Shown: positions 1-64,000 of the stretch, one piece after another
Layout of the letters: each line of letters starts with the position of its first letter
How positions within the stretch are numbered: position 1 is the stretch's first letter
Origin: Jaminaea rosea
Taxonomy: Eukaryota; Basidiomycota; Exobasidiomycetes; Microstromatales
DNA: 64,000 nt
Assembly (NCBI RefSeq): GCF_003144245.1
Contig: NW_020289976.1
Location: 186,001-250,000, forward strand
Reading direction: 5' to 3'
Program-made: the position numbers and the translations under genes
Notes under the pieces: generated by a model
Told to the model about the DNA's origin: nothing
Seen by the model: only the letters and a program-made list of their open reading frames with translations
Database searches by the model: none

Positions 1-1113
1 AAGTATGTGCGCTGCCAGAAGCTTCGCCTGCGCCTCCAAGGGAACGAACGCGATTGGTATCCGTGCGTAGAGGAGCAGATGGATCCCTTGCCTCCCATCC
101 TTGTACCCCGGAACAGCGAGCATGCTCAACTCCTGATCTTCGGGCTGTGCATACCATCCGCGCAGGTAATCTCCGCCCTCCTCATCCTCCTCCCCACTTT
201 GCGCCGCAGCATGCTCCGAGTCCAGCCCCTTGAGCGAGGGGAGCAGCGAATCAATGTCCCTTTGCTCGCGCCCGCTGCCCTTGCCACTGCCGCCGGCCGC
301 GTATTGCTGGAAGCGTGCATGTCCTCCCGGACCGGCGCTGCCTTTACTCCGTGCTTCAAGGTAGGAGGCAACGCCTGACACAACGATGCCGTGTCGCAGA
401 CTCCGGGCGCTGCGCGTGTACGGGGAGCGACGATTGTGGAGTTTTGTCCAGGCTAGGACGGCAGGCTTGCGGGGCAGGAGGTCTGGGCTTGCAGCTTGCG
501 AGAGCGGTATGAGTTTGAGAAGCGTGCCATTTTGGATGTTGTATGTCGCCAGGAGAGAGTGCGAGATGATTGATTTGCCAGACGATTCTGCGCGTGAGGC
601 AATGATGTGTAGGGCGATACGACGTCCTTCGGGACTCCATTGCATGCCAGCGACTTCCAAAGTCTGATGGGGGCGAGACGATGATGAAGTCGCGCCATCT
701 CGACCGAAGAGAGCATCAGGAACGGTCACAGTCTTCTGCCATACCACCTCGGTCCCACTGCCTGTACGCCAGAGGGTCATCTGTACCGGCTGCCCTTTCA
801 CAGGTCCACTCGCGTCCTCGCCCGATGCTGAAGAGGTGGCCAGGCCTGCTGCTGCTGCGGCTCTTGCCCGCATCATGGCCATTCGCTGCTGAATGAGGCG
901 CTGTGCTGCTGACAGGCCGGCTTGGTTCGGGAGAGTAGGGGCTGCTGCTGGCGCGGCGGCTGAAGGGGCCGTGGTTGTGAAGACGAGGGCGAGGTCCATG
1001 GCCGGCGAGAGGGAGGAGGGGAGCATGTGGTGACGAGACGCGCCGGGACCCGAGCTTGACGCTGCTGAGCTCGAAGGTAGCGAAAGCGACGCGAGGTGCT
1101 GCATCGAAGCCAT
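1..1113 (-). CDS. APC4-like WD40 protein, 5' part (anaphase-promoting complex subunit 4)
   Basis: One open frame of 371 codons runs from the ATG at 1113 to the window edge without a stop, so the 3' part lies outside. After a Ser/Ala-rich start, the segment from about residue 36 (MDLALVF) through WRTGSGTEVVWQ to GMQWSPEGRRIAL resembles the first blades of the APC4 WD40 propeller, where the family reads 'W-SPDG--IA'. APC4 is a scaffold subunit of the nuclear APC/C ubiquitin ligase that drives mitotic exit. A Gly/Ser-rich insert lies near residues 265-285 and an acidic patch near 305-315. The gene is divergent from the Oca4-type gene. The family call rests on blade spacing rather than a unique motif; another WD40 protein is possible. 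Confidence 0.5.
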   Translation of the reverse strand, partial: MASMQHLASLSLPSSSAASSSGPGASRHHMLPSSLSPAMDLALVFTTTAPSAAAPAAAPTLPNQAGLSAAQRLIQQRMAMMRARAAAAAGLATSSASGEDASGPVKGQPVQMTLWRTGSGTEVVWQKTVTVPDALFGRDGATSSSSRPHQTLEVAGMQWSPEGRRIALHIIASRAESSGKSIISHSLLATYNIQNGTLLKLIPLSQAASPDLLPRKPAVLAWTKLHNRRSPYTRSARSLRHGIVVSGVASYLEARSKGSAGPGGHARFQQYAAGGSGKGSGREQRDIDSLLPSLKGLDSEHAAAQSGEEDEEGGDYLRGWYAQPEDQELSMLAVPGYKDGRQGIHLLLYARIPIAFVPLEAQAKLLAAHIL

Positions 1114-1293
1114 GATGGGCCACACAGGCTCCTCAGAGGGTGAAAGGAAGGAAGGCAAGAAAGGACGCGAGCATTGGCTGCCGAGTGTTGGTTGGACGCG
1201 CCACGTGCTTGCTTCCGTGCACTCGGGCTCGACGTGCATTTGGCCAACGCCTCGACGTTGTCTTTGTCACTCTGCCTCTCTCGCTCCACATCC

Positions 1294-2391
1294 ATGGCCT
1301 CTCCAACAGCCGGTCCCTCACGGCATCCATCGCCGCAACATGCCATTCCACTCACGCCACCGCCGCTCTACTCGCTGGTCATGCCTGGGCTACATCGCTG
1401 CTCAGCCATCGGACTCGAGGAGGCGCTGAACGAAGCCTGGGCAGAAGAGGAGGCTGCAACGAGGAGAAGACAGCATGTTGCGCCCGCCTCAACATCGGGG
1501 TCCAATGGCTCTTCAAATGCTCGCATGCCATCACTAGACGCTCGAAGGGCCAGCGAAGTCGACGATCGCTACTCGGACCATGTTGGCGCTCGACATCCAT
1601 CACGCAGCCAAACCTCCTTCTATCCTCCTTCCTCTCCGACGTCCCACCTCTCCCCATCGATACCGAACCCTTCCCCCTCTCCGCTTGTGGCATTCCTGCA
1701 CTCCATCTCCCTACGCACACTGGTATACCTCTCGCCCTCACTGCTTCCCTGCGCATTGCTCAAGCTGGCACACCAGCTCGACCTCAATCTCATCCAGTGG
1801 GACCTAACGGGCCCAAAAGTCTGGAGGGCCCGCTCTATTGCGGAGGAGGGAGAGGTCAAGGCGCTCAGGAGATTTGCGTCCAGACATGCGGCAAGGTCAA
1901 AGAGGCGGGACAAGGGCAGAGAGGCCAGCCCGGATGAGAAAAGCGAGGAGGCTGCGGAACAGCAAGAGAGTGCCGACGCGCTCATGACTCTCTCCCTCAT
2001 CACGCTCCTCCTCACTTCTGCCACCTCCCCAACACTCATCTGCGATCCATCCGGCCTGGCTCAGACGTCACTCGTGGTAGGCTGCCTCCGACGAATGCAA
2101 CGGAGGTCCTTCGCCAGCATATGCGTCGAGTATCGCGCATTCGCCTCGTCTTCCTCTCCAGGGGCAACGGTGAATGCGGCAAGGGCGCAACCGGGCCAAC
2201 TACCCAGCACCGCGAGTGCGCTGCGCTTCATCGAGATGTTTCCATTGGAGAAGGTGGAACTGCCCGATAATTGGGATGAAATGGTTGGGTGGGGGAGAGA
2301 GGGGCTGAGGGCGATGGAGGGCGTGGTGAAGGCAAGAGAGACGGAGGGGGAGGGACAATCAGACCAGGTCGCGGTGGCCGTCAAGGTGTAA
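1294..2391 (+). CDS. Oca4/Siw14-family protein tyrosine phosphatase-like (probably catalytically dead)
   Basis: The C-terminal half matches the Oca4/Siw14 branch of fungal dual-specificity phosphatase-like proteins: LIQWDLTG, then PTLICDPSGLAQTSLVVGC, RRMQRRSFASICVEYRAFA and a final FIEMFPLEKVELP. The usual active-site loop HCX5R is absent; ICDPSG occupies that position, as in Oca4-type members thought to be inactive. The N-terminal 120 residues are Ser/Pro-rich and probably disordered. The frame is open from an ATG at 1174, but I prefer the ATG at 1294 (MASPTAG), which gives 365 residues and leaves a normal divergent upstream region shared with the APC4-like gene. In yeast, Oca proteins work together in oxidant-induced cell-cycle arrest and inositol-pyrophosphate signalling. 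Confidence 0.72.
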   Translation: MASPTAGPSRHPSPQHAIPLTPPPLYSLVMPGLHRCSAIGLEEALNEAWAEEEAATRRRQHVAPASTSGSNGSSNARMPSLDARRASEVDDRYSDHVGARHPSRSQTSFYPPSSPTSHLSPSIPNPSPSPLVAFLHSISLRTLVYLSPSLLPCALLKLAHQLDLNLIQWDLTGPKVWRARSIAEEGEVKALRRFASRHAARSKRRDKGREASPDEKSEEAAEQQESADALMTLSLITLLLTSATSPTLICDPSGLAQTSLVVGCLRRMQRRSFASICVEYRAFASSSSPGATVNAARAQPGQLPSTASALRFIEMFPLEKVELPDNWDEMVGWGREGLRAMEGVVKARETEGEGQSDQVAVAVKV

Positions 2392-2469
2392 TTGATGGGT
2401 ATCGTAGTTCGGTCTTGTCGACATCGAGCATCGCTGCGCCCCTCTCTCCCCCTCGCACCCTCATGCTGC

Positions 2470-3108
2470 TCACTTCTCCCCATGCGACTCCCCCGCGCTC
2501 CTGAACAGCTCCGCAACCTCCGTATGATCAGTCGTAGTCTCCATATAGTGCGCATAGACCACCTCATTCCCCTTGATCACCACTTCCCCGCCCAACTGCG
2601 CAAAGTCTCCACTCTTCCAAATCGCGCTCGGCCCACTCTTGACCATATCCACAATCGACCCGAGAACCATTCCCGTGTGCCCCTTGCCCTCTCCATAGTA
2701 CTCTGGCGTTTTCTCCCCGAGCTTGAGGTTGCGACGTGTGAATCCGAGGGAATGGTAGAGTGATTTCGTCGGGTCAGAGTAGACACGAATGCTCGGCGGA
2801 GAAGCACCGTCCTTTACGCCACTCTGGACCTTCTGAACGTACGCGGGGATCAGAGTGCGATCACCGTGCCCAATGACTACGACGTTGTAGCTCTGTGCCT
2901 CTGGGTGTGAGAAGAAGGATTGCAAAAAGGAGAGACAGGCCCCACAGTGGTAGTGGCGGACAAAGAGGATGATGTCCGTTGCGTCAGGTGAGGTGGAGAG
3001 GAGAGAGCCAAAGGCATGCTCCTTGCCTTCGGCGTTCACCAGAGTGCATGACTTGGCTTTGGTGAGGTCGTCTGAAGAGGGAAGAGGATCCGTCGGATGA
3101 GAGGACAT
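2470..3108 (-). CDS. Peroxiredoxin-like 2 (AhpC/TSA-fold) protein
   Basis: A 212-residue single-exon protein with a thioredoxin fold of the PRXL2/AAED1 type. It has VNAEGKEHAFGSLL followed by ILFVRHYHCGACLSFLQ, where HCGAC supplies the redox-active cysteine pair of this family, then VVVIGHGDRTLIPAY and a C-terminal GGEVVIKGNEVVYAHYM strand pair. Family members act as cytosolic antioxidant or prostaglandin-reductase-like proteins; the substrate here is unknown. No signal peptide is visible. It lies head-to-head with the ketopantoate-reductase-like gene, about 215 bp apart. The start at 3108 is the first ATG of the open frame and gives the normal family length. Confidence 0.8.
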   Translation of the reverse strand: MSSHPTDPLPSSDDLTKAKSCTLVNAEGKEHAFGSLLSTSPDATDIILFVRHYHCGACLSFLQSFFSHPEAQSYNVVVIGHGDRTLIPAYVQKVQSGVKDGASPPSIRVYSDPTKSLYHSLGFTRRNLKLGEKTPEYYGEGKGHTGMVLGSIVDMVKSGPSAIWKSGDFAQLGGEVVIKGNEVVYAHYMETTTDHTEVAELFRSAGESHGEK

Positions 3109-3323
3109 GGTGATTGATTGGGCCCGGAGAGAAACAATGCGGAGCGTACGAGCGAGCTCATGTAACGAAGTTGTTCAAGGGCGGACAGACATTGAGTCGG
3201 GGCGTGGCTCGAGCGCTCGACTCGCGCTGCCGGCATTGCCGATGCGGGCCGGACGCCGATCCACTTCACATCCTCCTTGCCCCTTCCATTCGCCTTTCTT
3301 TCTCACCTCACATCCCCTCAAGC

Positions 3324-4403
3324 ATGGCGAGTAGCTCCTCCTCACAACCCACCCACATCCTCGTAGTAGGTGCAGGCGCCGTCGGCTGTTTCTACGCGTC
3401 CCGCCTTCACTCTCCCGAACGTGGCGTCCTCGTCTCTCTAGTCTGCCGATCCAACTATCCCACGATCAAGGCTAAGGGCGTCCATCTCAAGACGCGCGAC
3501 TTTGGAGAGTATCACTTTACCCCTCATCGCGCATATGGCAGTATTGCTGAGGCTGCTGAGGACGGCAAAACGCTCGGAGGCTGGCAGCACGTCGTCGTGA
3601 CCACAAAAGCGCTCCCAGATCAGGTGGACGATTCGGCCTCCATCGCTCCGCTGGTCAGCGAGGGGCGTACGGTCGTTTCCCTCATCCAAAATGGGGTAGG
3701 CATCGAGCAACCTCACCGCAGTCGCTTCCCTAGCAATCCGGTAGTCTCTTGCGTAACAGTCATTAGCGCCGAACAGACCTCGCACGGGCAGATCACGCAG
3801 AATCGATGGACAAGGATATCACTTGGACCTTATACGGATGGAGTCGGGGACGATACCTCTTCTTCTCTGGCGCAACGTGGAAAAGAGGCAACAGAGCAGC
3901 TCTGCTCCTGGTGGTCAGCAGGCGGTATCAAAGACGCAGAGCCGCACAGTGAGAAGGAGCTGCAGCTGATCCGCTGGCACAAGTTGACCATCAATGCCGC
4001 CTTCAATCCTTCTGCCGTCCTATCCGGCGGGTTGGGTAATGCGCTCATGGTCCTCGATGAGGCAGGCGAGCTGAGAAGGCACATCGAAGGATGTATGGCA
4101 GAGATCTTCTCCGTTGGCCCGCGAGTACTAAACGTGGAGCGTTTCCCCGATCACCTGGCGAGGCCGGAGAAGATAGTCAAGAGTACCGAGCGGAACGATA
4201 AGGCTGCAAAACCGAGCATGCTGCTGGATTGGGAGGCGGGACGGCCTATGGAGCTGGAGGTCATCTTGGGCAACCCAGTTAGGATAGCGAGGGAGAGGGG
4301 CCTGGAGATGCCTAGGTTGCAGAGCATGTATGCGCTTCTCAAGGCGGCACAGGCGCAGAGAATGGCGAGGGACAAGGAGTCAAAGGAGCGAGCGAGGCTT
4401 TGA
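3324..4403 (+). CDS. 2-dehydropantoate 2-reductase-like protein (ApbA/PanE family)
   Basis: A 359-residue protein. Residues 10-28 (ILVVGAGAVGCFYASRL) form the NADPH-binding Rossmann motif GxGxxG. VVVTTKALPDQV supplies the conserved TK segment, LIQNGVG the conserved NG turn, and WHKLTINAAFNPSAVL the catalytic lysine and asparagine helix of the C-terminal domain. Near the end, SMLLDWEAGRPMELE matches the S-D-G-E stretch that binds substrate. The family reduces ketopantoate to pantoate in pantothenate and CoA synthesis; several paralogues in fungi reduce other 2-keto acids, so the substrate is inferred. The frame extends upstream to 3114, but ATG 3324 begins exactly ahead of the Rossmann strand and is preferred. 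Confidence 0.82.
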   Translation: MASSSSSQPTHILVVGAGAVGCFYASRLHSPERGVLVSLVCRSNYPTIKAKGVHLKTRDFGEYHFTPHRAYGSIAEAAEDGKTLGGWQHVVVTTKALPDQVDDSASIAPLVSEGRTVVSLIQNGVGIEQPHRSRFPSNPVVSCVTVISAEQTSHGQITQNRWTRISLGPYTDGVGDDTSSSLAQRGKEATEQLCSWWSAGGIKDAEPHSEKELQLIRWHKLTINAAFNPSAVLSGGLGNALMVLDEAGELRRHIEGCMAEIFSVGPRVLNVERFPDHLARPEKIVKSTERNDKAAKPSMLLDWEAGRPMELEVILGNPVRIARERGLEMPRLQSMYALLKAAQAQRMARDKESKERARL

Positions 4404-4461
4404 TTCTCTTTGCTTGCTCTGCTTGGTATCATGATTGCATGCCTCGACCTCCACGCGCAGC

Positions 4462-5312
4462 TCATCGTGTGATGTACATGAGCAGCAATACGGTCCCGCA
4501 TCCAATGATGCATCCCATCACTATACTGTCCCTCCTCCTTCTGCGTCCGATCATCGTCATGATCCCGTTCAGCGCCGGAACCTGAGCAGCCGTATTGCTC
4601 ATACGGGCAGTGACGTTATTGAGCATCTGGCGTTGGCCGCGGAAGTCGGTCAGAGTTGCGTAGGCTTGTCTGCGTTGCGAGGAATGGGTTGAGGAGGTGA
4701 GCCGGGCGGAGTCATTTGGGGTGAGAGGAAGCACGCCACTCACTCGAGCGTCCCGTCGATCATGCTATGCGAGTTATCCAACCTGCCCCTCTCAGCGAGC
4801 AATCGGTCCTCATCGCTCCCCACCTGCGCAGCCCTATATGCATCAATATCCCCTCGTACCCGGCCAACTAGCTCTCGCCTGTCCAACGCATGTCTGACAT
4901 TATCCCTACACCGACGAAAGTCTCGCTCAAAGTCCGCGAGCACTTCGCGATGTCGCTGAACAGCGTGATGCTGAACCGGACTCGGCGGGATCTCCGGATC
5001 GTCGAGGAAGTGGGAGAGGGTAGAGAGGGAGGAGGACAGGGAAGAGAGTAGGGAAGTAATCTCGCTTTCTAGCGATTGAGCCTTTGCTGCTGGTGGATGA
5101 GAGGCGTCTCCTTGCTCGAGAAGGGCGTCCTTGTGATTCGATGATGGCCAGGCCGGGGCGGAGGATGAAGACGCGCCATCCTCCCCACGCGCGATTGCGG
5201 AGGCGAGGCTGGAGTACTGGGTGAGCTTGGCGTCTAGCTGCGATTCGAGGTTGCGAGCCGTGCGGCGGGCCGAATCCCATGCTGTGGGCGGGAGGCGGGA
5301 GGTTGATGCCAT
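4462..5312 (-). CDS. GOS1: Golgi SNARE Gos1 (GOSR1), two exons
   Basis: Model: exons 5312..4744 and 4669..4462, with a 74-nt GTGAGT...CAG intron splitting a Glu codon; 258 residues. The N-terminal three-helix region shows ARNLESQLDAKLTQYSSLA and QRHREVLADFERDFRR. The SNARE motif region runs through ERGRLDNSHSMIDG, continues across the intron as QAYATLTDFRGQRQMLNN, then NGIMTMIGRRRRRDS and a C-terminal anchor of about 18 hydrophobic residues ending LLLMYITR. Gos1 is a tail-anchored v-SNARE in intra-Golgi and ER-Golgi transport. Length and order of parts match the family. The gene shares a 243-bp divergent upstream region with the SelW-like gene and converges with the reductase gene 58 bp away. 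Confidence 0.92.
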
Positions 5313-5555
5313 CCTGCGCGAGCTTGGTGAGGTGTTGGTGAGGAAGGAAGGAAGCTGAGACCCGAGGCTGAGGCGGATACGAGTGCCGGTTGCATCTGGC
5401 TCTGAGACTCGACTGAGCGCCACGTGAGACCAGACGCGGACTGGCGCGAGCCTCCACTGCTACGCCCAAGCGGCAGCCAGAGAGATTTGGCTATCTCGTC
5501 TCCTCACCCTCACATCTCGCCGTTGTGCCTGCTCAGCCTCAACAGCAGCCCGAAC

Positions 5556-6209
5556 ATGAGCAGCTCGGGCCCCTCTTCGTCAGCAACGACCAGCGCAGCT
5601 GCCTCATCTTCTGCCCTTCCATCGACCTACTCCTCATTTCAACCCCCGTCCACCCTCCACCTTCCGCCCAACTCTATCGCAATAGAATACTGCGATCGCT
5701 GTCGATGGCAGCATCGTGCTTCGTGGACACAGACTGAGCTGCTTGTCACCTTTGGACCAAAGCCAGCGCCTTCAGCCGGTCAAGAGGAGGAAAAAGGTGG
5801 CAAGTATGGCTCAGCATCACTCAGCTGCGTAGCCATCCTGCCCAAGGTGGAAGAGGATTCGGCGGGCAGGTTCAGGGTGTGGGTGTACCATCGTCCCAAT
5901 GAGGGGCAAGGGGCAGGTGAGGAGGTGAAAGCGACATGCATATACGACAGGAAGACTATGGGGCGCTTTCCAGAGATGAAGGAGCTGGTGAGCAGCGCGC
6001 CCGATTCCTCTCTTCACGCTACCGGGCAAACAAGCTGACGCTGCGCTTCTCCCATGTAGAAACAGCTCGTGAGGGATATCATCTCGCCCGGAGCATCGCT
6101 GGGACATTCAGATAAAAAGGGAACTGCAGAGCCCGTGACGACGAAAGAGGCTACGCAATCGGCTGCAGAGCAGGCTGAGACCAAGGCGAGGCAGTGCGAG
6201 GATTGCTAG
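5556..6209 (+). CDS. SelW/Rdx-family thioredoxin-like protein, two exons
   Basis: Exons 5556..5987 and 6060..6209 with a 72-nt intron (GTGAGC...GTAG) give 193 residues. The Rdx domain starts at about residue 42 with IEYCDRCRW, which carries the CxxC redox motif used in place of CxxU of animal selenoprotein W. It continues with TELLVTFG, VAILPK, GRFRVWVYHR and DRKTMGRFPEMKELKQLVRD, the usual strand-strand-helix end of the family. The C-terminus ends CEDC, an extra cysteine pair worth noting. Proteins of this family are small cytosolic redox factors of unclear substrate. The Ser-rich first 35 residues look disordered. Splicing is supported because read-through would end soon after the KEL junction. 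Confidence 0.85.
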
Positions 6210-6427
6210 CTAACGAGTAGCCCGCGGAGCGGAGAGGTGGGATTGATAGGTGGTATTTCGAAGGAAAAGCAATTCGAAGATCTAATCGACCACCAGAGCT
6301 GCCCAACCAGTCATCTGTGGTACTTCTATGCCATCATCTGCTTTGCGAGCAATCGCCTGCTCGTCGTCTAGTGTTTCCTCCCTCGAGGCCCCTCGTCTGC
6401 TCCGTTCAAGTCACGACAGCACCACCT

Positions 6428-7325
6428 CTACTTGATGACAAGCACAGGGCAAGGGCTGTGGTTGACAATGTACGAGCTGGTGCTGCCGCCCGTAAGGCCG
6501 GAGATGCCCTTCTTGCCACGCTTGCCAACGAGGGCGAGGTCGACCTTGTGGTAGGACGAGACGCGCACGATCGTCTGGCGAGGGTCGCCGTGCGCTACGT
6601 GGAGGGTCTGCGCGAGCGAGTCGGGATGTGGGGTTGAGGGGTCAGTATGGAGATGACTTGGAGCAACAAGCGCAAGGCGCGCAACTCACAGTCTCGTACC
6701 CGGCCTCCCTCAGCTGGTCCCTGTACGGAGTCAGCTTCTGCAGAGCCTGCTCCCTCAGCGCCTTGAGCATCTCATTCTGGCGCTTTGTGTCGATGGACAG
6801 CGGGCCGGAGACCCAAGGGCCAGAGAGCACATTGGCGGGGAGGATGGTAACGATGAAGATGTGAGCGTTGGTAGAGAGGACCTTGCTCTTGAGGAGGTAG
6901 TGGAAGGCCTTGTCTCCTGCCTCGGTTCCGTCGATTGCGATGAGGATCGATGACTCCTTGGTGACGCTGCGCGGGAAGGGAGAGGCGCGAGAGGAGTGCA
7001 TGAGTATACTGGGAAAGCCTGCTGAGATGGCGGTGTGTTGGCTCAGACTCACCCCTCTCCAGTCTGTCCAACGATCTGCTGCTGCCTAGCCTCAGAAGGG
7101 ATGTTGTGCTTCTCAAGAGGGTTGGCCGACTCGAGGGCAGGAGTTTGGGCGATCTGCAGTAGCGCATGGCACGAGTACAAGGAGGGTGAGCATCACACCG
7201 CAACTGTTGTCGTCAACGGCTTGCGAACTCACCTCGTGCGTGGGCGTCTTCAATCCACTTCCCTCCTTCTTTTCCTTTCCAAGGCCAAAAAAGCTCTTCT
7301 TTGAAGGGGATTGAGGCTCGGACAT
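6428..7325 (-). CDS. Universal stress protein (UspA family), four exons
   Basis: Exons 7325..7233, 7153..7053, 6966..6690 and 6607..6428; introns of 79, 86 and 82 nt all start GTGAGT and end CAG. The 216-residue product begins with a Lys/Ser-rich leader (KKSFFGLGKEKKE), then SILIAIDGTEAGDKAF (strand 1 and helix 1), VTILPANV, and the C-terminal nucleotide-binding signature GKRGKKGISG then GGSTSSYIVNHSPCPVLVI. The G-2x-G-9x-G(S/T) pattern implies an ATP-binding class. USPs are soluble stress-linked nucleotide-binding proteins; the precise role is unknown. It converges with the SelW-like gene, 3' ends about 220 bp apart. Confidence 0.9.
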
Positions 7326-7800
7326 GGTTGCTCTACTTCGTTGTGGCGTGATAGTGGTAAGGAGGAGAAGGAAGAAATGGCGCAGTCACAGCTGCGTGCT
7401 CCTATCTCCCTCGACTTTCGAGCTAGAACGCCTTGTGTCGAGTTCACCCGGGCAATTTTGCTTTGCTTCGACCAACTGCAACCTCGCACTCGACGGTCCG
7501 CCAATCGACGACTGGGGCGGCTGCGAAACGGCGGCAGGGCAAGGGGGCGGGCGGGCGGCTCAAGACGGGGTCAAAGTCCGATGCGTGCGTCTTGGACTCT
7601 CTGCCTCGGATCGGTGATTTTCCCACCGTCAGTCTAGTCGCCGACAGAAAGCACGCGAGTCGTCCAGGCGTGCGAATCGCTGGCTAGATTTTGTATTTCT
7701 CAATCGTCGATCGCAAGTGTCTAAGGTGAAAATACGAGAAGGAGAGTATAGAGGGAGAAGAGACCGTAGCACTATCTCACGCCGTGCGTGGGGCACCGGC
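7326..7800. other. Intergenic, USP 5' flank and ACL 3' flank
   Basis: No coding pattern or RNA gene was recognised. The left part should hold the USP promoter and the right end, from about 7690, the 3' untranslated region of the ATP-citrate lyase gene. Short open frames on both strands here lack codon-pattern or family support. Confidence 0.5.
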
Positions 7801-10800
7801 TTACTTGCCCTTGGCGAGGACGCGCATGGGCATGTCGACGAAGATGTCGTCGGCAGGGTGGCGGTACAGAGGCGCCTTGAGACGCTTCTGGTCGAGGTGG
7901 TGTCCGACGAAGCCGATGGAGCGACCAATGACGAAGAGACCGTTGAGAGTGCCGATCTGAATGGCCTCGTCGGCCTCTTCACGGGTGAAGGCACCCGAGT
8001 CGCGCAGCAGGTCGACAAAGCAGACTGCCAGGGCGCCGTCGACGTTGAGGATGAGGGAGTCCTTCTTCGCCGTCGTGACGGCCTGGACAGCCAGAGCGTA
8101 GTCGAGCATGGAGTGGGCGGGGAACTCCTTGCGCACGTGCTCGACGAGGACCTGAACACGGAAGTCCGGGTTAGTTACTGACTTGACCTTGTGGCCAATA
8201 CCAGGGATGAGCTTGTTGCCGCGACGCATCTCGTCGACGAACTCGCGAGGGGTGAGCCCACGGTCCTTGGCCTGCGAGAAGGTCTTGGCAGCGTCGTCCA
8301 AGGCACCACCGAAGCGGTCACCAATGGTGAGGAGACCAGAGACGAGCGACGAGACGAGGTCCTTGCCCGCACGCGAGGTGATGATCGTGTTCATCGCGCC
8401 GGAGACGGCAGGTCCGTGGTCGGCCGTGAGCATGAGAGCCATCTCGATGAACTTGGTGCAGTAAGCGGGGAGACGACGCTTGAACCAGAGGAGCGAGAGA
8501 ACGCCACCAATGCCCATGCCGGACTCGAAGACCTCGGAGATCTTGACGCCCGAGTACATGAGCTCGGAGCCACGCTCGTCGGAGATGGTCGAGATGAAGG
8601 CGGCAGGCTTGCGGATCATGCCAAGCTCCTGAGCCCACTTGTAGTCGATGGGGATGGCCGGGGGAGGGCGCTCAGGCTTGGGGGCGATGGTGCCCTGCGA
8701 GACGAGCTTGGCGTAGACTTCGCGGAGGAGCATGGGGAGCTCCTCGAACGTGTCGGGGACAAGGAAGCCAGCAGCCTTCATGGCGGCGTTCTTGGCCGAG
8801 GCAGTCTCGAGGTCAGAGTTGGCCATGGAGCCGGCGTGGCCGAACTGGACGTCGGTGGTGAACATCTTAGCGCACGTGCCGATGGCCCAGGCGACGATGG
8901 GCTTGGTGATGATGCCCTGCTTGACAGCGTCGATGACGCGGTACTCCTCGACACCACCGACCTCACCGAGCAAGACGAGAAGCTTGCAGTTGGGGTCCGC
9001 CTGGTAGCGCAGGAGGTGGTCGATGAACGTCGTCGACGGGTAGCGGTCACCGCCAATGGCGATACCCTCGTAGGTACCGTTTGTCGTGAGGGAGAGGATG
9101 TTGTTGAGCTCGTTGGACATACCACCGGACTTGGATACGTAGCCGACGGAGCCAGCACGGTAGAGCTTCGACGAGAGGATGTTGTCCATCATACCGCCAG
9201 AGTTACCGATACGGAAGCAGCCAGGCTTGATACCACCGACGGTAGCGGGGCCGATGATGAGGACACCAGCGCGAGCGGCACGGTGGAGGATCTCACGAGC
9301 GAAGCGCTCGGGCACACCCTCGGCGATGAGGGCGAGTGCGCGGATCTGAGGGTACTGGAGGATCTCGAGGGTCGACTGGTAGACGGAGCGGCTCGAAGCA
9401 AAGTTGACAATGACGTCGGCGTCGGGATGCTTGGCGACGGCCTCCTTGACGCTAGTGTAGACGGGAAGGAGAGTCTCCTTGGTTCCCCAGTAGAACTTCT
9501 GGATGTGGTGGCCGCCGAAGGGGTAGATCATGGCAGCGACCGAGGGCTGAGCACGGCCGCACGAGAAGTCAAAGTCGAGCATGCCCTGAATAGCACGGGG
9601 CTGGAGACCGAAGACGAGAGAGCGAGTGTTCTCGTCAAAGGGCATGTGAGCGGGTCGGCCAGAGCCACCAGCTGCGGCGGGGAAGTGGACGATCTGGTCC
9701 TGGGGCTGGGCGCGGTTACCAGTGACGGGGTCGATGGTGCCGGTGCTAGCCTCGGCCGGAGTGCTGCCGTTGGGCGCAGCTGCCGGCGTGACGGCGCCAG
9801 AGGGAACCTCGCGCTGGGCGTTGGCAAGGTTGATGTCCTCGGACGTCTTGAGGCCAAGAGCGAGGGGCACAATGTCGGTGATGTGCGTGTCGGGGCCAAA
9901 GACTTGGATTTCGACGCCGAGGTCCTCACCGAGGAGGCGCATCATACGCAGACCCTCCTGGTAGTTGGGGCCACCACGGCGGACGAAGATGCGAACACCG
10001 TACTTTGCGAGAGCGACCTTGTACTCCTTGAGAGCGCGAATGATACCCTTGAAGGTAGCAGCGACGTTGGTGAAGTTGGCGATACCACCACCGATGATGA
10101 GGAGCTTGCCCTCCGGGTTGACTTCGCCGCGGGTCATGAGGTCGAGGAGAGTCTTGGCGTACTCGTACGTCTGACCCTCAGTGGGGGCACCAGAGTACTC
10201 TCCGTAGTTGGCCAGCTCGTGAGCGAAGCCGTGGGCGGCGATGGCATCTGAGTAGACGACCGAGGCACCACCACCGGCCACCATGGTCCAGATGCGACCA
10301 GTGGGGTTGAGGACGGTGAGCTTGAGGGAAGCACCTGTTCCAGAGTCAAGCTTGGCGATCCAGGCCTCTTCTTTGGTCAGGTCACGGCCAAAGGGAGCGG
10401 GCCAGTACATGGGCGGTCCACGGTCACCACCCTTGAGCGTGGGGACGGCGGCTGCGGCTGCGCCTTCGACGTAAACGCTGGGGTCACGGGCAATGGACCA
10501 CTTGGGCCCGCAAAGGTAGTCTGCCGTCTGGTCGAGCTTGGCTGCCATGTCAAGGTATGTGATGAGGCCATTGTCCATGACGACGAGGGGATTGATCTCG
10601 AGGTAGGCAAAGTGCAGGTCGACATAGACGGAGTATAGGCGGACGAGGAAGTCGGTGAGGATCTCCTTCTTGGCGGCGGGCACGTTGGTGAGAAGCGTCG
10701 AGGTCCATTGCTCGCGAGACGGGAATGGCTCTGCTGGGTCTGCTGGGATGAGGAGCTTGAGAGCCTTAGCATCGACGTCTCCGACGTCAACACCGCCCTC

Positions 10801-11412
10801 GTGTGTGAAGAGGATGTAGTCGCCTTCACGAGCTGAGTTGATGCAGACGTAAAACTCGGTCTCAGCGGGGTGAGGGACGAAAGGCTCGACGATGAAGTTG
10901 CTCAGAGTGCCCGTAACAGCCTCGACCTGCGTGTGCGCGTGCGCGGCAGGGGAGTAGAGAGTGTCAGCTCGTGCTCAAGGTGAGGGGCGCAGCTCGCCGC
11001 ACCTTCTGGGGCTTCCCTGCTCGCTCGACGATCCACTGCTTTGCATCCTCCCAATCAGCATTGAGCTTGAGGAGGCCGGCCTTTCCTCTCCTCTTGATGA
11101 GCTGGTCAGGCTTGGCGACGAGCTTGGTCGTCTTGACCCACGAGGGCATCGACTCATCGCCGGTGATGGTGTTGGTTGCCGCATCCCAGGCAACTTGAGC
11201 GACCTTGGGCGCCGGTGCGACAAAGGACGACGAAGCCTCGATGGAAGGGTGAGCAGCCGGGGAGCGAGGCAGCCAGTAGTTGACGAGCAACTTGGCGTCG
11301 AGCTCGCGAATCGCTGGCGGCGTGGGGAGCGTGAGTGATGGTGTTAGTGTGCGGGGTCCCATGTCACGACTACAACTTGGCTCTCAGTTTGCTACCCACG
11401 CTTCGACGACAT
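7801..11412 (-). CDS. ATP-citrate synthase (ATP-citrate lyase), fused single-chain form, three exons
   Basis: Exons 11412..11400, 11313..11003 and 10926..7801 (introns 86 and 76 nt) give 1149 residues, the length of animal-type fused ACLY. The tiny first exon encodes MSSK plus one base. Visible parts: N-terminal [14 protein letters not shown] and [19 protein letters not shown] (ATP-grasp region), [11 protein letters not shown] (metal and nucleotide site), a Pro/Ala/Thr-rich linker near residues 490-530, the CoA-ligase part with [12 protein letters not shown] carrying the phospho-histidine, and a citrate-synthase-like C-terminus with [19 protein letters not shown] and GIGHKVKS. The enzyme makes cytosolic acetyl-CoA from citrate for lipid and sterol synthesis. 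Codon use is strongly biased, as in highly expressed genes, which creates very long antisense open frames. Confidence 0.96.
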
Positions 11413-12856
11413 GGTGGTGAGGCGCTAGCGGGAAGGGAACGGGGTGATGCGGGTGATGAGGTGAGGTGAAGTGAGGTAAGGTGTGCGTGCAGGCTGCGCT
11501 CGAGGTGGTGGGTATGAACACGAGTGAGGCAGCACGAACGAGGAGAGAGAGTGATGGGAAGGAAGGAAAGATTGACTTTTGGTTGGTGCGTGTTGAGGAA
11601 GGTCCAAGCCCGAAGCGCTGCCTGCCGCTTGCCTCGTCGTCTGCCTGCTCCTCCCGCCTGTCGACGTCGTTGGTCGGTGAGGCGCCGGCTGGACACCCAC
11701 CCACCCACCCAAAAAGCAAAAGCAGCTCAAAAGTGCGCCCGCGCCGCTCCGCCCCGCCCTGAGCGAGCCAGCTGCCCTGCGCTTCCACGCGAGTTGGGGC
11801 GGCGACGGCGACGTCGACGACGTCCAACACTCGAGGCGAAATCTCGACGAGGCGGCATCGGGTCTCGGGACTCGACTGGCCCAGTGCAGACGGCATGGGA
11901 CGTCGGCTCATGGGGCGCGAATTTCGCCCTCTCCCTCCCCAATGCAATGGCAGCGCAACGCACAGACGTTCACTCAAGCCGCCGCCTCTAACGCGTCGGT
12001 CGGCGCCCCCATTGTCGGTCGGACGACTGAGAAGACGACGGCGAAGGCGACGCTGACGGTGGACCCTAGTCAAGGCCGAAGGCTCTGGCAAAGGATCAGA
12101 CGACCCCCTCGCACACCTCGCACTCTGAGTGCAGCTCCGCAAAGACGTCTGCGCTAGATCCGCATCGTCCTGTTCCGTTGCGACCTACGGCCGTTGCACT
12201 TTCTGCCTACTTCGTCACGGAGTCAGAGGCCATGATTCGCAGGGAAAAGCAGGCAGAAGAGGCGCGCTAGACACTCGAATTGAGTCGCACTCGATCATAG
12301 CGACGATGCTCCGCGATCGTGCGATCTTCGGGAGAGGTGGTGCGTAATCCATCTCCTGGGCGACCGGCTGGCTCGATGTTCTCTCACTGCTTGGCAGAGC
12401 GTCAGCGCCATGGGGCCATGAGTCCAACTGACCCAATGATCTGGTTGTCTCAGACTCCTCCAGTATCATCTGTCGCCCGGCTGGACCTGCTGATGTGTGG
12501 CTTCTGCTGTGAGCACGGTGTGCAGCGTCATCCGATCGTAGCCATTGGTCTTGGGCAAGGACTGCGCAGGGCTGAGCTCGCGTTAGGCTACGTCTCCAAT
12601 AATACCTCAAAACATCACGCTAGCTGTCTACGGTGATGAGACTCTCTTTCAGGGCCGAGCGATTACGATCGTCTCTTACGCTGTGTAAGGCGACGTTATT
12701 CTTGCTATCTACATCACTCGCTTACAAGCGCTTGCTAGGTTTCGTGTATTCGCCCTCGCCCGCTCGCCAAAGATTCCTGACGCCTCCTGGCTGAATGCTC
12801 GCCCGCAAGTCATTCTTTCTCGTTGCTGCCCAGAGTCGCCGCACACGATGTTTCAC
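11413..12856. other. Intergenic region upstream of ATP-citrate lyase
   Basis: About 1.4 kb without a gene I can support. It should contain the ACL promoter next to 11412. The stretch 11480-12140 is open in several frames on both strands because of base composition and shows no family motif. The open minus-strand frame at 12215-12610 also has no recognisable product. Confidence 0.4.
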
Positions 12857-14690
12857 TCATCGCCATATGTTCCGCTTCTCAGAGCTGCTCCTCACATCGC
12901 TCGCCATCCTTCCTGTTCTGTTTGCCGCTCTCTCTGCACATGAGTCACGGTTGTCGTCCTGTCCCTTGATTTTTCCCAGCTTGTCTTCGTCCTCACTGAC
13001 CCAGTCTTCGCCGCCTGCCCTCAAATACCTGTCTTCATGCGCAAGATATCGCAACGTCTCTGGACGCAGGGCGTGGTTCCTGGGGACGACGGCCTCTCTC
13101 TCCACCTCGACGACTTCGATCAACTCCTGCGCTGCCAGGCTTCGCAGCCACGATCCCACGGCATCCCTAATGCCGTCGATGCAGGCAGCAAAGACGTGAG
13201 CCCTCAAGCTTCGCAGCGCCCAATTTGTCTCCTTGGCCTGTATCGTGGCGTTGCACCCCTCTCTCCAGACATCTGCGTCAAACTCGAGCATCAGGTCCAT
13301 CTCCAGGCAATCTGGAGAGAAGAACGGGCGCGAGTGACACTTCTTGGCGAGGAGTGTGGGCCGGAGGGGATGGTGCTTCTACCCGCAGAAGTCGAGGGCA
13401 AGTCCGCTGAGAGGGTCGCACTCGCCCTGCTGGTGGCCGGAGGTCCAGACAGCTGACGATGACCTGGTGCGTAGGCAACGAGGACAAGTGCGAGCTGTCA
13501 GCAAGTCGACTCAGTAGCGTTGCGGCTCACTCAGCTACACTTACCTTTGCGAACCAGTCTTCGCGTCCACCTTGGGCAACATCTGCCCAATTGTCGACGA
13601 AGGCGCGGTCGCAGGTCACGAACCCTCTCATGCCTACCCTTGCAGCAAAGAGAAAGACGTCTTCTGCCCTCGCTCCCGGCCAGAAGATATCTCCCATCCC
13701 CGACAGACGAGGCATGCCCGAGCCCTGCCAAGAGTGGCGTCGAATTCTATGAAGCGCTGCTCCCACGCGGCGACTTCCTCGTCATCCAGGCCAACCACGC
13801 GATTGTGGTTGTTCCTCATCATGACCAAGAAGTCGTCGTAGCTCATACGCTGGAACCAGCCAGCGGACTCCTCGTATGAGCCGAATTTGTGGGAGTAGCT
13901 GTCCATGTGAGCGAGCAGATTGGGGACAGGTTTTTGGGCGGAGGCGAAGAGGTTGTGCAGTCCAGTGGCAGAGCCCTCCCCGTTGCCCATGAACAGAGCG
14001 TGGCATCCGTCCGCCAGCGCCGCCTCCGACTCTGACAATGTGACCCTCTTTTTGCGCAATGCGGCGTAGCTTTGATGTAGAGGAGTGAGAGCATTGATTC
14101 GCTCTTCGAGCTGCAGCAGCAGAGGATGTCGTTGGACCGTGTTGGGGATGGAAGCGCCGGGAGGTGAAGAAGCGTTGGCTGCAACAGGCATCAGGCAGAG
14201 CGCGTGGACCAACGGCAGCCCGTTCATCCGAGACCTGTTGAACGAGCTTGAGACAATGCCCGTTGTCTCGACCGTATGTCCAGTCGGTCCTCTGCTGCCG
14301 CCCGGTCAGTCTTCAAATTGGCGCAATTGGCCGATCGACTCCGCAGAGGTCGCAGTGACGCGGGCAACGTCAGCCACGGCGTCTCCAGACGACAGAGCGG
14401 TGATCTCCATAACCGTGCGCAGAAGGGAAAGATTGACGAGCTCCATCACCGCGCCTGCTCGCCGTATGATCCGGTGATGGGCAACATTGAACGGAGACAT
14501 GTTCTGACGTTGCCAACCCGCTCCAGCGTGAGCGCCCTCAGAGTGCTGGCGGGGCTCTCGTCGAGGTGTTACAGCGACAAGTCGGGCTCCACCCGGTGCC
14601 GCTTGCTCCTGCGACTCGAGCCGGGCCTGTAGCCTCTTGACCTTACCGGTCATCGTCGGCATCCCCGTAGGCACCCTCTTCGGGCAGTTG
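12857..14690 (-). pseudogene. Unassigned multi-exon gene, possibly broken; transcription-factor-like architecture is only a guess
   Basis: Several minus-strand segments look coding: about 14690-14306 (FNCPKRVPTG then a basic, Leu-spaced segment KVKRLQARLESQEQ), 14295-13700 (ERINALTPLHQSYAALRKKR, MSYDDFLVMMRNNHN), 13720-13545 (DVFLFAARVGMRGFVTCDR) and 13378-12857 (a closing 174-codon exon). A GTAAGT donor at 13544 with a TAG acceptor at 13379 joins the last two in phase. The first two share a frame but are separated by one in-frame TGA with no clear intron. The step near 13740 needs a weak donor (a 50- or 74-nt intron). The basic-plus-coiled start resembles the linker after a Zn2Cys6 cluster, but no such cluster was found upstream. 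Function unknown. Confidence 0.35.
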
Positions 14691-15594
14691 AACTGATAGC
14701 AGGCAGATGGTGCCTATGAGTCGAGTGTGTGTCTCCTTCAGCTTCCTCCCTCTTGATTTATCACTTTGAATCAACGTGCTTCCACTTGACAGGTCTGAAG
14801 TCGAGGATGACTTGGGTAGGACGAGCAGATGTCTTGCCCGCTGCCATCAGCCTTGAAGAAGAGAGAGAGATAGGCGCGAACGTGAGCGCAGCGCCAGGTC
14901 AACGCGTACCTCTACGGTGACGCGAAGGCGGCTGAATGCAGCCAGAGCGAACTGTCTTGCCTGCTGGCTGCAGTGCGCGCAGGAGCGTGAGAGGTGGCGG
15001 AGGTGAATCTCGTGCTTTGATAGCGGCGAGTGGCAGTGATGATGATGGTGAGATCGAGAATGATCTTGTCTTGCGCGTAATCCCCTGCACGCGGGCGAGC
15101 ATGTGGGACAAGTGAGAGAAGCGAGAGTGTCTTGCGAGCTGATTGTCTTGCGAGGTTGATGATGACGACCAGCGCGACAGAATTGCCGAAGGAGCTACAA
15201 AGCTCAGGTGCTGTAGCTACGAGTGGATGCTCGGCTGTCGCGGCGGTATATGCTACACGCGCGAGGTGTACCTGACACCATCGCCAGCAGCGTAGCTGGC
15301 GTGCCGATGCGATGATGGGGGCGAGTGGATGAGGGAGAGTTCAATGGGAGGAAATTTGGCTGGTCGAGGTCGTGAGCAAATGGGGGATGGAGAGGTCGGA
15401 TGGAGAGGATGGATGTTTGGCTGCGCATCCGCCCTCGCGCGTGCAGGCAAGCTACGTGGCAATCAACATCCTACCCGCCTTGCGTTTGCGGGCCGGCATA
15501 AGGGCGGGTAGGCGGACGACGTGCCCAGCTCGTTGGTGACAAAGATGATGCTCATGGGGATATAAAGATGAAAAGACCCATAACCCCGCCTCTC
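14691..15594. other. Intergenic between the unassigned gene and the Ku80 3' end
   Basis: No conserved protein, RNA gene or repeat was recognised in these 900 bases. A missing first exon of the unassigned gene could lie here; I searched the minus strand for a CxxC...C cluster and found none. Confidence 0.35.
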
Positions 15595-18588
15595 TCACTC
15601 AACAAAGTTCCTCGCCTCCTCGGCGGTGACCTCACTCCTCCCACCTTCGTCCTCCTCGCGCGTAATCATCCCCGCAACCTCCATCTTTCCCTTGCAGTGC
15701 GTCTCCCAAAAGGCGCGTACCGTCTCGCTGTCCACAGCGCGGAGAGCTTTGCTGACAGCGCCGTCAACGTCGTGCTCGGCGTCCGCCCCCTGCCCACTCG
15801 TACCCTTCAGCCTTGCGACGAACCAATTCCACTGCCTCGCCTCGTCGTATTCCGAAGCCGCCTTGCGACCCGCTTTCAATGCCTCCACAGCCAATTCGTC
15901 GTTCCTTTCAGCGATGAGCTTGGAGACGATGAGCACCTCGAGGGCACGGAGTACGGCAGCCGTATCCTGTTGAACGTCTTCGAGATATGCGTTGAACGAA
16001 GTGACTGGGTCTGAGGGGATCAGGCGAACGGGGCGCGCCTGGTCGTCGTCGTCGTCGTCGATGCGGTACGCCTCGGGGCTTTCTGCGGCGGGCGCGCGCC
16101 TAGCGCTGCTGATCATCTCCTCCTCACTGTCGCTGTCCTCGGGTGGTGCAGCAGCGACTGCCTGCCCGCTCGCGTCCTTCAATCGCTTCGAAGACTCGCC
16201 ATGATCCTCAGCGAGAGACAGGTCCAGCTCGGTCTCCTCTCCCACCCGCTCTCCGGCATCGACTCGCGCCCCCATGACCCGATTTCCATTGCGTCGCTTG
16301 CTGAACAGCGCGCGCCCCTTTGCCCTGACCTCTGGCACGTTGTGAATCCTGAACAGTCGCTTGCACTCCTCTGCCGGGCCAGCACTCTTCTCCTTGACCT
16401 CGAGCGGTCGATCGAGAAACTTGTCCACCTCCCAATGCGGGCGAGGGATGTCGCGCGTGTTGCTGCCGTCAGATTGGCGGCGCAGACAGCGAAACGCGAC
16501 GGCCTCCTTCATTCGGTGGATGCCCGGGTTGAATGAGTCTTCTACGGCAAACCACGGCTGGTCTTGACCCTCTTCGTCTTTGAAGGCGTGCATGAGATCC
16601 ATACTGTCTACGAGGCGGTCCATGGCGGCTACCATGCGATCGGTGGGCAGCACAGAGTGCTTCTCGAGCTCTTGGCCTTCGAGGTTGATGGCGCGCGTGA
16701 GAGGTTTGAAGAGGTAGCGTTTCAGGTCCTGGCGAGGTGTGTAGCTGGGTCAGTGTTTGGCGCGCCAGGCGCCGCGACGCCGCTCATACGCACCTCGCTG
16801 AAGGGCGCCTCTGCGAAGTGGAAGTACTCGGCTCGCGTCTCCCCCTCGACTCGCTCGACCGGGAAGAGGATTCCGATCTTGGGCTCGGCATTGTCGCGCC
16901 TGACGAAGCGAACGATCGCCACCTTGTCCTGCTGTCGCATGGCCTTGACCATGGCGCTCATCGTGCATTGCGCTTGAACATTCTTGTCGTCTGCGAAGAC
17001 GTTGGAGATTTCGCCGAGGAGGTAATGGCGGCGCAACGTCGAGTGCTTGACGAAGTTGATGATCTCGAGGCCTGCGCGTGGCGTGGAGGATAAGGGTCAG
17101 TCCACGCGCGCACCAATCCTGCGAAGCCACGCCACACGCACCCTGCTCGCTCTGCCACTTGACGTCGAGATCCGGCGTGATCGGGATCAAGCTTGCGCCC
17201 AGTCGAAAGGCCTTGCCAAAGTGATGCTCGGCGCCCTCTGGCAGCGCCGTGGCGTTTTCCGTGCCCAGCTGCTTGACTTGGTCGGCGAGAAAGTGTACCT
17301 TGCGATTCTCGATTCCAAATGCATCAGCGCCGAGGCTCGAGGCGTCGATCATGGCAATCGAGGGCGTAGCGGTGGGAGCGATGTTGGGCGGGTGAAGAAT
17401 GTTGGGTGAACCGCCGCCGCCGCCGCCGCCGCCGCCACCATTCGCGCTGCGCGCTGCTCTGCGCTGCTTCTCTGCCTCCTCTGCAAACTTGCTGATCGGT
17501 CGTCTGGACATGGGAAGAGCGCGCGAGGTGAGCTTGTACATCTTGACGGGTATGCCTAGCACCTCTTCGCTGTCAAGGGCGTGGGCGCGGTCGCCAAAGG
17601 TGAGACGGGTATTGTAAGGCGTAGAGCTCTTGAGCGAGACGGTGGGGAGAGTGGCTTGCTCGAGGGCGTGAGCGGCTGTTGCAATGCGGGCGTTGGGGAG
17701 GGTAGCGAGCCATTCGTGCCACCAAGCTTCGTTGTCCGCCTTGACGGGGTCTTTGTCTTCCTGCGCGGGTGTGCAGGGGAAGCGCGCGTGTGCAGGGGGG
17801 CAGATGATTAGCGCTCATTGGGAGTCCCGCACTCTCTGCGCTCGCGTCGCACCTCCTTGAACCCGTACTCCTCGTCGTCAAAGTCCACACCAATCACGCG
17901 CAAGCTGACGTTGTCCTCCTTGATACGCTCAGCGATGGCCTCCGTCGAGTCGCGATTCATCTGATAGCTCCCATCCGTGATCAAGTAGATTGTCTTTCTC
18001 CAACTCTTGGCCGTGGGCGCGACGCCTCCGCGCGACTTGTCCGACATGGTATCGAGCGCGCAGATGAGGGCGTCCAGCGGATCGGGCGGCTCCCCTCCCT
18101 CATCCTCGCGCACGGCTCGCAAAGAGGCGAGCAGATCGAGCGTAGCTACGGTGGGCTGTCCGATCCCCGTCAGCTCGTCCACGCCGCGATAGCCTTCGAT
18201 TTCGGGATTCTTGTCTACGATGCCGTTGTTGGTGCGGGGGGAGCCGAATGTGACGATGCTCATGGTCGCCGTCTTGAGCTTGGAGAACATCTGCGGGCGC
18301 GGGGCGGGGACGGCGCGAGGGCGGCGTGAGGGCGGTGCGAGGGCGAAGGCAATGGCGATCAGTCTTGGCTGTCAAGGATAAGCGCTATTCTACCTCGCTC
18401 GGCGGACCCACAATGGCCTGCGTCTTGCGATTGACGAACTCGAGACACCACTCGACGTTGCTCATCGTCCTCTCCTTTTGCAGAACCTCCCCCTCTGGTG
18501 TGACGACGTCCTCGATGATGGTCCTCTGCCTGCCCATCGTCGGCGAAATGTCGACGATGAACGTCGTCAAGGTGCGTTGCAGCGACAT
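15595..18588 (-). CDS. KU80: Ku80 (XRCC5-type) DNA end-binding protein, five exons
   Basis: Exons 18588..18394, 18290..17853, 17760..17142, 17071..16794 and 16728..15595; introns of 103, 92, 70 and 65 nt; 887 residues. The N-terminal vWA domain opens with TTFIVDISPTMG and continues with TIYLITDG and VIGVDFDDEEYGFKE. The beta-barrel core includes VKMYKLTSRALP, FRLGASLIPI and KVAIVRFVRR, and the conserved helix-rich end has LPTDRMVAAMDRLVDSMDLM and FNPGIHRMKEAVAFRCL. A run of ten glycines from a GCC repeat (17411-17431) sits in the linker near residue 290. The last 200 residues are acidic and low in complexity. Ku80 pairs with Ku70 to hold broken DNA ends in non-homologous end joining and at telomeres. 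It is divergent from the cofactor C gene. Confidence 0.95.
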
Positions 18589-18793
18589 GGCCGCGAGGAT
18601 CAGAGTGTGGAGTAGGAACGAAAGAGCTGAGCGAGCGCCAGTCTACCTCTGGATGCACGACGCGAGTCCAACAGGGCGGGAAGAGCCACGCGACGCTTTG
18701 CGAGTGGTCGCTCTCCGCGTTTGCCGTGCCCACTCGCTGCGCTTCTCGCCGCGCCTCTCGGCCTTCTTCCTGCTCCACGCCAACGATTCCATC

Positions 18794-20595
18794 ATGGCCA
18801 CGGCCGCTGAGCAGGCGACGGCATTTCATACCTTCTTCGCCCCCGTCTTGGACGGTATCGACCAGCGCATACAAGCGGCTGCTCAGCCCAGCGATCTCGA
18901 CGAAGCGCTACAAGCCGTGATCGACGCTCGTGCCACGCTACAAGAAAGGGACCGAGAAGCTGGACTTACGAAGCGTGATCGCGAGCAGTACGAGCGGGTG
19001 AGCAGGCGGCGCGGAGACGTAGCATATAGCCTCGCGGCTCATCGTCTCTTCCCCGCTATCAGCGCCTTGCCCGACTACAGAGCCAGGTCATCTCACGCAG
19101 GTCCACGCTCCAACCCGCAGCCTCATCCTCGCGCTTCTCCTTTCGAAGGACGGCCGCCAAGGCAGAGGCGGCAACGTCAGAAGGCAGCGCATCTTCCTCG
19201 TACAACCTCGCCATGTCGCCCGCTCCTTCGCCACCCCTCGAGCAAGGCGAGACGGCAGGCGGCATCCAAGTCACTCTCCAGACAAACCGCACGATCACCT
19301 TCAAGGACCTGGCCAAGGCCGCGAGCTCGCAGGATGCGCCGCTCTCGTTGTCCCTCTCACACCTCACGGACTGCATCGTCGACTTGCGCGGAGATCGCCC
19401 GCACATCGTAGCCCTCACGGCCACTAACCTCAAGCGCTGCGCCGTCCTCCTCCCGCGCATAGACGGAAGCCTGATGCTCACGCGACTCGAGGACTCGCTG
19501 CTGGTCGTCGAGGCTTGCAGGCAATTGCGCGTCTACTCTTCGAAGCGTGCAGTGGTGGATGTCGCTGCGGGCGGGGTGGCCTCGCCAATCACTCTCGAAT
19601 CGTGCGAGGCGATGCGAGTGACGAGTGGAGTCAAGGTGCAGGACTTTGATCAGCCTGGAGCTGGGCCGAGTGCGGAGCCGACGAAGAGCTGGCGCGGTAT
19701 TCAAGATCGGGAAGCCCAGCATCTCGAGGCGCTCAAAGAGACGCCCAGTGCGGAGGCTCTGGCGGACATTCTCTCCCGCCTCTTCAGCCCAGCCGCAGCT
19801 CCTGACACGTCCTCGTCGCCGTATCTCGCGGCCGACTCGGGCTTGCTCCTCGTCTTCTCCTCCCCGGGCACGCAGGCCACGCAAAGCGAGTTCCACGAGT
19901 GGTACGACGAGGAACACGTACCCCTGCGTGTAGGTGCGCGGGGCTTTCCTGAATTCCGGTCAGCAGCGAGATATTCGTGCTCCACGCTTACCTCCCCCTC
20001 AGCCACGGCATCTCCCGCATTCCAGGCCGAGTGGGGCGCCGCCTACACCATCAGCTCCAACGCCTTGTACAACGACGCGAGATACACTGCCCTGCGCTCG
20101 AATCGCAGCCCGAGGGAGGCGGATTTGGTCAAGAGGCTGGGTGTGCTGGACCGCCGGATATACAAGACGATGGGCGATTCGCGAGCTTCAAAGGAACCGC
20201 GTGGCGACGTGAGGCCGCAGCCTAAGGAGCAGATCGAGGAGGAGGCGTGTCGCGTAGAGGTCACAGGCTTTCATGCGGAGCAGTCGGAGGCAGAGGTAGC
20301 GAAGTGGTTTGCGGACGAGGCCAAGCCTGCGTTGCTGAAGAGGGAGGGGGTCACGCGCGTCCGACTACTCCTGCTCATCGATGCGCTGATCAATGGCGTG
20401 GAGGCGGGCGAGGGGAACGCGGACGCCAAGGACGTGCCGCGGTGGGCATTGTATATTGAAGGAGCGGAGGGGGTGGAAGGTGTGACGACGCAGGTGGTCA
20501 AGCTGCCGGGCGCAGAGAACAGGACGGAGGTCAGGATGATGAAGCTCTACAGGGCTTGGGACCCGGTCAGAGCTTTGCAGGCGTGCGCGAATTGA
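18794..20595 (+). CDS. Tubulin-binding cofactor C fused to a C-terminal EthD-like (dimeric alpha/beta barrel) region, two exons
   Basis: Exons 18794..18997 and 19081..20595 with an 83-nt GTGAGC...TACAG intron give 572 residues. Residues 1-100 form the TBCC N-terminal helical part (AFHTFFAPVLDGIDQRIQ, then FSFRRTAAK). Residues about 130-275 match the C-CAP/cofactor C beta-helix (LKRCAVLLPRIDGSLML, SLLVVEACRQLRVYSS, PITLESCEAM). From about 322 a second domain begins: LLLVFSSPG, then SEFHEWYDEEHVPLRV, LRSNRSPREADL and LGVLDRRIYK, the pattern of fungal EthD-like proteins, followed by a second ferredoxin-like half. No stop or plausible intron separates them. Cofactor C completes beta-tubulin folding; the role of the added domain is unknown. 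The stop is 38 bp from the Phs1 stop. Confidence 0.85.
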
Positions 20596-20633
20596 AGTCG
20601 CATTGCAGATTACCCGTCGCTCGCCCCACACCC

Positions 20634-21575
20634 TCACTTGCTCTTCTTCTGCACGTCCCTCGCCGCCTTTTGCACCTGCTCCCTCCTCTTCTCCGCCTTC
20701 TCATGCGCACGCTTGTCGCCCCAGAATCCCTTGCCAATGGCCTTCTTCCTCTGCTTCATCATGTGCGTGTACATGACGTAGAGTCCGGGCCACCAGATGG
20801 TGAACAGAGCGAGGAAGACGTAAGAGCGCAGATCCCAGCCCTTGGGCGGGAGGTTGGACGGGAGAGTCGAGAAGATGAGCATCGCTTCGCTGCCTGCTCC
20901 GAGGGGGTAGAGGATGTAGAAGAGGGTGTACCTGGGCGGGCGGGGGGCACGATGTCAGCGCGAGAGGCCAGCTGTCACTTCATCCTTGCACGCGCGCGCT
21001 CACCTTGCCCAAAGCAGCCCCTCGCTCTCCTGCCCCATCAATGCGTTGGCGTAAAACGGATATCGCACACTCTCCGTAACGCTCCATGCCAACACCATGC
21101 TAGCATACCACGGGCTCCCACTAGCGGCAGCGAAACGCTCCGAGACTCCCCAGACCATGAAAAGGCGCGAAGCGACTTGAATTGCCGTCGTAGGCACGGG
21201 AGACCGCACCCATCCCAACGCGGCGTGAACGACCTCCAAGATGGCCAGGCTCTGCACAAATGCCACGAGCGACCCGAGCGACATCATCGTCGTCGAAGCA
21301 CGGCGGAGCAGCTCGCCCAGGGGCTCGGGAACGTGAGCATACGTGCTGGTGAGGAAGACGCGCAGCGGTCTGAAGCGGGCGAGGACCTTGGACGAAAACA
21401 CGATGGGGTAGGAAGGCATCTGGGCTCCGACTGCCAAGTGCTTGACGAGGGTGGAGAGAATGAGGACCCATCCAAAGAAGGAAACGAGGTTGAAGGCGAT
21501 GAGGTATCCGCGCAGAGCGAGTGGCTGCTCGCGGGGAGCGGACGAGCCCGACTTGGCCTTGCTCTTGGGTGGCAT
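20634..21575 (-). CDS. PHS1: Very-long-chain (3R)-3-hydroxyacyl-CoA dehydratase (Phs1/HACD), two exons
   Basis: Exons 21575..21004 and 20931..20634, with a 72-nt intron, give 289 residues. After a short Lys/Ser-rich cytosolic start, the protein has about six hydrophobic segments: YLIAFNLVSFFGWVLIL, LAILEVVHAALGWVRSP, VASRLFMVWGV, MVLAWSVTESVRYPFYA, YTLFYILYPLGAGSEA and a final YVFLALFTIWWPGLYVMY. LEVVHAALGWV and WSVTESVRYPFY are the family signatures; the Tyr and Glu of the latter belong to the active site. The C-terminus is a Lys/Arg-rich tail ending in KKSK, consistent with a dilysine ER-retention signal. It catalyses the third step of microsomal fatty-acid elongation. ATG 21575 is chosen because it directly precedes the conserved region. 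Confidence 0.93.
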
Positions 21576-21998
21576 TGCGATGTAATGGAAGTGATGGTTA
21601 GGGAAGAGAGAAGTGTTGGATCTGGGCTCAGCGCTCGGTCTGAGCGAAGAGTGGGGCGGACAGCGGCAGGGCGGACCGAGGGACCGAGCGAGCGAGAAAG
21701 GTGGACCGGGTGGAGCGACCAAGAGGGCCACGTCCGGCCACTCTTGTCGAGCACCAGCTTGTCTGCTTACCATGCCGAAGGCTCGGCATCATCGTTCTAA
21801 CAGATCTTCGAATGTCTGCGAGTCGAGCAATGTATTCCCCGCACGACTCCCCGCCCTCCACAGATCTCCCTCGCACAAAAGGTCACACACATCGTGTGAC
21901 ACCGGACGCACGTTGCCACGGCGAGTGACATGTGCTGAGTCCGGCGAGACCTTGCCATCCCTTTCTTTCCCTACCACGACCATGAACCTCACTTGACC

Positions 21999-22706
21999 AT
22001 GCGACGCTATCCCGCGCGTCGAGAGACGTCCTTCTCCTCCGCGCCCTCCTCACGCGCCTCGACCCCGCCTAGCTCCCATTACCTCGCATCTCCCCAGCCT
22101 CGCGCCAACACTCCACAGCAGCTCCTTCTTTGGCTGCTCTCAACGAGCCCCTCCCTAGCAACGCTCCTACACTACCTCTCGCTTCTCCTCTCGCTCCGCC
22201 TCGTCGTAGTCAACCCGCGCTGGACAACCCTGCTGCTCTGCCTCTGCCTGGCTATGACTCTGGAAGGGAGAGCCAAGGCGGAGAGGCTCGGATTGAGGAA
22301 CACAATGGGAGGCATCATGACAGTCGTAGGATCGGGCGTCGTATGGAAGACCATCGTTGAGGTGGGTGGGAGGTCAGACAGGGCAGTTTCGGAGCCCTGC
22401 TCCCAACGACAGCTGCTCAATGCCTCGACAAACGCCGAGACAGAGGGGCCACTCGACGTGGCGATTGCTATATGCGCAGAAGCGTCCAACCTCACACCTC
22501 CCGATCACCTGGCTGACGAGCTGCTGGGCAAGGCGACGTCTTGGCTTGAGGGGAAGCCAACTCCTCGCGGGGCTACACTCGCCGACGATCTTTGTCGAGT
22601 CGTGTCAGAAGCCTTGCCCAAGAGTAACAGGCTGACCGTAGATATAGCGGCAAGGCCACGCATGTCGAACGAGAGCAGAGCAATGGATCTTACTGTGGCC
22701 TGTTAA
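21999..22706 (+). CDS. Unknown small membrane protein
   Basis: I do not recognise the family. The frame from ATG 21999 encodes 235 residues. The first 38 are Arg/Ser/Pro-rich, then two long hydrophobic stretches follow (LLLWLLSTSPSLATLLHYLS and WTTLLLCLCLAMTL) and a third near GGIMTVVGSGVVW. The C-terminal half is soluble, with an acidic segment. A GTGGGT...CGACAG pair would remove 51 nt in frame near residue 125, so two isoforms are possible. An in-frame ATG five codons long sits just upstream at 21981. Gene content is supported by length and hydrophobic pattern only. It converges with the NEDP1-type gene 73 bp away. Confidence 0.5.
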   Translation: MRRYPARRETSFSSAPSSRASTPPSSHYLASPQPRANTPQQLLLWLLSTSPSLATLLHYLSLLLSLRLVVVNPRWTTLLLCLCLAMTLEGRAKAERLGLRNTMGGIMTVVGSGVVWKTIVEVGGRSDRAVSEPCSQRQLLNASTNAETEGPLDVAIAICAEASNLTPPDHLADELLGKATSWLEGKPTPRGATLADDLCRVVSEALPKSNRLTVDIAARPRMSNESRAMDLTVAC

Positions 22707-22779
22707 TCCCGCGGTATAGAGAAGATCGTAGTGAGTCCACCCAGCCTTTGGCTGATTTTGAGCCTGCTTCGCTCTGCTG

Positions 22780-23842
22780 TCAAGGGAAGTGTCTTGGTAT
22801 ATGCTCGGGGGCCTGCTCGATGTGTTCAAAGGCACCTGAAGCCGCTTTTGTTTCTCCCTTGTCTTCCTCTGAAGCCCACCGCAGTAGCCAAGCATACAGC
22901 GACAGACGAAAGCTGCGCACCAACGAGGGCGTCAATTGCCTGATGCTCTCGTCGAAGAGATCTTGCGGTGCTGTCAAGGAGAAGTTGGTCTTGTCGCTTC
23001 CATAGAGAGCCTGTTGATGGCGAGCGATTCCGTCTGCTATGAGCAGTGGGTAGAGGCCGCAGTCAGATGCTGAGAGGGTTACAATTGGTCAGCATCCAGT
23101 CCTTTGGCCTTGCATTGATCCTGAGCGCCTCACCTCCTTCTTGCCGGGGAAGACTGGCATTCTCCGAAACGTCCGCTTCTCGTCTTCCAATGTCCTCCCC
23201 AGCAAGCAGTTGCAAACGCCGTGACACCTCCCTTGCCGCAGAAACATTTCTTGAAGGCATTGAAGAGTCGTAGTGCGTGCTGATCCACCTCGTTGCTCCA
23301 TCTTCATTCGGATTATCCAGTCGCCTGACGACGAGGAGAGACCAATGCGTGCCCACAACACGGCCTCCATCGTTGTCTTTGAGGGCCACATCGTAGCGAT
23401 CACTGATAGGCAAGACGATGCATGCGTCTTTGCTTAAGTCTGATGGGAAGAGAGGAGAGCTTTGTGGACCGACTAAGGCACAGAGCTTCACGGATGAGCT
23501 ACGGTAGCTGATTGTCCTGCCTGCCACCAAACTCACGCTCTTCCTTCGCCAGGCTACACAGGATCTCGACCGCTGGCGGCTGCCAGAAAGTACATGTAAT
23601 CACCCCTTCTGATCCTTCACTTTTGAGCTGGGAAGTAAGCAGCTCATAATAAAAGGAGATGACGGCATCGTTGATCCATTGACCTTCAGCAACAGTCTGT
23701 CAAGCAACAGAAGAATCGTTTAGCCGCTGAAGCAGCAGTCGCTCGCCTGTAATGCGTGACCGTTCACCTCGATGTCACTCCTGCGTAAGGTACAGTCGCC
23801 ATAGTCCAGGACGATGCGGTCTGGATCATCTCGCCTTGACAT
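22780..23842 (-). CDS. NEDP1/DEN1-type NEDD8-specific protease (Ulp1, C48 family), four exons
   Basis: Exons 23842..23768, 23696..23537, 23439..23134 and 23069..22780 (introns 71, 97 and 64 nt) give 276 residues with all phases matching. Early residues RIVLDYGDCTLRRSD and the helix WINDAVISFYYELL fit the DEN1 start. The catalytic set is visible: His in GTHWSLLVV, Asp in STHYDSS, the oxyanion Gln in PRQEG and Cys in SDCGLYPL, the last split from the Gln by the final intron. The IVLPISDR strand precedes the His. The family cuts NEDD8 from cullins and processes its precursor. The last 50 residues are less conserved. All four catalytic residues are retained, so the enzyme should be active. Confidence 0.88.
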
Positions 23843-24736
23843 AGCGCCTGGCCATAGACTTGATCGTCTTTCGGTGGACTTCTCTGTGTCTGGCGCCCGA
23901 AAGTCGAGCCGAAGATGTAAGGGCAGATGCTTGATGTGCTACACTATGGCGTGCAGATGATGACGATGCTCGTTTCACATTAGGCGGGAAATTGACGGAG
24001 GATGTTGCAGGCGAGTAGCGAGGAATCCAGGACCAATCGAGCAGATTATTGGCGCCGCCTGCGTTTCCTCAATTTGTCAGCATCAGATAAGGAGCGCGGA
24101 AGACGTTTGAGTTGTTCCTTCCAGGAGCCTTCGCGTGAGGCGGGAGCGATTAGGACTGAATCGAGCGCACGAAAGGGGCTCGAGGCCGATACCAAGGACA
24201 AGACGTTCGTTTTAATGACGCAAGCATCGTGGTGGCTCGGGACAAAGAAGGCAACTGCTGGGGGCAGGCTGCGACGCGTCGGCCGGACCTCGCTCCTTCT
24301 CCGCGTCTTGCTGCTTCGACATGCTCAGACCATAGTCAGCGTATCACTCGCCAGCCACGCTAATCACTTATGATGAAATGATGATGGATGCTTTTATTCA
24401 ATCTTTATAGAGCGGGCGTACAGAGAGTGGTGAGGGGTGACGACGACATCAGATAGAGGAGCAAGGGGGTAAGGCTCCCATGCTCCGTGGCGCACCGTAG
24501 ACGGCCATGGGCGAGCCGCTGACTGACTTGTCGCACCAAATTCTTGGAGATCTATGGAGAGAGCCACGTTGCTGCAGAGAAGACAGCAGAATGGAGTGGA
24601 GGGGGCTGAAGGAGGAAGTAGAGAGGGCTTGAGGGCGGGGTGGACAGACGCGACCAGTAGACCAAGTAGTAGCGACCAAGGAAGCCTGATTCGGCCTTCT
24701 TGATGGATGCGCTGTGGCTCTCGAGTCGTCAACCGT
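23843..24736. other. Intergenic between the NEDP1-type gene and cytochrome c
   Basis: No gene recognised. Likely holds the NEDP1-type promoter near 23843 and the cytochrome c 3' region near 24736. Open frames at 24002-24373 (plus) and 24394-24732 (minus) show no motif. Confidence 0.4.
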
Positions 24737-25763
24737 CTACTTCGTTTGCTCTCGCAGGAAGGTAATCAGGTCATTCCTGGCAGAAGGTGTACGAGGGAGG
24801 TCAGCAAGGATCGAAAGGCGTGCAACAAGTACGTGCAACAACTCGCCTGTCCTTTTCTTTTTTGAGTCCAGCGCTGATGATGACGAGGACGATGGTCAAG
24901 TAGAGAGGATAGCGAACAAGGGAAAGGGCGTAAGCACTCGTGAAGACCCTCAGCCGCGAGCAGCTCGATTCGGGCCGGTCAGACGCACAAGGCCATCTTG
25001 GTACCGGGGATGTACTTCTTCGGGTTCTCGAGATAGTCAAAGAGAGTCGATTCATCCCAAGTGACTCCCTTGTTCACGTTCGCAGCGGTGTAAGAGAACC
25101 CTTCTACTTGCCCACTCTTTCGTCCAAAAAGACCATGAAGATTGGGTCCAACTGCGGCGCGAGAGAAGCGGGAGTCGCGTTGTCAGCAAGGGCTTGCTCT
25201 CGCGGGAGGCGTGGTCAAGAGTGCGGCAGAAGTGCGGAACGGCAAGAGTGCGGCAAGAGTGCTGCACAACTGCTCCGAGTCTGCTCGAAGACAGGGGCAA
25301 GAGGGGAAGAAGGTGGGGAAGGGGGACTGGCTCGGACCTCGAGAGGTGGGTGCCTGGCGATGGTGGCGACGAGTGTGATGATGTTCAGAGGGCAGCGCCT
25401 GGCCCACAAAGGAGCAGGAAGCATACTGTCTGCCTCCACAGTGCCTCTCGCCCCGCCACTCGCTGCCAGCGGCCCTCACTACCATCGCAGCATCTGGCGC
25501 CGCGCCGCGTCACTCCACGCCACCCACACCTCCTCCTTCAGCTACCAATACCGATGCTACAACTCACCCTTATTAGGTCCTCCGGATTCAAGAGTATGGC
25601 ATTGTGCACAACGCGTTTTGAACAAACCAGCTCCTACGAGGGGATTGAAGGGGTATAGAGGATGGGGAAGGGTGGAGGAGTTGGTTAGTGACGAAACATG
25701 AGATGGTGCGATAGCCTAGAATTTTTACTTTCCTTTCTTAGTGTCCCCGTCTTGGAATCCCAT
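24737..25763 (-). CDS. CYC1: Cytochrome c, five exons with unusual splice donors
   Basis: Conserved protein order fixes the model: exons 25763..25733, 25633..25568, 25151..24989, 24873..24847 and 24776..24737, 108 residues. Visible: [11 protein letters not shown], the haem site [44 protein letters not shown] (axial Met) and [14 protein letters not shown]. Intron 2 is long (416 nt) and carries a tandem repeat. Intron 4 (24846..24777) starts GC (GCGAGT), not GT. For intron 1 the only GT donor (25728) puts the protein out of frame; conservation requires a junction at about 25733/25633, where the intron would start GA. The protein shuttles electrons between complexes III and IV in the mitochondrial intermembrane space. 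Gene identity is certain; the exact first junction is not. Confidence 0.93.
25205..25270. repeat. Short tandem repeat inside cytochrome c intron 2
   Basis: About four imperfect copies of an 11-nt unit close to AAGAGTGCGGC lie in tandem, e.g. at 25217, 25232, 25245 and 25255. They sit in the 416-nt second intron and largely explain why that intron exceeds the usual 65-105 nt in this window. Confidence 0.7.
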
Positions 25764-26266
25764 TTTTGTAGACGTGAAGCTAGCTGTCGGTGTTGGCGGT
25801 GAAGCTTTGTGGAATGAGTTATGTTGGTGGCGATGGCCGAAGAATGGGGATCAGAGGGATGATTGGTGAGAGGAGAGAATGAAGAGGCAGATTCCGTCCG
25901 AACCCGATTTCTCAGCTCGGCAACCACGTGGCCCGGCCGCCCGGCGCCGTCAGGCTCGTCGATCCCCGATCACTCACGAAAGCGGAGCGAGCCCTCAAGT
26001 AAACCGTCGCGCACTTTGCAGCTCGAAGCTCGGACTCCTTGGCCCTGCCCTTCTGACTGACGCAGACTGAGAGAACGGTTCTGCTTCCGAGCGTCACAGA
26101 CCTCACAGGGTGCCTCAAGGGGGACTTTACCGTGCTTGGTAAGCGCAACTGGACGGAACGGAAGGCCGACGCCGGCCTGTCCAGGCTGGCCACGCCCTTT
26201 TCGCAACGTTCGACATTTCCTGACCTCTCTCTTCTATCCACCAGTCTACCCTAGTCGTCGTCGTGC

Positions 26267-26505
26267 ATGATGTCAAAAGGCGACGTGGGGGCAGACTGGG
26301 CCATCACAGGGTGAGTACCAGCTTTGCAACGTTTCCGCATCCTCGTCGGACAGGCCCTTCCTCGCCTCCTCGCTGCGCTTTACCTCTCTGGCACCTCAGC
26401 CTCCTGGTGGGCCGACTTCTCGCTCCTCGCGCCTACGAACAAGATGAGTCACATCAACAACAAAGCATAGTTCCATATGAGATTTCCCACAGGGAATCAC
26501 CGTGA
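26267..26505 (+). CDS. Possible small two-exon protein (49 residues)
   Basis: ATG 26267 opens a short exon ending at a strong GTGAGT donor (26311). A pyrimidine-rich tract and CTCAG acceptor follow at 26399, and the joined frame ends at 26505. The product would read MMSKGDVGADWAITG then LLVGRLLAPRAYEQDE; no family is recognised. Support comes only from the splice signals and the divergent position relative to cytochrome c (starts about 500 bp apart). It could instead be the 5' end of a longer transcript or a spliced untranslated leader. Confidence 0.28.
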
Positions 26506-28229
26506 CTACAAAGCAACCATCAAAATGTCTTTCACCCCTATCTGATGTCGCGCAGAGAGGGCAGGGGAGCCGCAGTCGCCCATCGCGATGCCGGCGAGCC
26601 AGGCGAGAAGCATGCAAGGCCGGCGAAGGAGGAAACGAGGGAGCCGTGAATTCCCTCAAGCGATACGATGACAAAGGCACTGACACGCTTCTTCGTCCCC
26701 TCCTCTCGCACTGCAGGATCACTAGTGGCTCGCTCATCGGTTGTCAGAGACGGCGACAGGGGACATACGGATGTATCTCCGTGAATGATCGACTCGAATT
26801 GGATGCGGACATGTGACTGGAGTGGTGTGCTGCAATCGAATCGAGCTCGCAATTTTCGCTGACTGCAAAGCGACTGCGTCGACGCTCTCGCTCGAGCTGA
26901 ATGTAGCGCACAGAAGACGGTGGGCCAGCCATTCTCCACCGCAGTCGTGCCTTCGCTGGCTAGAAAGAGCAAGTTCAGGGATTGAGCGTGAGCACGCCGC
27001 GAGACCAAGGCGGCACTGCGAATGAGGATAGCAAAACGGAGGAGGCTGAAATCATCGTTGGCATTGAGAGTGGATCTCATCTTGATCTCAGCATACCGCC
27101 TCCAGCCCAGATTACTCTCTTCTCCCGGTATCGCTCACGACTTCGTCCTGCTATCATCAATGGCTCTCATGGACCTGCCAAGCCATTTGCTCCTTCGCGT
27201 TTGTCGTGACCATCTCGTCGCCACGCTGCACCGCTTGTCAGCACGATCCTTGCCGGCGAAGCATGTCCATTGGCTTGCCATCAAGCGTTGCCGCCTTCTC
27301 CCCACTCTGCGCGCTCGAGCGTCTCGGTGAAGTCAGGCTGAAGGAGCGCGCAAGCAGGAATGACGGGATGGTGTCTCATGCGCGAACACATAGGCCTCGA
27401 GAGGAATGCGCTGAGGGCCAAAAATAGCTGAGCTTCAGACCGATGCCTGGATCGTCGGAGTCGTCGCGGCGACGATGGGGTGGCCAGGCGACTTTGGAGA
27501 GGAGCGTACTGCGCAGGAGTCAATGGCCCAGGGCGTACGGCCGGAATAGCCTCATCTCGCAGAAGAGATGTCCGCGCTTGACGATGTGCTCAGGAAGCTG
27601 GACGATGAGCGAAGACTTTGCGCAAGAGCAGGTGAAGTGTCCGGGCCACAGTGAAGTTTGGTGACAAGCCCGTTGCTGCCGAGAGGGTGGGGCTAGGGTG
27701 GTGGGCGCGGCCGACCAGGTGTCACTGATCTTTGTGCATGCTGCGAAAGAAGGCGGTCTTGAATCTCAGCTGGAGCAGTGTCTTGCACACATCTGTCCTC
27801 CGTCTCCTCCTTGCTATGCTGAGCGATCTGGAGCGCGGCGATGCATCTCTCCATAAGTGAGAGGAGACAGTCTGGCGTCTTGCATCGAATGGGTGGTGGC
27901 GTAGCCTTCTATCGGCTACAGAAGAGTTTGTTTCGCAAGCTTGCGGTCGAGAGAGCTTAAGTCGCACGTCCGCATCTCGTAGGTTTGCTGCCCCGTTAGC
28001 TGGAGAGGGCGTCTCCGTGAAACTGACTGCGCTGCTGCTCCTGGTGGGCGATAAAGGCACAACGCCGGTGGTGCTGTTTGGACCGGTGAGATTTCTGGCT
28101 CGTCGCGAATAGAATCGAACTCCTTCACCTGCCCAGCCAGGTTTGGGCGTCGACTTGCTGAGCTGGTAAGGAAGCCGCGCTAGGTGAGGCGTACGCGTAG
28201 AAGACGCTACGTTGATGACTTTGTGCGGA
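26506..28229. other. Gene-poor stretch left of the repeat-family locus
   Basis: About 1.7 kb with no gene I can support. A minus-strand frame at 26538-27080 and another at 27722-28060 are open but have no recognisable domain. A short plus-strand peptide near 27161 begins MALMDLPSHLLLRV, faintly like an F-box start, and stops after 56 codons. The stretch may hold decayed sequence at the edge of the tandem-family locus. Confidence 0.35.
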
Positions 28230-29510
28230 TCATCTTGCTTTATCCATAGTCATCGTCCTCCTAGCCAGACCCACCCTCTCGATCTCCATCATCATGGCGA
28301 GGAGCTCGTTTGGGTCCCGCAGGGGCGAGTTGTCCGTCAAAATAGTGAAGGGAACCCTGACCCACTCGTGAGACCCCACTGGCAGGATCTCAAACGTCCA
28401 CCACGCCTTGCACCTCCCGCCCACAAAGTTGTCCTCCCCATCATCCTGCGTCCATACCCTGCGGACCCACGCAGGCACCGACTCGCCCTCTTGCATGTGC
28501 GAGATGTCTCGCAGCAGTTTGGCCTTTGTTGGTGAGATGTTCACGTGCGTCTTCGGCCCCAGCCACACACCGCCAGTCGAAGAGACCGTGATGCCGCCCA
28601 GTACTCCCCTCTTGTACTTGGGCGGCGCAAGCTGCTCGAGCGCGGGCCCCAACTCCTCTGCCTCTGCTTCCTCCTGGGCCAGGCAATCCTTCTCGGCCTG
28701 CCTCCTCGCGGCTTGCTCCTCAGCGGGCCTCGTTGACAGTACCAGCTCCATGAAGTGGAGCGAGGCGCCAGAGAGACCGTCCGCAGCATTTCCGTCGACG
28801 GTCCAGAGAGCCGTCTTCTTGCTGGTGGAGGCGAGGATCCTGAGGCCGCCGTAGAGGTGCCTTTGGGCCCTCGTCATTGCTCGGACGCTCGACTCCTTCG
28901 ATGCCGCCCGCAACCCGTCACTCTCCACCACGAGCCGCCACACCTCGTCCTCCTCCGACTCTTCCCCCAGCTCCTCGACTACCCGCAGGGGAGGGCAGAC
29001 CTGCAGCCACCTCCTCCACGACCCAGAAGAGCGGCAAACGGCCTGGTAGAGGAGGGTGTTGCCTGCCAAGCGACGACGCAGGATCCCCAGCCATTGCTCC
29101 GTTGCCTCTTCCAGGAGCTCCTCCCAGAGCCTGACCGCGCCTCCCTGCTCCCTCGCACTCTGAAGCGCTCGCTGGCAGCTCAGCATCTGGTAGCGGGCGC
29201 AGCGATAGTCGGCATTGGTGATGACATGCCAGTCGAGGGGCTTCGTGGGTCCCTCGAGGCAAGGCGTGGCTGCGGGGGAAGGGCGGCAGCATCAGTACGC
29301 GCGCTGGCTCATGCTAGTCGATAGCGCCGCGTCACACTCACCGTTGCAGCCTTTGACGCCGTCATCCAGCCCACCGAGCGCGTAGTATCGCCCCCACTCC
29401 AGCCAGCCATTCTTGCCCTTCACCTTCCGAGCATCGCCATCACCTTTGCCGCCTCCTCGTTGCTCTCACTTCCGGCTCCACTAAAAGGAAGGACTCAATT
29501 CGCTCGCAGC
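28230..29510 (-). CDS. GIY-family copy 5: decayed GIY exon end plus intact C-terminal domain exon
   Basis: The second exon (29269..28230, CCCGCAG acceptor) is open for 345 codons and is the longest C-terminal unit. It starts CLEGPTKPLDWHVI and continues with WLGILRRRLAGNTLLYQAV, SSVRAMTRAQRHLYGGLRI, LSTRPAEEQAARRQ and WLGPKTHVNISPTKAKLL. Upstream, only the tail of a GIY exon remains (about 29500-29340: EEAAKVMAML, then GWLEWGRYYALGGLDDGVKG), with at least one frame break, ending at a GTGAGT donor directly after a conserved GCN motif. The GIY-YIG core itself is missing. I do not recognise the C-terminal domain. The exon could be expressed from a truncated gene or be a relic. Confidence 0.5.
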
Positions 29511-29589
29511 CGGAGGGGACGTGGGGATGTAGTGATCAGGTTGGCGGACCACTGCTGCTCTGAGATCATGTCAAGGGGAGCCTGGATTA

Positions 29590-31496
29590 CTTCTGCGACC
29601 CGAACGGCAGGACCTCTTTGCCGGTGATGCGAATCTTGCCCATGACTTCTTTTCGGGATCGACTCCGGGCTTAAGGGTCTCCAATGCCTCTGCAGCAAGG
29701 CAATCTTTATACGCCTCGTCGCGAGCATCTTGCTCCTCCTTCGGCCTCGTCGAAAGTGCGAGCTCCATCATCCGTCGAGGAGCACCGGTCAATGAGCCGT
29801 CAGGGTTGCCGTCGAAGGTCCAAGTCATTGCTTCGCCTCCTGCAGTTGCGACGATCCTGATGCCTCCGAAGCGGTGTCGAATTGCCATCGACATCCCGCG
29901 CACGCTCGACTCGGTCGACGCGATCCCTTTCCCGTCGTCTTCGACGCTGAGCACCCACACCACCATACCAAGCCCCTGCGTCAGCGCTATTGGCGGGTGC
30001 ATGCCCAACCACATCTTGGCTTGACCCGACGAGGCAAGCATGAGCAGGTAGAGGAGCCTGCCGCTGCCGAAGAGTTGCAGCAAGATGGCTAGCCATTGCT
30101 CCTTCGCGTCGACGATGACCCCCTCCAGCATCCTTGCCTCGTTGCTGCGTCCACATGCCTGCGCTACGCCCAGGGCTCGCTGGTTCCTGCGCATGTGGCA
30201 CCAAGCGGCATGGTACTCCGGTTTGAGGATGGTCTGGCCCTCGTGCGGCTTCTCCGGCGCTTCCAGGCAAGGCGTAGCTGACGAGCGCGATGGACATCGG
30301 GCGTCAGTCTGCGCTCGCTTCTCTGGTCTGAGTGGTCTCTCTATGCGCGCGACGGCGTGTAGCCCGCCTCCACTGAGCTTCCGTTTCTCTTTCATCCGAC
30401 CTTTCCCCACGAATTGCGCACAGTCTTGTACTCACCATTGCACCCGATCACGCTGTCTTTCAGCGCATTTCCCAACCCATACTCCTCCCCCAAGTCCAGC
30501 CACGCCTGCTTCCTCGACGAAGCTGTCCATGATTCCGCAAAACACACTCTCCAGCATTGCCATCGTGTTGCTTGCCTCCGCCTCGCTTTGTCCCTCTCGC
30601 GGCTTTCACTAAAGAAAAAGTTTGAAGTGCTGGCAGCCAGCGAGAGTCTGATAGAGGAGAGTCGGCGAGGGAGAATCGCTACTGGCGCTATCGACAATCT
30701 AGATGAGGTGGGAGGCCAGACGCGAGGGGACGTAGCTCGATTTGCCGACGTAAATGGCTGCGAGAATTGCTGCCAGGAAGCCGACGGCGAGGTAGATGCC
30801 ACCTGTTTTGGAGTCTACCCAGCAACCAGAAGGGAGCTCCACGGCCGACCAAGGCAAGTCTAGCGCAACCACAGGATCGGGAAGGCCATCCCAGAAGGCT
30901 TGGGCCCGGATGTCGACGCCGTTGTCTAGCGCCTCCATCAGCTTGAGACCTGCCGGCTCCAGCTGCACGTCCAGCAAGGCTTTCCACTCTTGGTTGCTGA
31001 TGTCCCTCATCCACTGAGGGACGTTCAACCCCGTCTAATCCTCGCCAAAACTCCCTGAGCGAAGTCTGTCTGGCACAGCACGCCTCGGTGGAAGTGAGAG
31101 GTGTCTTCGGTGACACTCTCGCAGCGTGGTGGACCCCTCCCAAGCAGGACCTACTCTGCCGTCTGGGAAGACCTTCCTATCGCCGAAGGGTCCCTTCTTG
31201 ATGATGGCCCCATCCTCGCCTTAACCAATCTCCTCGTAGTCCTCCTCGAGGTCACTGTCCTCATCCTCATCGTCCATCTCCTCTTCCTCAGCGTCTTGCA
31301 GAGATGACTCCGCCGCGAGTGTCAAGGTGGCATCATCCTCTTCGCTTCCTGGGTCCATCTCGTCGCCCTTGAGGAGCTTGGGTGAGAGGGCGTAGTGCTG
31401 AGCACGATGGGGTGCAGATGCGCTGAGCTCGGCGGCAGCTGAGCCGGGTGGCGAGGAGCTTTGAGGTCGCTTTGTATCGCCTACGAAGGCGGGCAT
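29590..31496 (-). pseudogene. GIY-family copy 4: GIY-YIG-like exon plus C-terminal exon, broken
   Basis: All family parts are present in order. Start MPAFVGDTKRP, an acidic stretch (LQDAEEEEMDDEDEDSD, 31310-31230), the motif KKGPFGDRKVFPDG, then WKALLDVQLEPAGLKL, LPSGCWV, GIYLAVGFLAAIL, IYVGKSSYVPSRLASH and, after the donor at about 30435, the second exon from 30277 (CLEAPEKPHEGQT, SSVRGMSMAIRHRFGG, LSTRPKEEQDARDE). Four in-frame stops interrupt the first exon (about 31220, 31040, 30700 and 30610), a frame step occurs near 30520, and the second exon shifts frame near 29640. The unit cannot make a full product by normal splicing. It shows the complete two-exon architecture and so defines the family. 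Confidence 0.6.
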
Positions 31497-31517
31497 GTTG
31501 CGTGTAAGCGTAGGTCA

Positions 31518-32860
31518 CTAGGCTTGACGGGCGGGCGCTGGACGGCTCGACCCTGAGCGGCGTGTGCTGTTGGTCCCTCGGCCGTCAGGTTTCAGCGCCG
31601 GACGCGGAGTGGATGGAAACATAGGGTAAGTGTGTACGAAGTTGGCTTCGCCCTCAATGGCGTCCTCTGGGCGCCTGCAAAGAAGTCGGGCGAGTGTCGA
31701 GCTCCTAGGCTCCATGTTGCCGACCTCACGGAGCTTTCGCAACTTTGACGGGGTGATGACGAAGGAGTTGGCCGGTCCCAGGTAGAGGCTCCCGCTGGCC
31801 GTCAAGCTTAGCTTGCCCAAGATTGCCCTCTGATACTCGGGCGCCAGCTGAAGGAAACCAGGGTGTTTGAGGAGGGGGTCCGACTGCTCCTCTGCGACAC
31901 AGGCATCGTGCGCCTGGTGTCGTGCCCTTTGCTCCTCCTCCGGTCGCGTTGAGAGCACGAGGTCCATCAACCGGCGAGCAGCGCCCGAGAGCTCTGAGTC
32001 GGGCTTGCCCTCGAGTGTCCATGGCATCGACTTCCCACTGGTATCCGTTGCGACGATCTTCAGGTCGGCAAAGAGGTACCTCTCTGCCCTCGAGATGCCT
32101 CGCACGCTTGACCCGTTTGATGCTGCCCCCCTCCCAAGGGACTCAGCGCCGAGCAACCACTTGCCCGGTCGCAGCCCATCACTAAGTGCCTTTGGAGGGC
32201 GCAGCTCCAGCCATCGCTTCGGCCGGCCGGCTTCTTGCCCATAAATGACCTGGTACAGCAGCGTCTTGGCTGCGAAGCGGCGTCGAAGGATCTCCAGCCA
32301 GTCTTCCCTGGCCGTTTCGTGGATCCACTGCCAGAGTTGAGACTTGGCAGCCGTCGCAGACAGGGCCTCTTGCTGGCTCTTGCGCATCAGATATTGAGCG
32401 CAGCCGTAGTCGCCGTTGAGGATTGGGCTGTGCTTGCCGGGCGTGTGCGGCGCCTCGAGGCAAGAGAGAGAGAGATCATTGTATTCCCTTCTGGAGCGTA
32501 CGTGGGCTCATGCGGGTGATCTCGAGGCAAGAAGTCCCTGCGAGAATAGGAAGGAGGGCGTAGCATCAGTACGCACGCCAAGTCACTTTCTCGATAGCCT
32601 TCACACTCACCATTGCACCCTTTCACGCCATCGTCGAGCCCTCCCACTCCGCATGCGCAGATGTTCTGCTGCCATTGCACCTTTCTGGTGAAGCTGACCA
32701 TCGCGTTGTAGAAGACTCCCTCTAACATGGCCATCAACTTGGCCTCCTCCTCTTCCTCTCCCATCTCTCGAGCCGGACTTGGCCTCCAGAGCAAGAAGAA
32801 CTTGAAGTGGTCGCAGTTGGCGAGGACCGAGTAGAGCAGAGTGCTGAATGGAAGTTGGCG
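31518..32860 (-). pseudogene. GIY-family copy 3: truncated GIY exon joined to C-terminal domain exon with a small insertion
   Basis: The left-hand exon begins only at TLLYSVLANCDHFKFFLLW (about 32845), just after an acceptor-like CATTCAG. It runs through EEEEEAKLMAMLEGVFY and GLDDGVKGCN to a GTGAGT donor at about 32611; the acidic start and GIY-YIG core are absent. After an acceptor at about 32536, CLE is followed by a 55-nt insertion flanked by a 12-nt direct repeat. The C-terminal frame then runs to 31518 (MRKSQQEAL, WLEILRRRFAAKTLLY, SSVRGISRAERYLFADL, LSTRPEEEQRARHQAH, YLGPANSFVITPSKLRKL). Its C-terminal domain is well kept, so decay is uneven. Possibly copy 2 once spliced to this second exon. 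Confidence 0.5.
32454..32532. repeat. 12-bp direct repeats flanking a 55-bp insertion
   Basis: The sequence CTCGAGGCAAGA occurs at 32454-32465 and again at 32521-32532. The 55 bases between them are absent from the equivalent place in copies 4 and 5, where the same conserved CLE codons run straight on. The insert starts with a GA dinucleotide run. It could be a target-site duplication around a tiny insertion or a local slippage duplication. Confidence 0.6.
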
Positions 32861-33019
32861 TTTGTCGCAGGCTCAGAGGATGGCAAGTCGTCGTTGTCGG
32901 CGCCGATGGACAGAACGATGAGGTAGCGAGGCCTCTGCCTTCGTCCGAGTCGTCGATGGACTGTCCTTCGTCGAGGTGCACGCGCGCCAGGCTGCAATGC
33001 TCCGCGGTCTGCAACTCAC

Positions 33020-33980
33020 TATTGCAGCCGATCACCTCATCTCTCAACCAGCCAAGGCTGTACTTGCGCTCAAAGGCAAGCCACTTCTCCTTCCTCGTGT
33101 ACGAGGCGAAGAGGCGGCAGAATATGCACTCGAGCATTGCCATCTTCCTGGCCGCTCCCTCTTCCCTCTCGTCCGCCGACAGACTCCAGAGAAGGAGAAA
33201 TTTGAAGTGATCACAGCGAGAGATGACGTCGTAGACCAGTTGCTTAGCGGTCTGGCCTTGAGACGCCTTCATGATCTTGAGAAGGTGTGAGGGATGACGC
33301 GAGGGAATTGAGCCGGTCTTGCCGACGAAGATGGCCTTGAGAAGTTCTCTCAGGAAGCCAACCAGCAAATAAATCCCTCCAGTCTTGGTATTCTGCCAGA
33401 CGCCTGAGGGGAGTTCCTGCATGCTGGTCCAGGGCAGATCCGTGGCGAGGAGAGGCTCTGGCATGGCGTCTCAGAATGCCCGTGGATGAACGTCCTCGCC
33501 GTCGTCGAGGGCTGCCATCAGCCTCACCCCGGCCGGTGCCAGCTGGATCCCCTTGACCGCTTCCCACTCTTCCTCCGTCACCCCCTTCATCCACTCCCAC
33601 GCGTTGAACCCCGCCGTCCCCGGCATCGACACCTCATCAGCCAGGTCTTGCTGGCAGAGGACTGCTCGTACGAAGGAGGGAGTGCCTGGCTCGACGTTGG
33701 CGAACCTGGGCTCACCGCGGGAGCAGAGGAAGTATTCGGAGCGGCCATCTTTGTGGACCCTCTTGTCGCCGTAGGGCCCCTTCTTGACCTTGGAACCGTC
33801 AACGTCTTCTGGCTCCTCTTCTTCATACTCCGAGTCGCTTTCATCCTCTTCTTCAATCTTCTCCTCCTCCTCGCCCGGGATGCTGTTAGTGGCCAGCTCC
33901 GCAAGAGCGGAAGCTAGCGACTGCCCGCCGGCGAGTTCAGCTGCTGTTGTTGGTGGTTGAGTTGGGGCGTTGATGGACAT
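33020..33980 (-). pseudogene. GIY-family copy 2: best-preserved GIY-YIG-like exon, one in-frame stop
   Basis: ATG 33980 opens about 320 codons in one frame to a GTGAGT donor (33019). Order: Ala/Thr-rich start, acidic stretch (EEEEKIEEEDESDSEYEEEE), KKGPYGDKRVHKDGR, WEWMKGVTEEEWEAV, then LPSGVWQNTKTGGIYLLVG, IFVGKTGSIPSRHPSH, CDHFKFLLLW, MAMLECIF and GCN at the splice. The G-I-Y, [Y/F]-V-G-K and R-x3-H spacing resembles GIY-YIG nucleases; other catalytic residues are not clearly seen. One TGA (33473..33471) replaces the Trp found in copies 1 and 4 (AFWD). Otherwise intact, so the break is recent or a sequencing error. No second exon follows directly; copy 3 lies next downstream. Confidence 0.55.
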
Positions 33981-34335
33981 TGTTCGATCACCTGTGACAA
34001 TGCGACGGCAACGCCTCGTCTCTTGCTTATGATGGACAGCGAGGAGAGAAGAAGTGCCGCAACGGGAGACATCCGATCTGGATCGTTCAATGCTGAGAAC
34101 CGTGACTGCAGGATATTGCGGCGGAGTGTAGACGCAAGATCCTTGGACGTTGGCTTGGCGACGGCAATCCCCTCCTGAGCTTGAAGCGGCGTTTGCTGAG
34201 CACAAGAGACGGGTAAAGAGGAGCGTGAGCGTGTAATACAGCAACCGTGAGTCTCTCAGTCTCTCTGAGTTCGCGAGCACGTACCAGCCAGACAGCCACA
34301 TTGTCACTTCTCTCCAGAGTTCAATTAGCGTGGGC

Positions 34336-35350
34336 TCAGAGTGAAGAGGTGGACGGGGCAGAGATCGCGCTGCTGCTGGTGCCGCCGCAGAGGTCGAGCT
34401 CCCCGTCAGGAGTCGAGCCTTCGGTGAAGTCCTTTTGAGGTGCGCTCGCCATCGTCTTGGCGTCCTTCTCCTCGCTCTCTCCAGATGGCTTCCAAATCCA
34501 AAGAAGAAAGAACTTGAAGTGATCGCACCCAGTAAGTGTAGAGTAGAAGAATGTGCGAGAGTCGTGGATGGCCTGAAGGATAGAAATGATGTGGTTGAGA
34601 AGGCGAGCCGGAATCCAGCCGGTCTTGCCTGTGTAGATCGCCGCGAGGAGGGCATTGAGGAAGCCCAGGCAAAGATAGATGCCTCTCGTGAGCTCGCTAC
34701 GGAAGAGACCGGAAGGCAGCTCCTCCAGTGAGACTGAGGCGGGCAGGTCGGCCGCAACGAGAGAGCTGGGCAAGGCGTCCCAAAAGGCTTGCGAATGCAG
34801 CTCGGTGGTGCCTGCTTGGAGGGCCGCGAAGAGTCTGACCGCAGCCTCCTCCAGCTCTACCTCCTTGAGCGCCTACCACTCCTCGCCACTCACTCCCTCC
34901 ATCCACCCCGGCACACTGAATCCCACCATGCCCTCATCCGGCACCCTCTGCGCAAAGTCCCTTTGGCAGTCGACGGCCCTGCTCAAGTATCTGTCTTCGG
35001 GCTCCACGTTGTCGAAGCGACCTTGTCCTCTGCAGTGGTGGAGGAACTCCGTGGTGCCGTCCGGCCAGATCTTCTTCTTGCCGTACGTTCGACTGTGGAT
35101 GACGGATCCATCGTTGATCTCCTCCTCCTCTCCCTCTTCCTCTTCCTCTTCGTCCCCTTGCTCGACGTCTTGCAGGGCAAGCTCAGCAAGAGCCGCTGTC
35201 AGCGTATGTTCGCCGCCATCGGACTGGCTGTCGCCAGCTTGAGACGAGACTGCATCGCTACGTCGGGGGTTTGGTGGTTGGACGAGAAGGCGGTGCCATC
35301 GCGTTTGGCATTGGCGATGGTAGGGTGCTTGCGTGAGGGTCGACGGGTAT
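34336..35350 (-). pseudogene. GIY-family copy 1: GIY-YIG-like exon, one in-frame stop and an altered tail
   Basis: The family frame is readable from about 35270 (EHTLTAALAELALQDVE, then a long Glu run, RTYGKKKIWPDG, GRFDNVEPEDRYLSRAV, WMEGVSGEEW) to 34336. After EEW a TAG (34875..34873) replaces the Glu codon of copy 2, then the same frame continues: AFWDALPSSLVAADLP, LPSGLFRSELTRGIYLCLG, IYTGKTGWIPARLLNH, CDHFKFFLLW. The usual MAMLE...GCN splice end is replaced by a Ser/Thr-rich tail that stops at 34336, so this copy lacks the second exon. No ATG equivalent to copy 2 is in frame. Probably a pseudogene. Confidence 0.55.
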
Positions 35351-36142
35351 GAGTAGACGTCTCCTGCTGGCTCTGACTGCCTCGCGCATATCTGTGCCCA
35401 GCTGCAGACGCTGACGAATGGCGGGCGAGAGACGAAGAGAGAGCACAGCCAGATCCGGCATTGTCTTGGCCCCTGCTCTTTGGTCATTGCCACCTCGCCG
35501 TAGGCCAATGCACGCGCAAGGTGACTTCTAGCGGTGCTGCGACAGCCCCGGCCTTGGTCCATCCTGCCTTCACCCTCGCTGGCGCGGACGAGGTTGGAGA
35601 GATGCCCGACACGGCTTGCCAAGTTGGTGGTGATGATATCTGCGTAGGAAGACGGACCGAGACCTTGCTGCGATAGTTGTGCGCTGCTATCTCACCAGCT
35701 TGAACGAGCGTGGTGCCCGCGAGAGCACAATGGCGAAGCCAGTTGGGCTTGGAGCAATCGTGACAGGCGACAGGCAGTGCTGACGATGTAAGACGACGTG
35801 TGAGAAGATGATGTTGTCGTGCCGTCGCTCGAAAGCTTCCTTCGTGGTGCAACCGTCCACATCCACTATTTGCTGACCGTCCACGTCTTGGCACGAGAGC
35901 TGAGGAAGCGAGCGCAAGATCGAGACCCTGAGCTTCGTCCTTTCGCATTTTCATTGACCTTGTGACGCTTGCAGAAAGCATGGTCGCCCCGCGTTGCGCA
36001 TGGAGGCTATTGAGGAAGCCGGGAAGCGTGCTGTGGCCGGTGATTGGCTTGTGAACTTGTCCGCTGCCGTAAATCCTAGACACAGAAAACCCTCGATGCT
36101 GAGGTGCTCGTGCTGCAAGGTAGGGGCCCGGAGTCCACCATT
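35351..36142. other. Spacer between the GIY-family and zinc-finger-family repeats
   Basis: About 800 bases with no recognisable gene. Minus-strand frames here are open by composition and carry no family motif. The zinc-finger array ends at 36143 and the GIY family starts near 35350, so this stretch is the boundary between the two families. Confidence 0.4.
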
Positions 36143-37750
36143 CTATAGTAGTATTATGCAAGAGAATGAAAATGGGGGATAGGAGAGGGTTGCGTGGATG
36201 ACGGTGCCTCGGGGATGAATCAAGAGCCAGTGGGCGTCGGCACGTCGGCGGCATTGCTCCTTGTCGTTGAAGCCACGAGAGCTGACGGCAGGGATGGAAA
36301 GCAGGATGCAGGGTGAGTACGAGGCTTCATGGTAGTTCACAAAGCGCGACCACGTACCAGCCTGCGTGCTCTTGCCGTCCCAGCGGATCGAAGGGCCCTG
36401 CGCAAGGATGAGAGGGGCAGAGGAGGAGGAGGAAGAGGAGGAGGAGGATGCCGTGGTTTCACTGCTGCCGCTGCTGCCGTCGTTAGGGCTCCCGTGGGCA
36501 GCAGTCGTGCCCGAGGGGCCAGAGACGGCGCTGCTGCTGCCACTGGCCTGATCGTCCCCCATTGCAGACTTGCAAATCCCCGGGAAGGGCCCGTCGTGAG
36601 ACCGGTGCCAGTCGTCTCGGACGTTGCTGACCCGCAAGTAGGCCTCGGGGCTGAAGGAGGAGGCAGAATGTGAGTTGCAAGTCAGTGCCGAGATGCTGCG
36701 TGAGGAAATAGTACCCACCGGCCGGCTTTCGGACAGGGGATGCGCTGCCTCTCGGTGTGCACCACCATGTGCCTACTCAGGAGCATTTCGCTCTTGAGCA
36801 CCTTGCCGCTGAAGGATTGCAGCGAGGTGGGTGCGAGTGGAGAGCGGGCGAGGAATGAGCTGCGGGTCAGAGGGGCCTCGATAGAGCACATCTGGTGCCT
36901 ACTCACCAGCTGGGGTGGAGGGCACTCGACCGCCTCGCGCTTCCTCTCGTGACGGTCCTTGACGTGCTTCTTGGCGTAGCCCTTTGTCGTGAAGCTCGAC
37001 GAGCTGACATGCGCAGAAGGGGTACGTCAGCGGAGCGAAGTGAGAAAGAGATGCTTTGCTTTTGAGCTCACCAAGACTCGACCGGGCAGAGGAAGCGCCC
37101 ATCCTTTTCAACGATCTTGTACTTCTCGGGTCTAGCATCGGACAATAAGGCGGGCGTGGGGAGGCAGCGAAGGTGATGAGGGAAGTCAGCATATGGTGTG
37201 CCTACTAGCTCGCATCTGCGTGAAAACCAACTCACTTGCAGCTGTGCCTGTTCAGAGCCGCTTGAGTCGAGAAATTCTTCTCGCTGCGGATACAAATCGT
37301 GGCTTAACATGTCAGACGAGAAAGACACCATGGCTGGCGTTGAACTCACCACTCATCGCAGGTGTGCATTACCCCCTCCAAGGCCCTCTTGTGGTTTGTG
37401 ACGTGCCTGCTGCGCGAGGCTGACGTCGGGTACCTCTTGTTGCTGCAACGATCAGATCACGGTGTTGGTGAGCTCTCGCGTATGGGAGCCATCCTCGTAC
37501 GAGACCTACTCACCAGCCTGGCACAGTGCCCCAATACCTTTCGTTCTCTTTGCCGTCTCGATGCTTCTTCATGTGAGCCTCCTACGTGCCCACCGTGAGA
37601 AAAGTCTGCTCACCGCGTGATGGAGCACAGCAGAGATTGTGAGCGGAAGGCAATGGTCGTACTGTACTACGAGCATTAAGGGTGCACTCACCAGCCCGGC
37701 CATTCGCACTTGCGGCGCTTGATGTACGGGGTGTTCTGATTCGTTGGCAT
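36143..37750 (-). pseudogene. C2H2 zinc-finger module C, about nine exons, decayed
   Basis: Exons: 37750..37692 (start MPTNQNTPY, RRKCEWPGC), about 37605..37514, 37442..37350, 37283..37236, 37131..37072, 37003..36907, 36808..36719, 36650..36358 and 36281..36143. Fingers include NKRYPTSASRSRHVTNH, EKNFSTQAALNRH, SSSFTTKGYAKKHVKDRH and GKVLKSEMLLSRHMVVH. The eighth exon holds PEAYLRVSNV, H..H and a Ser-rich stretch; the last encodes FNDKEQCRRRADAH and a hydrophobic end. Exons 2, 6 and 8 are not multiples of three, exon 2 has an in-frame TAG, and exon 7 ends CG instead of TG, changing the ligand Cys to Arg. A DNA-binding role is likely for the family; this copy is probably dead. Confidence 0.6.
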
Positions 37751-38029
37751 CCTCAAGTTGCGTCATTTGAGGTGTGAAAGGACTTCGAGGAAGATGTCGA
37801 AAGAGGAGCGTGGTAGAAGTGCTGAGTCGAGCATGAATGGCCTCGCTCGACCCCTCGGCCAACTCATTTCTAATCCCACCTCTCGCCTCGAACCCCTGTC
37901 GACTCGAATGTGAGCGGAGTATCTGGTTCAGGATTGGTGAGCGTGTGGTGTCGGCGACGGAGTGAAGAGAAAGAATCGTACGCGGTCAGTATCAGCATAT
38001 GCGACTACCGCCGAGACGCGAGCACTCAC

Positions 38030-38596
38030 CAATCGGGCGAGCCGCAGATGCACCATTCAGCCTCGTATCAGATGGACGTAAGCTAACGCGAAGGATGGCA
38101 CGGTAACGCTGCTGCTGCTGCTGCTGCTGCTGTTGCTGTTGCTGTTGTTGTTGTTGTTGTTGGGGTGGTGGTGGTGCCGCCGTCGTGAGCCTCTGGCCAA
38201 ACTCCTCCGTGCTTATTATGGACGTGCTGTCGCACGGACTTGCGGTTCTGCTAGTCTTGCGGGCTGAGGACGGTGGGAAGAGGTAGGAGTGACTCAGTGC
38301 AAAGAGACGAGCAAGTAGCAGCTGTGTTCATACTGTACGTACCAGTCGGCATAGGGGCAGGGGAGGCGTGGGCGACCCTGATGAGTCGCTTGATGCCTTC
38401 GCAGGGTCTTTACGTCGGCGAGCGACTTTCCGCTATATGATTGAAAAGGTGCCGATCAGCTCCATGGCGCTCGAGAATATGCATGACGCTCCTGGCTACT
38501 CACCACCCGGGATGGGGGCAGATCACGCGCTCCCTATCGCCGTGAATGTGTGCGATGTGTTCGTCGCGACTCTGCTTGAGCGTGAGAGTAGAAGAG
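38030..38596 (-). pseudogene. Short C2H2 zinc-finger module D, three exons
   Basis: Exons 38596..38504 (SSTLTLKQSRDEHIAHIH, CPHPGC), 38432..38343 (GKSLADVKTLRRHQATH, CPYADC) and 38263..38030 (QNRKSVRQHVHNKH, a Thr/Ala run from the trinucleotide repeat, and a closing CICGSPDC). These equal the last two finger exons and the linker exon of modules A-C; the first exon and early fingers are missing. The linker exon carries in-frame stops. It lies between modules B and C and probably arose by an unequal duplication of the right half of a module. Confidence 0.55.
38107..38160. repeat. CTG/TTG trinucleotide repeat
   Basis: A pure run of CTG triplets grades into alternating CTG/TTG and then TTG triplets. 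On the minus strand it falls in the linker exon of module D, where it would encode Ala/Thr runs. Similar CTG-rich tracts occupy the equivalent linker exons of modules A and B. Confidence 0.85.
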
Positions 38597-38679
38597 CTGT
38601 GATGCAGCGTCTGAGCGAACGAGATCCAGATGAGACGGAGGGTGGTTGCTTCGAGTCCCACCAACTTCCAACGCTGTCC

Positions 38680-38790
38680 ATCCTCTTTCTCCACGTTGTC
38701 GCAGTGTGCTTGCCCCCTCTTGAGGAGGACGAAGTCTGCTCTGCCGAGGTTGAAGACGTTCTTGTTGCCGAATGGACCCTTGTTCGCCAA
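38680..38790 (-). pseudogene. Fragment like the N-terminal motif of the GIY family, inside the zinc-finger locus
   Basis: On the minus strand the frame reads ANKGPFGNKNVFNLGRADF, LLKRGQAHCDNVEKEDG. This lines up with KKGPYGDKRVHKDGRSEYF, LCSRGEPRFANVEPG in GIY copy 2 and with RTYGKKKIWPDG, GRFDNVEPED in copy 1: shared GP[FY]G[ND]K, GR, LxxRG and NVE at the same spacing. It lies between the module B linker exon and module D, more than 3 kb from the nearest full copy. It may be a displaced piece, or the two families may share this motif. Confidence 0.5.
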
Positions 38791-38975
38791 TTGGCGGCCC
38801 AGCTTGAGGTTGCGACGGTGTTGCGAGCAGAATGAGCGTCTGCGTGGCGACGGCAGTGTCGTTTGAGCTTGAAGCGACGAGAGCTAAGCATGAGAGAGTT
38901 TCGCAAAGAGAAGAGATGAACGCGAGCGTGAGCGTGAGGGTGCTGGGGTGACCATTTTGAGTCAAGGGCACACAC

Positions 38976-40530
38976 CAGCCGCGCCAGCCGCATTGCCACT
39001 TGTCACCAACAAGGCCGATCGTTGTCTTGGGCCTGCCCGAGGTGGAGAACAGCGGGGCCAATGCGCCGCCGCTGGTGTTGGTGGTGGTAGTGGTGTTGGT
39101 GGTGGCGGCGCTGATGCTGCTGCTGCTGCTGCTGCTGGTGGCGCTGCTGGTGCTGCGACCGAGCTCTGAGGCTGGGCTGCCCTCATCCCGCGCGCTTGAG
39201 GTGCCTGCGACCCTGCTGGTCCCGGCTGCGTCCCCGCCAGAGCTGCCCAACGACTCCTCCAGCCCTGGCCAAGGCCCACAGTCGGCGTGCTTCTTGCTTC
39301 AATGGATCTTGACATCCTGAAGCTTCACGTACGACTTTGAGCTGACGTAGGGCGCAGAGTAGTAGTTCCAAATCAGCGCCGATGGCTACGTAAGCGAGGG
39401 GGCAGACATACACACCAGCGACTCTTCGGGCAGGGAATGCGCGGACGCTCCTCATGCGTTGCCTCATGCTCCTTGAGCCGCGTACGGTCGCTGAAGACCT
39501 TTTCGCTGGACGATCCAAGGGAGGCGCGGGGTGAGGAAAATGCAAGTTGAAAGCGAGCGAGGAGGGGGCTGTGGGTCAGAGGGGTAACGTGGCGATGGGG
39601 CGCTGTCACATGCTCACCAGCCGGGGCGAGTGCAGCGCAACGTCTTCTCCTTGCCCTCGTGCTGGTGCAAGACGTGCCTGTCTCGAGCCGATTTGACGGT
39701 GAAGACGGAGCCGCTGTGAAGTGCAGATTCAGTATGTAGAAGGGGTCGAGCGGTGAGATGCTTTGCTCTGGGACTCACCAGTCCCGAGGGCAAGAGAAGG
39801 TCTCCTTGTCATGGACCTTCTCGTGCGCCTTCCACAACGCCCTCGTGGTGCAGACTTTCCCGCTGTTCGAGACCGAGGTGAGGGATGAGCGAGGGTAGTG
39901 AGAAGGTCAGCATATATCGTGCCCGCGCAAACTCCCATCACGCCGCAGGAAACTCACCAGCCAGGCCGTGTGCAGGGGTATGTCTTGCCCGCCTTGCGCT
40001 CCGCGTGCAGCGCTTTGTGCTGGTCCAGGGTCGTCTGGCTGACGAAAGTCTGACCGCTGCAGGCGCGACGGGTAGCTGTTGTCAGACGAGACGAGGGAGA
40101 TAGCAAGGCTCAGAGTCCACTCACCACTCGTCGCACGGGAGCCTGACCCTTCCTTCTCCCTCACATGGATCTGCTCGTGCTGTCGCAGTCCACGTTTGGA
40201 AGGGAAGTCCTTGCCGCTGCGGCGGATAGATTAGGCAAAAGGGGGTGAGCTGATTCAAAGTCTTTCTCACCATCCTCGAATGCAGCTCACTCACCAGCCA
40301 GTGTGGGTGCAAGGGTAGCGTTTGCCCTGCTCCTTGTCCCTGTGTAGCTGAAGGTGGTCTCTGTAGGTATCGGGCGCAGTGAATGTTTTCTCGCTGCGGA
40401 ACGGGGAGAAGTAGTAGTAGTGAGCGGACGACTAGGATCGACAGCACAGAAGGAGCTTATGGCGAGCCACTCACCACCCCTTCCACTCGCACTTGCGAGG
40501 TGGGTCCCACTTTTTCTTTTGTCCTGGCAT
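38976..40530 (-). pseudogene. C2H2 zinc-finger module B, eight exons, two breaks
   Basis: Exons 40530..40475 (MPGQKKKWDPPRKCEWKGC), 40393..40295 (EKTFTAPDTYRDHLQLH), 40216..40125 (GKDFPSKRGLRQHEQIH), 40056..39958 (GQTFVSQTTLDQHKALH), 39862..39779 (GKVCTTRALWKAHEKVH), 39713..39618 (GSVFTVKSARDRHVLHQH), 39505..39416 (EKVFSDRTRLKEHEATH) and 39341..38976 (SKSYVKLQDVKIH, a Ser/Thr-rich stretch and CGWRGC). Every intron splits the second Cys codon as TG|C. Spacing is C-x2/4-C-x12-H-x3/4-H. Exon 3 is 92 nt, one short of a whole number of codons, and the last exon has an in-frame TGA after the first His. Start ATG lies only 7 bases after the module A stop, so A and B might also be one read-through unit. 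Confidence 0.62.
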
Positions 40531-40537
40531 CCTGAAG

Positions 40538-42273
40538 CTACTGTACGTGACGCCGGTCTGTCATGCAGGTTGGTCTTGGTGCAAGGTTGACGAGCGCGTG
40601 GCGGCCGACGCTTATCTTGCTGGTTGGAGCTTTTAATGTCAGGAGACGAGCGGAGGAAAGAGAAGGGGATCAGTAAGAGCATGCACAATCGCCGCTCATA
40701 TGCGAGGACTTACCATCCCGGCCAGTCGCAAATCCATCGCCCGTCCTGCAGGCGTATGGGCGGCAGCTGCACCGCGGACGTCTTGGTCCTGGTGCTGTTG
40801 CTGTTGCTGCTGCTGGTGCTGTTGCTGGTGCTGGTGCTGGTGCTGGTGCTGGTGCTGGCGAGGGCGGCGGTGCTGGTGCTGGCGGTGGCGGTGGCGGTGG
40901 TGCTGGCGGTGGCGGCGGAGGCGGAGGCGGAGGAGGCGCTGCTGCGGCTTGGCCCCGCTGCACGCGAGCGTGACGGCCCAGCAGGGTTGCTGCCGCCACG
41001 ACGCTGGCCATCTCTCTCAGACTGGCGAATCGTCCGAGGGACTCCCGGCCACTCTCCTTTGTGCTCCTTCCCGAAGTGGACCTTGGTGTATTTGGGGTCC
41101 AGGTATGCTTCGGGGCTGAGAACGATGGGGAGGCCTGGTTCGTCAGTGCCAGGGATGCGGGAGAGAAGAGAGTCCGTATGCTCACCACGTCGGGTGCGGG
41201 CAGCAGAACAGCTCCCTGTCCTCAAGATGCGTTTGAAGATGGTAGTCGAGACTCTGCTGAGTCAAAACCGTCTTCTTGCTGGACAGAGCGGCGAGGATGT
41301 GAAGGGGCTCCCGTATCTCAGCGGAGGGATGCGGTGACGAGACGTCGTTGACTAATATACTCACCACCCCGGGTGCGGACAGGCCAGGCGAGGACGGTCG
41401 GCCTTGTGCCCCTCGACGTGCTTCTGCCTGCCGAGATGCGTCGTGAAGGTCGACGAGCTGTGAAGTGAAGGCTTAGTCTCAGCGAATGAACTTATGCAAC
41501 GTAGGATCAAGATGCCCTCGTGCTCACCATCCCTCGACCGGACAGAAGAGCACGACAGCCTGGTGCACGTTGCGGACGTGCGCGTATAGACCGTCTGGTT
41601 GCTTTGTACTTCTTCGTGCTGCGGCAAGAGAAGGTGCGAATGTGTGAGCAGCCTACTCGCCTTCGGGGGCTAGAGAGAAGCTCACCAGCCGGCCACCGTG
41701 CACGCGTACATCGTCCCAGCCCTCTCGACCTCGTGACGCCGTTTGTGCTTGGTCAAGGCCGTCTCGGAGCCCACGACCAGCCCGCTGCCCAGCGTACATC
41801 ACAAGGACAGCAAGGTCAGTCTGGGGAAGAAACAATCAAGTCTCAGCGACGGAGGTGGATACTTACCACTCGCCACACTTGTGCACCTTGCCGTCCTCTC
41901 GGTCAGTGTGAATCTTCATGTGCTCATTTAGATTCGACTGCCGAGTGTACTCCTTGCCACTATGATGCGGGAGCACAGCGAGGCGGTGATTCAGCGTGAT
42001 GAGTTGGAGGGCTCGGTCTATCGCTTAGTTCACTCACCACCCCGCTACTGGACACTTAAATGAGACATTTTCGTCTCGTAATTTGTGGTCCTGCATGTGT
42101 GAATGATATGAGTAAGGCGAAGTGAAGGACTTTCCACTGTGCAGTGAGAAGAATCACAGCTGGTGAGCTATGAGCTGATGTGCGAGCCAAACCATAGGTA
42201 GATGGCAAAGCACTCACCAGCCTGGTCGCTCGCATTTGCGAGGCTCAGCGTACACCTCGTTTCTCCCGGCCAT
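40538..42273 (-). CDS. C2H2 zinc-finger module A, nine exons, best preserved
   Basis: Exons 42273..42218 (MAGRNEVYAEPRKCERPGC), 42136..42038 (GKSFTSPYSYHSHMQDH), 41959..41867 (GKEYTRQSNLNEHMKIH), 41784..41686 (GLVVGSETALTKHKRRH), 41618..41528 (TKKYKATR...LYAHVRNVH), 41457..41365 (SSTFTTHLGRQKHVEGH), 41278..41186 (KKTVLTQQSLDYHLQTH), 41115..40714 (PEAYLDPKYTKVHFGKEH, a Ser/Thr/Ala-rich stretch, then ICDWPGC) and 40619..40538. Donors are GTGAGT/GTGAGC/GTAAGT; all introns are phase 2 inside the second ligand Cys codon. Exon sizes are multiples of three (after the 56-nt first exon) except exon 5, 91 nt, which shifts frame by one base and breaks one finger. A nuclear DNA- or RNA-binding role is inferred from the fingers alone. 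Confidence 0.65.
40785..40935. repeat. CTG/GGTGCTG-rich minisatellite in the module A linker exon
   Basis: Long stretch of CTG, TTG and GTG triplets with repeated TGGTGC units on the plus strand. Read on the coding minus strand it gives Ser/Thr/Ala-rich low-complexity protein between two half-fingers. The equivalent exons of modules B and C have the same composition. Confidence 0.75.
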
Positions 42274-42388
42274 CTCGAGTGCGTTGGGCTTGTGACGAGG
42301 ACGATTGGCCACCTTTGCCGGGGAGGGAGAGCTTGGGAGCTGTGAGCTGATGTGCAAGCCAAGCCAGAGCATGTCGGCAAGTTACTCA

Positions 42389-42443
42389 CACACGAAGCCA
42401 GTCACACTTGCAGCGCCTGGCGCGAGCCGTTTCCTCTGACCAT
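42389..42443 (-). pseudogene. Remnant first exon of a further zinc-finger module (E)
   Basis: ATG 42443 starts MVRGNGSR; after a one-base step the frame reads ARRCKCDWLR and meets a GTGAGT donor near 42389. Length (55 nt) and content match the 56-nt first exons of modules A and B (PRKCERPGC, PRKCEWKGC). No further module E exons were found before module A starts. A likely relic of an older or partial duplication. Confidence 0.45.
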
Positions 42444-43917
42444 CTTGATCGTGGCGCTGGCGGGAGGGACTGGTATCGTGCGCGCTCAGAGACGAAGACC
42501 TATGATCGGTGTTGCGTGTCGAGGTGTCGTGACCAGGGTGCTTGACCGTACGCTCGGAGCGCACCGCGAGCTTATGGAGCGTAGCTGTGAGGTGGGTCGC
42601 GCAGGCCACGGTGACTGGGACCAGGCGTAGACGCAGGGTATCCGGAGGTTGGTGCGTGGCACGAGTGGAGATGTGTGGCGAGGTGACCGTGACGATGACG
42701 TGGCGCGCACGGCACCGACGCTAGCAAGACTATGACAGGTCAGAGAGCTTGAGGTGGCGTGCTGAAGCCAGAGTGAGAGGCCGGTGGATGTTGCGAGATG
42801 GGCGAGCGAGCTTGAGAGGAGTTGAGGTTGAGTGATGACTGAGCATGAGCGAAGTGATGGCGAGCGTGACTTGGAGGGATTGCTGAGCTCTTGGTGCAGA
42901 GGTTGGAAGTCCTCGTTACGGGCACTGAGCCGACAGCTGTCGCGGGAGCCGGTGCTGAGCTCGTGCGCGCTTGTTGACTGAAGTTCCACTGCTCGACGAT
43001 GATGGTGGTGGCGGCGGCGGCGGCGGCAGTGGCGGTGGCGTGGGGGTACAGGGTATATGCGTGGGGAGGGAGGGGGCAGAGAGGGGGCAGGAAGGGGGCA
43101 GGAGGGGCCATCGGTAGACCAGGCGTGTCGGGCTTGTTTTGTTGGTGAGAGCGTTTGGGTCTAGGTGGCTTCCACATCGAGGTCGTGCGGCGGCAGGCGA
43201 AGTGGCAGTGATGGATAGGAGGTCAAGATGCGCTGGCGCCAGCTGGCAGAGATGGGCTGTGTCCTTGACTCATCACAGGAACGCTCGCGAACGGCGCAGT
43301 CAGGCACGGCCGCGAGCCGCTCCGCACCGCACCGCCGTCGTGATTAGCCACAGGACTCAGCCGCCGTGATGAGCTTGCGTAATGGATCAGCCGCCGTGAT
43401 TAGGAGTTGGGCTCGACTGTGGTCACCTCTCGATCGCTGTGGTGATGATGAGTGGCCATCGTTGAGGAGCGCGACGCGCGACCGGCAAGATCTCACAGAG
43501 AGCCGAGCAGGAGGCGTCCGACAGCCGGCCTTGATCTACTCCCAAGGGCCCAACCCAAGGGGTCAAAGATTGGGTGCCTCCTCTCGCAGGCGGGTGAAAT
43601 GAGACTGAATTTTGCCCTCTAACAGTAGCCTGAGTCTGCTTTCGTCTGTAGCTCCTGAATGCATGTTAGCTACTTCGTCAAGCCTTGAACGCCTCCTGCG
43701 AGGAAGCGAGGCGCGAGGTGCGAGACGTGAGGCGCGACAACTCAAGGCCCAGGTGGGCCTGGCCGTGCGTCGTCGCCCCGCGCTTGACGTCACAGCGACG
43801 AGACCCGACCCGGCTCCTCCACCCAAAACCCCCACGTTCAGTCTCATCTCCCCTTTCCCCATTGATCCACTCCAACACTCTCGCGCGCACACACACACAC
43901 ACGCACGCACGCCCACC
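42444..43917. other. Gene-poor stretch right of the zinc-finger locus and COA3 5' flank
   Basis: No gene recognised in 1.5 kb. Minus-strand frames at 42486-42989 and 42740-43177 are open and Ser/Pro-rich, the second with a GCC-repeat Ala run, but have no domain and no clear splice link to module A; a 5' exon of the zinc-finger gene remains possible. An AC/GC dinucleotide run (43886-43913) directly precedes the COA3 start codon. Confidence 0.4.
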
Positions 43918-45300
43918 ATGAGCGCTCCTCAACCTCCCAAAGACGGTCCTTCTCAGACTGGCCGCCCCATGGCCCCTGGCAAGCCTGGACATGGCTCTTC
44001 TAGCTATCACCCTGGCGGCTTTGGAGTGTCTGAAGGTCTGAAGCGCGCCCGCGAGCCGTATCGCATGGGAAACGCTGTCATGGGCCTCGGCTTGGTCGCC
44101 TTTGTGGGCGGCGTCTACTGGTGGTCGATTCACAAGGTCAAGCAGGACGACTTCTCCGACCTCGCAGACGTGCGCAAGGACAACAACGCCCAAGCCGTTC
44201 AGGCGCTGCAGGACGCAAAGGACAAGGCGGGCGAGGGAGCCACCAAAGTGAGCGAGGCGGCTCAGGCTGGGTGGCAGGCTGCCAAGGCCGGTACGCAGGA
44301 GGGTGCGGGCAGGACTGAGAAGGAGGCCAACAAGGGATGGTTCGCTGCGAAGGACAAGGCGGACGAGGCGGGCAAGGAGGCAAAGTCCATCTTGTCGCAG
44401 GCTCAAGACAAGGCCAGTGATGCCGCGCGTGATGCCAAGTCCTCGCTCTTCTCTGCAAAGGACAAGGCCGAGACTGAGGCCAAGCACGCGGAGCAGCAGG
44501 CCAAGTCCGGGTGGTTCAGCGCAAAAGACAAGGCCGACGATGCGGCGAAGCAGGCCGAGCAGCACGCGAAATCTGGCTGGTTCCAGACAAAGGACAAGGC
44601 AGAGGACGCTGCGCAGGATGCCAAGTCGTCGTGGTTCAGCGCAAAGAATGAAGCTCAGCGCGAGGCCGACAAGGCAGGCGAGCAGGCCAAGCAAGGATGG
44701 TTCGCCGCAAAGGACAAGGCCGACGACGCTGCAAAGGAGGCCAAGTCGAGCTGGTTCAGCGCAAAGGACGAGGCTCAGCGCGAAGCCAACAAGGCGGGTG
44801 AGCAGGTCAAGTCGTCGTGGTTCAGCGCCAAGTCCTCCGCAGACGACGCTGCTCGCCAGGCCGAGTCTCGCGCCAAGTCTGGTTGGTTCACGGCAAAGGA
44901 CAAGGCGGACGAGGCGGGCAAGGAGGCCAAACAGAACTGGTTCCAAGCCCGCGACGCAGCAGCTGCCGAGGCCTCGTACGCTGCCAAGGAGGCGCAGAGA
45001 CGCTGGGATGCCATGAAGTCTGGCGCGGAATCCGCAAAGAACACCGTCGAGAATGAGGCGCAACGTGGATGGTCCAACGTCAAGGAGCAGGGGCAGCGTG
45101 CCAGTGACGAGGCGCAGCGTACCTACCGCTCGGCGGCTCAGTCGGTCGAGAACGCGGGCAACCGCGCGAGGGAAGCGGGGCGTGATGCAGAGGCTAGGCT
45201 GGAGCAGACGCGTGAGAACCACAACAGGTGGACCGAATGGTGGGCTCAGGAGGCCAATGACCGCCGCCTCGCTTTGCTCAGGCTGCGTGACGGCAAGTAG
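43918..45300 (+). CDS. COA3-like cytochrome oxidase assembly domain with a long LEA-like repeat tail
   Basis: 460 residues from ATG 43918. Residues 1-45 are Pro/Gly-rich; LKRAREPYRMGNAV leads into one transmembrane helix (about 51-69, GLGLVAFVGGVYWWSI) and then HKVKQDDFSDLADV. That is the COA3 (CCDC56) signature: pre-TM Arg/Pro, a VY motif at the end of the helix and KVKQDDFxDl after it. COA3 is an inner mitochondrial membrane factor that stabilises and regulates Cox1 translation. From residue 95 to about 430 follow some 14 repeats built on AKSxWFSAKDKADDAAKEA, an amphipathic pattern like group-3 LEA or apolipophorin repeats. COA3 proteins are normally about 80-110 residues, so the tail is exceptional. 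No intron or stop separates the two parts. Confidence 0.82.
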   Translation: MSAPQPPKDGPSQTGRPMAPGKPGHGSSSYHPGGFGVSEGLKRAREPYRMGNAVMGLGLVAFVGGVYWWSIHKVKQDDFSDLADVRKDNNAQAVQALQDAKDKAGEGATKVSEAAQAGWQAAKAGTQEGAGRTEKEANKGWFAAKDKADEAGKEAKSILSQAQDKASDAARDAKSSLFSAKDKAETEAKHAEQQAKSGWFSAKDKADDAAKQAEQHAKSGWFQTKDKAEDAAQDAKSSWFSAKNEAQREADKAGEQAKQGWFAAKDKADDAAKEAKSSWFSAKDEAQREANKAGEQVKSSWFSAKSSADDAARQAESRAKSGWFTAKDKADEAGKEAKQNWFQARDAAAAEASYAAKEAQRRWDAMKSGAESAKNTVENEAQRGWSNVKEQGQRASDEAQRTYRSAAQSVENAGNRAREAGRDAEARLEQTRENHNRWTEWWAQEANDRRLALLRLRDGK

Positions 45301-45422
45301 GCGGGCGAGGCGGGGCGGGGCGACGGGAACTGCTCGTCACGGACGTCGCACTTGTATATCGCACCCCCGCGCACGCCGCGCGATCGCAAAAAGGTATCAT
45401 GATTCTTCTCGTCTTCTCGAGC

Positions 45423-48400
45423 CTAGAAGACGCGCGATATGTACTTGCTCCCCGGCAGCGCCGCCGAGAGCGAAGAGGCTACACTACTAGACCCATCCGT
45501 CGATGCGGCGCCGCCATTACCCCCTGCTCGCGCGACGCTTCCTCCCCCTGCCGGCGCGAGCTCCCTCGCCCGCGGCTCCACCTCCAAACTCCTCTCATAA
45601 AGCGCATCCTCGTCCATCACCGGCAGATCCATGACCAGCCGCTCGACGGCGTGATTGGCAGGCAGCGGCTTCTGGCCCCACTGCTGGCAATGCACAATGG
45701 CCATGACGGCTTCGTCCATGAGCGAGAACTTGCGCCAGTGGATCATCCCGTCTGACGCGCGTTTGGATGGGTTCCCGTCGCTCATCGAGAGAATGTCCTG
45801 CAGGTGCACGCCCAGGTACGGAATCGTGCGGCCCTCGCTATTCTCCAGGGCCATGCGGTACGAGCGGTAAGAGGAGCCGACGCCCATGAGCTTCTGTAGA
45901 CTGGCAAATGGCTTTGCGAGCTCGGCGTTGTGGTGGTGAGGGGAGTGCTTGAGGCGGTGGACGGCCGCATTCCCTAGTCCTGCGAGTACGGCTTGAAGGG
46001 TATTGTAGTTGTTGTCGTGTCGTAGGATCGATGCGATGTTCATGTATTTGTCAATCATCTTCGCACGACCCTTGGAGCGGTGCTGCACGAGGACCATCGA
46101 GCATACCCAGTAAGAGACGTAGTTGAAGTGATCGATGGAGCGAGCGACGGGGCCGGCGCCGCGTCCTCCAACCCCACGTCGCAGCTCTCGCGGCACGAGG
46201 ATGTGACGCAGGAGGTCGCGCGGGCGAATGGCCATGAAGAGGTACCATTCCACGCGGGTGAGCTCCGAAGCGATGGCCGCGTCCGGGGTATCGAGGAGCG
46301 CGTTGCTTACTGCGCGCAGAGTGGCCATCTGACGTTGCGGGGTGATGGGCGGCGGAGGGAGAGGATGGTTGAGGGGGTCATGACGATCCGGGACGGCCAT
46401 ACTGCCCGACGACAAGCTGTGACCTGATGCGGACGACGGCGGTGCATCACTCCCACTATTCGCCGTCGCATCGCTCCCGCTGCGATCGCGATTGAACGAG
46501 GGGCGCGACGCATCCGAGGCAGAGCGATCGCGCAACTCTGTGTGAGGCTTGATGGGCGGCACATCCGCCGCAACGCTCTTGGGCTTCGAGCTGTCCTGAT
46601 CCTTGCTCCAAATCGCATCCAGATCAGGAGCCGTCTTGACCACCTCGAGCAGCGGGCGCAGATCGCGGGCAATGTGCGCTGTCATCGGGTGGACGCAGAG
46701 ACGCTCGAAGAAGTCGCAGAGTAGAGGCAACGTCTCTGGGCCCGAGAGGTCGCCTGGGTAGTCTTGCATCCAGTCGCCTAGCATGGCAGCCAATCGCAGC
46801 AGGGAGTAGCGAATCAAGCTGTCCTTTTGCTCTCGTTGCGCGAGGGAGTCGAAGCGCGAGATCATCTGGCGAAGCAGCTCGATGGGCCGGACGAAGCCTG
46901 GTGCGGCGCGGCGCGCGGGTCGTAGATGTCAGCTCGGAATCTCCCACTTCGCGCTGCGTCGCGCTCGCTCACCTCTGTAAAAGACCATGAACATGAGCAG
47001 GAAGCGCTCGTCCGTTCCCGTCACTGCAGCAAAGAACAACTTGTCCCAAAGCTCCTCCAGCGTCACGTAGCCGCCCGCCGACTTGGCGCTCTGCAAGCCC
47101 AACTGCGCGCGATTGATGCTCTGCTGAACCGCATCGTCGTCCGAGCGAGTCGTCGAGTCGCTAGCGTGGCGGACGTTGGGAGGACCCTCCGCCTGCTGCG
47201 GACCTCGCGGCCGACCATCAAGAGCCAGCGATCCTTGCGATGGCTGTGCTTCGCGTGCCTCGCGTGCCTCGCGCGCCTCGCGCTCTGTCTGTGGCTCACG
47301 CTCCGTCTGCGGCTCGCGCTCCTCGCGCTCAGGCTGTGTCCCTGCGCCGACTCGCTCCGTTCGTTTCCCCTTGCCCGCCCTCGCCTTGGCCACCTCTTTC
47401 ACCAAGTACGAGAAGCAGTCGCGCATCCTCTTCTTCCCCTCCTCGCTCTCCATGGTGCACTCCGCCAGACCCACGTTGTATACACCCGCCATATCGCTCG
47501 CGTAGAACGGATCGATGCCCCTCGGCTCAATGTCCGACTTGCAAGCCAACATCACGATGCTCAGGTTGCTGATCGCAAAGTTCTCCAGCAGCTCAGACAT
47601 TCCGCGGAACGACGAGAGCTGCGATGCGTCGTAGCATAGAATGACGGCGTCGATGTTGGGGAGGAAGCGGGGCCACGCGAATCGCTTGCTGGGTCCGTTG
47701 ATGAGCACAGATGTGTCTACTTCCAGCACCTCGATGGTACGCTGCTCGTGGTCGACGATGCAGACCGTGTAGTGGGACGTAACCTTTTCCGAAAGCACCT
47801 GCGGCTTGCTCAGGCCAAACTGGCGCAGCCCTTTGCGGATGACCGTCGACTTGCCTGCCCCGCGGTGGCCCACGACCGCAATGACAAAGCTGGCTTGGCT
47901 ACGCGGTGGGTATTGGACTTGCTGTAACAGAACGCTCGCGGTGCTCCCACTCCGACTGCGGCCCGAAGCTGGACGTCGCTCCTCCGATGTTGCGGAGCTT
48001 GTTGAAGTCGTCGCATCGCCGAGGCTGCTGCCCTCGACCTGAGGCACGCTCAGGCTGGTCATCGAGCTCTCCAGCCCGGCGCTGTACGATGTCCTTCTCG
48101 AAGCGCTAGACTCGCCGCCTGCAGAGGAAGGAGCTGCCGCCTGAATCGAATGCAAGTCCGCTGGCGAGCTCGTAGACGATGGCAGGCCATCGGCGCCAGG
48201 TAATATGAGCTCGTGCGACAAGAGCGAGCGAGGACGAGTAGAGCTGCTCAGCCGACCCATGAAGCTCGAGCTGCGGGGGTTGATGCTGCTGGGCATAGCG
48301 CCGACGGTAGCCCCGCGTGGACGGCCTCGAATCGTACCATTGGGGCCGAGAGACGTGGGAGGAGCCAGCGATGGGCTCACAGCTGGCGTCGCTGCTGCTG

Positions 48401-49655
48401 CCGCCGCCGCCGCCGGTGCTCCGGCCGTCTTGAATGTTGGCCTCTCCGGCGACGATGCACTTGCGTCTGTACGAGCAGAGGAGGTGGTCCCCGAAACCTC
48501 GGACGCAAAGCTCGAGCTAGCTACGAGTGAGGACGAGGGCGAGATGGAGTCGTTGGCCGACTTGGCAGGAGGTGTAGGTGGTAGCGGACCCGATGGCGGA
48601 AGATGCAGACTTTGTCTTCGACGCGAAGGATTCGTTCGGCGTGGATGTGTCGTCTCCGCTGTCGGCCCCGTCGTCTTTGTCGGGGGCGAGGGCAGGAAGG
48701 AAGTCATGTAAGCGCTGTCCTTGGAGACTGGGCTGGGTACACGCTCTGCGGCGCTATCGTGCGATTGCTGGCGAAGAGTTGAAGACGATGCAGTAGCGGA
48801 TGCCCTGCTCAGTGGCGCGTTGACGACGCCAGGCAGTTCAAAGTCGACGGGATCGTCGTCCATGTCGCCGACGTCAAAGAAGGAGTCGTTGCCGGCTGTC
48901 TCTGAGGAAGATCTCGCTCGAGCACCCGAATCGTATGAGAGCGAAGATGCTGCACCTCGATGGTTGCGTGGAGACTCGGCGCCTTGGTATGATCGACTTG
49001 GTCGATGATGGATGGTCGGCGGAGGTGCAGTCTGGATAGGCTGAGTTTGTTCGTTCAATCCCATGCCGGCCATCAATTGTCCTAGGCGTTCGTCCGCGGC
49101 GGGATCACTGGAGTCGTGCACGCCAGACTCGTCTTCTGAGCTGCGACTGCGATCACTCCTCGTCGGCGACGCTACGTCGTTGCTCTCCCCACCGCTGCCG
49201 CCGCCGCCGCCGCCGCCGCCGCCGCCCTGAGCCTGCTTTGCTCGCCTCCGCTTGAGGTCCATGACCAGCCGCTGCTTGCGAGTCGTCTGTGACTGCTTGG
49301 GAGTCGTGTCGACAGATTCTTTCGGCGTTTGACTCGGCGAGGATGGAGCCGAAGAAGAAGCAGATGAGGAGGACGAAGCGGGGAGCGTCGCGGGGAGTGT
49401 CGACGACGACAGGGCTGCGCCTTCGACGACAACGTCGTGAGTCACTGGCCGAAGCGGCCGAGGTGGCCGCACGTCCGATGTCGGCGGTGCTAGGCTGGCC
49501 GAGCTGACATTGCTACTATTGTTGCTTTGAGTCGCCCCGGAAGCCCCGTCGGCGGATCTTGATTGCCAAAAGGCAAGCGCTGATGGTTGTCGGCGGACCT
49601 TTTTGGCCTGGTCATCTCGCGACGATGATGGAGGACCGGACGAAGACGACGCCAT
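45423..49655 (-). CDS. Ras guanine nucleotide exchange factor with N-terminal P-loop GTPase-like domain, two exons
   Basis: Exons 49655..46973 and 46897..45423 (75-nt intron GTGAGC...CCAG) give 1385 residues. The first 600 are Ser/Pro/Thr-rich and disordered, with a Gly run from a GCC repeat (49195-49227). A small-GTPase-like domain follows: VIAVVGHRGAGKSTVIRKGL (P-loop GxxxxGKS), VILCYDASQLSSF and MLACKSDIEP (an NKxD-like motif, here CKSD). Then comes RasGEF_N (VTLEELWDKLFF and, across the intron, RPIELLRQMISRFD) and the catalytic CDC25 domain (LTRVEWYLFMAIRPRDLLRH, NYVSYWVCSMVL, YMNIASILRHDNNYNTLQAV, KLMGVGSSYRSYR, IPYLGVHLQDI). It should load Ras-type GTPases with GTP at membranes. A loop of short Glu/Arg/Ala repeats lies near residue 815. 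Confidence 0.9.
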
Positions 49656-50436
49656 GTTGGCGCGCGCCCCGTTTCGAGATCTATCAGAGGGCGTCGGGCG
49701 TCTAAGCAGCGACGACTAGCTGCCGTCGTCGTCGTCGTCGCCGTCGTGACTGAGTGAGGATGATGTGTGGGCCCTCTGACCAATTGGTCGCGTGCCCTGA
49801 CCTCTCCTGACGCCGCTGCCAATTTGCTCCACGAAAGCTGATCAGGGCCGGCCAAGGCGAAAGGTATTTGGCACAAGATGATGGTGAGAGTCGAAGAGAG
49901 CGCTCTGACTGCAATGCTCGAATGCCCGTCTGTGGCGGTGTCAAGGCAGGAGGTGGTATGATGGAGACAAGTCTCAATTGATGCCCGCCGACGTCGACGT
50001 CGACCCCGCTTTCTCGTCTCGCTCTCTCCCTCGCAGTGCCAGTCCAGTTCCAGACGCTCACACAGGATCGACTCCCGCGTGTGTGTGCGCGTGTGTGTGT
50101 GCGTCGTCTGAGTGCCTGCCGCCCGCCGCCGCCTGCACGCACGCACGATTCCGCCCGCCCAGGCCAGCGCGAACCTGCCCCCCACCTTCATCATCGATCT
50201 CACTCATCATTCTCATCTCACTTCTCTACACGATTCAATCTCGGCCCTCGGCGTCGTGAGAGCGCGAGAGACGCGAGTCGTGTGACGATCGAATGAATGA
50301 TCATCATCACATTGCCCTGTCACGCTGTCAATATTCGAGCCGCTCCCTTGACAGCGCGCTGAGCCCAGGAGCGCTCTGGCCGGCATCAATTGAATACAGG
50401 CCCTCTCCTTGACAGCACAGAGCGTCCACGGGGTGG

Positions 50437-50478
50437 GACCCCTTCACGGCGACCCCTTCACGGCGACCCCTTCACGGC
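50437..50478. repeat. Three perfect tandem copies of a 14-bp unit
   Basis: GACCCCTTCACGGC is repeated exactly three times head to tail. It lies in the gene-poor region about 0.8 kb upstream of the RasGEF start and 3 kb upstream of the GATA gene. A protein-binding array or simple slippage are both possible. Confidence 0.9.
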
Positions 50479-51550
50479 GTACTGACCTGCATCATCGGAG
50501 GCGCGGTTACCTTGTCAAACGTTTTCCTGTATCTCGCGCCTCGCTCGCCGCGCCTCGCTGACCGCAGACTCCATTCTCAATGACACCGCCCTGAAGTAAA
50601 CGTTGTGAAGTCTCTTTGCTTGCTTGACGCCCCTCTCCGACCTGTCAGGCACCATCGGGATCTTCGCCGGCTACGACTTGCTCTCCCTGCCCCTTCCTTG
50701 CCCAAGCTTCTCCAAAAGGGCGGTCAGCAACGCGCCACGCGCACCCTCAGATGCAAGATGAAGAAGAAGAGCAGGCGCGCGACAGAGCGCAACATCCAGT
50801 GCGATGTCGCAGTTGCACACGTCGGCGTGGGGGAGCCAGCAAAGAGGAGAGGGAGACGTGTGGGATAAGGGGGCTATCGTGGTAGCTGCCGTGCTCACCG
50901 ACACCCTTGCTTTGCTACCTTATCTCGGGGCACCGTGTACAGGTCGTCGTGGGCACGCAATGCTCGGAGATCACGCAGCGATGGACCTTCATTGCTCAAC
51001 GCTACCCTGTAAGACGCCCTGACGCAGAGTGCAGTGCATTCACCTTCTGCCAGATCAGATCCGCCCCCGTGACGACCTCCATCGTCACGACCGAGGTAAG
51101 CCTACGAGCGAGGTAGTACCATAATTATACACATGAGCGATGGCGCTGGGCGGTGTCCGAGGTTGGCGGTGATGCAAGCGGTGATGCAAGCATTGATGCT
51201 CGCGGTGCGGTGAACACTCGCGGAGTCACGGCAAGTCTCGTATCTTGTACGTCCTCACCCTCGACCCTCGATCACAGCGTACCAGATTGCGATTGATCAT
51301 CGACACTTCTCCCTTTTGCCCGTCTTCCGGAATGCAGGCAGAGCTGGAGGTGCGTGGGAGTCAAGGCGCAACACTGCTCCTCTCGCGCCACCGCCGAGCT
51401 GCCAACAAGATTGAGTCTGCGATGTGTGTGTATCCCAGCCCCGGCCCGGCGGCTTGGCCTGCTTGACTGCTGGCTTTGCTAGACTGGCACGATGCCTCTG
51501 GCTCAGCTCCGTTGATCACGGATCAAGTGGGATCGATCAGGATCTCAGCT

Positions 51551-51590
51551 AGCTCGACTCGACTCGACTGGACTCAACTCGACTAGCTCG
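51551..51590. repeat. CGACT pentamer-like repeat
   Basis: About seven imperfect CGACT/GACTC units flanked on both sides by AGCTCG, in the gene-poor region. No function is evident. Confidence 0.6.
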
Positions 51591-53431
51591 GGCGTCATTC
51601 GTCGAAACGCAGAGCATGCTGACCCCCTACCCGGTCAGCATTTCTGGAATAGATTCGCGCGTAAAATCGAGTGCGTAGGCTCGAGCTCGAGCTCAAATTC
51701 TTGCACGCGGTTCTCCCGTCATTGCTTCTCTTCCCAAGCTGCAGAATGGCGAGGGGAAGCATAAATTGCACCCTGAGCACACCTCACGACTGTCGACAAC
51801 GGCCCGAAGAAGAAAAAGGGAGGCACGCGCTTGCCTAGGCGCATCTTTGCTTTCCTCGTCGACGCTGTCTCCGTCGTCGTGTCCCCGTGCTAGCGCCGCC
51901 CGATGAGGACGAGCTCTATCGAGCACACCACACTGCCGAATGCTGGTCGGAGTTCTGCATCGTCTCGGATTCGCACGAGAGCAGAAGCGTGGCAGCTGTG
52001 GGCGGAACTCACTGCAACGACACTCCCGCTTGTATGGATCCCGGAACTTCACACACACACACACACGGAGACACAAATTGAGTGGTAATCGGCGGCGGCG
52101 ACGAGGGCCAAGAGTCTAGGCCGAGAACTCGCGCTAGTGCCTATTCATCTCAGCTCCTCCGTATCCATTATCGTGGTTGCCATCGTGCGACAGAGTAGAA
52201 TCGGCGGTCTGACCACGACCACTCCTTGAACCGCATCGTGCTGCAAGTACCACAGCTTGCTTGCTTGCCTGCTCTACGTGCGTTAGCCCCCTTTCTTGCT
52301 TCTGCTTCCTGCAAGATGAGATTTGGTGGGCGCCCGAGGATCAGCATCAATCGGTCAATCATGCAAAACTGAGCTTTCGCTTCAATGTGTTTCGGGGCTT
52401 GAATCGAGTCTGTTCTTGTCGAGGGGACGTCGGACGTCGTCTTTGATCGCAGCCTTTTGCTCCACACAGCCCGCCGCCTGTCGCTCAGCCCTCTCTCCGT
52501 GTTCTCCGCTGGTGGCATGTTGCGAGTGACATGCCGCCCTTCAGTAGCGAACGGGGAGCGAAAGACGAGGGATCGGGGGGCCGCCAGTCGTGGCGACGTC
52601 GCAAGCGAAAAGATGGCTTGGTCGGTCTGACAGGCGGGAACGCTCCACGAGAGAGCGAGTGCCATCCCAACCAACTCTCTGCCTCTCTCTATCCCATACT
52701 CAGCGCATCTCTCCCACCGCATCTCTCGCAATCATCGCTACGAGGACCACCAGCAACTTGCAGCGCCAGATGAAATTGCTGGTCTCGCGCCGTCAGTGTC
52801 TCTGATCGATCACTCCCCACCGCGCTATCTGGTACCTCAATTATCCTCCGTCCCCGCGACGACGGCTTCTTCTTTTTTTCCTCTTCCTCCTCTGTGATAA
52901 GTTGACGCTCGATCGTCATCTCTGTCGTCATCGACGTACCCTCGACGACCTCGTACCCGCGCACGGCTTCCTTTGGCAGTGATCAATCAAGGATCATCGC
53001 ACATCGCACATCGCACCCGCGAGGCACCGCATCCTCGTTTCATCCGCCCGCACTTGGCTCGATCGCTCAACAGTTAACGTTTGAGCCACAAGGTGTCGTC
53101 CGCACCGATCAACAACGTCATTGCCAGCAATCGCATCGAGGACCACTCTCGACCTCGTGACGCCGGCCACTTGGGAACGACTAAATACGCCGTTTCGTCA
53201 CCCGCCTCCCGCTATTCCCCTCCGCAGCCGCCTTGGCCGCCGCCGCCCCCCTTGCGCCTTAGCCGCCGCCGCCATCTTGATCTTCGTCGATCGATCTGGT
53301 AGCTGCGACCTTGAGATCGGCTGGCAACGACCGAAGGCAACGACATCCGCAACTCGCTGTAGCACCTCCATCCCCTCTCATCTTCCTTCCCACTCCCTGG
53401 CCCCTCGTTCCTGCGACGCCCTTGTCAGCTC

Positions 53432-55620
53432 ATGACTGCTCAGCCACTTTCCAGCAGTAGCGGCAGTGGCGCCAGCGGCAACGGAGGAGGCGGAGGGATG
53501 TTGACGCCACAACAAGCATCACCTGGAGTTGCGGCTGCGGCGGCAGCGGCGTCGTCGTCGTCATCGTCGTCGTCGTCTTCCACGGCTCGGCCCGCCTCGG
53601 ACGTCAAGCTACCTCCCATTCGCAGTCTTCCTCACTTTGACAACCATCTTCGCTCGTCGTCGTCTTCATCTTCGATGCAGAAGTTGCCGCCAGTCGACGT
53701 CGCCTCTACCTCTTCTTCGCCTACCAGGCCGCGAGTCGACACGCACGGAGAAATGGCAGCTGACCAACGACAAGAGCAGCGCATGCCGGCAGAGGCTGCT
53801 GCATCGTCGACGGCACAGCGTTTCCCTCATCCCTTCTTCGATGCGGGACGCCGCAACGAAAAGCCGGTGGATGAGCAGCGAGGATCATCAAATGAGATGG
53901 AATCTCGTCTGGCTCATGTGAGTCAAGTTCGGCTTCACTCGACAGAGGTGAGAGCTGCGCGAGACGCTCCTATCGTGCATTCCTCGCTGATCCACTCAGT
54001 ACCTACGCAGGCCCTGCACGACCTCAACATCGCCCGCACCACCCTGGAGCAAGCCATGTCGCCCGTTGAAAATGTCATGCCTTCCCTCGAGGCCATCGCT
54101 TCGGCACGAGATGCTGCGGGACAGGCGTGGTACGTCCTCAACAGCTTGAGTGGTGAGTGCGACCGTTGAGCACATCGTCGATGAGCACATTCCCTGATAT
54201 CTCGACTCGCGCATTGCAGACCGCCCTGTGTCAACGCCTGCTTCTGGTGCAGCAATGATGTTCCCACGACAGCAGCCTCAGCGACCGGCAGGCCCTGGTC
54301 GGGTGCCTTCAGAGACATCGTCTGGCGGCACAGGTGGAGCAGGAGAATCAATGGACAGAGCTGGACCGACGCCATCAGCATCGACACACTGGGCTCTGCA
54401 TCATCAGCACTCTACTTCAGGTGCGCACGACAGCTGGCGTGAGAGTCAGAGGGAGGGAGAGAGTGGTGCAGGGGTGGGGAGCCGTCTGGCCCCACCTCCT
54501 CACCCGTCGTACAACCCACCGAGAGAGAGCATCTGGGGGCTCAACAAGCACGCACCTCTCCCTCCTTCCTCGCCAGCAGCTCCTCCAGATCAACCGAGGT
54601 TGGCTTACGAAGCGCAGGATCCCGATGTAAGTACTGGAGACGTAGCAGCGTTGCCATTTGCCCAAGACGCTCATCACCTCGCCACTCGCCACCTCGCCAC
54701 CTCGCCAGTACGAAGACGGCCACCCGCGACCCCCAGTGCCCATTTATCGAGCAAACGAGATCTCCTCACAAGGCATCAAAGGGCAAAGGCCACCGTCGCG
54801 CTCGCACCCTACGTACGCTCCTCTCTCGCAAGCACCTTCGTCCTCGTCGGTCGAAGCTGAGCGAAGCTATATGTATGCGCCCGCCAGCATCCGCAACCGT
54901 CTCGCTGCCATGCGCAAAGGTCCCGCCTCGCCGCCTCCTCCGACATCGCACCGTGGGCTGGAGACCCCGGCATCATCAGCCCCCTACCACCACCACCATC
55001 ATCACCACCCTGCCTCGCCTTACGCACCCCAGCCCCCGCCCCCACATCATGATGGCTTCGCAGTCGGGCCTCCGCCCACGCACTGGCATGACCCTCGTGC
55101 CTTCCCGCCCATGAGTCGGGAGTATCAAGCTGCTGCGGCGGCTGACATGGATGATGATCGTCGCAATTCGCTCGAGGGGCCCAACAAGTACAAGAAGCGC
55201 AGCCGTGCTCCAGCTCCCTCCTCGTGCAAGAACTGCGGGACAAACGAGACGCCAGAATGGCGTCGTGGTCCTGATGGAGCAAGGACGCTGTGCAATGCTT
55301 GCGGTCTCCACTTTGCAAAGATGGTCAAGAAGCGCGGCCCGCACGCTGACGGACCCACTGGCCTGCCTGATGATGAGCTGCCCCCTTACCACGGTGGCGC
55401 ACCACCACCTGCCAATATGCTCCCCCCACCATCGAGCATGGGCGCCCCGGCACTCGTCCACCCATCCGCATCTGGCCCTCCTCCTCCTGGGCCGCTGCAC
55501 CACCCTCACCATCCTGCTCACCTCCCGCATGAGGCAAGGATGCTCTACGCCTCCGACGGGGCCGCAGGAGGGAGTGCGCCACCGCTGCGACCTGGATCGT
55601 CTGGGCATCATCATCGCTGA
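53432..55620 (+). CDS. GATA-type zinc-finger transcription factor, three or four exons
   Basis: Model: 53432..53947, 54011..54152, 54220..54626 and 54709..55620, 658 residues. The 63-nt first intron (GTGAGA...ACGCAG) is in frame and might be retained; the others (67 and 82 nt, GTGAGT and GTAAGT donors) are needed to keep frame. One GATA finger lies near residue 520: [18 protein letters not shown] then [16 protein letters not shown], with 18 residues between the Cys pairs, the longer loop of fungal type IVb fingers. The N-terminus has poly-Ala and poly-Ser runs; His-rich (54981-55010) and Pro-rich parts flank the finger. A helical segment ([20 protein letters not shown]) near residue 175 resembles those before fungal GATA activation regions. 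Target genes are unknown; light or nitrogen control are common for the class. Confidence 0.88.
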
Positions 55621-56529
55621 TTCACCCAGCTTACCCCTCTACTACTTCGCTTCGCCAAATATTCTCTCACTCTTTTCGACACCGCCCCTCTCCCTCTTGC
55701 TCGACTCGCCCCCATCATTTCACATCGCTACACTTCTCGCGCTCCGTTGTAATTCTCCCGCCCTTTTTCTTCAAGCACCAACGAAACGAAGCAAAAGTCT
55801 CGCTCGGCCGCAGGACGGACAGCTGCTGAAGGAAGGCAGTGAAGGGTCCGACAATGTAAAAGCGCAAGAGGCATCACCAGCAGCGCCTAGCAGCTGTTGT
55901 GCAGACAGAGGCATGGAGCAGTGATCGTCGTCGTGGCCGCATAGAGCAGCGCCATACTTCTCGATACTCTTCTTTCCACCAAACCCGCTTTCTCTAATCT
56001 CAATGCACTGACATTCTCCTCGCGCTCAACTCGGGCTGTCTGCTTGCCTGCGAATGTGAGATGGGGCCTTGCGGCCTGCTTGCGGCTACGAGGTCTGAGG
56101 CCATTGGTGTAAGCCAAAAGAGACAGTAAGAGCAGAGCGGCGCATCTAAGATGACTGACCGCAGTAGCGCTTCTGCTCACCTCGCATGGACAGAATCAAA
56201 GAGCACTGCTCGCGCTTCGCCGCAATCGCAGGCTGGAACTCGCTGTCAGCAGCTACGCGGGAGAACAAAGAGGCCATGCTTGCAACGTGCCACGGACCTC
56301 TTCACCGCAACAGGAGCAAAGCAAAGGGTCGAGGTGAGGGAACGAGGTACAGCCACTCGCCTGGTGGTGAGAGATGTCGACGTGAGCATAAAGGCACGAT
56401 CGTACACTGTGCCACTGCTACTCTCCTCCAACTTCACACTTCTCTTGGTATCCCTATCTTCGAGCTGGCTCTCGAAGAAGTCGCAACATTTGTCCTCTCA
56501 CCGGCTCACCCGCATATCTCTCTACGATC
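55621..56529. other. Intergenic between the GATA gene and the membrane-anchored unknown protein
   Basis: GATA 3' region then upstream region of the next gene. A minus-strand frame at 55887-56180 begins with a hydrophobic, signal-like stretch (CAALLLLSLLAYTNG), but nothing else supports it. Confidence 0.4.
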
Positions 56530-57498
56530 ATGCTGACCGTGATGACCTCTGGCAGGCGTCCCACCATCTCCGCTACCTCTGTCACCGATGGCGGCAGCAG
56601 CACAACGCGCCGTCGACGCTCTCAGACATTGTTCCCTCCTTATTCCCTCACCACTCGCAGTGTCCTCACTACCCTACGCCAACTGCTGATCATCAGCACC
56701 ACCCTCCTTTTCGTCCTTCACACTGCGCATGCCGCCCCCATACACATGTCTACGGCTGTTTCAGTACCACAGCCGGGCGGCCCTGTCAACCCGATGACCT
56801 GCTCCAATTCCGCCTCCCTCGGTTGTTCCAGCCAGTCCACCGCACCATTCAACTCGCCCGAGCGCCTGGCCTTCGAGGCAGCCAATCCAATCTTTGCCAA
56901 ATCGAAGCCACCCAACGCCAGGACAATCAGCTCTGCCAGTCCCTCCGCCGCGACGACTGCAAGCACGATGGTCAACCGAACGTCTGCCGACGATGACGAG
57001 GAACGTCAAACACTCGACGCCGTCATCGAATGGGTATTGCAGGCCTTACTAGACCATCTTGACGAGACGGAAGAGCATGACTTGGCTGGCGAAAGGCTGA
57101 AAACACCAAAGGCGACGGTGAACGACACGGACGTCAAGCTGGGAAAGGGGGTGCAGGAAAGGCGCGACGCCTACGGTCGGCCGCTGGCGACCCTGCGGCA
57201 ACCTGATCACGTCGGTGGGTCCAGCATGGAGGCCGAGCAGCAGCAGCAGCAGCAGCAGCAGCGATTCCCCTCGCCCCCTTTGTCTTCTTTCGAAACCTCC
57301 GCCCTCAAGTCCGGCATGACGCTCCATCCCGATATCGTCGACACGGTGCCGACGCTCACGCCTCGAACGTCACAATGCCGCAGAGAGGGCGGTGACTCTC
57401 CTTTGCAGGCCGACGGCACAAGAGATGAAAGAGACACTGTCCCGCCGGGATCGAACGCATTCGAGAGGTTCTGGAATAAGATACTGTTTGACGGATGA
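56530..57498 (+). CDS. Unknown secreted or signal-anchored protein
   Basis: 322 residues from ATG 56530; family not recognised. After an Arg/Ser-rich cytosolic start, residues about 45-68 (LTTLRQLLIISTTLLFVLHT) form one hydrophobic helix followed by AHAAPIH, a possible signal-peptidase site. This suits a secreted protein with a long n-region or a type II membrane protein. The body is Ser/Thr/Pro-rich with one predicted helix (LDAVIEWVLQALLDHLDETEEHD, in part), NxS/T sites and a Gln run from a CAG repeat (57238-57262). It ends FERFWNKILFDG, which looks like a conserved terminal motif. Length and composition support a real gene. Confidence 0.6.
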   Translation: MLTVMTSGRRPTISATSVTDGGSSTTRRRRSQTLFPPYSLTTRSVLTTLRQLLIISTTLLFVLHTAHAAPIHMSTAVSVPQPGGPVNPMTCSNSASLGCSSQSTAPFNSPERLAFEAANPIFAKSKPPNARTISSASPSAATTASTMVNRTSADDDEERQTLDAVIEWVLQALLDHLDETEEHDLAGERLKTPKATVNDTDVKLGKGVQERRDAYGRPLATLRQPDHVGGSSMEAEQQQQQQQQRFPSPPLSSFETSALKSGMTLHPDIVDTVPTLTPRTSQCRREGGDSPLQADGTRDERDTVPPGSNAFERFWNKILFDG

Positions 57499-57741
57499 AG
57501 TTGGGCATGTTGCGACCTGATAGAGCTGGTGGCGAAATGACGGTGTGACGATGGGATGCGCACGAGCGGGCTGCAAGGTTCTGCCCTCGTCTTTCTCTTT
57601 TACTCCACTGCTTCTCATATCCTATCACAACAAAATACGCACAAAAAAGGCATACACGTCACGTCACGTCAGCGTCGTCCTGATGGGTGCGATGCAGATG
57701 CTCTGATTATGCTACGTGTATATGCCTTTGACGGATCGCGG

Positions 57742-58888
57742 TCACGGTATGCGGGACATGGAGGGAGCCAATGCTGCGTCTTGGAAGACATCGTCTCTCG
57801 ACGTGACGTTCGCAAGGTCCTCGCCCTTCCCCGCACGCTCTTCCTCTGCGCCCTTCCCCGTCGTTGCTGTTGTCGATGCGCCATTGCCAGCCTCCGCCGC
57901 AGCACCGTTTGTCGCTTTCTTCTTCCTCTCATCGTTCAGCCCCACCCACTCACTTGAGTCATTCGCACCCTCTGTGCTCTCCTTCCCTCCCAAGGACTCT
58001 CGCACCTCCCGCTTCCAAATGGGCACCACACGCTTCACCTCCTCCAAGACCCATTCCGCAACCTCGAATGCGCGGCGACGATGAGGCGAACTAACAGCGA
58101 GGAGGATGGACGGCTGTCCCACCGGAACAGGGCCGAGTCGATGGGTGAGGTGGATACGGAGGACGGCGTCTTGCGGTGCAGAAGGAGGACGTTGCTCCTC
58201 TTCGAAGGAGCGTTTCTTGTCCTTCTTCCCTGGACTGAAACTGGCTCGAGGGGAAGAGGCTCCTGACGCCCCATTGGCGGATCCGCCGGCCATGTCCCTC
58301 GCCGTGAGCTCGGCCTCGACACTCTCATCGATCTGCGTGACATCTCTCGACGTCAGGTCTGCGGGCGGCCAAGAGCCAGAGGGGGTAGAGCGGGCACGCT
58401 GAAGGATGGCGCGCATGGTCTTGAGGGCGAGGGGGGTGTAGCATTCGTACTCTAGGCGTGTGACCCGTAGCGAGCTAGTGGACGCCGCTGCGGTCGTGTC
58501 TGCCCAGTCTTCCCTCGTCGACCCGAGAAACAGGACCGTCGCCCCCGCCCATTTGCTTTGCACCTCTTTTGCTGAGCGCTCGATGTCAAGGTGGTCGTAT
58601 GTGAGCGAGATGGTATCGCCGTGCGGATTTGGGATGCTACCCGCTGGTGAGTGAGGGTAGGGCTTCTTGTTCGTAGGGTGCTTGGGTAGTGGTCCTGTGA
58701 CGGGCTTGCCGTCGAGAGAGTGGCGAGAGTCATTGTTGTGATGGTGGAGATGGCTTCCTTTGAACATCGACGAGAGGGCAGTTGAGCCATGCGTGCTTGA
58801 GCGCGAGGGCTGGCGGAGTGATGAGATGCGTATCAGCATAGTGTCCGGTCAGTCTCCAAGATGTGATGTCTTGGCAACTCACTGCCAT
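57742..58888 (-). CDS. Molybdopterin synthase catalytic (large) subunit, MoaE/MOCS2B, two exons
   Basis: A two-codon first exon (58888..58883, Met-Ala) is followed by a GTGAGT...GCCAG intron of 73 nt and exon 58809..57742; 357 residues. Without that intron a start at 58839 is possible. The MoaE fold shows GATVLFLGSTRE, then VTRLEYECYTPLALKTMRAI, LRIHLTHRLGPVPVGQPS and AVSSPHRRRAFEVAEWVLEEVK, VPIWKREV, which include the substrate-binding His-Arg and the catalytic Lys region. A 60-residue Ser/Gly-rich insert interrupts the core around residues 160-220, and the C-terminus has an Ala/Thr/Gly tail. The enzyme adds two sulfurs to precursor Z to make molybdopterin for nitrate reductase and sulfite oxidase. 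The small subunit MoaD is not in the window. Confidence 0.9.
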
Positions 58889-59539
58889 CTTTGCGCGTTT
58901 GTTTGGCTGGTATCGCTGATGGAGGTATCGAGGTGGTTGTGAATAGGAGCTTGGACAGGAGGAAGGAGCGCAAAGGTGGAGACGATGCAGCAAATCAAAT
59001 CTCCTTCAAGAGTGGAGCTCTTCAATCTGAGAAAGCGGGTGCTGTCCCAGTGGCGGCGGTCGTCGACTTCCGCTGCTCGAGCATCGGGGAAATGCACCCT
59101 CGTAGACGAGAGAGGCAGAGAGAGGGCTTTACCCGGCTGCGACTGGGATAGTGGACCCTGATGAAGCGCCAGGAAAGGCCCTGACGTCACTAGCGGAGAG
59201 GAACAACCGCACGGCCCTGAGCCGGGTTCCCGGCAGCGGGTAGCAAGCCAGAGGGCCGCCGGTCGGAGGTAAGGCGATGGATATGAGAGCAGCAAAGCTC
59301 TGTTGGTTGGAAGGGTCAGAAGATTATCAATAACAGCGGTCACTACCACGATCAGTGGGGGGACCATGCGAAGTCGAGGGATTGTCGTGGTGAACGGGCG
59401 AAAGTAGTCCTCGCTCCTCAGCCTCCTGTCTCCCATGCAGTCCCGATCAGGACGTCAAGCAAATCTATGCTATCCGGTCTCGAGCAATAATCATGATCGT
59501 TGCCACTCCATGCTCTATCTCGCAGCCCTACGCTCCGCC
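58889..59539. other. Intergenic between MoaE and GMF genes
   Basis: Promoter side of MoaE on the left and the GMF 3' region on the right. A minus-strand frame (58879-59436) is open across this stretch and overlaps the MoaE start; it has no domain and is read as chance. Confidence 0.45.
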
Positions 59540-60060
59540 TCATGCCCCCAGTCTACTCTCAAGCGTCTTCCTGTCCATGGTTCCATCCCTCATATCAACC
59601 ACCTTTCCCACGTCCGCCTTGACGCTCAGCGCACTCAGGGCGCTCGTGTATAACGTCGACATCTCTGTACTGCTTGTCGCTGGCGCCCAGTACACAAGTA
59701 CGAGGGGGAAAGAGACACGTCCGTCTGAGTGAGCAAGACGGTAGGACAAGAGTATGAAACGTGGGGTATTCTCGGGAAGCTCTGTACGAGCGAGGCGATG
59801 GACGAGCAGAAGGGATGCGAGAGTAATAAGAGAGTGGTCAGCAATGAGCCCAAGCTGTGCCCTCACTGCCGCTCGCACTCACCCTCTTCCAGCTCCTCCA
59901 AGCCAATGTTCTCGTACTCCTCCTCGACATCCATCGTCAGCTTGGCCTTGTCGATCTTGATCACCACAGCAGCGCTCGAGGCCGAGCGTTTCGCCATGCG
60001 GAATGCTTCGAGGCGCTTGAGGAGCGGTGGGGGGATGTCAACTGTTGATGAGGAGGACAT
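59540..60060 (-). CDS. Glia maturation factor/ADF-family actin regulator (Aim7-like), two exons
   Basis: Exons 60060..59883 and 59781..59540 (101-nt intron GTGAGT...TACAG) give 139 residues, exactly the GMF length. Conserved order: PPLLKRLEAFRMAKR, AAVVIKIDKAKLTMD, EEELPENTPRFILLSY, HSDGRVSFPLVLVYWAP and MSTLYTSALSAL, then the last helix with RDGTMDRKTLESRL. GMF resembles cofilin but binds Arp2/3 complex and removes branches from actin filaments. No signal or membrane segment. The splice joins ELEE to ELPEN in phase. Confidence 0.93.
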
Positions 60061-60441
60061 GGCTGCGTAAAGGAAGTGAGGTTAGGTGAGGAGGGAGAAG
60101 GGGGTTTGTAACAAATGAGCAAGGCGGGAGGCGAAAGTGTTGGTTGGTTCAATCAAGGGGGCCGCATTGCGGACGGGCCACAGATTTCCTTGGCGGACGT
60201 CCCTTCACGGCTCGGCCTTCCTTCCGTCTTTCACCTCTCGCAACATCACAGAACAGGACGATGAGGGAGGTGGAAATAGGCGGTATTGCAAAGCACTTTC
60301 GAATATGAAGAACGATAAGGATATAAAGATTGAGAGTCTCACTGACTGATGTGAGGGCATGGGCGCCATCGACTCACTCTGGTTCCCGGACTTGGGCCAC
60401 CCTGTCCTCCTACAAAACCTGGCCCTGCCCTCCTCCAGGAA
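60061..60441. other. Intergenic upstream of GMF
   Basis: About 380 bases holding the GMF 5' flank and the 3' end of the large unknown gene. Nothing else seen. Confidence 0.5.
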
Positions 60442-63390
60442 CTAAAGCGGTCCCAATGGGCTCGTGTACGGTGAATGACCCATTCCCTCGCCCCGAAAGA
60501 AAGCTCGCCTTCCCACGCCATCCCCGTCAAAGTGAATAATAGAGTAGCGCTGTTCTGCCTGAGGACTTCGCTGGGCGTCACGCAAGGCCTGCTGGCCCGT
60601 CCTCCTGGAAAAGGATGACGGGATAGGCGCAAGCTGGGCGGCATCATCCCCACCTTCTTTGCCTTTGATCGCGGTTTCGTCATTTGAGTCTCCCGCGCGC
60701 CTGACATTGAAGCCAGCCTCAAAGGAGGGAGCGGGCCTCTTGCGCCTGTACACCGGCCTCGGCGTCGAAGCCAGCGAGGTCGGGTCGAAGTCGGGGATGG
60801 CGTATTCCCAATCGTCGTCCTCTTCTTCCTCTTTGCTAGCGGATAGGATCGGCTCGTCAGGCATGGCGAACCAACTCATCAGCGCGCCGGGAGCGGAGAG
60901 GGCGTAGCTTGTGAATCCAGAGATGCCCGAGATGGCGGACGTGACCGAGGTGGCGAGGAGGTTACGCGAACCCGTGGCCAGAGTCGTTGCAGTCTCCCAG
61001 GATGAGGAGGCTGCGCTAGGTAGGGCAGTGGTCGAGGCAGACGCAGCCGCAGTGAAGTACGCGAGGAAGTGAGAGGGGAGGGCGGGAATGAGGGATAGAA
61101 CGCCGTTACCATTGCTGCTGGCGGCAGGAGCGGCGCCTTCAGAGGTACCCTTTATTGCCTCCTCTTCTTGCTCCTCAGGTCCGCTGGTGCCCAGTAACGA
61201 GGCGCCGATCCTAGATCCACCAGCAAGAAATTCGATCAGCACCGTCCCGCCCTGCAGGTACTTCCTCGCAGGTAGTCGGATCTCTTGCGCATCTCTCGCT
61301 GCTGGATCCAAGCTGAGGTCATCTTCGCCCTCGTCCTTCTCCTCAATGGGCGTGGCCACAGCCGAGGGCGACGTTCCGGGGAGAGCGACGAGATGCGTGT
61401 AGGCGCCGTCGATAGGCAAGTGGCCGGCCTCGATTGCCTCACGCCATACGCGGTCCTCTGCTGACACGAAGTCCGTCGTGCACATCAGGGCGCGGGGGAC
61501 ATGCCCGTGTAGGAGGAGCTTGTGGGTCTCGGCGGCTAGAGTGTCGTCCGCATTCGTTGCGGGGGTCGTCTCCTGCGGTGAAAGGTCCTCGAGTGTGGCT
61601 ATCGAGTCGCGCTGAGCTGGACGAGGCAAAGTCTTCTCGGTGTTTTTGACCTGCTCTTTGGCTTTTGCCTCTCGCTCAGCAGCCTCCTTTGCCTCCCTAA
61701 TCGCAGCCTCCTTCGCCTCAGCCTCAGCGATCTTCCTGTCCTCCTTCTCCTGCTTTTTGGCTGCCCTCTTCTTCTCCCCCTCCCTACCACCCCTCGCCTT
61801 GCGCCAAAGCTGGACAGCTGGCCCGCCCACGGTAGACCCAGACGCATCGGATACCGCTCCATCATCGTCTTCTCCGTCGTCTCGTAGAAGTTCGGGACGA
61901 TGGGAAGCGATCCCGTGCTTGGCGGCTTTGCGCGTCAACGAAGTGAACCCGTCCTGCTGAGCAGCGCCATTGCGCAGCTCGACCTCGTCGACCTCATCGC
62001 CCTCCTCGCTCGAGTCAGCATCGCTGATCTCCTCTTGCGCGGAGAAAAAGTTGGCGGACGAGGCTACACTGTCTCTAATTGCCTCCTCTTGATCCTTTGC
62101 CGGGATCGGGGGAGGAGCAAATGTATCCGCCCCAAGCTCTGAGCCCTTGCGGCTAGGGGAGCGAAGCACGTCCGGATCGCGGTAGATGTCTGCTGCACGA
62201 AGCACCGAAGGCTTTGGTGTAGGCGCCGTTGATGATGAGATGGTGCCGTGCGAGGAGGCAGAGGAGGTTGTGGAGAGCTCGACATTGTGTGCAACGACGG
62301 CTACGATTGCGCCGGTCGCGTCATCGACTGCTACGAGAGAGTGGCGAAGGGAGCTCGGTCCCGGTTGAGTCGGGGAGGGAGTGCGTGGGACAGCGCGAAG
62401 AGCTTCGCCAACTTCATCAGCGTCTGCGAGGGGCTCTTCCGGCGAGCTGGTGTGGCGTAGGGACTCGGGTTTGACAGGAACCGCTGCAGGCGTGGCTGGC
62501 AGGGGCGACGATGGTAGCGGCTGCGGCTGCTGGTGCTGTGGCTGCTGCTCTTCGCTGTCTTGCTGCTCTTTGGCCACGACGTTGGTGATGTCCCCGAGAG
62601 GCATACGTCGAGGAGGGCTGCCTTCGGTGTCGCTTTTCTTTGCCGGCGGAGTAGGTAGAGGCCGACGAGCCTTGGCCGGAGCCTTGAGCTCCTCTGGCTT
62701 GGGCGCGGGCGCAGGTGGCGACGTAGTGGAGCCATTGACCTCGATTACCGTCTTCTCGGCCGATGGCAAAGGATAATGTGCCAAGACATCCCTTAGTCCT
62801 CCCACCAAGTGCGGTTGGGCATCGAAAAGCCACAGAGTCCAGATAGCCCGCTTTCCCATCCCTGCCATTTCAGCCCGATACCTTCCTTCAGCTCCGGGCT
62901 CGCTCACATCTTCGAAGAACCAAAAGCTGCCTCCATACTGTCCATCCTCTCCTGCCCCAAGTCCGACAAAAGTGTCGCGCGGTACTGTATTCTCCGGCAT
63001 TGCCTGCCCTTCTTCTCGAGCAGAGGTGGTGTACGATCGAAAGGGGAGAACTTGCCGACGTTGTGCACCATAGACTTGCGCGAGAGCATTATAAGGCTGC
63101 TCGATTGTGAGGACGAGGCTTCCACCGCCATTATCGTGATGGTCCGAGTCGCTGCTGAGCGGGATGTCAGGGACGGCGCACAGTTGGAGCTTCCCCTGCC
63201 AATCTTGCAGGACTACTCCGATTGTCTCTGCGTGTGCCTGATAGATCGATCCTGGTCCCAGATGGTCGCGTGGAATGTGACCATTGACGCGATTGGGCGG
63301 GTGAGAGGGAGGAATTGATTTGACCAGGCGAGCTGCGTGATGATTGAAGAGAACGCGCGTCTCGCGAGCAGGAGATGGCAGATGGCTCAT
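60442..63390 (-). CDS. Large unknown protein with structured N-terminus and low-complexity centre
   Basis: A single exon of 982 residues from ATG 63390 (MSHLPSPARETRVLFNHHAA). I do not recognise the family. The first 230 residues look globular, with alternating strands (LQLCAVPDIPLS, SFWFFEDVSEPGAEGRYRAEM, AIWTLWLFDAQPHLVGGL). The centre (about 240-560) is Pro/Ser/Glu-rich. A Lys/Glu/Ala-rich stretch near 570-630 (KKQEKEDRKIAEAEAKEA) suggests a coiled coil. The C-terminal third is again ordered (VPRALMCTTDFVSAEDRVW, GTVLIEFLAGGSRIGASLL) and has an Ala/Ser/Thr-rich segment ending LSAPGALMSWFAMP. No signal peptide is visible. It is divergent from the carboxylesterase, about 300 bp apart. Confidence 0.68.
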   Translation of the reverse strand: MSHLPSPARETRVLFNHHAARLVKSIPPSHPPNRVNGHIPRDHLGPGSIYQAHAETIGVVLQDWQGKLQLCAVPDIPLSSDSDHHDNGGGSLVLTIEQPYNALAQVYGAQRRQVLPFRSYTTSAREEGQAMPENTVPRDTFVGLGAGEDGQYGGSFWFFEDVSEPGAEGRYRAEMAGMGKRAIWTLWLFDAQPHLVGGLRDVLAHYPLPSAEKTVIEVNGSTTSPPAPAPKPEELKAPAKARRPLPTPPAKKSDTEGSPPRRMPLGDITNVVAKEQQDSEEQQPQHQQPQPLPSSPLPATPAAVPVKPESLRHTSSPEEPLADADEVGEALRAVPRTPSPTQPGPSSLRHSLVAVDDATGAIVAVVAHNVELSTTSSASSHGTISSSTAPTPKPSVLRAADIYRDPDVLRSPSRKGSELGADTFAPPPIPAKDQEEAIRDSVASSANFFSAQEEISDADSSEEGDEVDEVELRNGAAQQDGFTSLTRKAAKHGIASHRPELLRDDGEDDDGAVSDASGSTVGGPAVQLWRKARGGREGEKKRAAKKQEKEDRKIAEAEAKEAAIREAKEAAEREAKAKEQVKNTEKTLPRPAQRDSIATLEDLSPQETTPATNADDTLAAETHKLLLHGHVPRALMCTTDFVSAEDRVWREAIEAGHLPIDGAYTHLVALPGTSPSAVATPIEEKDEGEDDLSLDPAARDAQEIRLPARKYLQGGTVLIEFLAGGSRIGASLLGTSGPEEQEEEAIKGTSEGAAPAASSNGNGVLSLIPALPSHFLAYFTAAASASTTALPSAASSSWETATTLATGSRNLLATSVTSAISGISGFTSYALSAPGALMSWFAMPDEPILSASKEEEEDDDWEYAIPDFDPTSLASTPRPVYRRKRPAPSFEAGFNVRRAGDSNDETAIKGKEGGDDAAQLAPIPSSFSRRTGQQALRDAQRSPQAEQRYSIIHFDGDGVGRRAFFRGEGMGHSPYTSPLGPL

Positions 63391-63688
63391 CGCTGCGGTG
63401 AGCGTCGATTGATGGGATTTGAATGCGGCAAGAAAGGAATAGAGAATGATAGACACCCATCGGAGGTCATGGCGCCCATCGCTGCCCCCTCAGGCGCCCT
63501 GACGGTGGGATAGGGGCCTTGGAAAGGAAAGCAAAGAGAACAGGGGCCAAAAAAGTGGCACGGACCCATTGACTTTGACGCCACGCGAGCGACGGCAAAA
63601 GGACAGATGCCGCCGGCTCGATCATCGTCGATTTACCCCGCACTTGGCGTCGACCAGACTCCACATCCACTTCTTCAACTCGACCAGC

Positions 63689-64000
63689 ATGAACAGCACC
63701 AAAGCCGGTCCCTCTACGAGCAGAATTGCCATCGAGCCGCATGGCTTTATCAGCGGACAAGAGATCAGCGATGCGGCTACGGGTCAGCCCCTGTGCAACC
63801 GCTACCTAGGTGTACCATATGCTCAGCCCCCCATCGGCCCTCGTCGCTGGGCGCTTCCGCAACCTTTACCCGCTGGTTTCTCCTATTCATCCCAGTCTTG
63901 CTACGACAGCTTCGCACCGCAATGCCTTCAACCCAAGTACAGGCATCAGTACAGCATAGACCCGCCCGAGCCACCAAGAGAGAGCGAGGATTGTCTCTAC
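63689..64000 (+). CDS. Type-B carboxylesterase/lipase, 5' part
   Basis: 104 codons from ATG 63689 to the window edge. YLGVPYAQPPIGPRRWALPQ is the classic N-terminal signature of alpha/beta-hydrolase carboxylesterases, followed by SCYDSFAPQCLQP and RESEDCLY, the second signature with the disulfide-forming Cys (EDCLYLN in most members). The catalytic Ser, Glu and His lie beyond the window. No signal peptide is seen, so this member is probably intracellular. Substrate cannot be told from this part. Confidence 0.88.
   Translation, partial: MNSTKAGPSTSRIAIEPHGFISGQEISDAATGQPLCNRYLGVPYAQPPIGPRRWALPQPLPAGFSYSSQSCYDSFAPQCLQPKYRHQYSIDPPEPPRESEDCLY

Follow-up and report, generated by a model that had tools for sequence, protein, structure and literature searches.

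A decayed tandem array of a putative GIY-YIG-like gene in the basidiomycete Jaminaea rosea

Structure and decay of the array

Within the window (the whole 64,000-nucleotide stretch analyzed, with a GC content of 60%), five homologous units, A to E, lie on the minus strand between 28.2 and 35.3 kb. A sixth copy, the N-terminal relic F, had been absent from the first-pass annotation. The features are the following.

34783..35200 (-): unit A, N-terminal region with the acidic stretch; a single in-frame stop; tblastn/HMM match to the N-region of unit B
34447..34779 (-): unit A, GIY-YIG-like core; stops at MA, without GCN or exon 2; 46% identical to core B (E 1e-26)
33474..33980 (-): unit B, start codon, acidic stretch and N-terminal region with KKGPYGDK; open frame, then an in-frame stop
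33021..33470 (-): unit B, GIY-YIG-like core, complete as far as GCN; 150-residue open frame; compared with GIY-YIG profiles by hhalign
33014..33019 (-): unit B, splice donor GTGAGT downstream of GCN; tblastn finds no exon 2 between 32462 and 33019
32612..32839 (-): unit C, 3' half of the core with CDHFKFFLLW, MAMLE, and GCN; E 1e-13 to core B
32538..32610 (-): unit C, intron of 73 nt; donor 32610, acceptor 32538
31599..32462 (-): unit C, exon-2 domain counted from the second CLE; 41% identical to unit E (E 3e-55)
30894..31514 (-): unit D, N-terminal region with the acidic stretch; disrupted by stops and frame changes
30510..30890 (-): unit D, GIY-YIG-like core interrupted by in-frame stops, its tail to GCN lying in another frame; 45% identical to core B (E 2e-31)
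30278..30435 (-): unit D, intron of 158 nt; donor 30435, acceptor 30278
29667..30269 (-): unit D, exon-2 domain with broken C-terminal part; 43% identical to unit E (E 2e-41)
29343..29494 (-): unit E, core tail; MAML remnant, E 0.053; WLEWGRYYALGGLDDGVKGCN, E 0.004
29270..29341 (-): unit E, intron of 72 nt; donor 29341, acceptor read by eye
28233..29261 (-): unit E, exon-2 domain, at 343 residues the longest open copy; open frame; tblastn
38689..38781 (-): relic F, N-terminal KGPFGNK segment; E 7e-5, or 2.4e-6 with the profile

In unit C, a first copy of CLE lies 67 nt upstream of the second. The core tail of unit E is a weak match by itself, backed by its place before the intron.

Amino acid identity among the units is 43 to 60% (ten aligned pairs of parts), and tblastn of unit against unit gave E values of 3e-55 for exon 2 of E and C, 2e-31 for cores B and D, 1e-26 for B and A, and 1e-13 for B and C, with the short core tail of unit E reaching 0.004 only. 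Judged from these alignments, the homology of A to E is far above chance, and the gene family is real. As hmmsearch E values are circular for units inside the profile, the only independent one is that of relic F, obtained with a profile built without it.

None of the five units is intact, as every one carries in-frame stops, frame changes, or lost parts. The acidic start is found in units A, B, and D only, and exon 2 in C, D, and E only. Units A and B lack exon 2, unit C lacks the N terminus and the first half of the core, and unit E consists of a core tail and exon 2. Unit D alone combines the acidic start with the core, the intron, and the CLE exon, damaged and spread across several frames and stops. 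The first-pass annotation had described five units sharing the same order of motifs; homologous units and motifs do exist, but the order is a composite, complete only in the damaged unit D. The GP[FY]GDK motif is exact only in unit B and reads GPFGDR in D, RTYGKK in A, and GPFGNK in relic F, while ELPSG, GIY, (Y/F)xG-K, and R-x3-H occur in units A, B, and D rather than in all five. CDHFKFFLLW is kept as CDHFKF(F/L)LLW in A, B, and C but is CQHFKLFL in D. MAMLE is present in B, C, and D, but unit E has MAML followed by a frame change; GCN is found in B, C, D, and E and CLE in C, D, and E, so neither is common to all five. The earlier description makes the five units look more uniform than they are.

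The joined layout proposed at the same time, an intron after GCN followed by an exon starting at CLE, is supported. In units C, D, and E alike, GCN is followed by a phase-1 intron whose acceptor lies 8 nt ahead of a CLE codon, which supports a single joined gene. From the intron signals and the junction, the transcript would be spliced in the cell.

The units also retain traces of coding history. With stop codons left out, the second codon position was the most conserved and the third the least in all ten pairs compared, and dN/dS was 0.22 to 0.42 in nine of the ten, although dS values approach saturation, the one for the pair core D-C being infinite. Both patterns indicate purifying selection in the past. 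GC content at third codon positions is 65 to 86% in the array units. Poor assembly does not seem to be the cause of the lesions, since the single-polypeptide ATP-citrate lyase gene in the same window stays open over 1057 codons, which is the evidence of one gene. The single-polypeptide form of this enzyme also makes the window look basidiomycete-like.

The GIY-YIG-like core

The GIY-YIG superfamily is characterized by N-terminal GIY and YIG motifs, a central Arg, and a C-terminal Glu, and a C-terminal Asn marks the UvrC/homing lineage and is absent in Slx1, according to PMC1564403. Units A, B, and D keep GIY, and their second motif reads YTG, FVG, or YVG, the FVG of unit B being a departure from Tyr to Phe. 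In these three units, which are all those that keep the region, an Arg follows at +8 after the Gly of the second motif and a His at +4 after that, the same spacing as in phage T4 I-TevI. The Glu of MAMLE is found in B, C, and D, though the hhalign matches do not align it, and the GCN of B, C, D, and E sits by eye at the place of the I-TevI GYN, outside the hhalign alignment. A regular expression of the motifs, written after they had been seen, found no match in 400,000 shuffled versions of core B.

A four-row core profile was compared by hhalign with six GIY-YIG groups assigned by eye. The highest score, 26.3, was obtained with the I-TevI type (15 rows, two identical; L019 and L020, listed like L018, left out), and none of 300 shuffles (best, 18.5) or of another 120 (best, 22.0) reached it. 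Against the same group, the reversed core scored 15.0, the N-terminal part 8.4, and exon 2 14.8. The bacterial homing type, in which L142 and L150 look UvrC-like, gave 22.8, reached by 0/120 column shuffles (best, 17.6). UvrC, with L153 a doubtful member, gave 22.9 over 17 columns, reached by none of 120 shuffles with a narrow margin (best, 21.6). The I-TevI-type and homing-type alignments place GIY on GIY and the second motif, Arg, and His in one register, and the UvrC alignment covers only the stretch from the second motif to His, in the same register. There was no match to the yhbQ-like group (14.9, reached by 6/120 shuffles), to T5orf172 (12.3, 22/120; members L168 and L169 look yhbQ-like), or to Seg (8.5, 104/120 and 271/300), the last set being drawn from five T4 rows and 25 of 80 loci, with only sequences of >50 residues kept and L005 left out. 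From the further GIY-YIG rows, L154 and L156 (one stop) of 30 loci and L171, L172, and L173 of 11 were omitted. Accepted groups scored 15.6 to 44.6 against each other in 11 of 15 pairs; the three higher scores of the core are within the range of distant accepted groups, and those with yhbQ-like, T5orf172, and Seg are below it.

The array has no convincing family match in Pfam, NCBIfam, or PDB. At E values up to 10, no GIY-YIG model was matched in Pfam (seven pieces; neither PF01541 nor the LEM-3 model PF22945) or in NCBIfam (five pieces). PHROGs returned, for five pieces, four unnamed families of unknown function with E values of at least 0.019 and up to 0.31, two of which cover the GIY-YIG stretch of unit A. 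Core B found nothing in PDB, and the core profile had two matches there, neither of them GIY-YIG; the better one, 5a5c_A ("LRRTM"; E 0.0019), consisted of eight short repeat matches and was rejected as repeat driven. AlphaFold modeled the core as nearly all helix without sheet, at a confidence (pLDDT 42) too low to use. No relative was found, either, in bacterial and archaeal contigs (32 pattern matches to core B), viral contigs (3 to core B and 21 to exon 2), and phages (two matches to core B, at E 3 and 7), and searches for LEM-3/COG3680 members matched in 0/4 and 0/195 genomes.

The first-pass assignment to GIY-YIG, made together with a proposal for profile-profile comparison, is partly supported: three of six groups score above all shuffles with the motifs in order, and the other three fail. 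Membership of the core in GIY-YIG has moderate support from its sequence, short of proof.

The exon-2 domain

The second domain, of about 270 to 340 residues, had been described as having no nameable match. Pfam gives none that convinces, but there is a weak, partial lead to KIN17. A profile of the three copies matched 7abh_7 (E 0.0079) and 2v1n_A (E 0.017), and hhalign against a segment of human KIN17, the only KIN17 sequence compared, scored 38.6, reached by none of 200 shuffles (best, 19.0). The second half of exon 2 did not match it (9.6, reached by 111/200). The match at 0.0079 is weakened because the false match to 5a5c_A reached a lower E value. The KIN17 Pfam model PF10357 matched none of the three copies at E 10, though it matched KIN17 itself. 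The AlphaFold model of exon 2 (pLDDT 59) is too uncertain to rest on; its Foldseek search against PDB, run to E 10, gave 86 matches, none of them at 0.001, which we took as noise, and KIN17 was absent among the best 50 of the 86.

Origin of the array and alternative readings

We favor, with modest confidence, a pseudogenized tandem array of one unfamiliar nuclear fungal gene for a GIY-YIG-like nuclease. The ancestral protein would have had an acidic, probably disordered N terminus, the GP[FY]GDK region, and a GIY-YIG-type core ending in GCN, and in the gene a phase-1 spliceosomal intron after GCN would have led to the second domain. The core may cut or nick DNA through the GIY tyrosine, the Tyr or Phe of the second motif, Arg, His, and Glu, while the second domain, as a putative DNA-binding module, and the acidic tail might place it on DNA or partners. 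The copies would have arisen by duplication, diverged under purifying selection, and then decayed at the locus.

The core could instead belong to a lineage-specific, perhaps all-helical family whose motifs mimic GIY-YIG by chance, as the low-confidence helical model, the lack of GIY-YIG matches in libraries and PDB, and the three failing groups would allow; yet no shuffle reached the same-register matches to three groups, and the motif residues are ordered and kept wherever the region survives, so we consider this somewhat unlikely. Exon 2 might also be a KIN17-like winged helix, making the protein a host factor in nuclear DNA transactions that carries a nuclease core. The profile matches and an hhalign score above every shuffle speak for it, and 53 to 66 residues around LRRRF do resemble the KIN17 winged-helix region. 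These residues are just a small, mostly helical part, however, with the second half unmatched and both PF10357 and the best Foldseek matches silent, and we regard the reading as very doubtful. It is compatible with the other readings.

A selfish, homing-type nuclear endonuclease, whose core cuts a target recognized by exon 2 and whose past copies form a graveyard, is unlikely in our view, and overlaps with the decayed GIY-YIG-like array that we prefer. Among the profiles, that of the I-TevI-type homing nucleases matches best, and GIY, (Y/F)xG, Arg, His, Glu, and GxN follow in the same order as in T4 I-TevI. Copies are tandem and decayed, and Ustilago maydis is reported to carry a nuclear relic of a GIY-YIG homing nuclease (PMC7593156). 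Unlike I-TevI, the array gene has a longer spacing from GIY to the second motif, an acidic N terminus, a long second exon, and its own spliceosomal-type intron. The intron and the GC-rich third positions argue against a recent mitochondrial origin, and Pfam detects in exon 2 neither a NUMOD nor any other DNA-binding domain, although homing nucleases without NUMODs exist as an unorthodox group (PMC1564403). The U. maydis gene, UMAG_11064, is likewise a GIY-YIG gene that decayed in the nuclear genome of a basidiomycete, but it is described as a single recent insertion with mitochondrial origin and codon usage (PMC7593156), whereas the array is multicopy and GC rich and carries both an intron of its own and the marks of old selection. 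With the UvrC domain, the array shares the IYxGK...R stretch, but the GIY motif lies outside that alignment, and Pfam identifies no UvrC partner domain. Within the listings and passages that it covered, our literature search found no description of such a family, the closest being PMC7593156; a passage of PMC4469406 deals with mitochondrial homing nucleases only.

Should the core prove to be GIY-YIG, the superfamily would gain a divergent branch from eukaryotic nuclei, joined to a partner domain that is unfamiliar. In fungal nuclei, GIY-YIG is known mainly from Slx1 and T5orf172/MUG113-type proteins. It is a quite improbable, speculative extension that the array represents an undescribed family of nuclear fungal nucleases, with an acidic N terminus, a divergent GIY-YIG core, and a KIN17-like winged-helix reader, spread by selfishness or conflict, left here as a tandem graveyard, and still active elsewhere as intact copies. 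Long selection followed by tandem decay is what a genome conflict or a fast-turnover gene would be expected to leave, and intact homologs would make this idea testable.

Layout and gene structure of the tandem family

Five damaged copies of one gene family (units A to E, from high to low coordinates between 28.2 and 35.3 kb) were detected with fragments of units B, C, and E as tblastn queries on the window and with HMMs built from aligned pieces. They lie on the minus strand. Below, the N-region is the conserved N-terminal part around GP[FY]GDK, the core is the GIY-YIG-like region ending at GCN, and exon 2 is the second domain, which follows an intron.

Features of the tandem family and one other gene of the window
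Unit A, minus strand: acidic stretch, N-region with a stop, core ending at MA
Unit B, minus strand: start codon, acidic stretch, N-region, stop, full 150-residue core to GCN plus splice donor
Unit C, minus strand: begins mid-core, then GCN, intron, exon 2
Unit D, minus strand: acidic stretch, N-region, core, intron, exon 2, every part damaged
Unit E, minus strand: core tail, GCN, intron, longest exon 2 (343 residues)
38689-38781, minus strand: relic F, a sixth remnant, from the N-terminal part (KGPFGNK), some 3.4 kb past the end of the reported region, found by tblastn and HMM
7804-10974, minus strand: fused ATP-citrate lyase

Exon 2 is absent after the splice donor of unit B. The first-pass annotation had described five units sharing one motif order; that order is whole in unit D, but only there, and for the five together it is a composite. 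Taken by itself, the MAML remnant of unit E is a weak match (HMM E value of 0.053), but its position fits the predicted order. Further HMM matches outside the region (E values of at least 0.09) and two tblastn matches (0.69 and 0.93) were taken as chance.

In units B, C, D, and E, GCN is followed by one base and a GTGAGT donor (33019, 32610, 30435, and 29341, respectively), and exon 2 of units C, D, and E starts exactly 8 nt upstream of a CLE codon. The acceptors lie at 32538 (C), 30278 (D), and 29270 (E, located by eye), with introns of 73, 158, and 72 nt, and those of C and E have the branch-like stretch GCGTACTGATGCT in common. Unit C has two copies of the CLE stretch at a spacing of 67 nt (32462-32538); its open frame of exon 2 runs on from the second copy and is thus out of register with the acceptor. 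Judged by these predicted splice signals, the core exon and exon 2 form one gene of two exons.

Affinities of the core and of exon 2

Features of the GIY-YIG superfamily are set out in PMC1564403. We compared the core by hhalign with I-TevI-type (15 rows), UvrC (7), bacterial homing-type (16), yhbQ-like (5), T5orf172 (8), and Seg profiles. The I-TevI type scored 26.3 across 58 columns, placing the core GIY over GIY and FVG...R...H over YVG...R...H; no column shuffle reached this score in two runs (0/300 and 0/120), and the reversed core, the N part, and exon 2 gave 15.0, 8.4, and 14.8. The bacterial homing type aligned in the same register (22.8, 54 columns, 0/120 shuffles), and UvrC scored 22.9 (0/120, best shuffle 21.6) on an alignment of just 17 columns that begins at the second motif and stops at the His. 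There was no match to the yhbQ-like (14.9, reached by 6/120 shuffles), T5orf172 (12.3, 22/120), or Seg (8.5, 104/120) profiles. Since accepted GIY-YIG groups score 15.6 to 44.6 against each other in 11 of 15 pairs (at least 72 in the other four), the three matching profiles score as genuine but remote relatives do, and the other three fall below that range. Summed over the six groups, the core reached 107.7 and the best shuffle 88.0. Two motif-plus-spacing regular expressions, composed after the motif had been seen, matched none of 400,000 shuffles of the unit B core.

Searches of Pfam (seven pieces) and NCBIfam (five pieces) returned no GIY-YIG at E values up to 10, the PDB searches did not find it, and PHROGs (five pieces) gave four unnamed families (0.019 to 0.31). 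The AlphaFold model of the core is nearly all helical, at very low confidence. In our own judgment, it is fairly likely that the core belongs to GIY-YIG.

Exon 2 had no match in Pfam or NCBIfam and one unnamed family in PHROGs (0.019). A three-copy exon-2 profile found KIN17 in the PDB around LRRRF (0.0079 and 0.017), and a human KIN17 segment scored 38.6 by hhalign (0/200 shuffles). The second half of the KIN17 winged helix did not match (9.6, 111/200 shuffles), nor did the KIN17 Pfam model, and the exon-2 structural model (pLDDT of 59) had no fold match at an E value of 0.001. The apparent KIN17 likeness is a lead only.

Past selection and genomic setting

In all 10 pairwise comparisons, the third codon position was the least and the second the most conserved. 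In nine pairs dS was finite and NG86 dN/dS was 0.22 to 0.42, values that do not give the strength of selection because dS (1.27 to 1.65) is near saturation; the remaining pair, the cores of D and C compared over 48 codons, had an infinite dS. This shows that the family was once under purifying selection.

The window has a GC content of 60% and contains no N. The ATP-citrate lyase frame is uninterrupted over 1,057 codons, which suggests, from this one gene, that the lesions of the family region are not a general assembly error. Two stretches of the lyase match solved structures, with the best match over residues 190 to 1051. Other ordinary eukaryotic genes carry RasGEF, TBCC, Coa3, and Ku C-terminal-like domains or encode MoaE. 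The Coa3_cc match lies inside a plus-strand frame at 43609-45297, and tandem repeats of 66 and 120 bp occupy 44455-44852, where the unit translated by eye gives alanine/lysine-rich repeats that we take to be LEA-like in look. A short minus-strand frame at 36685-37026 resembles the C2H2 zinc-finger model zf-H2C2_2 at a sub-threshold E value of 0.002, and a minus-strand open frame of 1,015 codons (60445-63489) has no Pfam match at 0.001.

No relatives were found in phages (two matches were chance), in viral contigs, or, with the core as sole query, in bacterial and archaeal contigs. Our literature searches listed nothing that we recognized as this gene family, which does not prove it undescribed. 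PMC7593156 describes a nuclear homing gene of the GIY-YIG kind, now decayed, in Ustilago maydis; like the present family, with its probable GIY-YIG core, that gene is nuclear and decayed, but it differs in origin and copy number. Units A to E are a real tandem family, once selected and now pseudogenized, with a core that is probably GIY-YIG and a second, unassigned domain, and the locus probably makes no full-length working protein. The interest of the array is as a lead toward intact homologs.
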